A DNA stretch of 64,000 bases from NCBI RefSeq assembly GCF_019550795.1, contig NZ_CP080545.1, positions 637,001 to 701,000 of the forward strand, read 5' to 3'. Below, in pieces: positions 1 to 64,000 of the stretch (the stretch's first letter is position 1; each line of letters opens with the position of its first letter). The translations under genes were made by a program, and so were the position numbers. This DNA is from Paenibacillus sp. sptzw28 (GTDB taxonomy: Bacteria; Bacillota; Bacilli; Paenibacillales; Paenibacillaceae). Below the pieces are notes generated by a model, which saw only the letters and a list, made by a program, of their open reading frames with translations, did no database searches and had not been told where the DNA came from.

Positions 1-112
1 CGACAATCCCGATACTTCCCGGCTCTCAAGCCCGGTCGCCATCGTCATCGGCCCGGTCGTCACAATGCGAGACAAGCTTGAATGGCGCAAGGTCGAGGCT
101 GTTATTGCATAA
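1..112 (+). CDS. C-terminal end of a tetrapyrrole (uroporphyrin-III C-) methyltransferase, partial
   Basis: Only the last 36 codons lie in the window, read from base 2 to the TAA at 110-112. The tail contains SPVAIVIGPVV followed by MRDKLEW. This resembles the closing strand and helix of SUMT/CobA-type S-adenosylmethionine tetrapyrrole methylases, which commonly end with a VxGxVVxLRxxLxW pattern. Such enzymes methylate uroporphyrinogen III on the way to siroheme or cobalamin. The assignment rests on this short tail alone; another member of the tetrapyrrole methylase superfamily is possible. A hairpin terminator follows 100 bases downstream. Confidence 0.5.
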   Translation, partial: DNPDTSRLSSPVAIVIGPVVTMRDKLEWRKVEAVIA

Positions 113-212
113 TGGATCTTTATGCGATTTTTCGTAAAGTGACACAGATCTCCAAATTGTATGTTTTTCATCGCATCATCGCATCATCCTGAACAATCCC
201 AAACTTTTGAGT

Positions 213-251
213 CCGCCTGCCGGTTCGGTCTGAACGCAGGCGGTTTTTTTG
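213..251 (+). terminator. Intrinsic terminator
   Basis: The arms CCGCCTGC (213-220) and GCAGGCGG (236-243) are perfectly complementary around a 15-base loop and are followed directly by a run of seven T. It ends the transcript of the partial methyltransferase gene. Just upstream (about 169-189) is a short run of GCATCATC direct repeats of no obvious function. Confidence 0.85.
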
Positions 252-315
252 TTTCTTTCCATCATTGCGAAGGGTTGTTAATATTAGTTCATACTGCTGT
301 CGGGGAGGGGTAGGG

Positions 316-996
316 ATGAATACTACGTATGCCGGAAGGCTGGAGGAATGGCTTCGTACCCATGAGAATGCCGCTGCGGCAGAGCCGATGTCAGCTTATA
401 TGCGTAATCAGTTTCCGTTTCTGGGCATTAAGAACCCTGAGCGGGCGGCGCTGACGAAGCAATTTATCAAGGGGAACGGCGTACCCTCAGGCGAAGAGTT
501 GGAGGAAGTCGCGCTGAAGCTGTGGGCTCTGCCGGAGCGTGAGTTTCAATACACGGCCATGCAGCTGCTGGAGAAGCGGCTGGAGGAAGCGGCGCCGTCA
601 CAAGCCAAGCTGCTCGAAATTCTGATTACGACAAAACCATGGTGGGATACGGTCGATTTGATTGCAGGGCATCTGGTCGGTTCTTTGTTCACCCGATACC
701 CTGAACTGGTCCCGGCTCATGCCCATCGCTGGATCGAGTCGGACAACCTGTGGCTGCGCCGGAGTGCGTTATTGTTTCAGCTCGGGTACAAAGGAAGGAC
801 CGATAGGGAGCTGCTATTCTCTTTTATAAGACGCTGTGCAGGAGAGAAAGATTTCTTCATCCGTAAAGCGATCGGGTGGGCGCTGCGTGAATACGGTAAG
901 ACAGACGCCGAGGCTGTCAGACAGTTCGTCCGGGAGACTGAATTGTCGCCACTAAGCGTAAGGGAAGCGCTCAAACGAATCGGTTCTGAAGCCTGA
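316..996 (+). CDS. DNA alkylation repeat protein, AlkD-like DNA glycosylase
   Basis: This 226-residue protein belongs to the AlkD/AlkC family of HEAT-like-repeat DNA glycosylases, which remove bulky or cationic alkylated bases such as N3- and N7-alkylpurines without base flipping. It carries KPWWDTVD near residues 108-114, R149 in the LWLRRS helix, and W188 in AIGWALREYGK. These correspond within one residue to the W109, D113, R148 and W187 set known from Bacillus cereus AlkD. The length matches the family. ATG 316 is chosen because GGGAGGGG ends five bases before it; an upstream TTG at 265 would add 17 unrelated residues. It stands alone in orientation and is probably monocistronic. Confidence 0.85.
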   Translation: MNTTYAGRLEEWLRTHENAAAAEPMSAYMRNQFPFLGIKNPERAALTKQFIKGNGVPSGEELEEVALKLWALPEREFQYTAMQLLEKRLEEAAPSQAKLLEILITTKPWWDTVDLIAGHLVGSLFTRYPELVPAHAHRWIESDNLWLRRSALLFQLGYKGRTDRELLFSFIRRCAGEKDFFIRKAIGWALREYGKTDAEAVRQFVRETELSPLSVREALKRIGSEA

Positions 997-1059
997 AGCC
1001 AGGTGAACGCTTTCGCCATAATTCTGCAGCATGATGGACCGTATTGTCAAAAATCACGT

Positions 1060-1088
1060 TTGACGGCCGCTTTAAACCATGGTATTCT
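1060..1088 (+). promoter_or_regulatory. SigA-type promoter for the alpha/beta hydrolase gene
   Basis: TTGACG (1060-1065) and TATTCT (1083-1088) are separated by exactly 17 bases, about 50 bases ahead of the start codon at 1140. Confidence 0.65.
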
Positions 1089-1139
1089 TAATTCCAACAA
1101 AGTAGGTAGGAATTATAGGGAATAAGGTGGTGCCGGTAT

Positions 1140-1964
1140 ATGAATCATCCCATTACCATCAAGAGCGGGCAGCTGCTCTTATCCGGAGTGCTGCAGTACC
1201 CGGTATTGGATCATGAAGAAAGCAGGGCGGTTAAATATCCGCTTATCATTATATGCCACGGCTTTATCGGGAACCGGATCGGGACCGACAGACTTTTTGT
1301 AGAGGCGGCCGACCGGTTAATCTCCAAAGGATATCTTGTGCTGCGTTTCGATTACGGCGGATGCGGAGAGAGCACCGGCGACTACGGCAGCGGCGGGCTG
1401 GATGAGTTGATCGAGCAGACAAGAACGGTCATTGACTACGCGTACAATCTGGATTTGGTCGATCCGGAACGGATCATACTGGTCGGCCACAGCTTGGGTG
1501 GGGCGGTAGCGGTTCTAACCGCGGCGCGCGATTCACGCGTGAAGTCGCTGGTCCTCTGGGCGCCGGTTGCGCATCCTTTCATGGACATCCGCAATATTAT
1601 CGGTACGAAGGCGATCGAGGAAATCGAGACCAAGGGCAAGAGCGAATATATGCATTACGAATTCACGAAGCGGTTTACCGATTCACTGGCCAAGTTCCAG
1701 CCGCTTACCGAGCTTCAGGGCTACAGAGGGGATGTGCTTGTCGTGCATGGGACGGCGGACACCGTCATTCCCGTTGATTACTGCTTCCTGTATCAGAAAA
1801 TGTTTTGGCTGCGCAAGGAAGGCGGCTGCGATAAAGAAGTGATTTTGCAGGGCGACCATACCTTTTCCTCGAAGGATTCCAGAGAACAACTCTTTGAAGC
1901 TACGCTCCTGTGGGTGGATGCCACCCGCAAACGCCGCGAGGACTGGAGCTATTGGACGATATGA
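1140..1964 (+). CDS. Alpha/beta hydrolase, esterase/acylaminoacyl-peptidase-like
   Basis: A cytoplasmic alpha/beta-hydrolase of 274 residues without a signal peptide. The oxyanion-hole HGF is at residues 40-42, the nucleophile elbow GHSLGG puts the catalytic serine at 118, the acid is D207 in HGTADTVIP, and the histidine is H240 in GDHTFS. The arrangement and length are like those of the cinnamoyl/feruloyl esterase-type S9-like hydrolases found in Firmicutes, so a small ester is a reasonable but unproven substrate. A 17-bp-spaced promoter precedes it and a strong hairpin terminator follows. No neighbour hints at a pathway. Confidence 0.85.
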   Translation: MNHPITIKSGQLLLSGVLQYPVLDHEESRAVKYPLIIICHGFIGNRIGTDRLFVEAADRLISKGYLVLRFDYGGCGESTGDYGSGGLDELIEQTRTVIDYAYNLDLVDPERIILVGHSLGGAVAVLTAARDSRVKSLVLWAPVAHPFMDIRNIIGTKAIEEIETKGKSEYMHYEFTKRFTDSLAKFQPLTELQGYRGDVLVVHGTADTVIPVDYCFLYQKMFWLRKEGGCDKEVILQGDHTFSSKDSREQLFEATLLWVDATRKRREDWSYWTI

Positions 1965-1972
1965 ACCACACC

Positions 1973-2021
1973 AAAACGCGCCCTTCTTCAAACCTGGCAG
2001 GTGTGAAAAAGGGCGCGTTTT
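1973..2021. terminator. Hairpin terminator
   Basis: AAAACGCGCCCTT (1973-1985) pairs with AAGGGCGCGTTTT (2009-2021). The A/T ends of the stem supply a T-run on either strand, so it could work for the hydrolase gene (+) and for the DUF1836 gene approaching from the other side (-). Confidence 0.75.
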
Positions 2022-2130
2022 GTCTTGTCCAACCAATGTTAGCGGATGCGACTGGCAAGCCATAACCCGGTTCATTTTCAAACAATATTTGAACCAGTCG
2101 ACAATCGTGTCCCAGCGTTTTCCCTAAACC

Positions 2131-2907
2131 TTAATTTAACCTTTGCAAAAATAACGTAGCATTCAAAAATCGTTTCGCCAAAGACTGAAAATACGATGTC
2201 TGCACCGATACCATCGCAATGAAAATGGTGTTGCTGACCACCTTCCTCTGCTCGACATTTAATTCTTCCAGTGTGCCAGCAAACTCGTCCACCCTTCGCT
2301 TGATCAAATTCTCCAACATATGATCATGATTCCGTTTTCCGCTTTCGTGACCGGACAGGTCGAGTACTTGGTCGTTGTTTTGGTCAAGTTCCTCAAATAT
2401 CGAAGAATACGCTTTATACAAGTAAAGCGGGCTGATCAAATCGCCGGTCTCATGTTGCGGGTCGTTGAAAACGAGCGTCAACAGCTTCCGGATCGACTCG
2501 AAGTCGAGGGTAGCCTTCAAATCGTCAATGATGAACAAAATGGCCGTTTGATCGATGGAATACTTCTTGCCTATTCTGGGCGGGCTGATCAGGTCTTTGA
2601 AGTCCCTCTTTACCCAATTTTGTACGGATGTGATGGAAAAATGAGTGTATTCAATTTGATTTCCCAGAGCAACAATATCCGCAAGTGAAAACCCGTCATT
2701 GGTTTGTTTCAATTTGATGATTTTCTCAAAAACGGGCGGCAGCGAGGTGGAGATAAAAGCTCCAAGCGACTTGCCGTGTTCGACATCCGTTTTATGCGAT
2801 TTCACCCATGCTTCCTGTAACGTCGCGAGTGGTGTTTTTTCCGTTACACCTCTTAATGATAAAAGCAGGGCGCCCATTTGATTTCTTGTTAAATAAAATG
2901 TATCCAT
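2131..2907 (-). CDS. DUF1836 domain-containing protein
   Basis: A 258-residue soluble protein containing the DUF1836 signature: a helical N-terminal half, then TSVQNWVKRDFKDLI, GKKYS, AILFIIDDLK and FESIRKLL. The family is widespread in Firmicutes and its function is not established. The NWVKRDF/GKKYS/ESIRKLL block resembles a MerR-like winged helix, so a regulatory role is often suspected. The start at 2907 (MDTFYLT) is preceded by GGGAGG seven bases upstream; the upstream alternative would swallow that ribosome site. The gene is divergent from the CNNM transporter across about 250 bases. Confidence 0.8.
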   Translation of the reverse strand: MDTFYLTRNQMGALLLSLRGVTEKTPLATLQEAWVKSHKTDVEHGKSLGAFISTSLPPVFEKIIKLKQTNDGFSLADIVALGNQIEYTHFSITSVQNWVKRDFKDLISPPRIGKKYSIDQTAILFIIDDLKATLDFESIRKLLTLVFNDPQHETGDLISPLYLYKAYSSIFEELDQNNDQVLDLSGHESGKRNHDHMLENLIKRRVDEFAGTLEELNVEQRKVVSNTIFIAMVSVQTSYFQSLAKRFLNATLFLQRLN

Positions 2908-3096
2908 AGGCGAACCTCCCAATCCAAATATAAGCTCATTTGAACTAATCGTAAGACTTTATTATAAGAATGTCAAAGAGTGTAAAGAAAAGAAGAATAT
3001 CCTTCCTGGGCGGCTCGTACGGCGATAATTCTCGGTTTTTCGGCTTTTAAGGATGAATATAAGCTTTGCATATAAATTCAATAAATAATATTATAG

Positions 3097-3108
3097 GTTC
3101 ATATGAAC
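3097..3108. promoter_or_regulatory. 12-bp perfect palindrome upstream of the CNNM transporter gene
   Basis: GTTCATATGAAC is a perfect palindrome 48 bases before the start at 3157, in the AT-rich divergent intergenic region. It may be an operator for either neighbour; no binding protein can be named. Confidence 0.35.
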
Positions 3109-3156
3109 TTTACTCAGGAATGTTCATTAAATTATTCATTCGAATAGGAGAAAAGA

Positions 3157-4458
3157 ATGATTGCTACTAATTTAATTCTAGTGGCTCTGTTGATTATTGC
3201 CACCGCATTTTTCGTAGCGACCGAATTCGCTATCGTAAAGATTCGATCCAGCCGTATCGATCAACTGGTGCTTGAAAATCGCAAAAATGCTATCGCTGTT
3301 AAAAAGGTCATCAGCAATTTGGACGGTTATTTGTCGGCGTGCCAGCTCGGCATAACGATCACTGCGCTTGGACTCGGTTGGCTTGGGGAGCCGACTGTCG
3401 AAAAGCTGCTGCATCCCGTTCTCGAGCCATTGCATCTCCCGGGAGAGGCTGTATCTTTCCTGTCTTTTATCATTGCCTTCCTGTTAATTACGTATCTGCA
3501 CGTCGTACTCGGCGAACTTGCGCCGAAAACCGTTGCGATCCAAAAAGCTGAACAGGTCGCTCTAATGACCGCTCGACCCATTATATTTTTCTATAAAATC
3601 ATGTACCCGTTCATTTGGTTATTGAATGGATCCGCCAATTACCTGATCCGTTTATTCGGGATGAAGCCGGCTAAAGAGCATGAGGAGGCCCACTCGGAGG
3701 AAGAGCTGCGAATTATTTTGTCGGAGAGTTACGAAAGCGGAAAAATCAATAAATCCGAATACGGCTATGTGAAGCGGATTTTTGCTTTCGACGATTTGCT
3801 GGCCCGGGAAATTATGGTTCCCCGGACCGACATGGTCTGTTTGTACCTGGATCATTCAATGAAAGAAAACCTTCAAATTATTAAAGACGAGCAATACACC
3901 CGTTTTCCGGTGGTAAAGGATAACAAGGACCATATCGTTGGAATGATGAATACGAAACAATTTTTTCTGCATCACGACGACAACCCGAATCTCAAAATTT
4001 CCGACTTGCTCCATCCGGTAATGACAGTATCGGAGTCAATGCCGGTAAAGACACTTCTGCGCAAAATGCAGCAGGAGCGAGTCCAAATGGCTGTCCTGGC
4101 GGACGAGTACGGCGGTACGTCCGGGATCATTACAATCGAAGATATATTGGAAGAGATTGTTGGGGAAATTCGCGATGAATTCGATACCGAAGAGAATCAG
4201 CCGATCGAAAAAGTCAGTGACAACCACCTCATCGTCGACGGAAAAGTTTCGATTACGCACGTCAACGACCTGTTAAATTCCGATATAGACAGCAATACCT
4301 CGGGCACGATTGGAGGATGGCTGTACGGTCAAAATGCAGAGTTAAAGAATGGAAGCGAGTGGCGATACAAGAATTTGACTTTTATTGTGAAGAATAAAGA
4401 AAATCACCGCATCCGAAAAATCGAAATCATAAAGCGGGATGATGATATCAAACATTAA
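3157..4458 (+). CDS. CNNM/HlyC-CorC family transporter with CBS pair
   Basis: A 433-residue membrane protein with the standard CNNM architecture. An N-terminal DUF21 transmembrane domain (about residues 1-190, with TEFAIVKIRSSR and GWLGEP motifs) is followed by two CBS domains (about 215-335, with MVPRTDM and DEYGGTSGIITIEDILEEIVGEI). A C-terminal CorC/HlyC domain (about 350-430) closes it. Relatives such as Bacillus MpfA act in Mg2+ efflux or homeostasis; older names call them hemolysin C. A GGAG site five bases ahead of the ATG fixes the start. A YtvI-like membrane gene follows in the same direction after about 100 bases. Confidence 0.9.
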   Translation: MIATNLILVALLIIATAFFVATEFAIVKIRSSRIDQLVLENRKNAIAVKKVISNLDGYLSACQLGITITALGLGWLGEPTVEKLLHPVLEPLHLPGEAVSFLSFIIAFLLITYLHVVLGELAPKTVAIQKAEQVALMTARPIIFFYKIMYPFIWLLNGSANYLIRLFGMKPAKEHEEAHSEEELRIILSESYESGKINKSEYGYVKRIFAFDDLLAREIMVPRTDMVCLYLDHSMKENLQIIKDEQYTRFPVVKDNKDHIVGMMNTKQFFLHHDDNPNLKISDLLHPVMTVSESMPVKTLLRKMQQERVQMAVLADEYGGTSGIITIEDILEEIVGEIRDEFDTEENQPIEKVSDNHLIVDGKVSITHVNDLLNSDIDSNTSGTIGGWLYGQNAELKNGSEWRYKNLTFIVKNKENHRIRKIEIIKRDDDIKH

Positions 4459-4566
4459 ATGTATTAAACCGATTATTAATTCATAAAGTGAAGACATGCT
4501 TACTCGGGACAACTGGTTGTGCTTAACCCGAATCCTGTGGCCAAGTTTATGCGAAAGAGGGATGTC

Positions 4567-5613
4567 ATGGCTGCTAAGTCATTAATATTTTTTGCCGTTT
4601 GCTTGATCCTGCTTTTCGCTATATTCACTATAGGATCGCCATTTTTACTTGCTTTTCTAGCGGCTATACTATTAGAACCTGTCAACAGTTTGATCATGAA
4701 ATATGCCCGAATGAATCGTTTAGCCGCTTCAACTGTTACCTGTACGATTTTTTTCCTGGGGTTGTTGGGAGGGTTTGTTTTTCTTGGTGTGAAGGTGTTC
4801 GCCCAGCTGCGTGATTTTTGGGGAAACATTCCCGGTTTTATCAATGAGCTGAATGTATATATAAATAACGCAATCACTCGAACGGAGCTGTTTTATCAAA
4901 CTCTTGATCCAGGAACGGCGGAACAGCTTCAGACCGGTTTAAGTAATTTGGCGTCGAGCTTTGTGGAAGCTGCCAAAACGGGTATTTCATCCGTTTCGGG
5001 CATTTTTCTAGGAGTAATTAAAATGGTCCCGAATATGTTTATCTTTTTTTTGGTGTTTATTGTTGCTCTGTATTTATTCAGCTATCATCTCCCTCGCCTG
5101 AAGAGCACTTTCCTTGCGCTTTTCGAAAAAGCATCCAGGCACAAAATGGAGCATGTTCTTAAAAGCCTGCATCGTTCGGTGCTCGGATTCATCAAAGCGC
5201 AAATGATACTGAGCTTCATTACGTATACTATCACATTGGCTGGTCTGGTGATTATGCAGATGGAGTATCCGCTTGCTATTTCATTGCTCGTCGTTATCGT
5301 AGATGTACTCCCCATACTTGGTGTCGGTTCGGTGTTGGTGCCGTGGGCTGTATATAATTTCATGACAGACGATCCCTATATGGGCGTTGGACTGCTAATC
5401 CTGTTTATCGTTATTACGATTATTCGCCGCATCGTGGAACCGAAGGTACTTGGCCACTCCGTAGGAATCGGTTCCATTTCTGCACTTGTGAGTTTGTATA
5501 TCGGATTTCAACTGATCGGTGTGATCGGTCTGTTTTTGGGCCCGCTCGTCGTTATTGTTTTTCAGGCGATGAGAAAAGCAGACCTATTAAAAATCCAGAT
5601 TAAACTTGAATAA
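4567..5613 (+). CDS. AI-2E/YtvI family sporulation-type integral membrane protein
   Basis: This polytopic membrane protein of 348 residues belongs to the AI-2E transporter (UPF0118/PerM) superfamily and looks most like the YtvI branch. It has N-terminal hydrophobic segments, a long amphipathic region (about 75-150), the conserved DVLPILGVGSVLVPW block and the EPKVLGHSVG motif near residue 295. YtvI of Bacillus is reported among sporulation membrane proteins, but its transport substrate is not known. ATG 4567 is chosen because AAGAGGG lies five bases upstream; earlier starts at 4519 or 4549 lack a ribosome site. A strong bidirectional terminator follows. Confidence 0.8.
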   Translation: MAAKSLIFFAVCLILLFAIFTIGSPFLLAFLAAILLEPVNSLIMKYARMNRLAASTVTCTIFFLGLLGGFVFLGVKVFAQLRDFWGNIPGFINELNVYINNAITRTELFYQTLDPGTAEQLQTGLSNLASSFVEAAKTGISSVSGIFLGVIKMVPNMFIFFLVFIVALYLFSYHLPRLKSTFLALFEKASRHKMEHVLKSLHRSVLGFIKAQMILSFITYTITLAGLVIMQMEYPLAISLLVVIVDVLPILGVGSVLVPWAVYNFMTDDPYMGVGLLILFIVITIIRRIVEPKVLGHSVGIGSISALVSLYIGFQLIGVIGLFLGPLVVIVFQAMRKADLLKIQIKLE

Positions 5614-5687
5614 GAAGCTTTGATGGCACGCCGGATAGCGTTTCCTCCCCGAGCGAACGTATACGCAATAAATGTGATGCCCTGCCA

Positions 5688-5736
5688 AGAACAACCACCG
5701 GGTTTGGAGATGAAGCCCGGTGGTTGTTCTTTTTCG
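5688..5736. terminator. Bidirectional intrinsic terminator
   Basis: A stem of about 18 bp runs from AGAACAACCACCGGG (from 5688) to CCCGGTGGTTGTTCT (to 5730) and is followed by TTTTT. The A-rich sequence before it would give a weaker T-run on the other strand. It separates the YtvI-like gene (+) from the LacI remnant and neopullulanase (-). Confidence 0.9.
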
Positions 5737-5746
5737 AGTGTAACGG

Positions 5747-6143
5747 CTATAAATGTCCGCAATTGCCGGCGATGGCGTCGATTAGATACGGTTTGTAGGA
5801 ACCGGTGTCAATCGAGCTGATCGGCGTTGAGGCAAGCTCGGACAACGGTATATTGTTGAAGCTTACGATGCTGATATCGCCCGGAACGCTGTATCCAAGC
5901 TCTGTAAGCCCGCGCAGAACGCTGAAAGCGAGAAGGTCGACGTATACGACCAGCGCGGTCGGCCGTTCAGGCAGACTCATAAGATTGGACATAACGAAAA
6001 ATCCGCGCTCCTGCAGCTGCTCGCCCTCGACGATCCATTCCTCGCGGGCTGGCAGCTTGGCTTCTGAGAGCGCTTTTTTGTAACCGGTCAGCCGGTCCTG
6101 TGATACAACCAAATTCGGCAGTTGTACGTATAGGTGTGATCCG
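5747..6143 (-). pseudogene. Remnant of a LacI/MalR-family regulator gene, truncated at both ends
   Basis: The minus strand just downstream of the neopullulanase stop encodes about 130 residues of a LacI-type effector domain. It shows SQDRLTGYKKAL, RPTALVVYVDLLA, a LGYSVPGDISIVSFNN block and ASTPISSIDTG. The helix-turn-helix and the first half of the effector domain are absent. The C terminus also diverges right after SSIDTGSY and stops early, where intact relatives run on for another 40-50 residues. There is no start codon with a ribosome site for the surviving part. MalR-type regulators commonly sit beside neopullulanase genes, so this is probably the decayed local regulator of the adjacent gene. 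Confidence 0.75.
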
Positions 6144-7919
6144 TTATATTTTCGCCGCTGGGGCGTCCAATCGCTTAAATACGGCAAATCCGTACCCCTC
6201 AAGCTTCATGGCGAGCTCGCCTGCTTTCGTTTTCACCGTTTCACCGGTGAAAACATTCTGCCACGTGCCTTTCGCCGCCGGAACCTCCAGCTTACGGCCG
6301 CTTTTGCCGGCGTTCATCGCAATGATGAACCGCTCGCCGCTCTCGCCGCAGATGCGCTCGTACACAACGGCCTTATCCTTTTCTTTGGCATGGAGAAAAC
6401 GAATGTCCATCGACCGAAGTGAAGGATTTTGGTTGCGCAGCGATATGAGCGTACGGTAGAAGTGTAGCAGCTCGCCGTTCTGCTCCCGCTCGTCCCAGAC
6501 CATACATTTACGGCAGTCCGGGTCCTGTCCGCCGTCCAGGCCGATCTCGTCTCCGTAGTAAATGCAGGGGACGCCGGGGTAGGTAAGCTGGAAGAGCGCG
6601 GCCAGCTTCATCCGGCGCTCGTCCCCGCCGCAAATCGTAAGCAGCCGAGGAGTATCATGGCTGCCCAGCAGGTTGAAGGCGGCTTCGCCCACCTGACGGG
6701 GATAGCCGCCGAGCTGCGCGCCGATTGCATCGGCAAGACCGGCTCCGTCCAGTTTGCCGTACGCGGCGTAATCCAGCACTGCATCGGTGAAGGGATAGTT
6801 CATTACGGCATCGAACTGATCCCCCTGCAGCCACATGATCGAATCGTTCCATATTTCTCCGAGAATGTAGGCGTCAGGGTTTACGTCCTTGATTGTTTGG
6901 CGGAATTCGCGCCAGAACTGATGGTCGACTTCGTTGGCAACGTCAAGCCGCCAGCCGTCAATGCCGATTTCCTGGGTCCAATAGCGCGCCGCGCTTAGCA
7001 AATAGTCCTTCACGTCCGGATGCTCGGTGTTCAGCTTAGGCATGATCGGCTCGAATGCGAACGTCTCGTATGTCGGGATACCGTTCTCTACGCGCAGCGG
7101 CCAGTCGCGCACGTGGAACCAGTCTGCATATTCCGACTCGGCCCCTTTCTCGAGGACGTCAACGAAAGGGGGAAACGTTTTGCCGGCATGGTTGAACACG
7201 GCATCGAGCAGCACGCGGATACCTAGCCGGTGACAGGCGTCGACGAGTTCCTTGAGTTTCCCGTTCGTGCCGAAATGCGGATCAACCTTCATATAATCGG
7301 CGGTGTCGTATTTATGGTTGGTCGTGGCTTCGAAGATCGGGCAGAAATAAATGGCGTTAATGCCGAGCTCCGACAAGTAGTCGAGCTTATTCAGTACCCC
7401 CTGCAGGTCGCCTCCGAAGAAATTGTCTCGAGTCGGCGAGCCGCCCCACGGTTCGGTGCCTTCCAGGTCGTTCGACAGGTCGCCGTTTGCAAACCGCTCC
7501 GGGAAAATTTGATAGAAAACGGCATCCTTTACCCAAGCCGGAGGCTCGAACACATCGATGGGATTGATGAATGGAAAATCGAAAAATTGCAGCGGATTAT
7601 CCGGCTGCTTGGAGACGAAGCCGCGCTCGGTCATCCACAGCTTGTGCCGGCCTTTCTCCAGTTGAAACGCGTAACGCAGTCTGCGGTAAGGCGGCTTGAC
7701 GGCCGCTTCCCAATAATCGAACAGCGAGTCCGAGGCAAATAAACGCATCGGCACTTTGTTCACCGTGTCATCCCAGGCGTATTTGTCGCCGGCGACGGCT
7801 TTGACCGAGTCGACATCGCCTTTCTTCGTGCGCACCCGCAGGTGGACGGTCTCACTGTCGTAAGCATACGACCAGTTTTGTTTCGGACGGTGGTAAATGG
7901 CTTCAAGCAGCAAGCTCAT
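6144..7919 (-). CDS. Neopullulanase/cyclomaltodextrinase, GH13 alpha-glycosidase
   Basis: A cytoplasmic GH13 enzyme of about 591 residues with the N-terminal CBM34-like domain (about 1-120) typical of neopullulanases, maltogenic amylases and cyclomaltodextrinases. Family blocks are all present: [35 protein letters not shown] (nucleophile Asp), GEIW (acid/base Glu) and LLGSHDTPR (third carboxylate). It hydrolyses pullulan, cyclodextrins or maltodextrins taken up by the cell. AAGGAG lies only two bases before ATG 7919 but eight bases before the TTG at 7913, which would give [10 protein letters not shown] as in many relatives, so TTG 7913 may be the real start. Its probable regulator survives only as a fragment downstream. 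Confidence 0.9.
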
Positions 7920-7955
7920 CACTCCTTGGTTAATTTAAGACCAGGAAGCCGGTAA

Positions 7956-7996
7956 GTAAAAAAGGCACAACCCCGTGAGTATCTCGAGGTTGTACC
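7956..7996 (-). terminator. Intrinsic terminator of the methyltransferase gene
   Basis: Read on the minus strand, GTACAACC pairs with GGTTGTGC and is followed by a TTTTTT run (7958-7963 region). It lies downstream of the gene at 8139-8666 and ahead of the neopullulanase start. Confidence 0.65.
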
Positions 7997-8138
7997 TTCA
8001 GGTAACATGGCCTTTTATATGTAGTCTCATTGTACCATCGCCCGCTGGAAATGAACAGATAGCCGCCGTTATATTCCGGTTATAATTTCGATCTTCCGGA
8101 GGTTGATTTGGACCATCTTCCGAAACAGAAGAAGCGAG

Positions 8139-8666
8139 CTACTTCTTTTCCGCTGAGATTATTAAGAACATAGGTCTTCGGATTTCATCTTTCATTTCCG
8201 GAATATTTTTCAGCATTTCATCAGATGGGATAGGTTCCTTCACTGCTGTTATGGAGCCCTCTGCCGCCAGCAAACGATAGACTTTTGTGCAAATGGATTC
8301 AAACGACTCCATATAATGAAAAGCCAAGGAACTGATAACCACATCAAATTGAGAGTCTGCAAAGTTGATGTCTTCAATTGCCATTTTTAAATAAGAAATC
8401 AAGGGGTCATCCGTCATTTCACGAGCCTTTTGAAGCATTTTTTCGGAAATATCGACACCTGTCACAGAACTTGCTTGCTGCTCTCGGGCATATCGGCAGT
8501 GCCAGCCGAAACCGCAGCCTAAATCAAGTACACTTTTATTTCGCAGATCCGGTATTAGCGCTTTCAATGCATGCCATTCTCCCGCTCCTTCAAGTCCTTT
8601 GACTGACCTGGACATTTGTTCATAGGCTGAAAAGAAATTCACATCATCATATTTATTTTGTTTCAT
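8139..8666 (-). CDS. Class I SAM-dependent methyltransferase with an internal deletion
   Basis: The 175-residue product has a Methyltransf_11/25-type Rossmann core: VLDLGCGFGWHCRYA (motif I), GVDISEKML (motif II), and FDVVISSLAFHYM (motif IV). The tail PSDEMLKNIPEMKDEIRRPMFL is typical of roughly 245-residue Firmicute methyltransferases. In those, some 65-70 residues separate the VYRLLxxGG strand from this tail; here they are joined directly at LLAAEGSITAVKEP, in frame. The core is complete but the substrate-facing segment is lost, so the protein may be inactive. AGGAGAG lies about ten bases before ATG 8666. A promoter (TTGATA, 17 bp, TAAGAT) is visible upstream. Confidence 0.7.
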   Translation of the reverse strand: MKQNKYDDVNFFSAYEQMSRSVKGLEGAGEWHALKALIPDLRNKSVLDLGCGFGWHCRYAREQQASSVTGVDISEKMLQKAREMTDDPLISYLKMAIEDINFADSQFDVVISSLAFHYMESFESICTKVYRLLAAEGSITAVKEPIPSDEMLKNIPEMKDEIRRPMFLIISAEKK

Positions 8667-8703
8667 CTTGATTGATCTCTCCTGTTTTACTTTCGTTTTA
8701 TTT

Positions 8704-8732
8704 ATCTTAATAAATCGCGACGAGTCTATCAA
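8704..8732 (-). promoter_or_regulatory. SigA-type promoter of the methyltransferase gene
   Basis: On the minus strand TTGATA (8727-8732) and TAAGAT (8704-8709) are spaced by 17 bases, about 40 bases before the start codon at 8666. Confidence 0.55.
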
Positions 8733-8765
8733 AAGATACTGTTTGCTCAGGCGAAGCCAAGAAAT

Positions 8766-8792
8766 ACAAAAGGCCGCCGGATCCCGGCAGCC
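8766..8792 (-). terminator. Intrinsic terminator of the rhamnogalacturonan lyase gene
   Basis: On the minus strand a 9-bp GC-rich stem, GGCTGCCGG with CCGGCGGCC, encloses a very short loop and is followed by TTTT. It begins about 20 bases after the stop of the lyase gene. Confidence 0.75.
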
Positions 8793-8812
8793 GTAAAGTA
8801 TCGATAAGGTAA

Positions 8813-10747
8813 TTAATTCGCGATTGCCGGAACCGGAGGAAACGTCATTCCCTCACCCAGGTAATAACTCGTATGCGGCGGCTGATTGTAGGCTACGTTC
8901 TGCCAAGCTATACCGAGGCGGTATACCGGATCGTGCATCAGAGTAGGCAGACGGTATTGCGTTATGTCCGTCGTTGTATATATTCGCAGCGCCGTACTGT
9001 CCGCGGTCCGCCATACCGCTTCCTCCCGCCAGTCTCCGAGCAAATCGGCCTGAAGGTTCGGGGTGCCCTTCGTGTGATTGTTCGAGAGCGTCCCGTCCGC
9101 AATCAATAAAGGCACAGCCTGGTTGTTCATATAATCCCACTTTTCGATTTTGCCTACGCCGGTGACGGCTGCCGGGTCCCAAGTATGGTCGAGCAGCTCG
9201 CGCTGAAGATCACCGTCCCACCAGATTCCGAAATTGATGGAATTCGGCTGGACACCGCTAATCTTGACACCGGTCGCGCTGAATAGCCCATGTCCGCCGG
9301 AAGCCCATACTTCTTCGCCCGGAAAGCGGGGATCGATATCGGCAGACATGCCGCGTCCCGTATCTCTACCGGTGAACAGGCCCCAAATGGTTTCTCCGCT
9401 GTCTGCGTCGCGGAATTCGAGGCCATATGCAGCTGATCTTGATTCATGGACCTGGAAGACCTCCATCCCGGGTCTGTTCGGATCGAGATCCCCCAGATGC
9501 ATGGCATCGCCGTGTCCCAGTCCTGTTGTATACAAGCCCTGGCCGTTGTTGTCAATCGCACAGGCGCCGTATATGATCTCGTCCTTGCCGTCTCCGTCCA
9601 CGTCAGCCACACTCAGGTTATGGTTCCCTTGACCGGCGTATCCGGAGAATCCGGGTGTATTGGAGTCGAATGTCCATACTTCGGAGAGCTGACCCTCGCG
9701 CCAATTATACGCGGCGACAACCGTCCGAGTGTAGTACCCGCGGGCCATAATCAGGCTTGGGTGCTTTCCGTCCAAATAAGCGATGCCTGCCAGAAACCGG
9801 TCAACGCGGTTTCCGTAGCCGTCTCCCCAATCGGTGACCTTGCCGCGCGGAGGATTATAAGGAATGGAAACCAGTTCCTTTCCGGTCATGCCTTCGAACA
9901 GGGTCAAGAACTCAGGCCCTGACAGAACCCGGCCGGCTGAATTCCGGTAATCGGCATTCGCATCTCCGATCACTTTCCCGGTGCCATCAATGGTGCCGTC
10001 GGCCGTCTTGAAGGCAACCTCCGCTTTGCCGTCTCCGTCCAAATCATAGACCATGAATTGCGTATAATGTGCTCCGGCGCGAATATTCCGTCCCAGGTCG
10101 ATTCTCCACAGGAACGATCCGTCCATTTTATAAGCGTCGATATAGACCGGCCCGGTAAACCCGTCGTGGGCATTATCCTTGGCATTGGACGGATCCCACT
10201 TGACGACCAATTCGTATTTTCCATCTCCGTCCAGATCTCCGACGCTTGCGTCGTTCGCCCTGTATGTGTAAGTTAAACCGTCGGGAGTTACGCCGTCCGA
10301 AGGCTTCTGGAGAGGAACGTCGCGATAGGCTTGCCCCCATACGGAAGCCGGTTCCGATTGTTTGTGCTCCCTGCCGCCCCATACGGGTCCGACGGTATAG
10401 CTGGATGAGGTCGTCCCTTCCGCATCGAGGAAGTTTGTCGAGGCGGTAATAGCCGCCGTATTCAGCTTCACTCCGTCCCGGTATAAGTTGAAGGAAATTT
10501 GCTTGGGATCCGTGCCAAGCAGCCGCCAGCTTACAAATACGCCGTTGTCCGTTTTTACCGCTGTCAATCCGCGGTCCAAAAACTCCATCTGCCTTTTACC
10601 CTCAGTCGTGTCCAGTGTGATAGAGCTTGATTCTGCAATCGCTTTCATAGGAGCGCTGACCAGAATGAGCTGCAGCGATGCGAGCAGGCAGACTCCGGTT
10701 ACGACGGCCCTCCGCCGCCACGGCGTCTTATGACCTTTCTTCTTCAT
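8813..10747 (-). CDS. Secreted rhamnogalacturonan lyase, polysaccharide lyase family 11
   Basis: A 644-residue secreted enzyme. A positively charged start and hydrophobic stretch ending in an AIAES-type cleavage region form a signal peptide of about 40 residues. The mature part has the PL11 features: RQMEFLDRGL at the start, FVSWRLLGTD, repeated calcium-binding DLDGDGKxE blades (GDLDGDGKYELV, YDLDGDGKAEVAF, ADVDGDGKDEI) and ADLLGDWREEAVWR near the end. Relatives include Bacillus YesW (endo) and YesX (exo), which cleave the rhamnogalacturonan I backbone of pectin. AAGGAGG stands seven bases ahead of ATG 10747. It is divergent from a rhamnogalacturonan acetylesterase-type gene, with which it would cooperate outside the cell. 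Confidence 0.93.
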   Translation of the reverse strand: MKKKGHKTPWRRRAVVTGVCLLASLQLILVSAPMKAIAESSSITLDTTEGKRQMEFLDRGLTAVKTDNGVFVSWRLLGTDPKQISFNLYRDGVKLNTAAITASTNFLDAEGTTSSSYTVGPVWGGREHKQSEPASVWGQAYRDVPLQKPSDGVTPDGLTYTYRANDASVGDLDGDGKYELVVKWDPSNAKDNAHDGFTGPVYIDAYKMDGSFLWRIDLGRNIRAGAHYTQFMVYDLDGDGKAEVAFKTADGTIDGTGKVIGDANADYRNSAGRVLSGPEFLTLFEGMTGKELVSIPYNPPRGKVTDWGDGYGNRVDRFLAGIAYLDGKHPSLIMARGYYTRTVVAAYNWREGQLSEVWTFDSNTPGFSGYAGQGNHNLSVADVDGDGKDEIIYGACAIDNNGQGLYTTGLGHGDAMHLGDLDPNRPGMEVFQVHESRSAAYGLEFRDADSGETIWGLFTGRDTGRGMSADIDPRFPGEEVWASGGHGLFSATGVKISGVQPNSINFGIWWDGDLQRELLDHTWDPAAVTGVGKIEKWDYMNNQAVPLLIADGTLSNNHTKGTPNLQADLLGDWREEAVWRTADSTALRIYTTTDITQYRLPTLMHDPVYRLGIAWQNVAYNQPPHTSYYLGEGMTFPPVPAIAN

Positions 10748-11084
10748 CACTTATCCTCCTTAGGGGTACGTAATGCCACAATCTATGTGCGGCAAAACTA
10801 ACGTAAATTATGGAAGCCTTTTCGTAAATAGGAGATATTTTACCGGTTTGAATTTTTTTGCAGCCAACAAAGTGTTAAACGGACAAAAAAATACAAGCAC
10901 CGGGCTGCGGGGGGCTGGCTGGGGGCCGGAGAAGATCAGTCTTTGAATTAGCAGCTGCAAGAAGTTCTTATTGATGGAAAATCCGGCTTTGCCTAAACTG
11001 GTATTCAAGGATGAGGAGAAGGGGGCGACATTTTTTCTTCACTTGAGAGTAAGGCCAATATTACACGGGGAGGGGAATAATGGG
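10748..11084. other. Divergent intergenic region between PL11 and CE12 genes
   Basis: These 337 bases separate two divergent secreted pectin-degradation genes and should carry both promoters. A weak TTTACG/TACGTT pair with 17-bp spacing is visible on the minus strand toward the lyase. I see no convincing catabolite (cre) box and no other gene; a reading frame from 10971 only extends the esterase upstream without a ribosome site. Confidence 0.4.
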
Positions 11085-12722
11085 ATGAATAAATTAATAA
11101 AAAGGATCGCGACAATCGGATTGCTGTTACTTGTCGTTGGTACTGGAAGCTTCGAATCCTTCGTTCAGACTGCGGAGGGCGCTCCCTTCAAGAAATCACT
11201 GTTATTATTTGATTGCGGGACGGGAGGGGCGGCCGGCGGTTATACGCAGCTTCCCCCGAATGCTTCTTTCAACGAGACGGCTGGCTACGGATTTACTGAC
11301 ATATCCAGGGTGAGTGCTTATAACAGGGACAGCCCGGACATGCTTCGCGGCGATTTATGTCTGCCGGCCGATACCTCATTACTGGTCAATCTTCCTGATG
11401 ACTCATATCAAGTTACGATCATATCCGGCGATTCGGAGGCTCAGTCGTCGATGAGTGTAACGGCCGAATCCGTTCACGCTGCGGATTTCTCGGCTGATGC
11501 TGGGCAGTTCGATCAGGAGAGCTTTCAGGTTCGTATTGAAGACGGCCAGCTGAATCTGCATTTTAGCGGTTCGCACCCGGCGGTAAATGCCATCGAGATT
11601 TCAAAGGTGTATCAGTTTGATTTTGGCCCGGGACAGGTCGAGCCCGGTTACACGAAAGTTTTGGATAACACGCAATATTCGATTGGCAGCCGATTCGGCT
11701 TTGCCGACACGACCAAGGCTGCCTCTGAGGACCGGGGGGCGCCTGACAACCTGCGCAGAGATTTTGTGATGCCCGGCGGAACTTCCTTTGATGTCGATTT
11801 ACCCATCGGGGATTATCAGGTTACATTGATCGCGGGGGATCAAACGGAAGCGAATCTTATGGATGTGACGGCGGAAGGGATAACGAAAGCTCGGGCGGTA
11901 TCCTCAGCCGCAGGACAGTTCGCGTCCGTTTCCTTTAAGATCGCCATCATTGACGGTCAATTGAACCTTACACTGGCAGGCGCGAATGCGCGTATTAACG
12001 CATTGGTGCTGACAAAGCTGCCGAATCGCGTTCAGGGTCAAGTACCGAATGTTTATTTGGCAGGCGATTCAACCGTAATGACCTATCCATCCCGTTTCTA
12101 CCCTCAAGCCGGCTGGGGACAAAAGATCGCAAATTATTTTACCAAAGACGTCACCTTTACCAATAGAGCCATCGGGGGCAGAAGCTCCAAGAGCTTCGTG
12201 AGGGACGGGCGTTTGGATAATATTCTGACGGAAATTCGACCGAATGATTACTTGTTCATTCAGTTCGGGCATAATGACGCATCCAGCGTGCCGGAGCGGC
12301 ATACGGATCCTTATACCACTTATAAGCAGTACCTCGCGATGTACGTTGACGGGGCAAGGCAGCGTCATGCCCAGCCGGTCCTTATTACTCCTGTAGGACG
12401 TAGAAGCTGGGACAGCGCAGGCCTTTTCAAGAACGATTTCCCGGATTATTATGACGCTATGAAGCAGGTAGCGGCGGAGAAGGGCGTGCCGCTGCTCGAT
12501 TTAAACGCGAGAAGCATCGCGTATTACAATACGGTAGGCATTGAGGAATCCAAGTCGCTGTTCTTCTGGCTTGAACCAGGGGTGTATCCGAACTGGCCGA
12601 ACGGCGTTCAGGACAATACGCATTTCCAGGAATACGGCGCGGAGCAAATTGCAAGGCTCGTGAGCGATGGTGTGCGCGACCTGCACCTGCCGATTGAAGC
12701 TTTTCTCCTTCCCGCGAATTAA
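11085..12722 (+). CDS. Secreted SGNH esterase with two tandem N-terminal domains, rhamnogalacturonan acetylesterase-like (CE12)
   Basis: A 545-residue secreted protein. A signal peptide (residues 1-34) is followed by two copies of a beta-sandwich domain (about 38-170 and 178-315) that each open with an FDxG(P/T)G motif and contain the GYGFxD/RFGFAD and DLxxGxYQVTLIAGD signatures. The C-terminal SGNH hydrolase domain has S329 in GDSTVM, NRAIGGRSS, QFGHNDA, and D510/H513 in DNTHF. CE12 rhamnogalacturonan acetylesterases (YesT/RhgT-like) remove acetyl groups from pectin; usually one such N-terminal domain is present, so the duplication is noteworthy. GGGGAGGGG precedes ATG 11085. It pairs functionally with the divergent PL11 lyase. 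Confidence 0.88.
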   Translation: MNKLIKRIATIGLLLLVVGTGSFESFVQTAEGAPFKKSLLLFDCGTGGAAGGYTQLPPNASFNETAGYGFTDISRVSAYNRDSPDMLRGDLCLPADTSLLVNLPDDSYQVTIISGDSEAQSSMSVTAESVHAADFSADAGQFDQESFQVRIEDGQLNLHFSGSHPAVNAIEISKVYQFDFGPGQVEPGYTKVLDNTQYSIGSRFGFADTTKAASEDRGAPDNLRRDFVMPGGTSFDVDLPIGDYQVTLIAGDQTEANLMDVTAEGITKARAVSSAAGQFASVSFKIAIIDGQLNLTLAGANARINALVLTKLPNRVQGQVPNVYLAGDSTVMTYPSRFYPQAGWGQKIANYFTKDVTFTNRAIGGRSSKSFVRDGRLDNILTEIRPNDYLFIQFGHNDASSVPERHTDPYTTYKQYLAMYVDGARQRHAQPVLITPVGRRSWDSAGLFKNDFPDYYDAMKQVAAEKGVPLLDLNARSIAYYNTVGIEESKSLFFWLEPGVYPNWPNGVQDNTHFQEYGAEQIARLVSDGVRDLHLPIEAFLLPAN

Positions 12723-12762
12723 TGCCCGCGTGAGATGGATTGGTAATAGTATCTGGTAAACA

Positions 12763-12812
12763 AGCGTCAGTCCGGAATGTTATTTACCACATTCCGGACT
12801 GACGCTCTATTA
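12763..12812. terminator. Bidirectional terminator between convergent genes
   Basis: A perfect 17-bp stem: AGCGTCAGTCCGGAATG (12763-12779) pairs with CATTCCGGACTGACGCT (12790-12806) around a short AT-rich loop. It lies between the esterase gene (+) and the winged-helix/GyrB fusion gene (-). The T-run is weak on both sides, but stem strength and position support termination. Confidence 0.75.
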
Positions 12813-12831
12813 GTTGTGAGGCTCTGCAGGG

Positions 12832-13941
12832 TCAGGTGTGCAGGCTGATCGAAAGATCCGGATACGCCTCGGCAAGCTCCTCGATGTGACTGCTGACGAC
12901 TGCAGAGTCGAATTCCGCGGTGAACAGCTCAGGATCCGGTCGGATGGTCACACTTGTTCCGGTTTCATTCGTAACGCCGACCGGCAGGAGTTCCGTTTGG
13001 GGAATACCATGCTTATAGCTCTGCAGATGGATCGTTCCCTCTCTTCGAACCTCCACATGAAGCTGAAGGGACAGCGCGTTTACAACGGCGATGCTTATTC
13101 CTTTCTCTCCGCCAGGAGCGGTGAAGGATGCCCCTCTTGTCGTAAGCTGTTCCAGATCCGTCATGACGGTCTGTACGACCGATTTGCCTGTTCCGGCAAG
13201 CAGTTTGGTCGGAATGCCCCGGCCGTTATCCGCAACGGTGACGGCTGCGTTATCGTGTATATATACATGTACATCATTGCAGTAGCCTGCCTTGTGCTCA
13301 AGGACCGAATTGTCAAGCACGGCCCACAGCAGAAGGTGGGAGTCGTATTTCCCCTGCGCGGTCCCCAAGTAGGCTCCGGCATTTCCCCGCACTTCCGTCA
13401 TATCGATATAATCGCTTGTATCGAGCAGATCGGATACGGCGGCCAGCAGAACAAGCATCGGAAGCGAGCGGTGCTGAGCGATTGAATATTTGCCGCCGCG
13501 TTCCTCCTGCTGCAGCAGGTCGGCGCCGACCAGCGCTTTAATATGGTGATACAGCTGACCTGTCGTTCCCATATTGAGCAGCTCTACCAGCTCGGCGCCT
13601 GTCTGCGGCTTCCCCAGCAATGCGCGCAAAATATCAACCCGCTGCTTGTGTCCGAGTGCCGCTAATATCTTCGCCGCTTTCTCTCCGTCCGTATCGATTA
13701 GCTGGCGGACATTCCGCTCCTGCGGCTCCCACCTGTAACGGCTGCTGTCATTCCTGAAATGTCCCGAATAGTAAATAGCGCCTGCGGCGGTCTCGCCTGC
13801 TTCGGCTTCTGTAACGACGGATTGTTCATACCTTGCGCTCTTGCGGACGAGCAGCCGGTTCAACTGTTTCTGCATGTCGTTCATTTGATGTTTCAACAGG
13901 TCAAGCTCAGCGGTTAAATCTCTGGCGTCTTCCAAGAACAT
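12832..13941 (-). CDS. ArsR-type winged-helix regulator fused to a GyrB-like ATPase (Bergerat) domain
   Basis: About 369 residues in four parts: an N-terminal coiled coil (10-35); an ArsR-like winged helix (about 86-155, ALGHKQRVDILRALL and TTGQLYHHIKAL); a connecting helix; and a domain closely following the GyrB N-terminal ATPase (about 200-370). The last shows DNSVLEHKAGYC, VADNGRGIP, PGGEKGISIAVVNALS and NETGTSVTIRPDPELF. The asparagine that holds Mg2+ (GyrB N46) and the aspartate that binds adenine (GyrB D73) are kept. The general base GyrB E42 is alanine here (WAVLDN instead of FEVVDN), which predicts nucleotide binding with little hydrolysis. I infer a nucleotide-responsive repressor. 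GAGGTG sits two bases before ATG 13941 but six before TTG 13935, the likelier start. Confidence 0.8.
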   Translation of the reverse strand: MFLEDARDLTAELDLLKHQMNDMQKQLNRLLVRKSARYEQSVVTEAEAGETAAGAIYYSGHFRNDSSRYRWEPQERNVRQLIDTDGEKAAKILAALGHKQRVDILRALLGKPQTGAELVELLNMGTTGQLYHHIKALVGADLLQQEERGGKYSIAQHRSLPMLVLLAAVSDLLDTSDYIDMTEVRGNAGAYLGTAQGKYDSHLLLWAVLDNSVLEHKAGYCNDVHVYIHDNAAVTVADNGRGIPTKLLAGTGKSVVQTVMTDLEQLTTRGASFTAPGGEKGISIAVVNALSLQLHVEVRREGTIHLQSYKHGIPQTELLPVGVTNETGTSVTIRPDPELFTAEFDSAVVSSHIEELAEAYPDLSISLHT

Positions 13942-13957
13942 CACCTCATATCATTAA

Positions 13958-13977
13958 AATTACGTAATTACGTAATT
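13958..13977. promoter_or_regulatory. 20-bp perfect palindrome, probable operator of the winged-helix/GyrB gene
   Basis: AATTACGTAATTACGTAATT is its own reverse complement and contains two overlapping TTACGTAA units. It sits 17 bases upstream of ATG 13941, in the promoter zone of the fusion gene, and is shared with the divergently transcribed kinase gene. ArsR-type proteins bind such dyads and often regulate themselves. Confidence 0.6.
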
Positions 13978-14163
13978 AAATAATACCATGAACTATGGAT
14001 AAGTAAAGCCTCTTTCGGTAAAATCAGGAAAAGGCATGAAATGAGGAGCGGTTTAGTATGAATGAACATTTGGCACGATATAGATGAAGGCTTATACCTT
14101 CTTTATTTTTGCCGGCGCGCGTTTTACAATGAGGTATCAATAACATGGAAGGGGCTGCAGCGC

Positions 14164-14829
14164 TTGACGATGGAACCGAGCAGTATCGAGCTTGCGGATT
14201 TGGTGGAGCGTACGCTGCTACCCGGACTGGAGCTTGAGAGCGTTCAGCCCGAAGAACCGGTGCTGGTGAAAGAGCTGCCGGGGAATTGGACCAAACTGGG
14301 TGCAGGCAATTATGCCGGCGTATTTACACATCCCAATTTGCATGACGAGGTTGTGAAGGTGTATGCGCCAGGCCGCCCCGGGTGGGAAAATGAACTGGAG
14401 GTATACAGAAAACTCGGAGAGCACCCCGCTTATTCAAGCTGCCGCCATGCAGGGCAGCGGGGAGACCTTCGCTATCTGATTCTTAAGAAGCTTCGCGGCA
14501 AGACGTTCTACCAATGTCTTGTCCAAGGCTTGACGATTCCGCAGCAGGTCATCGACGACATCGATGCCGCGCTTGACTACGCCCGCTCCAGAGGTCTTTA
14601 TCCGCATGACGTTCACGGCAAGAACGTCATGGTATCGGAAGGCAGGGGGCTTGTCGTCGACGTATCGGATTTCCTCAAATACGAGCCATGCAGTATGTGG
14701 GACGATTTGAAAAAAGCTTATTCCTATCTCTATTCGCCGCTTATGTCAAATAATCCGGTTCCCGTCCCGGAGTGGGTTTTGAACGGCGTGCGTAAAGGGT
14801 ACCGGTTATTCCGCTCCGCGCACTCATGA
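14164..14829 (+). CDS. Small eukaryotic-like protein kinase
   Basis: About 221 residues with a compact kinase fold. Visible are a glycine loop LGAGNYAGVF, the lysine strand DEVVKVY, the helix-C glutamate in WENELEVYRKL, the hinge LRYLILKKLRG, the catalytic loop YPHDVHGKNVMV (Asp and Asn kept) and VVDVSDF in place of DFG. Such minimal kinases occur in Bacilli (YrzF-like); their substrates are mostly unknown. GGAAGGGG (14147-14154) is nine bases ahead of TTG 14164 and 15 ahead of ATG 14170, so the TTG is preferred; the frame is open back to 14062. It is divergent from the winged-helix/GyrB gene and may share its operator. Confidence 0.75.
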   Translation: MTMEPSSIELADLVERTLLPGLELESVQPEEPVLVKELPGNWTKLGAGNYAGVFTHPNLHDEVVKVYAPGRPGWENELEVYRKLGEHPAYSSCRHAGQRGDLRYLILKKLRGKTFYQCLVQGLTIPQQVIDDIDAALDYARSRGLYPHDVHGKNVMVSEGRGLVVDVSDFLKYEPCSMWDDLKKAYSYLYSPLMSNNPVPVPEWVLNGVRKGYRLFRSAHS

Positions 14830-14844
14830 AATCAGGCCGCTTCT

Positions 14845-15480
14845 TTATTCGCCTTTGCTCACTCGCTCCATCAGTTGAAGCATTTTCTCGGGAGGATAAG
14901 CGCCTGATAGCGCGTAACGGTTATTAACAACAAAGAACGGGACGCCAGTTATGCCCATTCGCCGCGCCTGCGCCAAATCGGCTTCCAATGCTTCGCGGCC
15001 TTCACCGCTGTGCAGGCGGGCAAGCAGATCCCTCTCGTTTACTCCAATCTCTGCCGCTATTGCCCCGATTGCACTGATCTGCGCGATATCCACGCCCTCT
15101 TCGAAGTAAGCGCGGAACAACGCGTCTACAGCCGCAGCCTTCAGCTCCTCCGGCACAACCGCGACAAAGCGGTGCGCCAGCCGGGTGGACGGCATCCGCT
15201 TGACCCTATCAAACCGGAAGTTGAGACTGACGGCGGCTCCCGCCCGGGTCACATGATCAAGCGCCTCCTTAAGCGCATTTTCTCCCCCCAATTTGCGAAC
15301 CATCACATCCGTAAACGGACGCCCTTCCTCAGGCAGGCCAGGATCCAGAAGATAAGCGTGATAAGCGACCGTCACCGCTTCGCCGCCTTTCTCTGCCCAC
15401 AGTTCAAGTGCGCGGGACAGGTTTTGTTTGCCGATGCGGCACCAAGGGCATACAACATCGGAATAAAGGTCGATATGCAT
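14845..15480 (-). CDS. DsbA-family oxidoreductase, FrnE-like
   Basis: A 211-residue cytoplasmic DsbA/HCCA-isomerase-type thioredoxin-fold protein. The N-terminal strand leads to DVVCPWC with the redox pair at C11/C14. A helical insertion occupies about residues 50-150, and the C-terminal TGVPFFVVNN carries the conserved cis-proline, followed by YALSGAYPPE. It matches FrnE-type disulfide oxidoreductases, linked in other bacteria to oxidative stress; no partner gene is adjacent. Both TTG 15483 and ATG 15480 fit the GAGG site; ATG is given. It is convergent with the kinase gene across only 15 bases. Confidence 0.85.
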   Translation of the reverse strand: MHIDLYSDVVCPWCRIGKQNLSRALELWAEKGGEAVTVAYHAYLLDPGLPEEGRPFTDVMVRKLGGENALKEALDHVTRAGAAVSLNFRFDRVKRMPSTRLAHRFVAVVPEELKAAAVDALFRAYFEEGVDIAQISAIGAIAAEIGVNERDLLARLHSGEGREALEADLAQARRMGITGVPFFVVNNRYALSGAYPPEKMLQLMERVSKGE

Positions 15481-15610
15481 CAATGTTTGTTCCTCTCTGC
15501 ATTGAATTGGTGGTCTAATTCTATCATGATTACCGGTTTATGAAACGGGTTAATTAGGGGATAGGAGTCACTTCGCTAAGACCCTGATCATGATAAGAAG
15601 GAGGGCGCAG

Positions 15611-16897
15611 GTGGATTATCCCGTAAATATTCTGCTTGTCGATGATCACCCGGAGAATCTCACCGCAATAGAGGCGGTGCTCGCGGGAAACCCGTACCGC
15701 TTGGTTCGCGCCTATTCCGGCAAAGAAGCGCTGAGGTGTTTGCTGGAAGAAGAATACGCCGTGATCGTCATGGATGTACAGATGACGGAAATGGATGGAT
15801 TTGAAACGGCCCGCATGATAAAGACCCGTGAAAAGTCGAAGAACGTGCCGATTATTTTCTTATCCGGGGCTGACCACGATGAAGACCTTTTCAGCGGGTA
15901 TTCTCTTGGAGCCGTTGACTATATGAGAAGGCCGTTTATCCCCCAAGTACTTAAAACCAAAATAGAAGGCTATGTCAGTATATATGATGCGAATAAGGCT
16001 CTTCAATTGCAGAGCGAGCTCCTGCAGGAGAAGACGAGGCAGCTTGAGAAAGCCAATCGGGAATTGACGAAGGCGAAAGAGGCCGCTGAGATCGCTTCAC
16101 GTGTGAAATCGGAGTTTTTGGCGATGATGAGCCATGAGATCCGCACTCCTTTGAACGGAATTATCGGCATGTCGGATTTGCTTATGACCCTCAAGCTTCC
16201 GGAAGAGCATAGCCAAATGGTCGAGATCATCCACTCCAGCGGCAATGCGCTGCTGACAGTGATAAACCATATATTGGACTTTTCCAAGATCGAGTCGGGA
16301 AAGCAGCAATTGGAGGAGGAGCCATTCTCGCTTAAGCTGTGTCTCGATGAAACGTTTGATTTATTTATGGCAAAGTCAAGAGAAAGTAATCTCGAAATGA
16401 CAGTGCATATGGACCCATCCATCCCCCCGGTCATCATCGGCGATATAACCTGTCTCCGTCAGGTGCTGAACAATTTGGTCGGCAATGCCGTGAAATTCAC
16501 GCATGTAGGCGGCGTCTCCATCACAGTGAACAAGCTTGGCGCGCATGCCGATACGATGGAGATCGAATTCGTCATTAAAGATACGGGGATCGGCATTCCC
16601 CGCGATAAAATGATGCAGTTGTTTGAACCCTTCTCCCAACTGGACGCATCCACGAACCGGAATTTCGGCGGGACAGGTCTAGGACTTTCCATTTGCAAAT
16701 CACTGGTTGAGCTTATGGGCGGAACCATTCGGGCACAACCGACCGAGGAGCCCGGAGCTACGTTTATTTTTACGGTTAAAGTAAAAACGTATTCCGCGAG
16801 AAGAACGATTAACGGAATGGAACGAATTATTCAAACGAAGCAGCGATCGGAACATAGTCTTCCTAATCGGGTATATGGAGAGGATATCAATGGCTAA
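15611..16897 (+). CDS. Cytosolic REC-histidine kinase (response regulator receiver fused to HisKA/HATPase)
   Basis: A 428-residue soluble protein: receiver domain (about 4-120, acceptor D55 in VIVMDVQM), a coiled coil (about 130-165), HisKA with H175 in [10 protein letters not shown], and HATPase_c (N box [11 protein letters not shown]1 DTGIGIP, G2 GGTGLGLSI). There is no input domain or membrane segment. GTG 15611 is chosen because AAGGAGG lies six bases upstream; an ATG at 15590 would overlap that site. Its stop overlaps the ATG of the giant HAMP kinase by eight bases, so the two are translationally coupled. I infer that the receiver takes phosphate from, or is read by, the partner kinase. 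Confidence 0.88.
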
Positions 16898-19800
16898 TCA
16901 GGAACTTAAACAAGAAGCGGATAATGAACAGATAGACACCGGTTTACTATTGAACGCATTAATGGCTTTGAAGAAAGGGAATTTCTCGTACCGATTGCCT
17001 TATGACTATTCGGGGAAAGCCGGCAAAGTGGTGGATACCTTTAATGAAATAATGGATATGCAGGAAAGTCTGGTCGAAGAAGTCGAGACGGTAGCCAAGG
17101 TCGTCGGCAAGGAAGGGAAGCTCTCCCGCCGGTTCGTGCATAAGAATGCGGGCGGCTCCTGGGAGACGATCGTGGACTCTCTCAATGGCCTCGTTATTGA
17201 CTTGATTCAACCTACAAGTGAGATGGTGCGAGTTATTAACGCTGTCGCCCAAGGCGATCTCTCTCAGAAGGTGGAGCTGGAGTTCGAAGGCAGAGCGCTG
17301 ACCGGCGAGTTTCAACGGACGGCCGCCAACATCAATATGATGGTGAATCAGCTCAGCATTTTTGCCTCGGAGGTAACTCGGGTAGCCAGAGAGGTAGGCA
17401 CCGACGGCAAGCTGGGAGGGCAGGCAAATGTCCGGGATGTTTCCGGCACGTGGAAGGATTTGACCGACAGCGTTAATAACATGGCCAGCAATTTGACCGA
17501 CCAGGTCCGCAATATCGCGGCCGTCACGACCGCAGTCGCCAATGGCGATCTGTCCAAGCAGATAACCGTCAACGCCAAGGGTGAAATACTTGAGCTTAAG
17601 AATACGATCAATACGATGGTCGATCAGCTTTCAACCTTCTCCTCCGAGGTTACGCGGGTTGCCCGCGAGGTCGGCACGGAAGGAAAGCTCGGGGGTCAGG
17701 CCGATGTTAAAGGCGTCTCCGGCACATGGAGGGATTTGACGGAGAGCGTTAATTATATGGCCTCGAATCTCACGAACCAGGTGCGCAACATCGCTGTGGT
17801 AACGACGGCGGTCGCCAACGGCGATCTGTCGAAGAAAATTACGGCGGACGTACAGGGCGAAATTCTCGAGCTGAAGAACACGATAAACACAATGGTTGAC
17901 CAGCTCTCCACCTTTGCCTCCGAGGTTACCCGGATGGCGCGCGAGGTCGGCACGGAGGGCATACTTGGCGGCCAGGCAGAGGTTAGCGGAGTTGCGGGAA
18001 CATGGCGCGATTTGACGGAAAGCGTGAACTACATGGCCAGCAACCTGACCAATCAGGTGAGGAATATTGCGGAAGTGACGACAGCGGTTGCCAAAGGGGA
18101 TCTGTCGAAGACGATTACCGTCGACGCCAAGGGCGAGATTCTGGAGCTGAAGAGCACGATTAATACGATGGTTGACCAGCTGAGTAATTTCGCATCCGAG
18201 GTAACGCGCGTCGCCCGCGAGGTATCCAATGAAGGGATCTTGGGCGGCCAAGCCGATGTGAAGGATGTATCCGGTACATGGAAAGATTTGACCGACAGCG
18301 TCAACTTTATGGCGAGCACGCTGACCGATCAGGTGCGGAACATCGCGGAGGTTACGACAGCCGTCGCCAAAGGCGATCTCTCCAAGCAGATAACCGTAAA
18401 CGCCAAAGGCGAAATTATGGAGCTCAAAAATACGATCAACACGATGGTGGACCAGCTGTCGACATTCTCCTCCGAGGTCACGCGGGTGGCGCGTGAGGTT
18501 GGTACACTCGGAATACTGGGCGGACAAGCCCAGGTAAGAGGCGTCGCCGGCACCTGGTATGATCTGACGGAAAGCGTTAACTATATGGCCTCCAACCTCA
18601 CGAACCAGGTACGGAACATCGCGGTTGTGACGACCGCAGTCGCCAACGGCGATCTGTCGAAGAAAATCACAGCTGATGTGCAGGGCGAAATACTGGAGCT
18701 GAAGAACACGATCAACACGATGGTCGATCAGCTGTCCACCTTCGCCTCCGAGGTAACGAGGGTGGCGCGCGAGGTCGGGACGGAAGGGAAGCTCGGCGGT
18801 CAGGCGCAGGTTAAAGGCGTCGGCGGCACGTGGAAGGATTTGACCGAAGGCGTTAACAGCATGGCGCGTAATCTGACCGATCAGGTGCGCAATATTGCAG
18901 ACGTCACTACAGCCGTAGCCAAAGGCGACCTGTCCAAAAAAATTACCGTGGACGTGAAGGGCGAAATTCTCGAGCTGAAGATTACGATGAATACAATGGT
19001 TGATCAGCTCAGCAATTTTGCCTCTGAGGTCACCCGCGTAGCGCGGGAGGTAGGTACGGAAGGCAAGCTCGGAGTACAAGCGGACGTGAAGGACGTTTCC
19101 GGAACGTGGAAAGACTTGACCGATACCGTAAACTATATGGCGAGCAATTTGACGATCCAGATGCGTAACATCGCGGGTGTTACGACGGCTGTAGCCAACG
19201 GCGACCTCTCCAAGAAGATTACCGTCGATGTGAAGGGCGAATTGTTCGAGCTGAAGAATACTATCAATACAATGGTGGACCAGCTCAACTCATTTGCCTC
19301 GGAGGTTACGAGGGTGGCGCGGGAGGTCGGGACCGACGGGAAGCTGGGCGGCCAGGCGCAGGTACGCGGGGTTGGCGGTATCTGGAAGGATCTGACCGAT
19401 AACGTAAATATCATGGCCACCAACCTGACGGATCAGGTGCGTGGAATCGCCAAGGTCGTGACCGCCGTCGCGAACGGGAATATGAAGCAGAAGCTTACGG
19501 TCGATGCCAAAGGCGAGATCGCCGAGCTTACGGATACAATCAACAACATGATCGATACGCTGGCGACATTCGCCGATCAGGTTACAACAGTGGCGCGGGA
19601 GGTCGGCGCCGAAGGCAAGCTGGGAGGTCAGGCCAGCGTACCGGGTGCAGCCGGAACCTGGCGCGACCTCACAGACAACGTGAATTACATGGCCAGTACG
19701 CTGACTACACAGGTGCGGGCCATAACCAACGTCGCGACCGCGGTAACCAAAGGCGATTTGTCCAGATCGATCGATGTCGCCGCAGCTGGAGAAGTCGCCA

Positions 19801-22607
19801 CGCTTAAAGACAATATCAATGAGATGATCCGCAATTTGAAGGAAACGACCCGTATCAATACGGAACAGGATTGGCTGAAGACCAATTTGGCCAAATTCTC
19901 CCGCTTGCTGCAGGGACAGAGAGACCTGAATGCAGTATGCCGCATGATTCTCTCCGAATTGGCGCCGCTTGTATCGATGCAGCACGGAGTATTCTATATT
20001 AATGAGCCTGTCAACGGAGAGCAGACGCTCGCGCTCTTTGCAAGCTACGCCTACCAGCATCGCAGGAATCTGTCCAATCAGTTCCGCGCCGGAGAGGGAC
20101 TTGTCGGACAATGCCTGATCGAGAAGCAGCGTATTCTGCTGACGAATGTCCCTGATGATTATGTCCTGATTTCATCCGGTCTCGGAGAGGCGGCGCCGCT
20201 TAATATCGTTCTTATGCCGATTATTTTCGAAGATCAGGTGCTGGCAGTTCTTGAATTAGCTTCCTTCCGCATGTTCAGCGGGATTGATATCGCATTCCTG
20301 GATCAGCTGACCGAATCAATTGGTATCGTCATCAATACGATGCAGGCCAACCAGCGGACAGAGCAGCTTCTGATGCAGTCCCAGTCGCTTACCGAAGAGC
20401 TGCAGAAGCAGCAGAACGAACTGCAGAAGACAAATGAAGAGCTTGAGGACAAAGCGAAGCTGCTCGTCATCCAGAAAGCCGAGGTCGAGAGCAAGAACAA
20501 CGAGGTCGAGCTAGCTAAGCGTTTCCTTGAGGAGAAAGCCGAACAGCTCGCGCTAACATCCAGATATAAATCGGAGTTTCTGGCCAACATGTCCCATGAA
20601 CTGCGGACCCCGCTCAATTCCTTGCTGCTGCTCGCGGAACAGCTTGCCGAGAATGCGGACCGGAATTTATCCGGCCAGCAGGTCAAGTTCGCCCAAACGA
20701 TTCAGGAGTCGGGCGAGGATCTGCTTAATTTGATCAACGATATACTCGATCTTTCGAAAATCGAATCAGGTACGGTTACCCCGGATTTCAGCGAAGTTTC
20801 CATCGACGATTTGACCGGGGGGCTCGACCGAACATTCCGTCATATTGTGAAGAGCAAATCTCTCGAATTCCGGATTATGACGGAATCGAACGTGCCGGAT
20901 ACGATTGTGACGGACTCCAAGCGGCTTCAGCAAATATTGAAAAATCTGCTTTCCAATGCTTTCAAATTTACGGAGAAGGGACAGGTTATGCTTGTCATCC
21001 GCAAAGCGAATGAAGGCTGGAAGGACGATAATGAAACGTTAAACCGCGCAAAGTCGGTGCTTTGCTTCTCCGTTAGTGACACAGGGATCGGTATCCCGGA
21101 GGAGAAGCAGCAAATTATATTCGAAGCGTTCCAGCAGGCGGACGGCAGCACGAACCGGGAGTACGGCGGAACGGGTCTGGGTCTTGCGATTTCACGCGAG
21201 ATTGCCTCTATGCTGGGGGGAGAACTGACACTGTACAGCGTTGTAGGTATTGGAAGTACCTTTAACTTGTATCTTCCGCTGACTTCAGAGCCGCGGGAGC
21301 CGGAACCGAAGGCCAAGTTCGTGCCGGAAGTCATTGATGTGGCGCCGCCCAAACGTACGCGCAGCTATGCCCCGGATGAAGAGCTTGAAATATTCGACGA
21401 CCGGTATTCTATCGAGCCGGGGGACCGCGTGTTCCTCATTGTTGAAGACGATATGAAGTTCAATGAAATTCTGCTTGATTCGCTGCGGAAGCGGGGAATT
21501 AAAGCTGTCATTACGACGAAAGGCTCAAACGCGCTGGAGCTTGCGCTCAAATATCAGCCTTCGGCGATTACTCTGGATCTGCACCTCGCCGACATGGATG
21601 GCTGGATTGTCATCGAGCATTTGAAGAATAATATGGAGGTCCGCCATATTCCGGTTTGCGTTATTACAATTGAAGAAGATGAAATTCAATTGAGGCGCAA
21701 AGGCGTCTTCGATTACATCGGCAAGCCTGTGACGAAAGAAAAGCTGGAAGGCGCGCTTGACTCATTGGAGCAATTTGCCGCCAAGAACGTTCATCGCCTG
21801 CTGATTGCGGTCAATGATCAGGAGCTGCAGGAGGAATGGGTGCAAACGCTGGGAGGCAAGGATGTCCTCATCACCACTGTTGATACGGGCAGGAAAGCCG
21901 TTAACCAGCTCAAGAGCAATTCGTTTGACTGCGTGCTCGTGGGCAACGATTTGCCTGATATGAACCCGGGCAGATTTATCCGCGAAATTCAGAAAGCCGT
22001 GAGTAATAAATATATTCCGGTCGTAATGAACCAGAGCAGGAAGCCGGTGCCCGAGGAAGCAAGCGAGCTTCACGAGGTGATGAAAGCAGTCGTTCTGAAA
22101 GAAGCGGGCACACCTGTTCAAATACTTGACGAAACAGCCCTCTTCCTGCACCGTAAAACCGGGAATCTGTCAGAGGAAGCAAGAGAGAAGCTCATTAAGC
22201 TCCATCAATCGGACGAGATGATCCAGTACAGGAAGGTGCTTGTCGTCGATGACGATATTCGCAATATCTTCGCATTAACGACCATACTGGAACGTCACAA
22301 GATGAAGGTTATTCCCGCCGAGGACGGCCGGGACGCCATCGCCCAGCTTGAACGGATTCCGGACATCGATATAGTCCTGATGGATATTATGATGCCTGTG
22401 ATGGACGGCTATGAAACGACGCGGGCGATTCGCCGGAAGGATAAATTCAAAGACCTGCCGATCATCGCCCTGACCGCCAAAGCGATGAAGGGAGACCGTG
22501 AATTATGTCTCGAGGCTGGGGCGTCCGACTATATTACGAAGCCTGTCAACAGCGCGCATCTGCTTTCAAAGATTCGTGTATGGCTGGACCGTCATATCGT
22601 CGTATGA
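16890..22607 (+). CDS. Giant HAMP-array hybrid histidine kinase (HAMP x ~21, GAF, HisKA, HATPase, three REC)
   Basis: A 1905-residue protein without transmembrane segments. Residues 1-990 are HAMP modules arranged as ten about 92-residue pairs plus a final single module, with the recurring signature TAVAxGDLSKxI/[17 protein letters not shown] alternating with [16 protein letters not shown]/GTWxDLTxxVN. GAF follows (about 1005-1155), then a coiled coil, HisKA (H1236 in [10 protein letters not shown]) and HATPase_c ([17 protein letters not shown]). REC1 has D1563. REC2 has glycine where the acceptor should be and looks degenerate. REC3 has D1832 in LMDIMMP. The array resembles group III kinases such as fungal Nik1, which have fewer modules. 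GGAGAGGAT precedes ATG 16890. Confidence 0.9.
16940..19850 (+). repeat. Tandem 276-bp coding repeats (HAMP pairs)
   Basis: About ten direct repeats with a 92-codon period encode the HAMP pairs of the hybrid kinase. Units in the middle (about 17500-19400) are the most alike at the nucleotide level; the first and last are the most diverged. Such direct repeats can expand or contract by recombination. The regular codon pattern also produces a long spurious frame on the opposite strand. Confidence 0.85.
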
Positions 22608-22654
22608 GAGAAACCGTGATCTGCATAGGGGCATAAGCAAGGATAGATTACAAT

Positions 22655-22701
22655 GAAAAAGGGCTGAATTGGGTTGCTATACCCGGTTCAGCCTCTTTTC
22701 T
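22655..22701 (+). terminator. Intrinsic terminator of the kinase operon
   Basis: GGCTGAATTGGGT (22662-22674) pairs with ACCCGGTTCAGCC (22681-22693, two G-T pairs) around a six-base loop and is followed by a T-rich tract. It ends the two-gene signalling operon. Confidence 0.85.
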
Positions 22702-22827
22702 CTGCTGATAGTCAGACCGCGTTATAAGCCTATCTCCCCAACCATCTAAGTTCCGAATAATATGTAATTATATGGTAACAATACATTACAATTGTTCAGA
22801 GTCCAGCATGGAAGAGGTATATTGGAT

Positions 22828-23346
22828 ATGCACGTTGCGTTGGCGATTATTTCACTCCTCGCAGCCTGGAAATGGGGCGATTGGAGAAACTGGAAGCGAT
22901 ACCATCCCGCGATGATGTATTTTGCAATGGGAAACCTTATGTACCATTTTCTTTGCGCGAATCATTATTTGTGGAGGTTCAAGCCGGATGTCCTCTCAGG
23001 CCACACCATCACCGAAATAATTTATACGTTCGTCACGTTCCCGGCGGTAGCGTTGATATTTCTCTCAAGGTATCCGAGAGCTTTCAAAAAGCAGCTATTT
23101 CATATTCTGCAATGGATCGTATTGTTTGCGGCAGCCGAGTGGCTGCTTTATATATCCGACCGGATCAATTATGACAATGGGTGGATGTTTTTGTGGTCGC
23201 TATTGTTCGATATTACGATGTTTCCCATGCTGAGGCTGTTTTATCAAAAAGAGCTTGTCGCTTACAGCATCTCCATCGGACTCGCCATTATGTGGATTTG
23301 GCTGTTTAACGTTCCGGTTCATGTTCCGATCGAGCTTCGAAAGTAG
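22828..23346 (+). CDS. CBO0543-family small integral membrane protein
   Basis: A 172-residue, highly hydrophobic protein with about five membrane segments. It looks like the CBO0543 family of unknown function that is common in spore-forming Firmicutes, judging by the WKWGDWRNWKRYHPAM opening, the YHFLCANHYLW segment and the tryptophan-rich last helix. GGAAGAGG lies ten bases before ATG 22828, and an upstream reading from 22792 lacks a site. No neighbour suggests a role. Confidence 0.7.
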   Translation: MHVALAIISLLAAWKWGDWRNWKRYHPAMMYFAMGNLMYHFLCANHYLWRFKPDVLSGHTITEIIYTFVTFPAVALIFLSRYPRAFKKQLFHILQWIVLFAAAEWLLYISDRINYDNGWMFLWSLLFDITMFPMLRLFYQKELVAYSISIGLAIMWIWLFNVPVHVPIELRK

Positions 23347-23406
23347 TCGATACAGCTGCATTAAAAGGATCCTGCCGGCGGTTGCAAAATCCTCTCAAAG
23401 CCCTTA

Positions 23407-23435
23407 CCCTGTGAGTATAAGCCTATCACACAGGG
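23407..23435. promoter_or_regulatory. Dyad overlapping the ribosome site of the DUF72 gene
   Basis: CCCTGTG (23407-23413) and CACAGGG (23429-23435) are perfect inverted arms around a 15-base spacer. The right arm overlaps the GGGAGG ribosome site (23433-23438). It may act as an operator or as an RNA hairpin that limits translation. Confidence 0.4.
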
Positions 23436-23447
23436 AGGGTGAATGAT

Positions 23448-24344
23448 GTGATTGCGGTGGGACTGTGCGGTTGGGGTGACCATCCGCGAATATATAAGGA
23501 GGCTGCAGCGAAAAACAAGCTCTCCGCTTACGCCGAGTGGTTCAGTGTTGTGGAGGTCGACAGCTCCTTCTATGCGGTGCAGGCACCCGCGCTTATGCAG
23601 AAGTGGGCGGACGACACACCGGCCGAATTCCGGTTTGTCGTCAAAGCGTATCAAGGAATGACCGGGCATTCACGGGGCGGCGGTTATAAGCCGTTTCCGG
23701 ATGAGGCGGCAATGGTTCAGGCTTTTCTGGAATCAATCGCTCCTCTTCGTGCCGCCGGCAAGCTGCTCGCGGTGTTGTTTCAATACCCTCCCTGGTTTAA
23801 CTGCACACGCCCGAACGTGGAACTGCTGCAAGCTGCCAAGGCCGCTATGGGCGAAGTGCCCTGCGCGCTCGAGTTTCGCCATCAGAGCTGGTTTGTCCCG
23901 GGTATGCGGGAGAAGACGCTGGACTTTATCAGGCGAGAGGGCTGGATTCATACCGTCTGCGACGAACCGCAGGCCGGAGAAGGCTCCGTCCCGATTGTCG
24001 AGGCGGCTTGTGATGAACGGGTAACACTGGTGCGTCTGCATGGCCGCAATACGGACGGCTGGAGATCTGCCGGCCAGCCGAACTGGCGCGATGTGCGCTA
24101 TCTGTACCGCTACAACGAGCTTGAGCTTAAGGACTGGGCGGACCGGCTGCGCAGGCTCGAGCGGCTTTCCGAAACGGTCTGCACTCTGTTCAACAACAAC
24201 TCCGGCGGCGACGCAGCGGATAATGCGCTGCACCTGATGGCCATGCTCGGACAGACGCCGCCGCGCGGCTCGTTCGGGAGCAAGTCCGGAAGCGAAGAGC
24301 CGGCGCAGCAGCTGGATTTGTTTGACTTGCCGGATACGTGGTAA
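23448..24344 (+). CDS. DUF72 (YecE/YunF) family protein
   Basis: A 298-residue TIM-barrel-like protein of the DUF72 family. Family signatures are the VGLCGWGDH start, the EVDSSFYAVQ strand, FRFVVKAYQGMTGH, the LLAVLFQYPPWF and ALEFRHQSWF blocks, and the RLHGRN segment ahead of the YRYNELELKDWA helix. The biochemical role is unknown. GTG 23448 is preferred because GGAGG lies nine bases upstream; the GTG at 23439 touches that site. A dyad in the leader suggests local control. Confidence 0.85.
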   Translation: MIAVGLCGWGDHPRIYKEAAAKNKLSAYAEWFSVVEVDSSFYAVQAPALMQKWADDTPAEFRFVVKAYQGMTGHSRGGGYKPFPDEAAMVQAFLESIAPLRAAGKLLAVLFQYPPWFNCTRPNVELLQAAKAAMGEVPCALEFRHQSWFVPGMREKTLDFIRREGWIHTVCDEPQAGEGSVPIVEAACDERVTLVRLHGRNTDGWRSAGQPNWRDVRYLYRYNELELKDWADRLRRLERLSETVCTLFNNNSGGDAADNALHLMAMLGQTPPRGSFGSKSGSEEPAQQLDLFDLPDTW

Positions 24345-24456
24345 TGTACATAAGAGGAGGCCGGGCACAAAGCGATGCGTCAATGCTTGAACCGGCTTCA
24401 CTGCTCCAAGTGAATAACGAACTCCGATTTTCCGCAAAATAGGACCGGTGCCACTG

Positions 24457-24490
24457 TTGACAACCAGAACTGTAACTGTTATGATTACAG
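24457..24490 (+). promoter_or_regulatory. SigA promoter with overlapping dyad operator for the Rrf2 regulator
   Basis: TTGACA (24457-24462) and TATGAT (24480-24485) are spaced by 17 bases. A dyad CTGTAA (24470-24475) and TTACAG (24485-24490) with nine bases between overlaps the -10 element. This is the expected position for autorepression by the Rrf2 protein encoded 25 bases downstream. Confidence 0.7.
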
Positions 24491-24514
24491 TACAAAGCGG
24501 GGTGGCCGTTACGC

Positions 24515-24940
24515 ATGAACAGTGAATTTACGATTGCCGTTCACAGTCTGGTGTACTTGGCATACAAGCCGGAACGAATGGCTTCGAGCGAAGCGATCGC
24601 TGACAATGTCGCGACTAATCCGGCAAGGATACGCAAGGTGATGAGCTGCTTGCGGCGCGGCGGCTATGTCGATACCCGGGAAGGTGCAGGCGGCGGATAC
24701 CGGCTGACGCTGGACCCGGCGGTTGTCACTTTGGCCGATGTATACAGGCTCATGGCGCAGGGATCCGTTATCCCCGGCTGGTGCTCAGGCAACCCGGAGA
24801 TGGATTGCGTGGTCGGGTCCAATATGCGGGAAGTCATGGACGGCATCTTCTGTAAAGCCGAGAAACAGCTTGAGCAGTATTTCGGCGGCATCACCATATC
24901 CGACGTGCTCGGGCAAATACACGAGTGCGAGGACTGTTGA
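24515..24940 (+). CDS. Rrf2-family transcriptional regulator, cysteine-rich
   Basis: A 141-residue Rrf2 protein: an N-terminal winged helix (MNSEFTIAVHSLVYLA, ATNPARIRKVMSCLRRGGYV, the wing REGAGGGYRLT), a dimerisation helix, and cysteines at 45, 90, 98, 113, 138 and 141. The C90-x7-C98-x14-C113 spacing does not exactly match iron-sulfur Rrf2 sensors such as NsrR or IscR, but a thiol or metal-sensing role is plausible. It has a near-consensus promoter with an overlapping dyad, which suggests autoregulation. A thioredoxin gene begins 82 bases downstream, so redox sensing is a sensible inference. Confidence 0.85.
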   Translation: MNSEFTIAVHSLVYLAYKPERMASSEAIADNVATNPARIRKVMSCLRRGGYVDTREGAGGGYRLTLDPAVVTLADVYRLMAQGSVIPGWCSGNPEMDCVVGSNMREVMDGIFCKAEKQLEQYFGGITISDVLGQIHECEDC

Positions 24941-25022
24941 ACGCATGCGGCGCAAGGTCAAGGTGTGACGGGATTTCCCTTCTCATACAATGAGAACTTA
25001 TTTTTAGAGAGGATGATCAAGT

Positions 25023-25334
25023 ATGGCAGTAGCATTGACGAAAGACAACTTTACCCAAAGCATTGAAAGCGGCGTATCCCTTGTAGACTTCTGGGCGCCT
25101 TGGTGCGGACCTTGCAAAATGCAGCTTCCGATCGTAGAGGAGCTTTCCACCGAGCTGGAGGGCCAAGCGGTAATCGGCAAAATCAATGTTGACGAGGAGC
25201 CGGAGCTGGCTTCCAAATTCGGCGTCATGAGCATCCCGACGCTCATCCTGTTCAAAGACGGTCAACCGGTCGACAAAATGGTCGGTCTGCAGTCCAAAGA
25301 TGCGCTCAAAACGAAAATTCAAGGACAGATTTAA
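25023..25334 (+). CDS. trxA: Thioredoxin
   Basis: A 103-residue canonical thioredoxin with the WCGPC active site (C28, C31), the following [10 protein letters not shown] helix, the cis-proline motif SIPTL, and [12 protein letters not shown]. It reduces protein disulfides in the cytoplasm with thioredoxin reductase. GAGAGGAT lies ahead of the ATG. Another thioredoxin-like gene with a CPPC site is found at 37745-38065, so this may not be the only, or the main, thioredoxin of the cell. It sits directly after an Rrf2 regulator and may be part of its regulon. Confidence 0.93.
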
Positions 25335-25357
25335 GCTTCCAAGCGTGCTTAAGCGAG

Positions 25358-25390
25358 CCCTCGCACCAATCCGGTGCGGGGGTTCTTCTC
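25358..25390 (+). terminator. Intrinsic terminator of trxA
   Basis: CCCTCGCACC (25358-25367) pairs with GGTGCGGGG (25373-25381) around a five-base loop, followed by a short T-rich stretch, 24 bases after the trxA stop. Confidence 0.7.
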
Positions 25391-25561
25391 GTTATGAGCG
25401 GGTTTATACTTTTGTAATACATTCGTTACATTTACATAATAAATTCGTTCTTGTTCAGTTAGCGTTATCAAGTATGCTGGTAGAAACGCAAATGATTTCC
25501 GCCCACGGACCAAGCGGAGTATAATACAGATAACAGGAAACAGCGGATTGGGGGAATCACC

Positions 25562-26323
25562 GTGGCCGGCACGATTGTTATCGCTGATGACGAAAGCAAC
25601 ATTACGGATGTCTGCCGCCGTTATTTGGAGCGGGAAGGCTATGTCGTGCGCATTGCGCACGATGGAGCTGAAGCGCTGCGCTTATGGGAGGAGTGCGGGG
25701 CGGATTTGCTCGTGCTCGATTTGATGATGCCGCGCTTGGACGGCTGGCAGGTATGCGAGACGGTGCGGCAGACGAGCGACGTGCCCGTGATCATGCTTAC
25801 GGCACGCGGCGAGGAACCGGACCGGCTGCTCGGGCTTACGATGGGCGCAGACGACTATATGACGAAGCCCTTCAGCCCGCGCGAGCTCGTGCTGCGGGTG
25901 AAGAATATATTAAGGCGGGCCGGGGTCGCGGCGCCTGCCGTACACGCGGCGGGCGCATCGTCGTCCGGCGCAGGTAAGAACGGAAACGGCGCTCCGGTTC
26001 CGCCGGCAGCTGCGGCTATTCATTATGACGGGTTGGCAATCTATCCCGACGAGAGGCGCGTTGTTGCAGGCGGTGCTGAAACGGAGCTGACGGTGAAGGA
26101 ATTCGATCTTCTGCTGACGCTGGCAGAATACCCGGGCCGTGTATTCTCGAGAAGCCAGCTTCTGAGCAGAATATGGGATACGGAGTTTGACGGCGACACA
26201 ACAACGGTCACTGTTCATATCCGCAGGCTCCGGGAGAAGATGGAGCAGACCCCGTCGGAGCCGCGCTGGATCAAAACGGTGTGGGGCATCGGCTATAAAT
26301 TCGATGCGAAGGGGCAGCCATGA
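25562..26323 (+). CDS. OmpR/PhoB-family response regulator
   Basis: A 253-residue regulator: receiver domain (about 1-120, acceptor in LVLDLMMPRLDG, switch T in MLTARGEEP, K in TKPFSPREL) and C-terminal winged helix (about 160-250, TVKEFDLLLTLAEYPGRVFSR and TVTVHIRRLREKME). The linker (about 124-152) is an unusually long Ala/Gly/Ser/Pro stretch. The GTG start has GGGGGAAT nearby. Its stop overlaps the start of the sensor kinase as ATGA, so the two form a coupled operon. The signal is unknown; a cytochrome/molybdopterin gene follows the pair. Confidence 0.9.
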   Translation: MAGTIVIADDESNITDVCRRYLEREGYVVRIAHDGAEALRLWEECGADLLVLDLMMPRLDGWQVCETVRQTSDVPVIMLTARGEEPDRLLGLTMGADDYMTKPFSPRELVLRVKNILRRAGVAAPAVHAAGASSSGAGKNGNGAPVPPAAAAIHYDGLAIYPDERRVVAGGAETELTVKEFDLLLTLAEYPGRVFSRSQLLSRIWDTEFDGDTTTVTVHIRRLREKMEQTPSEPRWIKTVWGIGYKFDAKGQP

Positions 26324-27402
26324 AGCTGCGCCTCTATTTGCTTCTCGCCAACGCAGCGAGCATTCTCGTTATTGTCGCGCTGCTCGTTCTGTTCTATAGG
26401 TACATGCTGCTCACCGAGCAGCAGTTCATTTGGCTTACCATCGCCTCGCTTGCTGCCGGTCTCGTGTCGGGCGCCCTCCATTTTATTCTAGTGAGGCCCG
26501 TGGAAGCGGCGGTGAAGCGTATAGGGGAAGGCTCCGCCCGTATCGCGGACGGGGATTTCCACGCGCGAGTTCCGCTTGTCGGGCCTTCGGAACTGAGGAC
26601 ACTGGCCGCCCAGTTTAACGACATGGGCGGCAAGCTTGAAGCGAGCTTCCGGCAGCTGCAGGCCGCCGAAACCGCCCGCCGGGAGCTCGTCGCCAACATG
26701 GCGCATGATCTGCGGACACCGCTTGCTTCGCTGCAGGCTTACGCCGAAGCGCTCGAAGACGGAGTCGTTCAGGATGACTTGACCGTCCGTCGTTATATGG
26801 GCACGATCCGAACGGAAACGATCAGGCTCGGCAGACTGATGCAGCAGCTCTTCGAGCTTTCGACGCTCGATGCGCCCCAAGCTTCCGGCATGGAGCCGCG
26901 CAATGGGCCGGAGGTGTGCTTGCTGGAGGATTCCCTGCTTGAGCTTGTCCCCCGCTTCGGCCCTTCGATGGAAGCGGCTTCGATCGCCCTGGATGTGAAG
27001 CTTCCGGAACGGCCTCTTCTCTGCAGGGTCGCGTCGCAGTCACTCCAGCGCATCCTGCAAAACCTGCTGGAGAATGCGGTTCGTTACTCTCCGCAGGGCG
27101 GTATCATCAGGGTGGAAGGTCATGCTCAGCCGGAAGGCGTTATACGCATTTCAATCACGGATGAGGGCGAAGGCGTTCCCTTGAAGGAGCGGGAGCGAAT
27201 TTTCGAGAGGTTTTACCGGGTGGACCGATCACGTGGGCGCGGCAGCGGGGGAGCGGGACTCGGACTCTCCATCGCCAAGTCGCTGGTCGAGCAGGCCGGC
27301 GGCACAATTGGCGTTACCTGCGGGAATGAGAAGGGCAGCTCGTTCTGGTTCACGCTTCCTGCTGCTGAGACGGACCGGCACCAGGAGCGGCGAATCCATT
27401 AA
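26320..27402 (+). CDS. Membrane sensor histidine kinase with HAMP domain
   Basis: A 360-residue kinase: two membrane helices (about 5-27 and 38-58) with almost no extracytoplasmic loop, HAMP (about 60-112), HisKA (H in MAHDLRTPLASL, about 128) and HATPase_c (NLLENAVRYSP, DEGEGVP, GGAGLGLSI). The short loop means it probably senses within or through the membrane, like other intramembrane-sensing Firmicute kinases. It overlaps the OmpR-type gene by four bases, which makes that protein its cognate partner. Confidence 0.9.
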   Translation: MKLRLYLLLANAASILVIVALLVLFYRYMLLTEQQFIWLTIASLAAGLVSGALHFILVRPVEAAVKRIGEGSARIADGDFHARVPLVGPSELRTLAAQFNDMGGKLEASFRQLQAAETARRELVANMAHDLRTPLASLQAYAEALEDGVVQDDLTVRRYMGTIRTETIRLGRLMQQLFELSTLDAPQASGMEPRNGPEVCLLEDSLLELVPRFGPSMEAASIALDVKLPERPLLCRVASQSLQRILQNLLENAVRYSPQGGIIRVEGHAQPEGVIRISITDEGEGVPLKERERIFERFYRVDRSRGRGSGGAGLGLSIAKSLVEQAGGTIGVTCGNEKGSSFWFTLPAAETDRHQERRIH

Positions 27403-27471
27403 GGATTTGAAATATGGGACTTCGAGTCTATCCATCAGGTCATTCAGTGATAATCAGGGAGGCGAACGCAC

Positions 27472-28704
27472 ATGCAGAATTGGCTCTCGTACTTGCGTAA
27501 AGGCCATGGTAAAAAACTTGCTTCGCTCCATGCATGGAACGGCTGGATTGTCGTCATTCTGACGCTTACCGGGCTGCTGTTGTTCGGCGGATATTGGCGG
27601 GGGGTGCTTGGCGAAGGCCGCGTGTGGATCCGATGGATTCATATCGTGGTCGGCATCGCGTCACTGCTGCCGGTCGTCTATTATTTACTGCTGGCAGGGA
27701 AGCACTGGAAGCAGCTGAAGGGCAAGACGATGCAGCGCGCGAACGTTCTGATCGTGCTGGGGCTGCTTGCCGGTTGGCTTCTGTCGGGGCTGCTGCTGTG
27801 GCAGTTTAGAGCAGTAGGGCCCGCATGGTCGAACGCTTCGCTGCTTGTCCACGATCTGCTCACATGGATCGGACTGCCTTATATCATTTACCATTCCATT
27901 ACACGGACCAAATGGCTGAAGGAACCGCACCGGCGCACCGTCAAAACGGGTGAACCGGGTGAAGGCGTCCATCCGGCTGCCAAGCCCCAAGCGGTCTATA
28001 CCCGGCGCGCTTTTATCCGCACGGCGGTGGGGGCCGGGCTTCTCATTACGCTCGGCCCCTCGTTTCTGCGTTTCCTCGGCAATACGCTGAGCACCGGCGC
28101 CAGCGAAGAAGAACTGGTCAGCGCGGACGCGAACAGGCTCACTCCCGCGCCTAAGCCGCTTCCGGCATCATTGCCCCCGGAGGGTGGAGGCAGCCGCGGG
28201 ACGTTCCGTGTCTATACCGTCACGCCTATCCCGTCGTTCAACAACAGCAACTGGTCGTTTACCGTCGATGGTCTGGTTGACCGCAAGCTGTACTGGAACT
28301 GGGAGCAGTTCGTTCAGCTGGGGCGCAAGGTGCAGGTGAGCGATTTTCACTGTGTGACGGGCTGGTCGGTCTACAGTAACACCTGGGAGGGTATACCGCT
28401 TAAGGAGCTGCTGAAGCAAGCCGGCGTCAAATCGCAGGCCAAGACCGTCAAGCTGTATTCGGGCGACGGTGTCTATACCGATTCGCTGACGCTTGCGCAG
28501 GCCGATATGGACGACGTGATGGTCGCCGTACTTCATGACGGGAAGCCGATTCCCAACGAGCTCGGAGGGCCGGTCCGTCTTGTCGTGCCGAAGATGTACG
28601 CGTACAAATCGGTAAAATGGCTTAACCGCATTGAGCTCATTGCCGGCGATTATACCGGCTACTGGGAAGAGCGGGGCTATTCGAAGGATGCATGGCTGAC
28701 ATAG
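27472..28704 (+). CDS. Membrane cytochrome b561-like domain fused to a sulfite-oxidase-fold molybdopterin domain
   Basis: A 410-residue fusion. Residues 1-150 hold four membrane helices with histidines suited to haem b (SLHAWNGW, RWIHIVVG, LVHDLLTW, YHSITRTKW), like the b561 family. A second hydrophobic segment with a twin-arginine-like TRRAFIRTAVGAG (about 178-200) leads to a sulfite-oxidase/MsrP-type molybdopterin domain. There C305 (approximately) in SDFHCVTGWS would ligate molybdenum, and LGGPVRLVVPKMY is also seen. In MsrPQ these two parts are separate proteins; joining them suggests a self-contained electron chain from the membrane to an extracytoplasmic reductase. The substrate is unknown. 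Confidence 0.82.
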   Translation: MQNWLSYLRKGHGKKLASLHAWNGWIVVILTLTGLLLFGGYWRGVLGEGRVWIRWIHIVVGIASLLPVVYYLLLAGKHWKQLKGKTMQRANVLIVLGLLAGWLLSGLLLWQFRAVGPAWSNASLLVHDLLTWIGLPYIIYHSITRTKWLKEPHRRTVKTGEPGEGVHPAAKPQAVYTRRAFIRTAVGAGLLITLGPSFLRFLGNTLSTGASEEELVSADANRLTPAPKPLPASLPPEGGGSRGTFRVYTVTPIPSFNNSNWSFTVDGLVDRKLYWNWEQFVQLGRKVQVSDFHCVTGWSVYSNTWEGIPLKELLKQAGVKSQAKTVKLYSGDGVYTDSLTLAQADMDDVMVAVLHDGKPIPNELGGPVRLVVPKMYAYKSVKWLNRIELIAGDYTGYWEERGYSKDAWLT

Positions 28705-28710
28705 CTACTC

Positions 28711-28770
28711 AAAAAACTCCCGTCTTGCTTCGCCGATGCGGTCGGCCGTGAAACAAGAACGGGAGTTTTT
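28711..28770. terminator. Bidirectional terminator
   Basis: AAAAAACTCCCGT (28711-28723) pairs with ACGGGAGTTTTT (28759-28770) around a longer loop. T-runs occur on both strands, fitting its place between convergent genes at 27472-28704 (+) and 28781-28933 (-). Confidence 0.85.
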
Positions 28771-28780
28771 GCGCTTCACG

Positions 28781-28933
28781 TTATTTCTTGTCCGGATTTT
28801 TCTTTGTGTCATCCGAATAGTTGGTAACCGACTTCGCATCCTCGACCGTATCGTTGACGAACTCCATGTCCTGATTTTCCGCCTTCATATGAGTCGTTCC
28901 TTTGTAGTTTCCTGCGTGGGTTTTATTTTCCAT
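28781..28933 (-). CDS. Small hydrophilic protein of 50 residues, function unknown
   Basis: A 50-codon frame on the minus strand starts MENKTHAGNY and ends KNPDKK; it is rich in Asp, Asn, Lys and Thr and has no hydrophobic segment. AGGAGG lies eight bases upstream of the ATG and a strong terminator follows the stop by ten bases, which together make a convincing gene despite the size. The composition is like that of small sporulation or stress proteins of Bacilli, but I do not recognise a family. Confidence 0.7.
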   Translation of the reverse strand: MENKTHAGNYKGTTHMKAENQDMEFVNDTVEDAKSVTNYSDDTKKNPDKK

Positions 28934-29141
28934 TTACGCCGCCTCCTAACTTATATTGCTGTGATAGTATGTGCCGATTGCAAAATGTCATGCAACACCT
29001 AATAAGGCCAGCGAAACCTGCCGTAAGCTTGCAAATAATATGCCGGACCCCTGAAAGACGCCCGATCTTGCGCTTTTTTATTTGGGCCGCATCGGGTATA
29101 ATGTGCTGAGATTGTTTATTCCGGAACAGGGGTGTCTTGAA

Positions 29142-30242
29142 ATGGCTTTGAAAGCAGGTATCGTCGGACTGCCGAACGTCGGCAAATCGACTTTGTTTAA
29201 TGCGATTACACAAGCGGGCGCAGAGTCCGCGAACTATCCGTTCTGTACCATTGATCCGAATGTCGGTGTGGTGGAGGTGCCGGACGAGCGGCTTGATAAA
29301 CTGACCGAGCTGGTGGTTCCGCACAAGACCGTGCCTACCGCGTTCGAATTTATCGATATCGCCGGGATTGTCAAGGGCGCAAGCAAGGGTGAGGGACTCG
29401 GCAATAAATTCCTGGCCCACATCCGCGAAGTTGACGCGATCGTTCATGTCGTACGCTGCTTCCAGGATGAGAATATTACGCACGTCTCGGGCAAAGTGGA
29501 TCCGATCGGTGATATTCAGACGATCAATCTGGAGCTCATCCTCGCCGACATCGATTCGGTGGACCGCCGGATCGACCGCAGCCGCAAGAACATGAAGGGC
29601 GGCGACAAGAAATATACGCAGGAGGTCGAGACGCTTGAGCGCATCAAGGAAGCGCTCTACGCAGACCAGCCGGCGCGCAGCGTCGAACTTAGCGAGGATG
29701 ATAAGCAGCTCATCCGCGATCTGCATTTGCTCACCATGAAGCCGGTCCTGTATGCGGCCAATGTAAGCGAGGGAGAGGCGGCCAATGCCGACGGCAACCC
29801 TTATGTCAAATTGGTCCGCGAATTTGCTGCTGCCGAGGGTGCCGAAGTCGTTCCGATCAGTGCGAAGGTGGAAGCGGAAATCGCCGAGCTCGAGGGCGAG
29901 GACAAGGAGATGTTCCTGGAGGAGCTCGGGCTGCAGGAGTCTGGTCTTAACCGCTTGATCCGCGCGGCTTACAAGCTGCTTGGGTTATATACCTACTTTA
30001 CTGCGGGCGTGCAGGAAGTACGCGCCTGGACAATCCGCAGAGGCATGAAAGCGCCGCAGGCGGCAGGCGTTATCCACACCGATTTCGAACGCGGCTTTAT
30101 CCGCGCCGAGGTCGTATCCTACGACGATCTGGTCGCGGCAGGATCGATGAATGCCGCCAAGGAGAAAGGCCAGCTTCGCCTTGAAGGCAAGGAGTATATC
30201 GTGCAGGACGGCGACGTGATGCATTTCCGGTTCAATGTATAG
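29142..30242 (+). CDS. ychF: Redox-regulated ATPase YchF (Obg-like ATPase 1)
   Basis: A 366-residue P-loop protein of the YchF/OLA1 family: GLPNVGKST (P loop), the switch regions with [10 protein letters not shown] and [10 protein letters not shown], and NVSE in place of the NKxD guanine motif, which is why YchF prefers ATP. A coiled-coil insert (about 125-195) and the C-terminal TGS domain with [13 protein letters not shown] complete it. It binds ribosomes and takes part in stress responses in other bacteria. ATG 29142 follows CAGGGGTG; the upstream frame is not supported. A terminator ends the transcript before the MFS gene. Confidence 0.95.
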
Positions 30243-30270
30243 TATAGCTTGACGGTGTAATGCGCTTGGT

Positions 30271-30299
30271 GAAGGACCCGGATTGACGGGTCCTTTTTA
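30271..30299 (+). terminator. Intrinsic terminator of ychF
   Basis: AAGGACCCG pairs with CGGGTCCTT around GATTGA (30272-30295) and ends in TTTTT. Confidence 0.9.
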
Positions 30300-30326
30300 T
30301 ATCCTGGCTATAAGGAGGCGCTTTCT

Positions 30327-31670
30327 GTGAACAATCGTCTGCCCGTTCTGGCAAGTATTGTCATGGGTATGCTGGTATCGTCCATGGATACCACGATAAC
30401 CAACACGACGATGCCGGTCATAGCGAAGGAGCTCGGCAATTTTGAGCTGTATGCGTGGGTTTTTGCCGGATATATGATCTTCTCTACGGTTGTATCCCCG
30501 ATCGCCGGCCGGATTTCCGACCTGTTCGGACGCAAAAGAGTGTTTGCCGCCGGTCTTGTTCTCTTTCTGCTGGGATCCATATTGTGCGGGAGCGCGCAGA
30601 CGATGGTGCAGCTCGTTATTTTCCGGGCCGTCCAAGGGATCGGGGCAGGCGTTATGAATCCGTTTCCCGCGATTATCGCCGGGGATCTGTTCTCGGTCGA
30701 GAAGCGGGGCCGGATCCAGGCGCTGTTCACCGCGATGTGGGGCTTATCGGCAATACTTGCTCCTATGCTCGGTTCCTTGTTTGTCACCTATACGACCTGG
30801 AGGTGGGTATTTTACGTCAACATCCCGATCTGCCTGCTCTCGCTTCTGCTGCTGGTCCCTTACCGGGAGGTTTATCAACCCAAACGTTCGAAGGTTGATT
30901 ATCTGGGAGGTGTGATTTTTTCGAGCGGCATCAGTCTGATTCTGCTCATGACCGTCGTGGGCGCCCCTTATCTGGCCTTGCTATCGGGCGGGACCGGGCT
31001 GGCTCTGATTGTTTTGTTCTATCTTTATGAGAAAAGGCAGTCGGCTCCCCTTGTACCGCTGGAACTGCTTCGTAACAAGCCGGTTACATGGATGAACGTC
31101 AATGCCTTTTTTGCCATGGCATCGCTGTTCGGTGCCGCCAGCTATCTGCCGATGTTTCTGCAGGAGCAGGGTTACTCGATCTTTATGAGCGGGGTGGCCA
31201 TGCTTGGCATGTCATTCGGCTGGATGGCGGTCGCTGTTCCGTCCGGCAAATGGATTCTTCGCTACGGATATCGGCGTCTGATGATTTCCGCCAACGTCAT
31301 TCTGGTAGGCACGGGCGGCTGGTTCCTGTTTTTGTCCCCTGCTTCGGGCTTCTGGTTCGTTTTTGCCGGTGCTGTAATGCTCGGTTTGGCGTATGGACTG
31401 CTCTCAAGCGTCTCGACCATCGGCTCGCAGCAGCTGGTAGATGCGCATCAAAAGGGGATTTCCACCTCGCTGCAAATGTTCTCGCGGAATATCGGTACAG
31501 CGGTTGGCGTGACAATCATGGGAGCTTTTCTGGCGCATACGACCAATCTTATGGCTGGGTACTCCCACATTTTCGTTTACGGGTTTGCCGTCAGCGCGGT
31601 ATCGCTGGCCTGCTCCTTCATGATTCAAGAGAAGAAGCGGGGTGAGCTGGTGCCGGCATCGGCCCGTTAG
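30327..31670 (+). CDS. MFS multidrug transporter, DHA2-like
   Basis: A 447-residue major facilitator with about 12-14 membrane segments. It carries the antiporter motif GMLVSSMDTTITNTTMP at the first helix, the loop signature GRISDLFGRKRVF, the FRAVQGIGAGVMNP segment, and PMLGSLFVTYTTWRWVFYVNIPI, as in EmrB/DHA2 drug:proton antiporters. The GTG start follows AAGGAGGCG. It probably exports toxic compounds; the substrate and regulator are not evident. A hairpin about 120 bases downstream serves as terminator. Confidence 0.9.
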   Translation: MNNRLPVLASIVMGMLVSSMDTTITNTTMPVIAKELGNFELYAWVFAGYMIFSTVVSPIAGRISDLFGRKRVFAAGLVLFLLGSILCGSAQTMVQLVIFRAVQGIGAGVMNPFPAIIAGDLFSVEKRGRIQALFTAMWGLSAILAPMLGSLFVTYTTWRWVFYVNIPICLLSLLLLVPYREVYQPKRSKVDYLGGVIFSSGISLILLMTVVGAPYLALLSGGTGLALIVLFYLYEKRQSAPLVPLELLRNKPVTWMNVNAFFAMASLFGAASYLPMFLQEQGYSIFMSGVAMLGMSFGWMAVAVPSGKWILRYGYRRLMISANVILVGTGGWFLFLSPASGFWFVFAGAVMLGLAYGLLSSVSTIGSQQLVDAHQKGISTSLQMFSRNIGTAVGVTIMGAFLAHTTNLMAGYSHIFVYGFAVSAVSLACSFMIQEKKRGELVPASAR

Positions 31671-31787
31671 TCGAGGTTTTTCTAAATTAAGTCTAATCAA
31701 AAATAATCCGATAATACTATAGTTTCCATCAGTTAGTATGAAGTGCGTAACTCATATGATTAGATTTTGTTAAAAACCCCCCTTATA

Positions 31788-31855
31788 GGTGCCCTTCCTT
31801 AGTTGATGGTATTCTCGCCAAACATCATTCTACCAAGGATAAGGGCGCCTTTTCA
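31788..31855 (+). terminator. Terminator hairpin after the MFS gene
   Basis: GGTGCCCTTCCTTAG (31789-31803) can pair with CCAAGGATAAGGGCGCC (31833-31849), followed by TTTT. Together with the next hairpin it fills the 343-base gap after the MFS gene, in which no coding frame is convincing. Confidence 0.65.
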
Positions 31856-31930
31856 TTTATTTGAGAACTTACTTTAGAAATTCAGGATAACCCTGTTCTG
31901 CCAAGCGACCATGACGCGGTAAAGCGGGTT

Positions 31931-31979
31931 GCAAACAGGGGATAACTCTCTCAGGGGATATTCCCTGTTTGCTATTTTT
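31931..31979 (+). terminator. Hairpin with T-run in the leader of a lipoprotein gene
   Basis: GCAAACAGGG-GATA (31931-31944) pairs with TATTCCCTGTTTGC (31959-31972) and is followed by TATTTTT. It ends only 35 bases before the start codon at 32014, so it is either a second terminator for the upstream unit or a leader attenuator for the lipoprotein gene. Confidence 0.6.
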
Positions 31980-32013
31980 CATGAACTAACATAGATCTTG
32001 GAGGCGGCTTCTT

Positions 32014-32706
32014 ATGAAACGTATTCTATATTTACTTTTACTTGCTATGCTGGTTGCGACAGGCTGCACGACGACTAATGATACCCTTGGAAAGGGTGCC
32101 GTTACGGACGAAAATGTTAGTCGGGACGCGCTGGCGGAGAAGGACCGAATCATAATAAAACTTGAAAAAGAATTAAACGCAATAAAAGAACGAACTGCAA
32201 AGGCGGAACAACCGGCCGAAGAAGCGGTTCCAAAATGTCCTGAGGTACCGGTTACTCAGGATCCGGTACTCGTTACCGATTACTCCGATTATCAAAAAAT
32301 TGATAGACCGTGTTATTCGGTTTATATTCCGAAAGCATGGAACTATCGGATCATCGCCGGAGAGTTGGAGTTTGTACAGGACCGGTTAATCGTCGGAAAC
32401 ACCGAGGTCCTCCAATATCTCAACCGTGAAGCGATGGAACACTATATCGGCAATCATGTTGAACAGACCGGATTTAAAGAACTTGAAAAAGTCATTCCGA
32501 TAAAAGGCACCGATATTCAAGTATATCAAATCAGACTTCTATGGACGAAGCCGGCTGCCGATATGGAACCGAATTGGAAATATGACGAGACCAAGGTTTT
32601 CATCGCTATTAAAGACCTTGAACGATCATTCGGATTTTACTTCAGCACGGTAGACGTACCTGAGGCTACAATCGATAAAATTATTCGCTCTTTTAGACTT
32701 AACTGA
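32014..32706 (+). CDS. Predicted lipoprotein, function unknown
   Basis: A 230-residue protein with a lipoprotein signal peptide whose lipobox VATGC places the lipidated cysteine at residue 18. A short coiled coil (about 42-66, with many Glu and Lys) is followed by a globular domain (about 95-230, with YSVYIPKAWNYRI and the closing TIDKIIRSFRLN), likely tethered to the outer face of the membrane. That C-terminal domain is reminiscent of PsbP/DUF-type lipoproteins, but I cannot name a family with confidence. GGAGGCGG lies ahead of the ATG. Confidence 0.75.
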   Translation: MKRILYLLLLAMLVATGCTTTNDTLGKGAVTDENVSRDALAEKDRIIIKLEKELNAIKERTAKAEQPAEEAVPKCPEVPVTQDPVLVTDYSDYQKIDRPCYSVYIPKAWNYRIIAGELEFVQDRLIVGNTEVLQYLNREAMEHYIGNHVEQTGFKELEKVIPIKGTDIQVYQIRLLWTKPAADMEPNWKYDETKVFIAIKDLERSFGFYFSTVDVPEATIDKIIRSFRLN

Positions 32707-33040
32707 TGTAAGCATCAATAGACCCGTTCCCCACAGAACCGGGACATGCGTATCCAACACCATTTGTCGGCTGAGATATTAGCTCAAGCAGAAGGGAATA
32801 TTTTTATCGCAAAAACACGAACATGTGTGCTATTATGAAACTATTACCAAGTTGGATTAATAAATGAAGCATTCTTCACGAGAGGGGGTCCATTGGCGGA
32901 ATAATCAACCCGGTCCGTCTGTTTAAAACAGGTGCAAGAAACCGTCTCATCATTGACTGTAAACGTTTTCTTTGATACATTTTGAATGACTGGTAATCGC
33001 TGGGTTTCGTGAGTTGGCACGAATACAAAGGAGGATTATT
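32707..33040 (+). promoter_or_regulatory. Intergenic region with a probable promoter for the propeller/ThiS operon
   Basis: This stretch contains TTGACT (32953-32958) and TACATT (32976-32981) with a 17-base spacer, a likely SigA promoter about 60 bases before the TTG start at 33041. A short dyad ACAC/GTGT occurs near 32815-32828. A 30-codon frame near 32745 has no ribosome site. I recognise no riboswitch. Confidence 0.5.
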
Positions 33041-34150
33041 TTGGGGAAACGAGTGAATGTTCTTGTCGGTACGGATAAAGGAGTCTTCGTCTTCGCATCG
33101 AATGAGGAGAGAAAGCAATGGTCGCTTAGAGGTCCTTTCCTGCACGGCTGGGAAGCGTACAGCGTCTATGGAGACCGAGGGGGCGTGCGCATGTTCGCAG
33201 GCACCTCTCACGCCGCCTATGGCGCTACGATCCGCTATAGCGACGATAACGGGGAAACCTGGACTCAGATTGAAGAAGGACCGGGCTATTCGCAGGAAAG
33301 CGGCTTCAGCTTGAACCGGATTTGGCAAATCGCTCCGGGCGCTCCGTCCGAGCCTGATACATTGTATGCGGGGGTGGAGGAAGCCGGGCTGTTTGTCAGC
33401 CGTGACAGGGGACTCACCTGGAAAGAATTGGACGGACTGACGAAGCATCCGTCAAGACCGGGCTGGTTTCCAGGCGCAGGCGGCATGTGCCTTCACACGG
33501 TTCTCGTAGACCCGAATAATCCGCAGCGCATTTGGGTCGCAATGTCGGCAGTCGGCGTCTTCCGGTCCGATGACGGCGGAGAAACATGGAAGACGCGCAA
33601 CGAAGGACTTGCACGCGTGCCTACCGGTCAACCGTATCCGGAAGTCGGCTACTGCATTCATAAAATGGCGTTCGACCCCGCCAATGCGGATATCCTGTAT
33701 ATGCAGGAGCATTGCGGCGTGTTTAAATCCGAGAACGGCGGAGACTCCTGGTACCCGATCGAAGAAGGACTGACCATGAAGGAAGGGGACAGCCCCTTCG
33801 GCTTTCCGATCTGCGTGTCGAAGAACGGAGACTTGTTCTTGATTCCGCTTGAAAGCTCCGAGCAGCGGACGATGAAGGACGGCAAAATGCTTGTATACCG
33901 GCGGCATCGGGACGAATCCGAATGGCGGCCGGTCGGCGATGTCGTACCGGAGGAGCAGCGGCATGTCAACGTGCTGCGGGATGCGATGGACGCCGACAAG
34001 CTGGAGCCGTATGGCTTATACTTCGGCACCACGTCCGGCGAGGTGTTCTGTTCGCTGGACCGGGGCGTGAACTGGCAGCGGCTTCCGGGCCAGCTTTCCC
34101 GGATCTTGTCGGTCAAGGCATGGGTGGTGGAAGGCGAAGATGCAAATTGA
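33041..34150 (+). CDS. BNR/YVTN-type beta-propeller protein (glycosidase/sortilin-like)
   Basis: A 369-residue protein built of BNR repeats: YSDDNGETWTQI, SRDRGLTWKEL, RSDDGGETWKTR, KSENGGDSWYPI and CSLDRGVNWQRL are the Asp-box turns of successive propeller blades. No signal peptide is seen, so it is probably cytoplasmic and not a secreted sialidase. TTG 33041 has GGAGG six bases upstream. The stop overlaps the start of a ThiS/MoaD-like gene by 11 bases, so the two are cotranslated. Pairs of this kind occur in various bacteria, but I know of no described function; automatic names such as exo-alpha-sialidase are unreliable here. Confidence 0.82.
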   Translation: MGKRVNVLVGTDKGVFVFASNEERKQWSLRGPFLHGWEAYSVYGDRGGVRMFAGTSHAAYGATIRYSDDNGETWTQIEEGPGYSQESGFSLNRIWQIAPGAPSEPDTLYAGVEEAGLFVSRDRGLTWKELDGLTKHPSRPGWFPGAGGMCLHTVLVDPNNPQRIWVAMSAVGVFRSDDGGETWKTRNEGLARVPTGQPYPEVGYCIHKMAFDPANADILYMQEHCGVFKSENGGDSWYPIEEGLTMKEGDSPFGFPICVSKNGDLFLIPLESSEQRTMKDGKMLVYRRHRDESEWRPVGDVVPEEQRHVNVLRDAMDADKLEPYGLYFGTTSGEVFCSLDRGVNWQRLPGQLSRILSVKAWVVEGEDAN

Positions 34151-34415
34151 GGTGAGCGTTCCCTCGCTGCTCACGGATTGCACTGGCGGGAGAAATTATT
34201 TCATGCTGGAAGCCGGGACGCTGGAGGAAGCGATGAAGCGGCTGTTCGAGGCTTACCCGCTTCTGAGGAAGCATCTCTACACGGAGGCAGGGAAGCTCCG
34301 GCAGCATGTTCTTATTTATTACAACGACAGCAATATCGAATGGCTGGAGCATTATCGGATACCGGTGCAGACAGGAGATAAGCTGATGGTACTGCAGGCG
34401 GTGTCCGGCGGTTGA
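34140..34415 (+). CDS. ThiS/MoaD-family ubiquitin-like protein
   Basis: A 91-residue beta-grasp protein: MQIEVSVPSLLTDCTGG opening, the central LEEAMKRLFEAYPLLRKHL helix, GDKLMVLQAVSGG end. The terminal Gly-Gly is the hallmark of proteins that are adenylated and thiocarboxylated as sulfur carriers or conjugated to targets. No E1-like, MoaE-like or thiazole synthase gene lies nearby. Coupling to the propeller gene suggests that the propeller is its partner or target. Confidence 0.82.
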   Translation: MQIEVSVPSLLTDCTGGRNYFMLEAGTLEEAMKRLFEAYPLLRKHLYTEAGKLRQHVLIYYNDSNIEWLEHYRIPVQTGDKLMVLQAVSGG

Positions 34416-34495
34416 GGGGCACCCATTCGTCACGGGGACGGGAAGGTTGCATAGCTTCACACCGAACAGCGCCTTGACAGCGGTATAATGATAAG

Positions 34496-34532
34496 GGTCA
34501 ACCGGGAGGTGCTGCCGGTTGGCTCTTTTTGT
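34496..34532 (+). terminator. Intrinsic terminator of the propeller/ThiS operon
   Basis: GGTCAACCGG pairs with CCGGTTGGCT across a nine-base loop, then TTTTT (34496-34531). Confidence 0.8.
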
Positions 34533-34577
34533 TAAAATGAACGGCATCATGGCAAAAGAGACACAGGAGGAGCGATA

Positions 34578-35030
34578 GTGAACAAGCTTGCTGCAATATT
34601 GCTGGCTGTAATATTAATAACGGCTTTGTTGTCAGGATGCAATGAAGATAATGAGCTTTCTCTGTCAGCGGGACATGACCATATACAATTCGTTTCGCTA
34701 ACCAAGAAAGATGGGTATAGCAAGGCTTTTGAACAACCGGATCAAATATCCGTATTCATAAACGCGATAGAAAAAGCGGACAGGCTTACTGAAGTCCTGT
34801 ACCCGATTACACCGAACCGGACTCCGGATGAGGACTATTTTCTCCAGGTGCACTATGACCCGGCAGTGGAACATGAAGCAATAGAATCGTATTTCGTCTG
34901 GGTTGATGATGAGAATCGGGAAATGAAGATTGCGCCGATCCAGGAGGGTAAAACCTATCTTTACAAGTTGAACTCAGAGACGGCTCAAGAGGTTGGAAAG
35001 CTATTGAATCTCTCATGGCCAAACTCATGA
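34578..35030 (+). CDS. Small predicted lipoprotein, function unknown
   Basis: A 150-residue protein with a lipoprotein signal peptide; the lipobox LLSGC puts the lipidated cysteine at 21. The mature part is acidic, with DDENREMKI and KTYLYKLNSETAQEVGKLL near its end. It resembles small Bacilli lipoproteins of unknown role that contain a threshold-like beta domain, but no family can be named. The GTG start follows AGGAGGAGCG. It lies just before the prfA block with no other gene between. Confidence 0.7.
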   Translation: MNKLAAILLAVILITALLSGCNEDNELSLSAGHDHIQFVSLTKKDGYSKAFEQPDQISVFINAIEKADRLTEVLYPITPNRTPDEDYFLQVHYDPAVEHEAIESYFVWVDDENREMKIAPIQEGKTYLYKLNSETAQEVGKLLNLSWPNS

Positions 35031-35234
35031 GATTCATGAGGTGAGCGCTCTGTGAGCCAAGATAAACAGACGTTCACAGCCGTTTCCTTCGCTGCCTTGC
35101 CAGCGCGCCGGTTCACCCAATGGTTAATGTTAACCATCCAAAAAAGTCACGTTTATGGAATGCTTCGCGTTATGTTATAATAGTAAGACGACATTTTTGG
35201 CGAGATCATATATTAACTATAGGGGTGAATGGCA

Positions 35235-36308
35235 GTGTTGGACCGTTTACAGGCGCTTGCTGATCGGTATGATAAATTAAGCGAGCTGTTATGCGATCCG
35301 GATGTGGCAAGCGATCCGAAGCGGCTGCGCGACTTATCGAAAGAACAGTCTGATTTGCAGGAAGCTTACGCAGCATATACGGAATACAAGGAAGTTTCGG
35401 GCCAGTTCGAAGATGCGAAGGCGATGCAGGCCGAGAAGCTGGACGATGAGATGCGCGAAATGGTCAAGATGGAGCTCGAAGAGCTGACCGCACGCAAGAC
35501 CGAGCTGGAGGAGCGTATTCATCTGCTTCTGCTGCCGAAGGATCCCAACGACGACAAGAACGTCATCGTGGAAATCCGCGGCGCGGCCGGAGGCGATGAA
35601 GCGGCACTGTTCGCATCAGACCTGTATAGGATGTACATGAAGTATGCAGACTCCCAAGGCTGGCGGGTAGAGCTGATGGAAGCCAGTGAAAGCGACCTCG
35701 GCGGCTTCAAAGAGGTCATCTTTATGATCAACGGCAAGGGCGCTTACAGCAAAATGAAATACGAGAGCGGCGCTCACCGCGTTCAGCGTATTCCGGTTAC
35801 TGAATCGGGCGGGCGGATTCATACCTCCACGTCGACGGTGGCGGTTATGCCGGAGGTTGAAGAGGTCGAGGTCGAGATTCTCGATAAGGATATACGTGTC
35901 GATACCTTCTGTTCAAGCGGCGCAGGCGGACAATCCGTCAACACCACCAAATCGGCCGTGCGCGTGCTGCACGTTCCGACCGGCATTATGGCGCAATGTC
36001 AGGACGGCAAGTCGCAAAACGAGAACAAGGCGAAGGCGCTCCAGGTGCTGCGCGCGCGTATTTCCGATATGCGCCGGCAGGAGGAAGAAGCAAAATACGC
36101 CGGCGAGCGTAAAAGCAAGGTCGGTACGGGCGACCGCAGCGAGCGGATTCGGACGTACAATTTCCCGCAAAGCCGGGTTACGGACCACCGTATCGGCCTG
36201 ACGCTGCATAAGCTGGATTCCGTTATGAACGGAGACATGGAAGAAATCATCAATGCTTTAACGCTGACCGCGCAGGCAGAGTTGATGGAGCGGGATAATC
36301 AGCAGTAA
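35235..36308 (+). CDS. prfA: Peptide chain release factor 1
   Basis: A 357-residue RF1. Visible are the N-terminal coiled-coil domain, the [18 protein letters not shown] segment with the PxT-type stop-codon recognition tripeptide region, and GAGGQSVN with the GGQ motif that triggers peptidyl-tRNA hydrolysis. RF1 reads UAA and UAG. GTG 35235 gives the usual MLDRLQAL start and has GGGGTG seven bases upstream; ATG 35229 adds two residues and overlaps the site less favourably. The gene is followed by prmC, whose product methylates the GGQ glutamine, the usual pairing in Firmicutes. Confidence 0.97.
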
Positions 36309-36370
36309 TCGCTGATGGCTAGTGCGGGCTTCAAAGAGGTTCGTTTGAAACAGAGAGAGGGGCGCTGATA

Positions 36371-37615
36371 ATGGAGCGCAGCAAGGAAGGCTCCGGTTCC
36401 TTCAGCATTCGTGCCGGATTAACCGGACAGCAATTGACGATTGGGGAAGCCTGCGTGCAGGCTTCTTTATTTTTGGAGCAGCGAGGCGTCGGCGAGCCGA
36501 GAGCCAATGCCGAGCGGCTGCTCATGCATCTGCTCGGGCTGGAGCGGGCTGCACTGCTGCGCGATTGGCGTGACCCGTTTCCGCCGGACCGGACGGAGGA
36601 ATGGGAGCGGCTCGTGTCGCGCAAGGCCGCCGGTGAGCCTGTGCAGTATTTGACCGGTGAGCAGTGGTTCTGCGGCTTGCCGTTTGCGGTGACGCCTGCC
36701 GTCCTTATCCCGCGGCCGGAGACCGAGCTGCTCGTCGAGGCCGTACTGGCCGCCGCCGACAAGCTGTGGCCGAAGGCCGCCGCGGGTGCCGCCGCTGGCG
36801 GGCCCGAAAGCGGACCGGGCGGATCGGCGCGAATCGCCGCAGGTAAAAGCGGCGCGGCTGGAAGCGGGCCGAGCGGGGCGGCGCGCGAGGGTCCGGATGA
36901 ATGCGGAGCCGCAGGAAGCGGGCCGAGCGGAGCGGTCCATATGGGCCCAAGCGGAAGCGGGCTGGCGCGAATCGGCGTGAGTGAAAGCGATGGGCCGGTG
37001 TGGGCTGCCGGCGATGGCATCACCGGAAGCGGAGCGCGTGATTGCGAAGTGCCGACAGTGCTTGACGTCGGCACCGGCAGCGGCGCCATCGGCGTGACGC
37101 TTGCGGCGCAGCGTCCGCTATGGCGCGTATGCGCGTCCGATCTGTCGCCGGACGCGCTGGCTGTCGCCCGCGCGAACGCGGAACGCCATGGCGCGGCAGC
37201 GCGCATGGCGTTCGTGCAGGGCGACCTGCTCGCGCCGTTCCAGCTGTGGCGCGAGGCTGACCCGGGCGCTCCCGGCGGCGGCGGCCCGGCCGGGCTGCGG
37301 ATCGATGTGCTCGTCTCGAACCCGCCGTATATCCCGGCGGGAGACATTGCAGGGCTGCAGCCCGAGGTTCGCGACCATGAGCCCCGGCTTGCTCTGGACG
37401 GCGGCGAGGATGGGCTCGATCCGTACCGCCGTATACTTGGGCAGCTCCCGCTCCTCGCGGTCATGCCTCGGATAGTCGCTTTTGAGCTGGGGATGGGCCA
37501 GGCCCGCGATGTGGCGGGCATGCTCGAGGCGCTCGGAGCGTGGGACGAGATTATGATCATCAACGATTACGCCGGAATCGAGCGGCATGTTATAGCAGTA
37601 AATAATCGAATATAG
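36371..37615 (+). CDS. prmC: Peptide chain release factor N5-glutamine methyltransferase with a large low-complexity insert
   Basis: PrmC/HemK transfers a methyl group from SAM to the GGQ glutamine of release factors. The N-terminal helical domain (about 20-120, AGEPVQYLTGEQWFCG, LIPRPETELLVE) and the methyltransferase domain (about 225-410, VLDVGTGSGAIGV and the catalytic SNPPYIP) are intact. Between them about 95 residues of Gly, Ala, Ser and Pro are inserted (about 128-222), with an internal imperfect duplication around AAGSGPSGA. The protein is therefore 414 residues instead of roughly 285. The insert DNA (about 36775-37055) is very GC-rich. ATG 36371 follows GAGAGGGG. Confidence 0.92.
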   Translation: MERSKEGSGSFSIRAGLTGQQLTIGEACVQASLFLEQRGVGEPRANAERLLMHLLGLERAALLRDWRDPFPPDRTEEWERLVSRKAAGEPVQYLTGEQWFCGLPFAVTPAVLIPRPETELLVEAVLAAADKLWPKAAAGAAAGGPESGPGGSARIAAGKSGAAGSGPSGAAREGPDECGAAGSGPSGAVHMGPSGSGLARIGVSESDGPVWAAGDGITGSGARDCEVPTVLDVGTGSGAIGVTLAAQRPLWRVCASDLSPDALAVARANAERHGAAARMAFVQGDLLAPFQLWREADPGAPGGGGPAGLRIDVLVSNPPYIPAGDIAGLQPEVRDHEPRLALDGGEDGLDPYRRILGQLPLLAVMPRIVAFELGMGQARDVAGMLEALGAWDEIMIINDYAGIERHVIAVNNRI

Positions 37616-37621
37616 GCAAGG

Positions 37622-37674
37622 CAAGGCACTGCATTAACGGATTCGACCATTCGTTTATGCAGTGCCTTTTTTTT
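37622..37674. terminator. Intrinsic terminator after prmC
   Basis: AAGGCACTGCAT (37623-37634) pairs with ATGCAGTGCCTT (37657-37668) and is followed by T8. It lies between convergent prmC (+) and the CPPC thioredoxin gene (-). Confidence 0.9.
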
Positions 37675-37744
37675 GGTTGCTTTTCGTTATGGCTGTCGTA
37701 TATTGTTGTCACACTATTCGCATATAGTTGCGCATCCCGTCTCT

Positions 37745-38065
37745 TTACTGCACATATCGCGCGACCAACGATTGATAGACGTTTAACGGCCTGAGTCCGA
37801 CTATCTTTTCAACAGGCACTCCATTGTGAAAGAGGATTATTGTCGGCAGGGACATGACGCCATATTTACCGGCGAGCGCCGGCGATTCGTCGCAGTTCAC
37901 TTCCAGAATGGAAATCCGTTCCCCGTTGTCGCGGTCTAATTGATCCAGGATCGGGACAAGTGCTTTACACGGAGGACACCAGGGCGCTCCGAAGTCAACG
38001 AGGGTTACTCCTTCCTCCCGTATGCTCCCATCAAAAGTCTTATCGCTAATGTGGTTCATGCCCAT
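37745..38065 (-). CDS. Thioredoxin-family protein with CPPC active site
   Basis: A 106-residue thioredoxin with FGAPWCPPCKALVPIL, so the active site is CPPC instead of the usual CGPC, a change that shifts redox potential in thioredoxin-like proteins. The rest (VNCDESPALAGKYGVMSLPTIILFHNGVPV) is canonical. ATG 38065 follows AAGGAGAAATAAC. It starts two bases downstream of the stop of a MerR-family gene and is presumably controlled by it. It is probably a cytoplasmic reductase for a stress-specific target. Confidence 0.88.
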   Translation of the reverse strand: MGMNHISDKTFDGSIREEGVTLVDFGAPWCPPCKALVPILDQLDRDNGERISILEVNCDESPALAGKYGVMSLPTIILFHNGVPVEKIVGLRPLNVYQSLVARYVQ

Positions 38066-38067
38066 TG

Positions 38068-38439
38068 TTATTTCTCCTTTTCGCCGATTGGTTGTTCCTC
38101 CAGGATCGATTGGATGCGGTCCTCCAGGTTGGACTTTATATTGTTCAGCAATTTGATCTGGCTGTCGATCTCCTCCAGCTTCTGCCGGTAAATCGGAAGC
38201 ACTTCTTTGCAGAACGCTTCTTTGTTCATCAAGACGCAATTGAGAAAGCCGGCAATCTGCTCCGTGGAGAGCCCGAGGCCCAGGTACAGCTGAATCGTGC
38301 GCACTTGCTCTTCCGCGAGGGGCGAATAGTCGCGGTAGCCGTTCTCATGACGGACCGGCGAAAGCAATCCTTGCTGCTCATAATAACGCAGCGAGCGGAT
38401 GCTGATTCCGGTGCGTGAAGCAAGTTCTCCGATTTTCAA
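38068..38439 (-). CDS. MerR-family transcriptional regulator
   Basis: A 123-residue MerR regulator: N-terminal helix-turn-helix and wing (KIGELASRTGISIRSLRYYEQQGLL, NGYRDYS), then a long dimerisation coiled coil and a short C-terminal part with two cysteines in the region FLNCVLMNKEAFC. TTG 38439 is the start, with AAGGAGG ten bases upstream; the open frame upstream is non-coding. The promoter has the stretched spacer and central dyad typical of MerR-activated promoters. It forms an operon with the CPPC thioredoxin gene, so a thiol-reactive or aldehyde signal is plausible. Confidence 0.85.
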   Translation of the reverse strand: MKIGELASRTGISIRSLRYYEQQGLLSPVRHENGYRDYSPLAEEQVRTIQLYLGLGLSTEQIAGFLNCVLMNKEAFCKEVLPIYRQKLEEIDSQIKLLNNIKSNLEDRIQSILEEQPIGEKEK

Positions 38440-38470
38440 GCATTCACTTCCTCCTTTCGGTGATATTCCA

Positions 38471-38502
38471 ATTATAAACCCTGACATTAATGTTAGAGTC
38501 AA
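38471..38502 (-). promoter_or_regulatory. MerR-type promoter with 20-bp spacer and central dyad
   Basis: On the minus strand TTGACT (38497-38502) and TATAAT (38471-38476) are 20 bases apart, longer than the optimal 17. The spacer holds the dyad CTAACATTAATGTCAG (38481-38496), whose central ten bases are a perfect palindrome. This is the layout at which MerR proteins untwist DNA to activate transcription. Confidence 0.75.
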
Positions 38503-38743
38503 GTGACAAACGCGAATTTCAGCTTCATGCAACTCCCACCGGAAATCGGGTGCGCAAGCCCAAAATCCCAGTGTCTTCGTGCAAATTCTTCTCCGGCTTG
38601 CTAACCTGATGCTCCTGCCCGGCTCTCTTAAATTTACATAGAATAAGAGGTTTAAAGATTCATAGTGCGGACATACTTGGAATATGATCGTTCCGGAACG
38701 CAAGCCGAGCGCACCGACGGGTGCCGAAAAGGAGCTTGTCGTT

Positions 38744-39472
38744 ATGATTCGCACTTATTCCCGTTTTCCTTACCGCAAGTCGTACGGTTATCTCGTTCTT
38801 GCCATTGCCATTCTGCTTATGAGCTGGGAAAGCCAGCGGGTTGACGCTGCAGTCGCAGGCAGCAGCATTCCAAGGGAATCAATTCGTCTGCGTATCCTGG
38901 CCAATTCAGACAGTGCAGCCGACCAAGCGCTAAAACGTCATGTCCGGGATGCGGTAGTATCCGAAATCGACAGTTGGGTCGCCGGACCCCAAACGATCGT
39001 GGAAGCGAGAGCGACAATTCGCGCACATATGGCCGATATCGAGCGTGTTATCGGGGATGAGCTTCGTAAGCGCGGCTTCACATACAGCTTCAAAGCGGAG
39101 CTCGGCACTGTACCGTTCCCGACCAAAATATACGGCAGCGAGGTATATCCCGCCGGAAATTATGAAGCGCTCCGAATTTCGCTGGGAAGCGCGCAGGGGC
39201 AAAACTGGTGGTGCGTGCTGTTCCCGCCGCTCTGCTTCGTGGATGCGGTTAGCGGGGAAGCATCGGCGCAGGCAACGACAGCCGTTACGGCAAGCGCCGA
39301 CGCAAAGCTGTCCAAGGACGATAAGGCACAGCAGTCAGTCACAGACAAATCGGCTGAGCAGCAAAAGGCAGCGAATGGCTCAGCGCAAGAGGGGCAAGCG
39401 CCGGAAGTGAAATTTTTCTTATGGGAGATCATCCAGTCCGTCGTTCATTTCTTCAAGAATTTGTTCAGTTGA
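38744..39472 (+). CDS. spoIIR: Stage II sporulation protein R
   Basis: A 242-residue secreted or anchored protein with an N-terminal hydrophobic segment (about 15-34). The conserved SpoIIR core (about 45-180) has IRLRILANSDSAADQALKR, the KAELGTVPFPTKIYG block and the closing GQNWWCVLFPPLCF. SpoIIR is made in the forespore and activates SpoIIGA to cleave pro-sigma-E in the mother cell. A Ser/Ala/Lys-rich linker (about 190-230) precedes a hydrophobic tail. ATG 38744 has AAGGAG nine bases upstream. I could not find a convincing sigma-F promoter in the upstream 300 bases, which also hold the MerR promoter. Confidence 0.93.
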   Translation: MIRTYSRFPYRKSYGYLVLAIAILLMSWESQRVDAAVAGSSIPRESIRLRILANSDSAADQALKRHVRDAVVSEIDSWVAGPQTIVEARATIRAHMADIERVIGDELRKRGFTYSFKAELGTVPFPTKIYGSEVYPAGNYEALRISLGSAQGQNWWCVLFPPLCFVDAVSGEASAQATTAVTASADAKLSKDDKAQQSVTDKSAEQQKAANGSAQEGQAPEVKFFLWEIIQSVVHFFKNLFS

Positions 39473-39789
39473 TGAGGGCAATGCACATAGGGAACTGCAC
39501 GTACTGCGAAGAGATAGCTCTTATATTCATCAGCCGAGCGGGCACAGCAAACCTGTTTCGGCTACTTTTGAGACATAAAGGCGGATTGGTCACAGAATAT
39601 GGGCGTCCTTGGTAGACTTATCTACTTTCGGGCGCCCCTTTAACTTTTAAGCCTGGCGGCAGCGATTCGCACCGTTCTTTAACGAAATCCGAATAGTATT
39701 GTCCCGGACTGAAGCAGATAACCGAGGTAAGGGTATGTTATAATAAACGAAGATGTTACCATTACTTGACGTTAAGGTTGGATTTCCAC
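39473..39789 (+). other. Intergenic region between spoIIR and ywlC
   Basis: Bases 39601-39643 contain GGGCG and CGCCC arms separated by a loop and followed by CTTT, a possible terminator for spoIIR. A TATAAT at 39739-39744 may be the -10 of the ywlC promoter, although no good -35 is seen. A short frame near 39475-39615 has no ribosome site and is not accepted as a gene. Confidence 0.45.
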
Positions 39790-40959
39790 ATGATAAGCAA
39801 AACAATAACGCTGCGCATAGACCCCGCAAATCCGGATAGTGAATCTGTCGCTCAAGCGGGGCGGCTGCTGCGTGAAGGCGGCACTGTCGCGTTTCCGACG
39901 GAAACCGTCTACGGGTTAGGTGCCAACGCCTGCGACCATGCTGCGGTTCAGCGGATCTTCGAAGCGAAAGGGCGTCCCACGGACAATCCGCTTATAGTTC
40001 ATATCGCGGACAGAGCGCAGCTTGACCCGCTAGTTCTACCGTACAGCGGGATAGCGAGGCGGCTTATGGACCGGTTCTGGCCGGGGCCGCTGACGCTTGT
40101 TCTTCCGGTCCGGCCCGGTGTAGTGTCACCGCATGTTACAGCGGGACTCGATACTGTGGCCGTGCGGCTGCCTGCGCATCCAGTGGCGCTTGCTGTAATT
40201 GCGGCTGCCGGCTGTCCGGTTGCTGCTCCGAGTGCCAATAGCTCCGGTCGGCCCAGTCCGACAGAGGTGTCCCATGTGCTGGATGACCTAGATGGACGAA
40301 TCGATGCAGTAATAGATGGAGGCGCAGCGGGTGTCGGGTTGGAGTCAACCGTCGTCGAGATTATCGATGGCGGGAGTGCTCTCCGTATTTTGCGGCCGGG
40401 AGGCGTTACGGCGGAAGATCTGCGGGAGGTGGTGCCGCGGATCGAATACGACGAGGTCGCGGCCCCCGGTCAAAGCGCAAGCACGGCGCGTGAAGCCGCT
40501 CCGGCTGCGGCTGCTGCACCTGACGCAGGAAGGATCGCCGATATTGGGCCGGCCATTTTGCTTCCGGGCGGCAGGCTTGCGCATTCGGCGCCCCGCTCGC
40601 CAGGCATGAAGTATGCCCATTACGCCCCAAGGGGGATCATGGAGCTTGTGCAGGGTGAGCCTGCAGCCGCCTCCGCATATATTCAAGGGGAAGTCCGAAC
40701 CGCTCGTGCTCGCGGTGAGCGCACAGGCGTACTCGTGTTCACGGAGCATGCTCACCTATATGACGCCGACCATATTGCGGTAGTCGGCAGTCTCGCACAT
40801 CTGGAAACGGCTGCGCAGGGCTTATACGCCGCGCTGCGGTCCTTTGACGACAACGGCGTGCAGCGTATTTGGGCGGAGTCCTGTCCGGAGCAGGGCATCG
40901 GGCACGCTTTTATGAACCGGGTCGCCAAAGCCGCTGCTCACCTTATCGTTCGCGTTTAA
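39790..40959 (+). CDS. ywlC: L-threonylcarbamoyladenylate synthase
   Basis: A 389-residue Sua5/YwlC protein that makes threonylcarbamoyl-AMP from threonine, bicarbonate and ATP for the t6A37 modification of ANN-decoding tRNAs. The YrdC domain (about 15-210) shows GGTVAFPTETVYGLG, KGRPTDNPLIVH and SAPSANSSGRPSPT. An Ala/Pro-rich linker leads to the C-terminal Sua5 domain (about 265-389, SPGMKYAHYAPRG and the LRSFDDNGVQRIWAE block). It transfers its product to the TsaBDE proteins encoded elsewhere. The order next to spoIIR and mntP is the usual one. Confidence 0.94.
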   Translation: MISKTITLRIDPANPDSESVAQAGRLLREGGTVAFPTETVYGLGANACDHAAVQRIFEAKGRPTDNPLIVHIADRAQLDPLVLPYSGIARRLMDRFWPGPLTLVLPVRPGVVSPHVTAGLDTVAVRLPAHPVALAVIAAAGCPVAAPSANSSGRPSPTEVSHVLDDLDGRIDAVIDGGAAGVGLESTVVEIIDGGSALRILRPGGVTAEDLREVVPRIEYDEVAAPGQSASTAREAAPAAAAAPDAGRIADIGPAILLPGGRLAHSAPRSPGMKYAHYAPRGIMELVQGEPAAASAYIQGEVRTARARGERTGVLVFTEHAHLYDADHIAVVGSLAHLETAAQGLYAALRSFDDNGVQRIWAESCPEQGIGHAFMNRVAKAAAHLIVRV

Positions 40960-41011
40960 CGAGAGCGTTCCGGATTACCTCCTCTGTGACCAGGGGTCAT
41001 GTTTGCCTTCT

Positions 41012-41043
41012 TGTCCGCATATGCTTGGAGAAGAATGCGGACA
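41012..41043 (+). promoter_or_regulatory. Hairpin immediately upstream of mntP
   Basis: TGTCCGCAT (41012-41020) and ATGCGGACA (41035-41043) are perfect 9-bp arms around a 14-base loop. The right arm abuts the G-rich ribosome site of mntP (start 41057). A TTTGCC sequence at 41002-41007 resembles one half of known MntR boxes. It does not look like the yybP-ykoY manganese riboswitch. Confidence 0.45.
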
Positions 41044-41056
41044 GGGGGGGACACGG

Positions 41057-41620
41057 ATGATTGATGCGGGCATGCAGACGGGCCAGCTGCTAACGCTTCT
41101 CATCATCGCGCTGGCGCTCGGGATGGACGCTTTTTCACTCGGCATCGGCATTGGATTGAGGGGAATCCGGCTTCGCGACGTCTTAAAACTGAGCACTTTA
41201 ATCGCACTTTTTCATATATTCATGCCCTTGATGGGCATGGTTACGGGCAAATACGTCAGCACCTTGCTCGGTGGCTTGGCGACCAATGCCGCAGGCGGGC
41301 TGCTGCTTCTACTTGGTGCGCATATGATTTACAGTTCATTTCGGGGCGGCGGAGCCGCCAGTCCAATCGACCACAGAACTTCATGGGGCATGCTGTTGTT
41401 CGCGCTTAGCGTAAGCATCGATTCGTTCTCCGTCGGCATTTCCCTCGGAATGTTCGCGGCCGATGTGCTATTAACGGTGCTGCTGTTCGGCTTCACAGGC
41501 GGGCTTCTATCCATTCTCGGCTTGCTGATCGGAAGACGGGTCAACAGAAGTCTCGGAGAGTTCGGGGAGGCTTGCGGCGGTGTTATTTTGCTAACTTTTG
41601 GATTGTTATTCCTGTTCTGA
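41057..41620 (+). CDS. mntP: Manganese efflux pump MntP
   Basis: A 187-residue membrane protein of six helices formed by two related halves, each with the metal-site aspartate: ALGMDAFSLGIGIG (helix 1) and SVSIDSFSVGISLG (helix 4). The RGIRLRDVLKLS loop and GGVILLTFG end are also typical. MntP exports Mn2+ and prevents manganese poisoning. ATG 41057 lies four bases after GGGGGGGAC. A perfect hairpin in the leader may regulate it. The ywlE start lies 32 bases downstream of its stop, so the two are likely cotranscribed. Confidence 0.92.
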   Translation: MIDAGMQTGQLLTLLIIALALGMDAFSLGIGIGLRGIRLRDVLKLSTLIALFHIFMPLMGMVTGKYVSTLLGGLATNAAGGLLLLLGAHMIYSSFRGGGAASPIDHRTSWGMLLFALSVSIDSFSVGISLGMFAADVLLTVLLFGFTGGLLSILGLLIGRRVNRSLGEFGEACGGVILLTFGLLFLF

Positions 41621-41651
41621 TCTGATTACAATAAGAAGGAGTGCGAGCGTT

Positions 41652-42230
41652 TTGAAACGGATTTTATTCGTCTGCACCGGCAATACGTGCCGTTCGCCAA
41701 TGGCTGAAGCGATGCTGCGGAAGCTGGCCAGAGAACGGGGCCGGGAGATTGAGGTGCGTTCGGCCGGTGTTTCGACCGTCGACGGACTGCCTGTTTCCTT
41801 GCACGCGGTGAGGGTGCTGAAGCACCGGAACGTTCCTGTCTCAGGCTATTCGACTGCGCTCGATGGCGGCTCAGTGATCTGGGCTGACTTGATCTTGACC
41901 ATGACGACCACTCATAAAAGGGACCTGCTCCAGCGTTTCCCCCAGGCTGTGGATAAAACCTACACACTTAAGGAATTCGTAGGCAGCGACAAAACCGTTA
42001 TTGACGATATTTCCGAACTGGAGGCACTCTACAGCGAGTGGCAGATGAAGCAGGCGCTCGGACAGCAGCTTTCAAGCGAAGAGCGGAGCCGTCTGATTGA
42101 ACTCGAGCAGCGTATTCCCAGCTTTGACATCGCCGATCCGTTCGGCGGTTCAATCGACATGTACGAGCACAGTGCCGCTGAAATCGAGGATGCACTGCTG
42201 AAGCTGCTGGACAAGCTGGAACGGTCATAA
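41652..42230 (+). CDS. ywlE: Low-molecular-weight protein-arginine phosphatase YwlE
   Basis: A 192-residue LMW-PTP fold enzyme. The P loop CTGNTCRSP has the nucleophile C8 and R14; T12 is the residue that gives YwlE preference for phosphoarginine over phosphotyrosine. The general acid is in DIADPFGG. About 40 residues (around 118-158, ending ELEQRIPS) are inserted before the acid loop, so the protein is longer than the 150-residue Bacillus enzyme. YwlE reverses McsB protein-arginine phosphorylation that marks proteins for ClpCP. TTG 41652 follows AAGGAGTG by eight bases. Confidence 0.9.
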   Translation: MKRILFVCTGNTCRSPMAEAMLRKLARERGREIEVRSAGVSTVDGLPVSLHAVRVLKHRNVPVSGYSTALDGGSVIWADLILTMTTTHKRDLLQRFPQAVDKTYTLKEFVGSDKTVIDDISELEALYSEWQMKQALGQQLSSEERSRLIELEQRIPSFDIADPFGGSIDMYEHSAAEIEDALLKLLDKLERS

Positions 42231-42259
42231 ATTTTCTCCTCTTCCGGTCATCGAACCGA

Positions 42260-42288
42260 TTGATTTCCAGACGCCAATCCGGTATGAT
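42260..42288 (+). promoter_or_regulatory. SigA-type promoter ahead of the ZTP riboswitch
   Basis: TTGATT (42260-42265) and TATGAT (42283-42288) are spaced by 17 bases. Transcription would start near 42295, just before the aptamer. Confidence 0.75.
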
Positions 42289-42302
42289 GAAAGCAACAAA
42301 AG

Positions 42303-42417
42303 ACGGTTTCCGATGTGACTGGCGACGAAAGTGGATCAAACCACGGTGGAGCATCGGATCATACGGCCGGTCGCCTGGGCAAAGAGCAGCGTGCGTAAGC
42401 GCGTCATGCTCTTTTTT
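42303..42417 (+). ncRNA. ZTP (pfl) riboswitch with intrinsic terminator
   Basis: The aptamer shows the known conserved ZTP elements in order: CCGATG/CATCGG closing helix (42310-42315 with 42352-42357), GTGACTGGCG, a GTGG/CCAC hairpin, GGAGC, and CGCCTGGGCA (about 42372-42381). The terminator follows directly: AGAGCA with TGCTCT and T6 (about 42383-42416). ZMP/ZTP accumulates when 10-formyl-tetrahydrofolate is short; binding should disrupt the terminator and turn on downstream genes. The operon behind it is rpiB-ywlG-glyA, and glyA supplies one-carbon units, a typical target. Confidence 0.9.
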
Positions 42418-42497
42418 CGTCTTTTACGGCGGAATCAGGTATAATAAGAACGACAAATTCCGCCAACAAGGCGGTCACACCCGGGAGGTTCATTCGT

Positions 42498-42956
42498 ATG
42501 AAAATCGCCATCGGCGCCGATCACGGCGGCTACCGCTTGAAAGAAGAGCTCGTTGCGGTCATCCGTTCGCTCGGTCACGAAATCGAGGATTTCGGCTGCA
42601 GCTGCGAGCAGTCGGTAGATTACCCGGATTATGCGATTCCGGTTTGCGAAAGAGTTGCAGGGGGGCAGGCCGACCGCGGCATTCTTATTTGCGGGACGGG
42701 CATCGGCATGTCGATTGCCGCCAACAAGGTTCCCGGCATCCGCTGTGCGCTGGTCCACGATATGTTCTCGGCTAAAGCGACGCGCGAGCATAACGATACG
42801 AACGTTCTGGCCATGGGGGAACGGGTTGTCGGTCCGGGCGTTGCGCAGGAGATTGTGCGCATCTGGCTCGAGACGCCGTTCTCGCATGCTGAACGTCATG
42901 TCGGACGCGTCGGCAAAGTAATGCAGCTGGAAGCCAAATATGCCATTCATCCTTAA
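42498..42956 (+). CDS. rpiB: Ribose-5-phosphate isomerase B
   Basis: A 152-residue RpiB/LacAB-family isomerase that interconverts ribulose 5-phosphate and ribose 5-phosphate. Catalytic C65 is in ILICGTGIG, and H9 (GADHGG) and H98 (REHNDTNVLAMG) are family residues. It feeds PRPP and nucleotide synthesis. GGGAGG precedes the ATG. It is the first gene after the ZTP riboswitch, ahead of ywlG and glyA, with no terminator in between. Linking pentose isomerisation to ZTP makes sense, since ZTP reports on purine and folate status. Confidence 0.94.
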   Translation: MKIAIGADHGGYRLKEELVAVIRSLGHEIEDFGCSCEQSVDYPDYAIPVCERVAGGQADRGILICGTGIGMSIAANKVPGIRCALVHDMFSAKATREHNDTNVLAMGERVVGPGVAQEIVRIWLETPFSHAERHVGRVGKVMQLEAKYAIHP

Positions 42957-42968
42957 TAAAGGAAGGCG

Positions 42969-43607
42969 ATGAGCGTAATGCTGAGATTGGACGGTCTGGC
43001 AAGCGATGTCGAGAAGGTTGTCCGCGAGCTGGCTGCCGCAGCCGGACTTCAGGCGAAGCAGCTGCTTGTCGTCGGCGTGAGCACGAGCGAGGTTCTGGGA
43101 GAAAGAATCGGAACGTCCGGTACGCTTGAGTCGGCAGAAGCGATTTATGCCGGTATCGATGCCGTGAGGCGGGAAATCGGGTTTTACCCGGTCTTTCAAT
43201 GCTGCGAACATCTCAACCGGGCGCTCGTCATGGAACGGGAGGCAGCCGAGCGGTATGGGCTTGAGCTTGTATCCGCCATTCCGATGCCCAGGGCGGGCGG
43301 TTCAATGGCCGCATACGCATACAGGCACCTTACTGACGCATGCTTGACCGAGACGGTTCAGGCGCATGCCGGCATCGATATCGGCGACACATTCATCGGC
43401 ATGCATTTGCGGCGCGTAGCGGTTCCGGTGCGGCCGTCGATTCGTTCAATCGGCGCAGCACATCTGACCATGGCTTATACCAGACCCAAGCTCATCGGCG
43501 GCATCCGGGCCGTTTATACGCCGGAGGAGGCGGGTATTTACGCCGCTGACGGTACAGCGGGCATTAAGCCGGGCACTCCGGAGGCCCCGGGCGGCACATG
43601 CGAATAG
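42969..43607 (+). CDS. ywlG: UPF0340 (YwlG, TIGR01440) family protein
   Basis: A 212-residue soluble protein of the UPF0340/TIGR01440 family, with [32 protein letters not shown], the [15 protein letters not shown] block and [18 protein letters not shown]. The family is always found near glyA/rpiB in Firmicutes, but its biochemical role is not established. AAAGGA lies five bases before ATG 42969; ATG 42978 is an alternative. The C-terminal tail is rich in Gly and Pro. It lies 12 bases after rpiB in the ZTP-controlled operon. Confidence 0.9.
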
Positions 43608-43704
43608 AATTACGGCACTGCGGCAAAATGAAACATTTATAAACCTTCGCTCTCAATTGGTATGCATCGATTGCGGCGTTAAATCTAAGGAGGACAATAA
43701 AACG

Positions 43705-44952
43705 ATGGAACATTTACGCAAGCAAGATCCCGAACTGGTAAAGGCGCTTGGACTTGAGCTGCAGCGTCAGCGCGACAACATCGAGCTTATCGCATCGGAG
43801 AACATTGTTTCCGAGGCTGTGCTTGAAGCAATGGGTACGGTGCTGACGAACAAATATGCCGAAGGATATCCGGGCAAGCGCTACTACGGCGGCTGCGAGC
43901 ATGTCGATATCGCCGAGGATATCGCGCGCAACCGTGCGAAGGAATTGTTCGGCGCGGAGCATGCCAACGTGCAGCCGCACTCCGGCGCTCAGGCCAATAT
44001 GGCCGTTTACCTGGCTGCACTGAAGCCGGGTGATACCGTACTCGGAATGAATCTGGCTCACGGCGGCCACTTGACGCACGGAAGTCCGGTTAACGCTTCG
44101 GGTATTCTGTACAACTTCGTTGCTTACGGCGTTAACGAGAACACCTTCACCATCGATTACGAAGAAGTGCGTAAAGCGGCCTTCAAGCATCGTCCACGCA
44201 TGATCGTGGCAGGCGCATCCGCGTATCCCCGCACGATCGATTTCGAGAAGCTCGGACAAATCGCTAATGATATCGGCGCGCTGTTCATGGTCGATATGGC
44301 ACATATCGCCGGCCTTGTTGCCGCCGGGCTCCATCCGAATCCGGTGCCGCATGCTCACTTCGTGACGACGACGACGCACAAAACGCTTCGCGGACCGCGC
44401 GGCGGCTTGATCCTCTGCCGTCAGCCATGGGCGCAAGCTATTGATAAAGCGGTGTTCCCAGGCTCCCAGGGCGGACCGCTCATGCACATCATCGCGGCCA
44501 AAGCGGTCGCTTTCGGCGAAGCGCTGGAACCATCGTTCAAGACCTATGCGCAGAACGTGATCGACAATGCCAAAGCGCTCTCCGATTCACTGACGGCGCA
44601 AGGAATCAATCTCGTTTCCGGCGGAACGGACAATCATTTGATGCTGATTGACCTGCGCAACCTGAACATAACCGGTAAAGATGCTGAGCATGTGCTCGAT
44701 TCCGTCCAAATTACCGTGAACAAAAACGCGATCCCATTCGATCCGACAAGTCCGTTCATCACAAGCGGAATCCGGATCGGAACGCCTGCGGCGACATCGC
44801 GCGGTATGGGTGCGGATGCAATGAAGACCATTGGCGAAGTTATTGCAATGACGCTCAAGAACCCGAAAGACGAAGCGGTGCTGGCCAAAGCCCGCGGCAT
44901 GGTCAGCGACCTGACCTCGCAGTACCCGCTTTATCCTGAACTGACCTACTAA
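43705..44952 (+). CDS. glyA: Serine hydroxymethyltransferase
   Basis: A 415-residue SHMT that converts serine and tetrahydrofolate to glycine and 5,10-methylene-THF with PLP. The PLP lysine is K226 in [14 protein letters not shown]; the family blocks [23 protein letters not shown] and [11 protein letters not shown] are present. ATG 43705 follows AAGGAGGAC; an upstream frame is not supported. As the main source of one-carbon units it is the logical effector gene of the ZTP riboswitch upstream of rpiB, although a local promoter in the about 100-base gap after ywlG cannot be excluded. A strong terminator follows. Confidence 0.97.
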
Positions 44953-44969
44953 ACTTTGCAGCACAAAGG

Positions 44970-45019
44970 AAGACTGCCTCGCTGTCCGTCACGGACTTTA
45001 AGCGAAGCAGTCTTTTTTA
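44970..45019 (+). terminator. Intrinsic terminator of glyA
   Basis: AGACTGCCTCGCT (44971-44983) pairs with AGCGAAGCAGTCT (45001-45013, one bulge) and is followed by TTTTTT; a second small stem GTCCG/CGGAC closes the loop. Confidence 0.88.
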
Positions 45020-45086
45020 AATGGAACAGATATCGTTTCGAGATCGAAGGGGCGGTCTGCTAGTCTCCCGGAAGGGAGGTCTCGCC

Positions 45087-45173
45087 ATGGATGTATCCCA
45101 AGCTTTGACGCTGATGATTTCGTTTTGCAACATATTAATAGTCATGATACTTTCGTTCCATAAAAGGAAATGA
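45087..45173 (+). CDS. Putative holin-like toxin, 28 residues
   Basis: A 28-codon frame begins MDVSQALTLMISF and ends ILSFHKRK: a short hydrophilic start, a single hydrophobic helix with the ALTLMISF motif, and a basic tail. This is the pattern of the Firmicute putative holin-like toxins (Hol-Tox, relatives of TxpA/BsrG), membrane peptides of type I toxin-antitoxin systems. GGGAGGT lies seven bases before the ATG. Downstream sequence (45190-45231) can form a GACCCT/AGGGTC stem. I could not identify a definite antisense antitoxin promoter. Confidence 0.7.
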   Translation: MDVSQALTLMISFCNILIVMILSFHKRK

Positions 45174-45275
45174 CCGCTGATATCCTGTAGACCCTTAATT
45201 TTACATTAAACGGCTGTAAGCCTACCGAGGGTCATGGTATGATGAAGCAAAACAAATATAGCGGGTGGCGAGAAG

Positions 45276-46337
45276 ATGAGTGGAGCGGTGTTTGGTTTCT
45301 TAATTGGCATGGCAATAATCATCGGTTTTATGCTCATTATTATGCAAGCGGGCAGGCGGTCATTCGGCAGCAGCTCTACACGTTCGCGTACATCTTATCA
45401 AAAAATGCTGGCAAGAAAGCCGCCGGAAGCGCTTGGCGTACCTCTGGGACACCCTGCCCGGTCTGCGGCGGAGCGCGTTGAAGCGGCGCTGACCGCCGAC
45501 TTCGAAGCGCGTATCAAGGACCGCGTCTTCAAGAATAAGCCGGGCTTACGCGAAGACCAGTGGCAGTGGACGTGGTTTGAGCTCAAGCGCTATTTCCTGA
45601 TGTGCGCGGTATTGCGCGGCGTTCCGATGTACAGTGAGAAGGTTGATGATGTCTGGCATGAAATGCTCATGTTTACAAGGGAATATGAGGAGTTTTGCAG
45701 GCAGCTTTGCGGCGGGTTCATCCATCATGCGCCGCATGCGGCGGGCGTGAAGCCGGATTCGGGCGAGCGGGCATGGTTTGATTGGGTATATGGAGAGCTG
45801 TTTGCCCGGACACCGGACAGCGATCGGACGTGGGGGGCGTTTTACAGGACTCCGATGCCGGGCCTAAGAATGGAAGAGCTGGAGCGGATGGAACGCGAAG
45901 AGCTGCGCCGGCTGTATTTTAACGGGAAAGCGGCCGAAGCCTTCACTGATTTAAACGATACAATAGATTATTTGATTAACCGTGGTAAAATGCTTGCTTT
46001 GGGCGCCCGCAGCGGCAAACACGACGAAGCATTGGGTTCCGGTTATCGCTCGCAATGGAACGATCCTGCATTTATGACCGGAGCTCTATCCGGCGCGCTA
46101 TTCTATTCATCGATGCTGCCGACCGATCAATTCCATAATCAAATGGATGATGCACAAACAAAAGAGAGGCACGAGTCGAACAGCAGCTGCGGCTCCTCCT
46201 TTGTATGCAGCAGCGATAATAATGGCAGTGGCAACGACGGGGGAGGGTCCTCCTGCGGCGGTAATACAGGCGATGGAGGAGGCGGTTCTTCATGCGGCGG
46301 AGGCGGAGGCGGAAGCTGCGGGGGAGGCGGGGAATAA
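45276..46337 (+). CDS. Membrane-anchored protein with a WHxM helix and a Cys/Gly-rich tail, function unknown
   Basis: A 353-residue protein with an N-terminal membrane helix (about 4-24) and a helical globular domain (about 65-300). The latter holds VDDVWHEMLMFTREYEEFC, reminiscent of the DxxWHxH/M signature of glycine-rich-domain (DUF1399-like) proteins. The last 50 residues are Ser, Gly, Asn and Asp with five cysteines spaced by glycine runs (CGGGGGGSCGGGGE). Such CGG tails are known in several uncharacterised membrane families. The start has only a weak ribosome site (GAGAAG). No neighbour suggests a role. Confidence 0.65.
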   Translation: MSGAVFGFLIGMAIIIGFMLIIMQAGRRSFGSSSTRSRTSYQKMLARKPPEALGVPLGHPARSAAERVEAALTADFEARIKDRVFKNKPGLREDQWQWTWFELKRYFLMCAVLRGVPMYSEKVDDVWHEMLMFTREYEEFCRQLCGGFIHHAPHAAGVKPDSGERAWFDWVYGELFARTPDSDRTWGAFYRTPMPGLRMEELERMEREELRRLYFNGKAAEAFTDLNDTIDYLINRGKMLALGARSGKHDEALGSGYRSQWNDPAFMTGALSGALFYSSMLPTDQFHNQMDDAQTKERHESNSSCGSSFVCSSDNNGSGNDGGGSSCGGNTGDGGGGSSCGGGGGGSCGGGGE

Positions 46338-46426
46338 GCATCAACTTCAATTCGTAGTTTAATCGGCCGGGATCCGGTATTCAGCTCGGCTGACTGAAAC
46401 TTGATACGAGAATAAAAACTAATCAT

Positions 46427-46465
46427 CCGGCAGTTCCGCCATATGGAGCTGCCGGTTCATTCATT
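46427..46465 (+). terminator. Terminator hairpin after the WHxM gene
   Basis: CCGGCAGTTCC (46427-46437) pairs with GGAGCTGCCGG (46445-46455) around a seven-base loop, followed by a T-containing tract TTCATTCATT. Confidence 0.6.
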
Positions 46466-46512
46466 ATTGCAGGGTCATACAAGCTGCCTGGCGTCTGCGA
46501 AATAAGCGGAAT

Positions 46513-46550
46513 ATGCGGCATGTGCAGAATGCCGCATCCGATGCTATAAT
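46513..46550 (+). promoter_or_regulatory. Dyad and promoter -10 upstream of upp
   Basis: ATGCGGCAT (46513-46521) and ATGCCGCAT (46529-46537) are perfect 9-bp inverted arms separated by seven bases. A TATAAT (46545-46550) follows, so the dyad occupies the -35 zone of the upp promoter. It could be an operator, or its RNA form a second hairpin ending the upstream transcript. Confidence 0.5.
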
Positions 46551-46627
46551 AGACAGGATTGTGATTCAATTGTAAAAAAAACGGGGAGTCCCGCCGGCCA
46601 CAAAGCGTTCACAGGAGGGTGATACAT

Positions 46628-47257
46628 ATGGGCAAATTGACGATTTGCGACCATCCGCTAATTCAGCATAAGCTGACACATATTCGAGACAAAGAAACCA
46701 ACACGAAGGATTTTCGCGAGCTGGTAGATGAAGTGGCAACGTTGATGGCCTATGAAATAACAAGGGATATTCCCCTTGAATTGGTGACGGTTTCAACCCC
46801 TGTCACCGAAGCAGTCGGAAAAGTGATTTCGGGACGGATGCTCGGCCTTATTCCCGTACTGCGTGCGGGGCTTGGGATGGTTGACGGTATGCTTAAGCTG
46901 ATTCCGTCTGCCAAGGTCGGGCATATCGGCCTTTACCGGGATCCGGAAACGCTCGAACCGATTGAATATTATGTCAACCTCCCTTCCGACGCCACTGAGA
47001 GGATGCTGATCGTCATCGACCCGATGCTCGCAACCGGGGGTTCCGCCTGTGCGGCCATCGAGACGTTGAAGAAGCGCGGGTGCACCCAGATCAAGCTGAT
47101 GTGCCTGATCGCCGCGCCTGAAGGCGTCGAGGCAATTAACAAGGAGCATCCCGATGTGGACATTTATCTGGCGGCGCTTGATGAGCGGCTTAATGACCAT
47201 GGCTATATTGTACCGGGACTCGGCGACGCGGGCGACCGCATGTACGGAACCAAGTAG
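46628..47257 (+). CDS. upp: Uracil phosphoribosyltransferase
   Basis: A 209-residue UPRTase that salvages uracil with PRPP to UMP. The PRPP site [22 protein letters not shown], the [10 protein letters not shown] loop, the uracil-binding [12 protein letters not shown] end and MYGTK close match the family exactly. ATG 46628 follows AGGAGGGTG. It is preceded by a dyad-bearing promoter and followed 45 bases later by mnaA. The order glyA-upp-mnaA-atp is shared by many Bacilli. Confidence 0.97.
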
Positions 47258-47302
47258 CGAATCGACCGGATTCGCCCCAATTTATAATAGGAGTGACATT
47301 CA

Positions 47303-48451
47303 TTGGCTAAACTGAAGGTAATGACCATTTTCGGCACACGGCCGGAAGCCGTCAAGATGGCGCCGCTCGTACTGGAGCTGCAAAAGCATCCGGAAGAAAT
47401 TGAATCCGTGGTTTGCGTTACGGCTCAGCATCGGCAGATGCTTGACCAGGTACTCGACTTCTTTAAAATTGAACCGGCTTACGACCTTAACGTCATGAAG
47501 GAGCGTCAAACGTTAACTGAGACTACGGTTCGCGTGCTTGAAGGGCTTGAGCCTATCCTCCGCGAATCAAAGCCCGATATCGTGCTCGTTCACGGCGACA
47601 CGCAAACGACCTTCCTTGCCAGCTATGCGTCGTTCTTACAGCAGATACAGGTAGGGCATGTCGAAGCAGGCCTTCGCACCTGGAACAAGATGTCGCCTTA
47701 CCCTGAGGAAATGAACCGGCAGCTTGCCGGCGTCCTCTCCGATGTGCATTTCGCCCCGACGGCTTGGTCGGCAAACAACCTGCGCAAGGAGAATAAACTT
47801 GATACATCTGTTTATATCACGGGTAATACAGCTACGGATGTGTTCCAATACACGGTGGATAAATCGTTCTCGCATCCGGTGATAGAGTGGGCGAAGGGAA
47901 AACGGATGATACTTATGACGGCGCACCGCCGCGAAGCGCTTGGCGAGCCTCACCGCAACATCTTCCGTGCCGTAAAGCGCATTGCCGACGAATTCGAGGA
48001 TGTAGCGGTCGTCTATGCAGTTCACATGAATCCAGCCGTCCGCGAACCGGCTGACGAAATTCTGGGCGGACATCCGCGAATCAAGCTGATTGAACCGCTT
48101 GATGTGTTCGAATTTCATAATTTTTATCCGCATGCGCATATGATCATGACGGACTCCGGAGGGCTCCAGGAAGAGGCCCCCTCCTTCGGTGTTCCGACAT
48201 TGGTGCTCCGCGATACGACAGAGCGGCCCGAAGGCATAGAAGCGGGGACGCTTGAGCTCGTTGGAACCGATGAAGCGGTAGTGTATGACCGGGCGCGGGC
48301 TCTGCTGACCGACACCGCCCTGTATGAACGGATGAGTCAAGCGGCGAATCCTTACGGCGACGGACAAGCATCGGTTCGAATCGTGCAGGCGATTCTGCAT
48401 CATTTTGGCAGACGGGACGAGCGTCCCGAGGCGTTCACACAACGTTCATAG
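47303..48451 (+). CDS. mnaA: UDP-N-acetylglucosamine 2-epimerase (non-hydrolysing)
   Basis: A 382-residue epimerase that converts UDP-GlcNAc to UDP-ManNAc, the precursor of teichoic-acid linkage units and other cell-wall polymers. Family motifs are IFGTRPEAVKMAPL, VHGDTQTTFLA, GHVEAGLRT, TAHRREALGEP and the TDSGGLQEEA site for the uridine diphosphate. TTG 47303 follows TAGGAGTG. Known elsewhere as MnaA/WecB. It is the last gene before the ATP synthase operon. Confidence 0.95.
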   Translation: MAKLKVMTIFGTRPEAVKMAPLVLELQKHPEEIESVVCVTAQHRQMLDQVLDFFKIEPAYDLNVMKERQTLTETTVRVLEGLEPILRESKPDIVLVHGDTQTTFLASYASFLQQIQVGHVEAGLRTWNKMSPYPEEMNRQLAGVLSDVHFAPTAWSANNLRKENKLDTSVYITGNTATDVFQYTVDKSFSHPVIEWAKGKRMILMTAHRREALGEPHRNIFRAVKRIADEFEDVAVVYAVHMNPAVREPADEILGGHPRIKLIEPLDVFEFHNFYPHAHMIMTDSGGLQEEAPSFGVPTLVLRDTTERPEGIEAGTLELVGTDEAVVYDRARALLTDTALYERMSQAANPYGDGQASVRIVQAILHHFGRRDERPEAFTQRS

Positions 48452-48517
48452 TTTAAGATGGCGGCCATATAAACCAAACACTACAGCATACAGTGCCACT
48501 GTACGGTTTGTAAGTCG

Positions 48518-48546
48518 CCAAAACCCTTGAATCACAAGGGTTTTGG
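48518..48546 (+). terminator. Hairpin after mnaA
   Basis: CCAAAACCCTTG and CAAGGGTTTTGG form a perfect 12-bp stem with a five-base loop. The T-run lies inside the stem, so termination is likely but of uncertain strength. It separates mnaA from the atp promoter. Confidence 0.65.
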
Positions 48547-48581
48547 GATTCGTGTTCACAAACTGTTTGATTTTATATCAA

Positions 48582-48611
48582 TTGACAAACACGATGTCGC
48601 TTCGATAAAAT
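48582..48611 (+). promoter_or_regulatory. Promoter of the atp operon
   Basis: TTGACA (48582-48587) and TAAAAT (48606-48611) are separated by 18 bases, about 28 bases ahead of the first start codon at 48639. Confidence 0.75.
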
Positions 48612-48638
48612 GTATAAGGATTGGCAGAGGTAAAAGCC

Positions 48639-48860
48639 ATGAATAAAAAAGGTATGGGAGACAACCCGTGGCGGGCCGCAGGGCTGGTAGGCGCAATGGG
48701 TCTCAACTTCGCAATTTGCATTTTCTTGGGCTATTTTGTCGGCAATTTAATCGGCGAATCGCAAGGCTGGATAATCGGCGGAGTGCTCGTTGGCTTGGCC
48801 GCAGGTATTCTGTCCTGCGTCTTGTTGGTTAAGGTCGTATTGGAGGACACCGATGAATGA
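48639..48860 (+). CDS. atpZ: AtpZ/AtpI-family F0F1-associated membrane protein
   Basis: A 73-residue protein with two membrane helices joined by a short loop (GLNFAICIFLGYFVGNLIG and WIIGGVLVGLAAGILSC) and an acidic tail, the AtpZ form of the ATP synthase accessory family. AtpZ/AtpI proteins have been linked to Mg2+ supply and to c-ring assembly. ATG 48639 is preceded by GCAGAGG; an upstream start at 48621 is less supported. Its stop overlaps the start of the next gene by eight bases. Confidence 0.85.
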   Translation: MNKKGMGDNPWRAAGLVGAMGLNFAICIFLGYFVGNLIGESQGWIIGGVLVGLAAGILSCVLLVKVVLEDTDE

Positions 48861-49233
48861 GATCTTTAAGAAAGCAATGCGATCGGCTTTTTATATGATG
48901 TCACTCTGTGTGGTGGCATGGGTATTCTTTCCTTCCTTAAAGACGATTGCGGCCGGAATTGTGCTAGGCTGTGCTGCCAGTCTCTTCAATGGAATGTTAC
49001 TGCTTCGGCGAGTTGAATTTATTGGTCAAGCGGTGGCTGGTACCGGGGTAAGAAAGATGGGCCTCGGATTGGCAGGAAGACTCTCTACCGTACTGTTAGT
49101 CGTCATGATTGCACACAAGTTTCCCGGGCATCTGGATGTAGCAGCTACATTATCTTCAGCTTTTTATGTACAGATAGCGGCTTTTCTGATTACGGCAGTA
49201 ACCTATTCAAAGCGGTACCGCGGAAAGGGGTGA
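48853..49233 (+). CDS. atpI: ATP synthase protein I
   Basis: A 126-residue hydrophobic protein with four membrane helices, matching AtpI of the Bacilli, which assists F0 assembly. Visible are the RSAFYMMSLCVVAWVFFP helix, the FNGMLLLRRVEF loop and the final YSKRYRGKG. The start at 48853 overlaps the end of atpZ; translational coupling is likely, since no strong ribosome site precedes it. It lies nine bases ahead of atpB. Confidence 0.88.
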   Translation: MNEIFKKAMRSAFYMMSLCVVAWVFFPSLKTIAAGIVLGCAASLFNGMLLLRRVEFIGQAVAGTGVRKMGLGLAGRLSTVLLVVMIAHKFPGHLDVAATLSSAFYVQIAAFLITAVTYSKRYRGKG

Positions 49234-49242
49234 AAACAAAGT

Positions 49243-50010
49243 ATGCATATATTTCCGATAGTAGATGTCGGAGGATTTCACATCGATATCTCCGCTTGGA
49301 TCGCTATCATCGTTTCATGCTTGGTCGTCTTTATTTTGGCGAGAGCGGCAGTAAGTAATTTATCGGTACACAACCCCTCTAAGCTGCAAAATTTTATGGA
49401 ATGGGTCGTAGAATTCGTTCACAACACAATCTCCAGTACGATGCCGCTAAGCAAAGCGAAGCATTACATTAACTTGGGATTAACCCTCATCATGTTCATT
49501 TTTGTATCAAATCTTTTGGGACTTCCATTCGGTGTGATAACAGAGCATCATGAGAAGTTTGAGATTGCAGGGAGTGTAATCGTTTCCGAACAGGAGTTGG
49601 TTAAGGACGGAGGCCATGCGCACATCGCTTGGTGGAAGTCACCGACTGCTGATCTGTCTGTTACGGCGGGACTTGCGTTAATCGTTTTTCTGATGATTCA
49701 TACGCTTGGTCTAATGCTGAACAGAAAGCATTATCTCAAACATTATTTTGAACCGTTCTGGTTCTTCTTCCCGCTTAACGTGCTGAAGGAGTTATCGAAA
49801 CCGCTCACGCTTGCGCTGCGTTTATACGCGAACATCTTTGCGGGCGAGGTACTGATTTCAACAATTTTGATGCTTCATGTAGTAGGCATTCCATTGCTTG
49901 TCGTCTGGCAGGGATTCAGTTTGTTTGTCGGCGCGATACAGGCGTTCTTGTTTACAATATTGACTATGGTGTATATCTCTCAAGCCACCGTGCATGAAGA
50001 GGACCACTAA
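49243..50010 (+). CDS. atpB: ATP synthase subunit a
   Basis: A 255-residue F0 subunit a, which forms the two half-channels for protons. The essential arginine is in LALRLYANIFAGEV; PLNVLKELSKPLTL and VYISQATVHEEDH are also conserved. About five or six membrane helices are present. ATG 49243 follows AAAGGGGTG. A GC-rich hairpin (50023-50062) lies between it and atpE. Confidence 0.95.
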   Translation: MHIFPIVDVGGFHIDISAWIAIIVSCLVVFILARAAVSNLSVHNPSKLQNFMEWVVEFVHNTISSTMPLSKAKHYINLGLTLIMFIFVSNLLGLPFGVITEHHEKFEIAGSVIVSEQELVKDGGHAHIAWWKSPTADLSVTAGLALIVFLMIHTLGLMLNRKHYLKHYFEPFWFFFPLNVLKELSKPLTLALRLYANIFAGEVLISTILMLHVVGIPLLVVWQGFSLFVGAIQAFLFTILTMVYISQATVHEEDH

Positions 50011-50022
50011 ATCAGGTATAAG

Positions 50023-50062
50023 CTCCCGGAGCTTCCGAATGTTCAAATGCCTTCGGCGGGAG
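50023..50062 (+). other. Stem-loop between atpB and atpE
   Basis: CTCCCG (50023-50028) with CGGGAG (50057-50062), enclosing an inner CCGAA/TTCGG stem. Hairpins at this position could protect or process the mRNA around atpE, whose product is needed in many copies. It lacks a T-run and is unlikely to terminate. Confidence 0.4.
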
Positions 50063-50103
50063 TCAACATATACATGTACAACAAAAATAAACCTAAAATA
50101 TAG

Positions 50104-50337
<234 letters not shown>

Positions 50338-50440
50338 TTTCCATATAACGGTTTGGCGGGGTTGGCCTAAAGCCATCCACGCCTTCGTTTTGATTGGCGC
50401 AACAATGAAGTAAGTCAGTTTGTGGAAAGGAGTGTCGACT

Positions 50441-50923
50441 ATGGGTTTTGTATGGGAATCGACTGTATTTACAATTGTTGCATTCGCTTTGTTGTACTGG
50501 CTGCTTAGCAAATATGCATTCGGACCGCTGCTTGGTATTATGGAGCAGCGCAAACAGATGATTCAAGATCAAATAAAGTCGGCCGAAGACAGCCGTAAAC
50601 AAGCCGCTGAGCACCTTGAAGAGCAGAAGCAGGCACTGCAGCAAGCTCGTAAAGAAGCATATGACATCATAGAGCAAGCGAAACTGACCAGCTCCAAGCA
50701 AGCGGATGATATTATGCAAACTGCTAAATCCGAAGCTAACCGTTTGAAAGACGAAGCGGTCAAAGATATCGAGAGCGAGAAGAATAAAGCGATTGCTGCA
50801 CTGCGCAGCCAGGTTGGCGGCATGTCCGTCATGATCGCTTCCAAGATCATCGAGAAGCAAATCGATGAGAAATCGCAAGAGCAGCTCGTTGACCAATACT
50901 TGAAAGAGGTTGGAAGCAAATGA
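50441..50923 (+). CDS. atpF: ATP synthase subunit b
   Basis: A 160-residue peripheral-stalk subunit: one N-terminal membrane helix (about 5-25) and a long charged coiled coil (about 35-150, rich in Lys, Glu, Gln and Ala). ATG 50441 follows AAAGGAGTG; an upstream frame from 50420 overlaps that site. The stop overlaps the ATG of atpH as ATGA. Confidence 0.94.
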   Translation: MGFVWESTVFTIVAFALLYWLLSKYAFGPLLGIMEQRKQMIQDQIKSAEDSRKQAAEHLEEQKQALQQARKEAYDIIEQAKLTSSKQADDIMQTAKSEANRLKDEAVKDIESEKNKAIAALRSQVGGMSVMIASKIIEKQIDEKSQEQLVDQYLKEVGSK

Positions 50924-51468
50924 GCCGCGGCAGCGTTGTAGCGAAGCGCTACGCCAAGGCATTGTTCGAAATTGCGAAACAGAATAATGCAATTTCCGAT
51001 GTCGAGCAGGAGCTGAGAATCGTCGTAGAGGCGCTTACGAAAGATGCGGGGATCATTAAGTTCTTAAGCTTTCCGAACATTGAGACATCGCAGAAAGTTG
51101 CTCTCATTAAAGGCGCATTATCCGATAAAGTGTCGGTTATGGTTCTGGGCACGTTGGAGCTTCTTATCTCGCGCGGCCGTCATGGCGTGATCGGCGACGT
51201 ATACGAAGCTTACACAAAGGTAGCGGGAGAAGCGCTTGGTCAAGCACGTGCAACCGTGTATACCGCCAAATTATTGACAGCTGAAGAGCTGACAAAGGTT
51301 GAAGCGCAGTTCGGTGCTATCGCAGGAAAGAAAATCGTTGCGGAACAAATCGTGGAACCGGCTCTGCTCGGCGGTGTGCAGGTGCGCATTGGCGACCGTC
51401 TGTATGACGGAAGCCTGCAGGGTAAGCTTTCACGTCTGGAAAAATCATTGAAAACTCAAGCATTCTAG
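50920..51468 (+). CDS. atpH: ATP synthase subunit delta
   Basis: A 182-residue OSCP/delta subunit, which links F1 to the b-subunit stalk. Conserved parts are VAKRYAKALFEIAKQ at the start, a central LELLISRGRHGVI block, and the C-terminal LLGGVQVRIGDRLYDGSLQGKLSRL. It is translationally coupled to atpF by a four-base overlap. Confidence 0.95.
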   Translation: MSRGSVVAKRYAKALFEIAKQNNAISDVEQELRIVVEALTKDAGIIKFLSFPNIETSQKVALIKGALSDKVSVMVLGTLELLISRGRHGVIGDVYEAYTKVAGEALGQARATVYTAKLLTAEELTKVEAQFGAIAGKKIVAEQIVEPALLGGVQVRIGDRLYDGSLQGKLSRLEKSLKTQAF

Positions 51469-51479
51469 GGTAGGGGTGA

Positions 51480-53000
<1,521 letters not shown>

Positions 53001-53071
53001 AATATCGTCCTGTGCGGAATAGCCGGGTTTGGTCCGAAGGGTCAATCCCGGCAATAAGGTGGTGACAACAA

Positions 53072-53935
53072 TTGGCTAAGGGAATGCGCGAAATCAAACG
53101 CCAGATCAAAAGCAAGCAGAACATGAAGCAGATTACGAAAGCGATGGAAATGGTCGCGGCAGCAAAGCTCAGACGGTCGCAGGATGCCGCAGTAGCAGCG
53201 AGACCATATACCGATAAGATTAAAGAAGTGGTGGCGAGCATTGCGTCCGGTTCAGGCGGCGAGGTTAAACATCCGATGCTGAGAAGCCGCGAAATCAAGC
53301 GGACGGCATATCTGGTCATTACTTCAGACCGGGGACTTGCCGGCGGATATAATGTTAACGTGCTTCGTAAAGTAGCGACTGCGCTGCAGGAGAATCATAA
53401 GTCAGCCAGTGAATACGATATATTCGTCATCGGACGAAAAGGCCGTGATTATTTCAAACGACGCAATATTTCCATTTCGGAAGAAACGACCGGGCTATCG
53501 GACTCTCCGAAATTTGGCGACATTAAATCAATTGCGGCATCAGCGGTGAAGGGCTTCGAAACCGGCGCTTACGATGAGCTTTACATTGTGTATAACCAGT
53601 TTCTCAATGCCATCACCCAGATTCCCGTCATGAAACGTCTGCTCCCGCTCGATCAGGAACAATTAACCGGAGGAAAAGCTAATTACGAGTATGAGCCTTC
53701 ACCGGAAAAGGTCTTGGATGTTTTACTCCCGAAATATGCGGAAACGGTTATTTACAGCGCCATTCTGGAGGGTAAAGCAAGCGAGTTCGGAGCACGGATG
53801 ACAGCTATGGGGAACGCGACGAAGAACGCGACGAAGATGATCGCGAACTTGACGCTTACCTACAACCGCGCGCGGCAAGCTGCCATCACACAGGAAATTG
53901 CGGAAATTGTCGGCGGAGCGAACGCTCAGCAGTAA
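53072..53935 (+). CDS. atpG: ATP synthase subunit gamma
   Basis: A 287-residue central-shaft subunit with N- and C-terminal coiled-coil helices (MREIKRQIKSKQNMKQITKAM at the start; RMTAMGNATKNATKMI and TLTYNRARQAAITQEIAEI at the end). TTG 53072 follows AAGGTGGTG. The normally short gap to atpD is here 261 bases and is filled by a tandem repeat array. Confidence 0.96.
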   Translation: MAKGMREIKRQIKSKQNMKQITKAMEMVAAAKLRRSQDAAVAARPYTDKIKEVVASIASGSGGEVKHPMLRSREIKRTAYLVITSDRGLAGGYNVNVLRKVATALQENHKSASEYDIFVIGRKGRDYFKRRNISISEETTGLSDSPKFGDIKSIAASAVKGFETGAYDELYIVYNQFLNAITQIPVMKRLLPLDQEQLTGGKANYEYEPSPEKVLDVLLPKYAETVIYSAILEGKASEFGARMTAMGNATKNATKMIANLTLTYNRARQAAITQEIAEIVGGANAQQ

Positions 53936-53938
53936 TAA

Positions 53939-54180
53939 TGAGTTTTGTTGTGATGCCTAGTATGTAAGTAGCGCTTCACAAAACTAAGCTTATACTTTCG
54001 AAGTGAGTTTTGTTGTGATGCCTAGTGTGTAAGTAGTGCTTCACAAAACTAAGCTTATGCTTTCGAAGTGAGTTTTGTTGTGATGCCTAGTATGTAAGTA
54101 GCGCTTCACAAAACTAAGCTTATGCTTTCGAAGTGAGTTTTGTTGTGATGCCTAGTATGTAAGTAGCGCTTCACAAAACT
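53939..54180 (+). repeat. Four 65-bp tandem repeats with internal inverted repeats between atpG and atpD
   Basis: Units begin at 53941, 54006, 54071 and 54136 with an exact 65-base period; the fourth is cut after 45 bases. Copies differ at only a few positions (for example GTATG/GTGTG and GCGCT/GTGCT). Each unit has perfect 8-bp arms AGTTTTGT and ACAAAACT that can form a hairpin. The right arm of one unit can instead pair with the left arm of the next, giving alternative structures. No open frame runs through, and the atpD ribosome site follows at once. There are no CRISPR-like spacers. Confidence 0.95.
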
Positions 54181-54196
54181 TTAAGGAGGGACATAA

Positions 54197-55615
<1,419 letters not shown>

Positions 55616-55639
55616 ATCGCCGCTTATGGAGGTATCCGG

Positions 55640-56047
55640 ATGAGCACCTTTTTATTAGAAATCGTCACGCCTGAGCGCAAAGTGTACGCTGAGGAAGTCA
55701 ATATGGTGATCGTCAAGGGGCAGGAAGGCGAATTGGGAATATTACCGAATCACATTCCGCTTGTTACGCCGCTAAAGATTGCTCCGGTTATCATAAAGAA
55801 AGACCGCTCCGAGGAAGCTGTCGCCGTGCATGGCGGCTTTATCGAAGTCCGCAAGGACAAAGTCGTAATCTTGGCCGAAAGCGCCGAATTGCCGGGTGAC
55901 ATTGATCCCGATCGGGCACTATCGGCAAAGCAGCGGGCTGAGCAGCGTATGAGCGGAAAACGCGATGAGTATGATTTCCGCCGTGCTGAACTTGCTTTGC
56001 AGCGCGCAATGAATCGCTTGGAAGTTAAAGAACGATTCAACGGATAG
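55640..56047 (+). CDS. atpC: ATP synthase subunit epsilon
   Basis: A 135-residue epsilon subunit: N-terminal beta-sandwich (EIVTPERKVYAEEV, GQEGELGILPNHIPLVTPLK) and C-terminal two-helix domain rich in Arg and Ala that can inhibit ATP hydrolysis. It is the last gene of the operon, and a strong terminator follows. Confidence 0.96.
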   Translation: MSTFLLEIVTPERKVYAEEVNMVIVKGQEGELGILPNHIPLVTPLKIAPVIIKKDRSEEAVAVHGGFIEVRKDKVVILAESAELPGDIDPDRALSAKQRAEQRMSGKRDEYDFRRAELALQRAMNRLEVKERFNG

Positions 56048-56062
56048 ACTGAATGTCAAGTA

Positions 56063-56100
56063 ATAACGCCGCCATACGATTTCGTATGGCGGCGTTATTT
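56063..56100. terminator. Intrinsic terminator of the atp operon
   Basis: AACGCCGCCATACGA (56065-56079) pairs perfectly with CGTATGGCGGCGTT around a tiny loop and is followed by ATTTG. It also faces the convergent coat gene. Confidence 0.9.
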
Positions 56101-56145
56101 GATTAGGCTTAGATTTGATCTAATTATATGTCGACACGGGGTCTC

Positions 56146-56736
56146 TTACTGCATACCAGGTTGATTCATTTGTGTCATTGGCGCAGTTCCATATGAATTC
56201 ATAAAGGTGTTTGTCGTCGTATCTTTAAGTGTCGGTACCTGATAATATCCTTTATGGTTAGCGTATTGGAATCCTTCGTAAGCCATATCGGCAGAAGAGT
56301 TAGCTGCTGCTTGCATCATACCGCGAAGGGTTGGATTAGCCATTTCAAGTGCGGCCTTCATCTTTAAAGAAGCCGTCTGCTTATGGCAGTTCACTACACA
56401 AATGGTGACATCAACATCGTCGATTTCTTCACTGCTCATTGCCGGTGCTTGAGTTTGCGGATTACGCAATCCGTACTCAGGTTGGAACGACCTGTTCATA
56501 GTAACACCCACATTCGTTCGCCGAGCGGGTATAGCCTGAGCAGCGCCCTGTTGATTGGCAATCTGGACCATGTTGTTATATTCCATCGTCAATGCATTGA
56601 TGTGCCTGTCCATCATCGCCTGTAATTGTTGGTCTCTGGCATAAGGACGATAAAGCTTCATTGTGTTCAATCCATGAATTGCATCGCTTAAAACTTCGTG
56701 CAGCTCTAATACCTCATGTGCTCCAAGTGTATTCAT
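56146..56736 (-). CDS. Spore coat protein, CotF-like
   Basis: A 196-residue protein with the CotF/YhcQ-type helical pattern: HEVLELHEVLSDAIHGLNTMKLYRPYARD near the N terminus (two-helix segment), a low-complexity middle with Gln, Asn and Pro, a CVVNCHKQTASLKMKAALE helix, and a tail ending in Met, Gln, Asn and Gly (MTQMNQPGMQ). CotF-family proteins are part of the spore coat or spore-associated. It is convergent with atpC. GGAGG lies 13 bases ahead of the ATG and AAAGG closer. Confidence 0.8.
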   Translation of the reverse strand: MNTLGAHEVLELHEVLSDAIHGLNTMKLYRPYARDQQLQAMMDRHINALTMEYNNMVQIANQQGAAQAIPARRTNVGVTMNRSFQPEYGLRNPQTQAPAMSSEEIDDVDVTICVVNCHKQTASLKMKAALEMANPTLRGMMQAAANSSADMAYEGFQYANHKGYYQVPTLKDTTTNTFMNSYGTAPMTQMNQPGMQ

Positions 56737-56872
56737 GTCCTTTTACAGTCCTCCGATTAAGTTAGTTTTGCATCAACACCTTTCCATTGTCTTCTAAAAA
56801 AGAACAAATTATTCATTTATTCGAGAAAAAAACGCAGGGAATGGGGCAGTCCTGTTCATAACGGTGAAAAAT

Positions 56873-56929
56873 TTGACGCGCTCCCCCATGCGGTCTATAC
56901 TGTACTGAGTGATAATGGTTCTCAATATT
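56873..56929 (+). promoter_or_regulatory. SigA promoter with a Fur-like box
   Basis: TTGACG (56873-56878) and TATACT (56896-56901) are spaced by 17 bases. GATAATGGTTCTCAATATT (56911-56929) matches the classic 19-base Fur box at 14 positions and lies at the transcription start. Iron-dependent repression of the genes from 56964 is inferred. Confidence 0.6.
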
Positions 56930-56963
56930 GTATGGCATCAGGTGAAGGGACGGTTAATCTTTT

Positions 56964-58463
56964 ATGAAGAAGGCGTCAGCTTTTGAAATTGTCGCGGCGC
57001 GCTGCTGGAATTTATTAAACGAGGGACGGCCGTTTACGCCGATCTTTGTTGTGGGTGCGTATGCGCTTTATCATATGCGGGAATGGTCCGACCCATTGTT
57101 TTGGGCATCGATTGGAATTGGTCTTCTTGCAGCGCTTCCGGTTTTCGCGCTTTATTTTATTTTTGATTTTCCGCTTTTTTTAAGAAATTATTTGTGGCTG
57201 CCGGTGGTTGCAGCGCTTGTGGTGTGGCGGGAAGCTCCGCTTGATCTTGGCCTGTACGGGTCGGCGCTGGCGTTATTCTTATTCTTCACGATCTACTTCT
57301 GGGGGACGTTCTATTATCACCTCCGTATAGGGACATCATGGTGGAACTTCAAACGGTTCTGGAAACTGGTGCTGAAGAACAGCGACTCGACGAGCGGCAA
57401 TGCTCAGGAACAGATGCCCAAGTTTCTTCTCCTGCTGTTTATCGTGGATGTGGCGGGGAGACGGTGGCTGTCCGGGGGTGCCGGGCCGGAGGGGAGTTTC
57501 TCCTGGGGAACGTATACGTTTTTTGTAATTGGACTGGCTCTATACGCTTGGATCCTGCATCGGAATTTGTTTGACTGGAAGCCTAAAGAAATTCAGACAT
57601 ATACCAACAATGCTGATGTACCGGAGCAGGCGCTGAGCGAAAAGGTATTCGTGCTTGTGATCGACGGAATGCGGAAGGACCGGTTCGAGGAGGCGGATGC
57701 GCCGTTCCTGAAGAAGTGGCGGGCTGGGGGAACGGAATACACCCAGATGGAGACGGTATATCCTGCGAGAACCGTCGTATGCTTCTCTTCGATGTTTACC
57801 GGCACTTACCCGCGCGAGCATGGAATTACATCGAATATGGTATGGAAGCTCGGAATTAAGGTGGAATCGATTTTCGATAGCCTGAGGAAGATAGGGAAGC
57901 GGGGCAGGCTTCTAGGTATAGCGCATTTGATAGATTCCATGGGCGACGATGTAGAGAGTGTAACGGCAGTCATGCATAACGACAAAGCGGACCGTAACAT
58001 CATGGAGCGGGCGAAGCTTATTATGACGGAGCAGAACCCCGATTTGCTGGTCGTGCAGTTCATAGCAACAGATCAGACCGGGCACAGCATGGGAGCACTG
58101 TATGACGAATACCGGTTGAAAATTGAAGAAGCGGACCGGCTGATCGCAGAGTTTGCCGCTTGGCTGGAAAGTCGCGGTTATGCGGACAATGCAACGTTTA
58201 TTGTATGCGCCGACCATGGACAAGCCGACGGAATTGGCGGCCATGGGCATCTGGACGAAGGCGAACGGTATGTGCCGTTCTTTATGTATGGGCCGGCAAT
58301 AAGGGCTGGTGTAAAAGTGGAAGAGAAGCATTCGCTAGTGTCTGTCGCGCCGACTTTGAGCTACTTGTTAGGTGCGCCTTATCCAGGCAGCAGCCGGGGA
58401 CCGGTGCTCGTTGACGCATTCGGGACGGCAGGCAAGCAAACGAGAAAGACCAAAATCGGCTAA
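56964..58463 (+). CDS. Membrane-anchored alkaline phosphatase-superfamily phosphodiesterase
   Basis: A 499-residue protein with an N-terminal membrane part (about five or six helices, residues 25-205) and a C-terminal nucleotide pyrophosphatase/phosphodiesterase domain (about 225-490). Metal and nucleophile residues are in VLVIDGMRKD, PARTVVCFSSMFTG (Thr nucleophile), ATDQTGHSMG and CADHGQADGIGGHGH. The catalytic part may act on a lipid- or wall-linked phosphodiester. Together with the GT2 and GT-C genes behind it, it suggests assembly or modification of a surface glycopolymer. The ribosome site is weak. A Fur-like box lies upstream. Confidence 0.78.
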   Translation: MKKASAFEIVAARCWNLLNEGRPFTPIFVVGAYALYHMREWSDPLFWASIGIGLLAALPVFALYFIFDFPLFLRNYLWLPVVAALVVWREAPLDLGLYGSALALFLFFTIYFWGTFYYHLRIGTSWWNFKRFWKLVLKNSDSTSGNAQEQMPKFLLLLFIVDVAGRRWLSGGAGPEGSFSWGTYTFFVIGLALYAWILHRNLFDWKPKEIQTYTNNADVPEQALSEKVFVLVIDGMRKDRFEEADAPFLKKWRAGGTEYTQMETVYPARTVVCFSSMFTGTYPREHGITSNMVWKLGIKVESIFDSLRKIGKRGRLLGIAHLIDSMGDDVESVTAVMHNDKADRNIMERAKLIMTEQNPDLLVVQFIATDQTGHSMGALYDEYRLKIEEADRLIAEFAAWLESRGYADNATFIVCADHGQADGIGGHGHLDEGERYVPFFMYGPAIRAGVKVEEKHSLVSVAPTLSYLLGAPYPGSSRGPVLVDAFGTAGKQTRKTKIG

Positions 58464-58503
58464 ACGGATTGTCCGGGCAGCCAGAACTTCGACAAGAAAG
58501 AAG

Positions 58504-59280
58504 ATGGACAGCGTGGAACAGCGGAAATTGGTCGTTTTTTTGCCTGCTTATAACGAAGAGTTGAATATAGCCAAGGTGATCGCGCGCATTCCTCGCGCGG
58601 TAAGGACAGGCTGGCAGGTTGAAGTCGTCGTTATCGACGACGGGTCTACGGACGCGACGGTAGAAATCGCCCGTGCAGCGGGGGCCGACCATATCGTGCA
58701 GTTCGGGAATAACCGGGGTCTCGGAGCGGCAGTGCGCGAAGGGTTGGCGGCTTGCGTACGTCTTGGCGCGGACATCGGACTTATGATAGACGCGGATAAT
58801 GAATATCCGGCGGAGCAAATACCTGAGGTTATCGCGCCGATCTGGGAGGGACGGGCCGACTACACGATGGGCTCCCGCTTTAAAGGCGAAATAAGGGGTA
58901 TGAAGCTTCATCGGCGGATCGGGAATATCTGCTTCACTCTTCTCCAGGCGGTGCTTCTGCGGCGAATCATTTGGGACGGTCAGTCGGGGATGCGGGGATT
59001 CTCCCGCGAAGCGATGGAACGCGCCGATATCATTCACGACTACAATTATGCGCAGGTGCTTACGCTTAACCTGATCAGGCAGGGATTCCGAATGGAGGAA
59101 GTGCCCATTCGCTATCGGGTACGTGTGCATGGACAATCTTTTATCAAATTCCGCAAGTATCTCGGGGCTGTACTTCCGGCTATATGGAAAGAAATGCGCC
59201 GTCCTGCTTCAACCGGCGATCTTCAGTCGGAGCGAGGCAAACGGGTTGTTGTCAAGGGCGGCACGAACGTGGCGGAGTAA
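58504..59280 (+). CDS. Family 2 glycosyltransferase, dolichyl-phosphate-mannose-synthase-like
   Basis: A 258-residue GT2 protein with the A-fold: VVFLPAYNEELNIAKVI, VVVIDDGSTDAT, GLMIDADNEYPAEQI (DxD), MGSRFKGEIRGMKLHR and DGQSGMRGFSREAM. No membrane helices are seen, as in soluble DPM1-like enzymes that charge a polyprenyl phosphate with a sugar. ATG 58504 is chosen after GAAAGAAG; GTG 58513 is possible. It lies 40 bases after the phosphodiesterase gene, and the GT-C gene follows: a charge-then-transfer pair on a lipid carrier is a plausible reading. Confidence 0.85.
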   Translation: MDSVEQRKLVVFLPAYNEELNIAKVIARIPRAVRTGWQVEVVVIDDGSTDATVEIARAAGADHIVQFGNNRGLGAAVREGLAACVRLGADIGLMIDADNEYPAEQIPEVIAPIWEGRADYTMGSRFKGEIRGMKLHRRIGNICFTLLQAVLLRRIIWDGQSGMRGFSREAMERADIIHDYNYAQVLTLNLIRQGFRMEEVPIRYRVRVHGQSFIKFRKYLGAVLPAIWKEMRRPASTGDLQSERGKRVVVKGGTNVAE

Positions 59281-59351
59281 GGATGCGCTGTTAGCGGAAC
59301 ATGTGACTGGCCGGCATACGTCCGGCGGCAATGCGGGGAGAGTGGCGAGCG

Positions 59352-60992
59352 GTGTGTGCCGGGGAGAGGAATTTCAGGTTAAAAACAACAGCGGCCCCGG
59401 CTGCGGTGTGTATCTTCGTGCTGCTCTGGACCGCGTACAGTTTGATGCATTTGAGCCCGTACGCGGCGACGTGGGACGAGGTTGATTTTGTGCTGGCGCT
59501 TGACCGGTTTGATTTACTGGCCATGCAGCCTCATTTTCCGGGGTATCCTTATTTTGTATTGGCTGCGATGGCTGTGCACCAATTTGTACCCGATCCGGTA
59601 TACGCGTTCGGGGTAGTAAACGTACTCCTCACAGCATCATCCGCAGCGCCTGTTTGGCTGATTGCACGAAGAATTATGCCCCCGGTATGGTCGGTCGTTG
59701 TCGTGCTGACCGTTATGACTTCACCCTATTTATGGCTTCAAGCGCTGCGGCCGATGTCGGAAGCGGCAGGCATCGCCCTGCTGTGGTGGTTCCTGTGGAG
59801 CTGGTGGCGCGCCATGGAGTGCGGCTCTTGGGGACGAACCGCCTTAGCGTTATGTATGTTCGGTCTGTTGATGGGCGTACGTTTGTCGTTCGCGGCGTGG
59901 GGGTTAGCGATTGTTTGGCTGCTCTTTGTCCGGTGCGCCGCCTGGCGCCGCGAAGGCAAACGTATGCTGCCGCGAATAATCGGGTTCGGCGCAGCTGCTG
60001 CGGCGTTTCAGCTTCTCTGGCTTGCCAGGCTCGCGCTGAGCGAGGGCGGAGTCATCGGGTTTGCGAAGCTTGCTGTCGCATTTACGGAAGGGCACTTCAG
60101 CGATTGGGGCGGCGGGGTAAGCGCGGCCGACCATATGTCGTTCGCCGAGCGGGTATTCCGCTTCACCGGAGACAATCTGCTGTGGAGCGGCATGTTTGCC
60201 CGGTCCATGCCGCTGCTTGCAGCTGCGGCGGCTCTGCTGCTTGCCGCGGTGCTTCGCGCAGGGAGCAGTGCGTCCCTGAGCAGCAGCAAGAGCAACCCCT
60301 TGCCCCTACGGGGCCGAGCGTCTGCATGGCTCCGCCGACCGGCGCTGCCCGGAGCACTCGCCGTGCTGGCAGGCGCCTATGGCGTTTGGGCGCTGCTTGC
60401 CCAAAACATCGATAAGCCGCGCCACATTACACCGTTGATCGGTGTCATCTGGCTGCTGCTGCTTACCGTGTTCCGCGCGATCCCTCAGCCTGATTCGGCT
60501 CCGGGGTCGCCTCCTGGATCAGCATCCTCCCGGGCTGTTGTCCGCGGAGTAAGGGTTCGCCGGGCGCTGCAGGCGGCGGGCTTGGTGCTCGCTGCCTGCG
60601 TCATTGCCTTCCAAAGCGCGCAGGGCGGCGCACTTGCGATACGCCAGGCGGACGAGCCGCCGGCCGTCTATCAGCTTGCTGCTATGCTGAGCAAGGAATA
60701 TGGCGCCGATGATACTAACCGGGCGGTCGTGTATACATGGGAGGAAACGCGAGTGCTCGAATATTTGCATACGCCGGTAGCAAACCGCCAGATCCTGACT
60801 TATTCCTACTTTATTGCCGATGTGAAGGCGAATCCCGCTGCGACCATTTTGCTCACGGATCATGTTCTGAACGGCTTCGAAGCTCAAGTGGGCTCGTTGC
60901 GAAGCAAGGTCAAGGCAGTTGCCTCTTTCAGGAGCGAGGCCTTATTCGACCCGGTCTATCACGATATAACATTATACGAATGGATACGTTAA
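59352..60992 (+). CDS. Membrane glycosyltransferase of the GT-C (family 39-like) type
   Basis: About 546 residues with roughly ten membrane helices. The first extracytoplasmic loop contains TWDEVDFVLAL and HFPGYPYFV, the GT-C pattern with an acidic catalytic residue. The enzyme would use a polyprenyl-phosphate sugar, probably made by the GT2 just upstream, to glycosylate a protein or polymer on the outer side. A Ser/Pro-rich loop of low complexity occurs around residues 310-330 and again near 395. GTG 59352 has GGGGAGAG nine bases upstream; ATG 59331 is an alternative. The DNA is very GC-rich here. Confidence 0.75.
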   Translation: MCAGERNFRLKTTAAPAAVCIFVLLWTAYSLMHLSPYAATWDEVDFVLALDRFDLLAMQPHFPGYPYFVLAAMAVHQFVPDPVYAFGVVNVLLTASSAAPVWLIARRIMPPVWSVVVVLTVMTSPYLWLQALRPMSEAAGIALLWWFLWSWWRAMECGSWGRTALALCMFGLLMGVRLSFAAWGLAIVWLLFVRCAAWRREGKRMLPRIIGFGAAAAAFQLLWLARLALSEGGVIGFAKLAVAFTEGHFSDWGGGVSAADHMSFAERVFRFTGDNLLWSGMFARSMPLLAAAAALLLAAVLRAGSSASLSSSKSNPLPLRGRASAWLRRPALPGALAVLAGAYGVWALLAQNIDKPRHITPLIGVIWLLLLTVFRAIPQPDSAPGSPPGSASSRAVVRGVRVRRALQAAGLVLAACVIAFQSAQGGALAIRQADEPPAVYQLAAMLSKEYGADDTNRAVVYTWEETRVLEYLHTPVANRQILTYSYFIADVKANPAATILLTDHVLNGFEAQVGSLRSKVKAVASFRSEALFDPVYHDITLYEWIR

Positions 60993-61096
60993 CAAGGGAG
61001 TCCTACGCTCGCCGCAAGGCGCGAGCTCCTATTTGCCTGTCCGGCAGAAGTACGGCAAACGTCAACGGATTGTTGAAAACTACTCTCAAATAGATA

Positions 61097-61129
61097 TTGA
61101 CACTCTCATTGAAAATGATTATCATTGTC
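61097..61129 (+). promoter_or_regulatory. SigA promoter overlapped by a Fur box
   Basis: TTGACA (61097-61102) and TATCAT (61120-61125) have a 17-base spacer. GAAAATGATTATCATTGTC (61111-61129) overlaps the -10 and matches the Fur consensus closely, so Fur with iron should block the FTR1 pair. Confidence 0.85.
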
Positions 61130-61174
61130 TACGTGATCAGGATAACAAGACATACTACTACAGAAGGTGAAACG

Positions 61175-61978
61175 ATGCGTTCAATTTTGAAAACCGCGAT
61201 GCTGGCCGTTGCGTTTTTCCTGGCACTCGCCCCTACAGGCGTCTGGGCTTATTCTTACGGGGATGCTAACAAGGAAGACGTTGCTGAAACCTTCAAGCTG
61301 ATTGTTTCTTCGCTTAACCAATCCCCTGCCGACTGGAATGCCGCAGCTGAAGCGCATAAAGCCCGGCGTGCGGAAATCGCATCCCACTTCGGTGCAGCGG
61401 TTGCCGCTACACTGGATAAGAACATAGAATCCCGTAAAGCGGATATTGTGATCGCCAATTACAAGGCACTGCTTGTCATGAACCTTGACAGGCGCTTTAA
61501 CAATGCGATCGAATCCATAAAAGACTACACGCAGGCTAAGCTTCTGCTCGCCAAAGCGAAAGCGACATTCGAGACGCTCGAGCCATATGCGGAAGCCAAG
61601 CTGACCAAAGAGCAAATCGCCGGCATTAATAACGATTTTAATAAGGCGCTTGACGACATCGGCAATCCCGGGTTGTTCGGAGTAGGCAAGAAAGAGGCCG
61701 ATCCCGAAGGGCTTAAAACTGCTGTTAACAGAATTTATGATGAGGTTAAGCCATTGTTCCCTTACCAGGACGGTAAGGCTAATACAGATAGCAGCAATAC
61801 CGCAGCGCCGGGCGATACCACCGCGAACAACGGCGGCGAGATTGACGGTACGCAAAAACACGCTCCGATGGAGCGAGCTGAAAAAACCAACACCTCCGTT
61901 ACAATCGGCGTCATCGGAGGAGTTATCGTCATAGGCGCCGGCGCCGTCTGGTGGGCCCGCCGAAGAGGCTTTTTCTGA
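61175..61978 (+). CDS. Extracytoplasmic helical protein with C-terminal membrane anchor, partner of the FTR1 permease
   Basis: A 267-residue protein: signal peptide (1-25, ending GVWAYS), a helical domain (about 28-195), an Asn/Ser/Thr/Gly linker, and a C-terminal membrane helix (VTIGVIGGVIVIGAGAVWW) followed by ARRRGFF. It lacks a cupredoxin motif. In Bacillus EfeU (YwbL) an extracytoplasmic helical region is fused in front of the FTR1 domain; I infer that here it is a separate gene. GAAGGTGAAACG precedes the ATG. It shares the Fur-box promoter with the permease 64 bases downstream. Confidence 0.7.
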   Translation: MRSILKTAMLAVAFFLALAPTGVWAYSYGDANKEDVAETFKLIVSSLNQSPADWNAAAEAHKARRAEIASHFGAAVAATLDKNIESRKADIVIANYKALLVMNLDRRFNNAIESIKDYTQAKLLLAKAKATFETLEPYAEAKLTKEQIAGINNDFNKALDDIGNPGLFGVGKKEADPEGLKTAVNRIYDEVKPLFPYQDGKANTDSSNTAAPGDTTANNGGEIDGTQKHAPMERAEKTNTSVTIGVIGGVIVIGAGAVWWARRRGFF

Positions 61979-62042
61979 GAATAACCCGCGAACCACAGCT
62001 GTCCAATGCTCAAGCCTCATTTTTTAAGGAGTGGATTACACC

Positions 62043-63074
62043 ATGAATTTGCAAGCTTTTCTCATCACATTTCGCGAAGGTTTCGAAGCGATCCTGATCG
62101 TCGGAATCATTGTGTCGTATCTAAAACGGATCGGTCAATCAAGATGGAGCAAGTGGGTCTGGCTCGGCGTAACATTGGCTGTTATTGCCAGCTTTGGCGT
62201 TGCTTTCGTGTTTCAAACCGTGCTGGACGGCTATGCGACGATGGGCAGCAAAGATTATTTGCGTATCGGCATCCTCTTAGTGTCCTCCGCTTTGCTCACG
62301 CATATGATTCTATTCATGAGCAAGCAAAACCGCGAAATGCGAAATAAGCTGCAAAATAAAGTGGAGCTCATTCTGACAACCGGCGGAGCGATTAATATGG
62401 TCGTTCATTCTTTTCTGGTCACGCTTCGCGAAGGCGTCGAAACGGTATTTTTCTTTGCCGCTATCTCGCAAGGCGACATTTCGCAAGCGCTGCAAAGCTG
62501 GGGCGCACTGCTTGGTCTTCTATGTGCAGCGGTTTTGGGGCTTGTCGTATTCAAAGGGAGCAAGAAAGTTCAGATCGGTACCTTCTTCAAAGCGACGAGC
62601 GTTTTTCTCATCCTTATTGCCGCGGGACTTTTCGTACAGGCAATCGGTGTTATGCAGGATCTGAAGCTGATTGGGACCGTCTATCACACTCCCGGCGGCG
62701 ACGTCGGTGAAGTATACGATATCACATGGCTCATGCCCGAGCATCCGATAGACGAGGCCAATTACATTCGGGACACAGGACATCATCCGCTCATTAACGG
62801 ACAGGTGGGCATTTTCTTCAAAGCCTTCCTCGGGTATTCCGAGGCGCCTTCCGTAGAGGAGTTTGCCGGGTACTGGCTGTATTTCGTGTTCGTGTTCATT
62901 CTGCTTGCTAGGCAGAAGAAAGTCGCTTCGATGGAGGACAAATCGTCACCGGCTCTTGCAAGTTCCGCTGAGAATGGCGCTCCGGCACAAAATACCACAA
63001 CAGCGCTCCATCAGGAGCCTTCCGTCAGAATTCCCGAGAGCGAACCCGCTCTTGCTTCGGGGAGCAAAGTTTAA
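62043..63074 (+). CDS. FTR1-family iron permease (EfeU-like)
   Basis: A 343-residue permease with seven membrane helices and both iron-transport motifs, REGFE (residues 11-15) and REGVE (about 132-136). FTR1/EfeU proteins import iron, usually ferric iron produced by a partner oxidase such as a peroxidase; no EfeB- or EfeO-like gene is seen in the window, so those partners may be elsewhere. The loop containing HTPGGDVGEVYD is extracytoplasmic. A Ser/Ala-rich tail follows the last helix. ATG 62043 has AAGGAG eleven bases ahead. Confidence 0.9.
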   Translation: MNLQAFLITFREGFEAILIVGIIVSYLKRIGQSRWSKWVWLGVTLAVIASFGVAFVFQTVLDGYATMGSKDYLRIGILLVSSALLTHMILFMSKQNREMRNKLQNKVELILTTGGAINMVVHSFLVTLREGVETVFFFAAISQGDISQALQSWGALLGLLCAAVLGLVVFKGSKKVQIGTFFKATSVFLILIAAGLFVQAIGVMQDLKLIGTVYHTPGGDVGEVYDITWLMPEHPIDEANYIRDTGHHPLINGQVGIFFKAFLGYSEAPSVEEFAGYWLYFVFVFILLARQKKVASMEDKSSPALASSAENGAPAQNTTTALHQEPSVRIPESEPALASGSKV

Positions 63075-63080
63075 ATTAAT

Positions 63081-63125
63081 GAGGTTTCCGGGTCGCTATC
63101 CAAGCGGTCCGGGAACCTTTTTTTT
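63081..63125 (+). terminator. Intrinsic terminator of the FTR1 operon
   Basis: AGGTTTCCGGG (63082-63092) pairs with TCCGGGAACCT (63108-63118, G-T pairs included) and is followed by a run of T. Confidence 0.85.
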
Positions 63126-63296
63126 CATCGATCAGGGGCGGGAGCAAGCGAACGTTCATTCTCCGCCGGACCTCCCGGAAGCGCATTCAACTACGTCATA
63201 GACGCAGGTGGATGCTTTTGTTATAATTGTGAGGGTAATTTGACCTGTGGCGAGGCCCCTTCCCGCCTGTATACGACTGTGCACGGAGGCGATTGT

Positions 63297-63668
63297 GTGG
63301 AGAAGTACATCAACAACTATGTGATTGTAACGATCTTCATTTTGCTAGGCATCCTGCTCCCGGTGGTGGCGTTGACCGCCGGCCGTTTGCTTCGGCCGAA
63401 TAAGCCGACGGACGAGAAGAAGACGACGTATGAGAGCGGCAATGAACCTGTTGGGGAAGGTCAAGTCCGCTTTAACATCCGCTATTACCTGTTTGCGTTG
63501 ATGTTTGTAATTTTTGATGTTGAAACCGTTTTTCTATATCCTTGGGCCGTTGCATACAAGCAGCTTGGCCTGTTTGTGCTGGTTGAAATGGCAATTTTCG
63601 TAGGGCTCTTGCTAATCGGTCTTCTATACGCCTGGAAAAAGAAGGTGCTCAAATGGAATTCAATCTAG
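63297..63668 (+). CDS. nuoA: NADH-quinone oxidoreductase subunit A
   Basis: A 123-residue NuoA with three membrane helices. Typical features are the [14 protein letters not shown] loop, [26 protein letters not shown] and the last hydrophobic segment. The start is GTG 63297, with GGAGG seven bases upstream. The gene overlaps nuoB by 16 bases. It is the first gene of a complex I operon that continues beyond the window; a TATAAT near 63223-63228 may belong to its promoter. Confidence 0.95.
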
Positions 63669-64000
63669 GATCGATCACTCCCGAAGAGCGGCAGGAACTG
63701 GAGCGCAATGTATTTATGGGCACGCTTGAGCAGTTGAAGGCGTGGGCGCGAAGCAACTCGCTTTGGCCGTTAACGTTCGGTCTGGCCTGCTGTGCCATTG
63801 AAATGATGGGCACAGGCGCATCGCACTATGACCTTGACCGATTTGGAGTCATGTTCCGTACGTCGCCCAGACAATCGGACGTGATGATTGTAGCGGGAAC
63901 CGTCACGAAAAAGATGGGTCCGCTGCTTCGCCGCCTCTACGACCAAATGCCGGAACCGAAGTGGGTTATCGCGATGGGCTCCTGCGCTACGGCTGGTGGT
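63653..64000 (+). CDS. nuoB: NADH-quinone oxidoreductase subunit B, partial
   Basis: The first 116 residues of NuoB are visible; the gene runs off the window. The cysteines of the N2 iron-sulfur cluster appear in [11 protein letters not shown] and MGSCATAGG, with [16 protein letters not shown] between them. ATG 63653 lies inside the end of nuoA, so translation is coupled. NuoB passes electrons from the cluster chain to quinone. Confidence 0.96.

Follow-up and report, generated by a model that had tools for sequence, protein, structure and literature searches.

The fusion gene and its setting

The window, the whole 64,000-nucleotide stretch of Paenibacillus sp. sptzw28 DNA that was analyzed, carries a gene for a winged helix fused to a GyrB-type ATPase domain (Table 1). 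The minus-strand reading frame is open over 12832-13944 and holds 370 codons counted from GTG 13944, the residue numbering used throughout. The earlier note began the gene at 13941; its frame was correct, and 13941 is an ATG at codon 2, with the frame open to the GTG. TTG 13935, which gives a 367-residue protein, is likely the better-spaced start relative to GAGGTG at 13947-13942. The gene stands alone, with a convergent gene downstream and a divergent gene upstream. The divergent gene (14062-14829, plus strand) adjoins the operator described below and has no Pfam match at E 0.01; stretches of its product look kinase-like by eye. Elsewhere in the window, 16875-22607 (plus strand) encodes a 1910-residue hybrid histidine kinase that resembles fungal Nik1-type kinases and combines 9-10 HAMP stretches with GAF, HisKA, and HATPase domains and three receivers. 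Its gene overlaps that for a REC-HisKA-HATPase protein at 15590-16897. A family 11 rhamnogalacturonan lyase is encoded at 8813-10750 (minus strand).

Table 1. Features of the fusion gene and its promoter, in window coordinates.
Feature	Coordinates	Strand	Basis
CDS, winged helix-GyrB fusion	12832..13944	-	ORF; same fusion in 184 distinct homologues
Shine-Dalgarno-like GAGGTG	13942..13947	-	sequence
N-terminal helix, residues 10-39, probable coiled coil	13828..13917	-	predicted model
Beta-hairpin segment, residues 54-78 (YSGxY...RWEPQE)	13711..13785	-	model strands 56-64, 69-78
ArsR-type winged helix, residues 86-156, recognition helix GTTGQLYHH	13477..13689	-	Pfam and model
Linker helices, residues 157-187, winged helix to GyrB domain	13384..13476	-	predicted model
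GyrB N-terminal 24-kDa (GHKL) domain, residues 183-370	12835..13398	-	NCBIfam, PDB sequences, Foldseek, VIA-align
A208, at GyrB catalytic Glu (E42) position	13321..13323	-	alignment
N212, at GyrB N46 position	13309..13311	-	N in 182/184 distinct
D239, at adenine-binding GyrB D73 position	13228..13230	-	D in 184/184 distinct
ATP-lid stretch, residues 262-277, without GyrB HAGGK motif	13114..13161	-	alignment
Operator core TTACGTAATTACGTAA	13960..13975	.	palindromic; conserved upstream of family genes
Weaker operator copy, overlapping core	13968-13983	.	sequence match
-10 element TATTAT	13980..13985	-	consensus scan without shuffled control (L001 row)
-35 element TTTACT, 16-base spacer	14002..14007	-	consensus scan without shuffled control (L001 row)

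Domain organization

R8, E13, and D15 of the N-terminal helix region are conserved both in the fusion family and in stand-alone relatives that lack the GyrB domain. In the hairpin, G61 is kept in all 121 family rows, and G61 and W72 together are kept in 44/44 rows of an alignment that includes the stand-alone relatives. The earlier note placed a winged helix at about residues 86-155. The Pfam model HTH_5 matches residues 100-144 above its cut-off (23.0 bits against 22), HTH_20 matches 97-144 at 26.7, just below its cut-off of 27, and the predicted model has helices at 87-97, 100-111, 116-123, and 128-140. Residues G126-L131 and Y132-H134 are essentially invariant in the family. The fold of the DNA-binding module is read from sequence profiles and the full-length predicted model.

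The GyrB-type domain recognized in the earlier note was recovered by sequence and structure comparisons. HATPase_c (Pfam) matches residues 204-337 above its cut-off (E 3.5e-8), and NCBIfam GyrB models match 183-368 with a best E of 6e-41, yet at 140 bits versus a cut-off of 740. The best-matching sequences of solved structures are GyrB (E 1.5e-31). Foldseek also matched the domain to GyrB, as did structural comparison with VIA-align, which effectively covered residues 173-370 of the predicted model. The chain stops at the position matching GyrB residue 207, without the transducer and TOPRIM domains. For the metal-sensing site of ArsR/SmtB metalloregulators, the NF033788 model scores 30.7 bits, below its cut-off of 55. 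The only cysteine of the protein is C222, within the GyrB domain, a count that says nothing about His/Asp metal sites.

Distribution of the family

A protein search returned 413 matches at E 1e-3 or better. Among the best 120 of these, the named relatives at 58-60% identity are Paenibacillus proteins, public names include 'ATP-binding protein', 'helix-turn-helix', and 'ArsR family', and many metagenome relatives are labelled 'DNA gyrase subunit B', a label that is misleading for the fusion family. The earlier note had raised the possibility that a frameshift or assembly error joined two genes; this is ruled out in practice because the fusion recurs in 184 distinct homologues and in 31 named-genome loci, 30 from Paenibacillus and one from Ammoniphilus. 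The Ammoniphilus copy is nested among Paenibacillus copies in the tree, which suggests that it was acquired by transfer. In that tree the gyrB row L097 is a wrong reading frame with a very long branch, and it was excluded from the 23-GyrB entropy control described below.

With the full protein as query, the fusion was found in 13/22 genomes of the genus, where GyrB and ParE account for the remaining matches. With the winged helix as query, it was found in 25/147 genomes of the taxonomic family (7/19 genera, one copy in each genome) and in 2/151 genomes of the class, one of them the window's own. One of the 31 loci, L063, matches residues 243-369 alone and is a C-terminal fragment without the operator. 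No match was found in phages and no relative in viral contigs. Five plasmid records carry winged-helix relatives at less than 60% identity; in the four inspected, none is a fusion.

Loss and retention in the GyrB-like pocket

The alignment comprised 199 family rows (155 proteins and 44 loci) and five GyrB/ParE rows of the same genus; 188 family rows are distinct, and 184 of these cover the GyrB domain. Residue numbers and roles are those of E. coli GyrB. The earlier note read alanine in place of E42 with the Mg2+-binding asparagine kept, and the alignment agrees, placing A208 opposite E42 and N212 opposite N46. The homologue survey that it proposed shows that the loss is a family trait. The E42 column holds A in 152 of the 184 sequences, S in 23, P in 4, T in 3, and E in 2 (P0037 and P0057), and all five GyrB/ParE rows have E and N in the two columns. 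The phosphate side is eroded as well. H38 is His in 53 of the 184, the last phosphate-loop glycine, G119, is Gly in 8, and H116 is replaced by Lys in 162. G117 is kept in 171 along with I/V118. A loose search for the GyrB lid motif among family rows found partial matches in two. This residue pattern argues against ATP hydrolysis by the fusion protein.

The adenine side is different. D73, R76, G77, and E50 are invariant in the 184 sequences, and P79 (183), R136 (179), and T165 (173) are nearly so. Mean column entropy is 0.49 bits over 13 adenine-pocket positions and 2.08 bits over 19 catalytic, phosphate, and lid positions, versus 1.40 for the whole domain; the pocket positions were picked from known GyrB contacts with the alignment already in view, and several of them also have a structural role. 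A control compared 23 GyrB sequences with 19 family members. Pocket entropy was 0.37 in GyrB and 0.39 in the family, versus 0.0 and 1.03 for the phosphate/catalytic positions, 0.21 and 2.17 bits for the lid (265-276), and 0.72 and 1.21 for all positions. In these sequences the adenine side of the pocket is as conserved as in true GyrB, whereas conservation has relaxed at the catalytic, phosphate-loop, and lid positions, a pattern that is new.

These data bear on the earlier proposal of a GyrB-like switch, in which ATP closes the GHKL dimer and thereby sets DNA binding. The retained N46, D73, G117, and I/V118 are compatible with such a switch, and the Lys that replaces H116 could hold a phosphate. 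However, ATP with its gamma phosphate is not an obvious ligand because the lid motif, H38, G119, and the transducer with K337 and Q335 are all lost. The winged helix is attached where the dimer arm of GyrB lies, which also tells against the switch. Nucleotide-driven closure is not supported as it was stated, and ATP-driven closure of the GyrB type is the least likely form of the mechanism, one that we regard as quite improbable.

A conserved operator at the fusion promoter

The palindrome upstream of the gene, noticed earlier, is conserved at the gene's own promoter. The window contains two matches to TTACGTAATTACGTAA at ≤3 mismatches versus 0.08 in shuffles. For 43 family genes, L063 being excluded, the 200 upstream bases were compared with 860 shuffled upstreams. 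A match at ≤2 mismatches is present in 40/43 versus 1/860. The best match has 0 mismatches in 5 upstreams, 1 in 22, 2 in 13, 3 in 2, and 4 in 1, so that three loci match the core poorly; among the shuffled upstreams one had 2 mismatches and three had 3. L011 and L061 have identical upstream sequence and match the same genes, so one species has probably entered the 43 twice. A chance palindrome is ruled out by the window shuffles and the upstream counts. No other site at ≤2 mismatches was found in the fetched flanks of the 43 loci.

An extended 18-mer was used for whole genomes. In the 6.1-Mb genome of the window it occurs at ≤3 mismatches at the fusion promoter only, and the reversed control pattern has four chance sites. 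A regulon elsewhere in this genome was rejected at that threshold, and looser targets with a single half-site are possible. Twelve of the 13 genus genomes that carry the gene have a site at ≤2 mismatches beside it; the exception, G003, has variant spacing, and the 18-mer misses its own promoter. In the nine genus genomes that lack the gene, no site at ≤2 mismatches was found. Across the 22 genomes, sites at ≤2 mismatches away from a family gene number one in G003 and one in G017, and 3-mismatch sites are about as frequent as reversed-control sites.

A plausible -35/-10 pair, 16-18 bases apart, was found in 36/43 loci with the -10 element lying -4 to 9 bases from the site, a scan made without a shuffled control. 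Protein bound at a site adjoining the -10 element would be expected to block polymerase. The fusion protein very probably controls its own gene.

Near stand-alone relatives share the operator

A search of 398 genomes of the phylum with the winged helix as query identified four weak relatives (L116-L119) and three closer ones that stand alone (L113-L115, all at E 1e-20 or better). L113-L115 are proteins of about 207-211 residues that share the N-terminal helix, the hairpin, and the winged helix but have no GyrB domain. Each has the operator 38-44 bases before its start, with 1, 2, and 0 mismatches, respectively (0/1000 Markov controls each). A Deinococcus plasmid relative (L111) has the operator with 2 mismatches (0/1000 Markov controls), and a Kocuria plasmid relative (L110) has 4 (7/1000). 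Two Streptomyces relatives (L109 and L112) have no operator, and the best match anywhere in the loci of the weak relatives L116-L119 has 5, 5, 5, and 3 mismatches. Because near relatives share the operator without the GyrB domain, the site goes with the winged helix among them, as judged from sequence. The GyrB domain looks like a sensor added to an older module. DUF2087 lies at the C terminus of 4 of the 120 stand-alone members listed (confirmed by a Pfam run in P0252, and taken from precomputed Pfam records for P0233, P0245, and P0247), so the winged-helix module takes varied C-terminal partners.

An M23 peptidase gene follows the stand-alone gene on both plasmids (L110:4845-6187; L111:4785-7853). 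In Kocuria the start and stop codons of the two genes overlap; the Deinococcus genes are separated by a hypothetical gene and by transposase genes. The two are possibly a regulator-peptidase pair.

That relatives with the same operator manage without a GyrB domain fits a domain that is a dimerization or stability scaffold and binds nothing, as does the erosion of the catalytic residues, lid, and phosphate loop. The pocket is nevertheless constrained as in GyrB while the rest of the domain drifted, and the invariance of D73, R76, and G77 would be unexpected for a mere scaffold. We consider this explanation rather unlikely.

Neighbouring genes

Clustering of the neighbours in 44 loci (with flanks of about 1.5 kb in the 13 own-genus loci) revealed no conserved partner gene; besides the family itself no cluster occurs in more than eight loci. 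A YnfA/UPF0060 membrane protein gene lies 18-22 bases downstream of the fusion in 3/13 own-genus loci (L007, L011, and L012) and likewise follows it in L061, the copy from which the Pfam identity comes. The two genes are probably one operon. Three other Paenibacillus loci have a methyltransferase gene 12-29 bases downstream, and these arrangements indicate that small operons exist at some loci. Genes near the fusion in L004, L005, and L007 appear small-multidrug-resistance-like on reading their sequences.

Such neighbours would suit a target-mimic drug sensor, in which the pocket binds natural gyrase inhibitors (of the aminocoumarin, cyclothialidine, or kibdelomycin type) and not nucleotide, the drug releases the repressor, and the protein may soak up drug. 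The mean entropy of R76, R136, D73, N46, E50, I78, and P79 is 0.087, and R136 of GyrB contacts coumarin and is not known to contact ATP. GyrB itself, however, conserves these residues without drug selection, the transporter linkage is restricted to the window's genus, a TetR gene that may regulate the transporters intervenes in several loci, and the window's genome has no second strong operator through which a resistance gene could be controlled. A pocket for such drugs is unlikely. We also hold as doubtful a decoy version, in which the copied drug- and nucleotide-binding face of gyrase, shorn of its ATPase and joined to a DNA-binding module, lets the cell detect natural products directed at gyrase, or else an adenine ligand, and the ligand raises the amount of decoy.

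Proposed mechanism

The reading we lean towards, as somewhat probable for the whole chain with the ligand unnamed, is a self-regulated one-component regulator that uses a non-hydrolyzing GyrB pocket as its ligand sensor. The computation shows the fusion and its fold, the absence of catalytic residues, a pocket under constraint, and a conserved operator linked to the winged helix. An old module of N-terminal helix, beta-hairpin, and ArsR-type winged helix would bind the operator next to its promoter's -10 element; the case that the fusion protein does so is strong. The bound regulator would most likely repress its own transcription; repression is likelier than activation because the site adjoins the -10 element. 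The GyrB 24-kDa domain would have been added as a sensor in an ancestor of the Paenibacillus family, giving up ATP hydrolysis and retaining the adenine-binding pocket. Conservation of the pocket positions suggests that it perhaps binds some small molecule. The ligand may then change how the protein is shaped or dimerized and hence its grip on the operator, as we infer because other one-component regulators work in this way. A point against this reading is that the only strong site in the window's genome is the gene's own promoter, which gives such a regulator no evident physiological purpose.

Relation to known systems and significance

One-component regulators with borrowed enzyme domains are already known, and in ROK repressors and BirA an enzyme domain is fused to a winged helix as a ligand sensor. 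These use other enzyme folds, whereas the source of the fusion's domain is a topoisomerase ATPase; we know of no one-component regulator with a gyrase ATP pocket. The fusion shares the N-terminal 24-kDa GHKL domain with GyrB but lacks its catalytic Glu, HAGGK lid, transducer, TOPRIM, and GyrA-binding parts and has a winged helix. It shares that winged helix with ArsR/SmtB regulators but lacks their metal Cys pair and has an extra N-terminal helix and hairpin and a large C-terminal sensor. The stand-alone proteins form an unnamed family of about 150-230 residues in Bacillota, Actinomycetota, and Deinococcota with 29-36% identity; they share the helix, hairpin, and winged helix, and their nearest members the operator, but not the GyrB domain. 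CapK/CapS also pair GHKL and HTH domains in transcriptional control. CapK is an active HTH-STAS-GHKL kinase that acts on a separate repressor (PMC13373217), whereas the fusion joins a winged helix and a GyrB-type GHKL domain in one chain without STAS. Two further papers describe CdsR, a 95-residue autoregulated ArsR protein (PMC11009283), and archaeal two-component systems (PMC5847659). No description of a winged helix-GyrB fusion was found in a search of largely open-access literature.

What is new is the conservation of the pocket against an eroded ATPase, the operator at the gene's own promoter, and the same operator in stand-alone relatives. With these three in hand, the sensor idea is directly testable. 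If gyrase inhibitors do bind in the pocket, the protein would act as a natural biosensor for antibiotics of this class.
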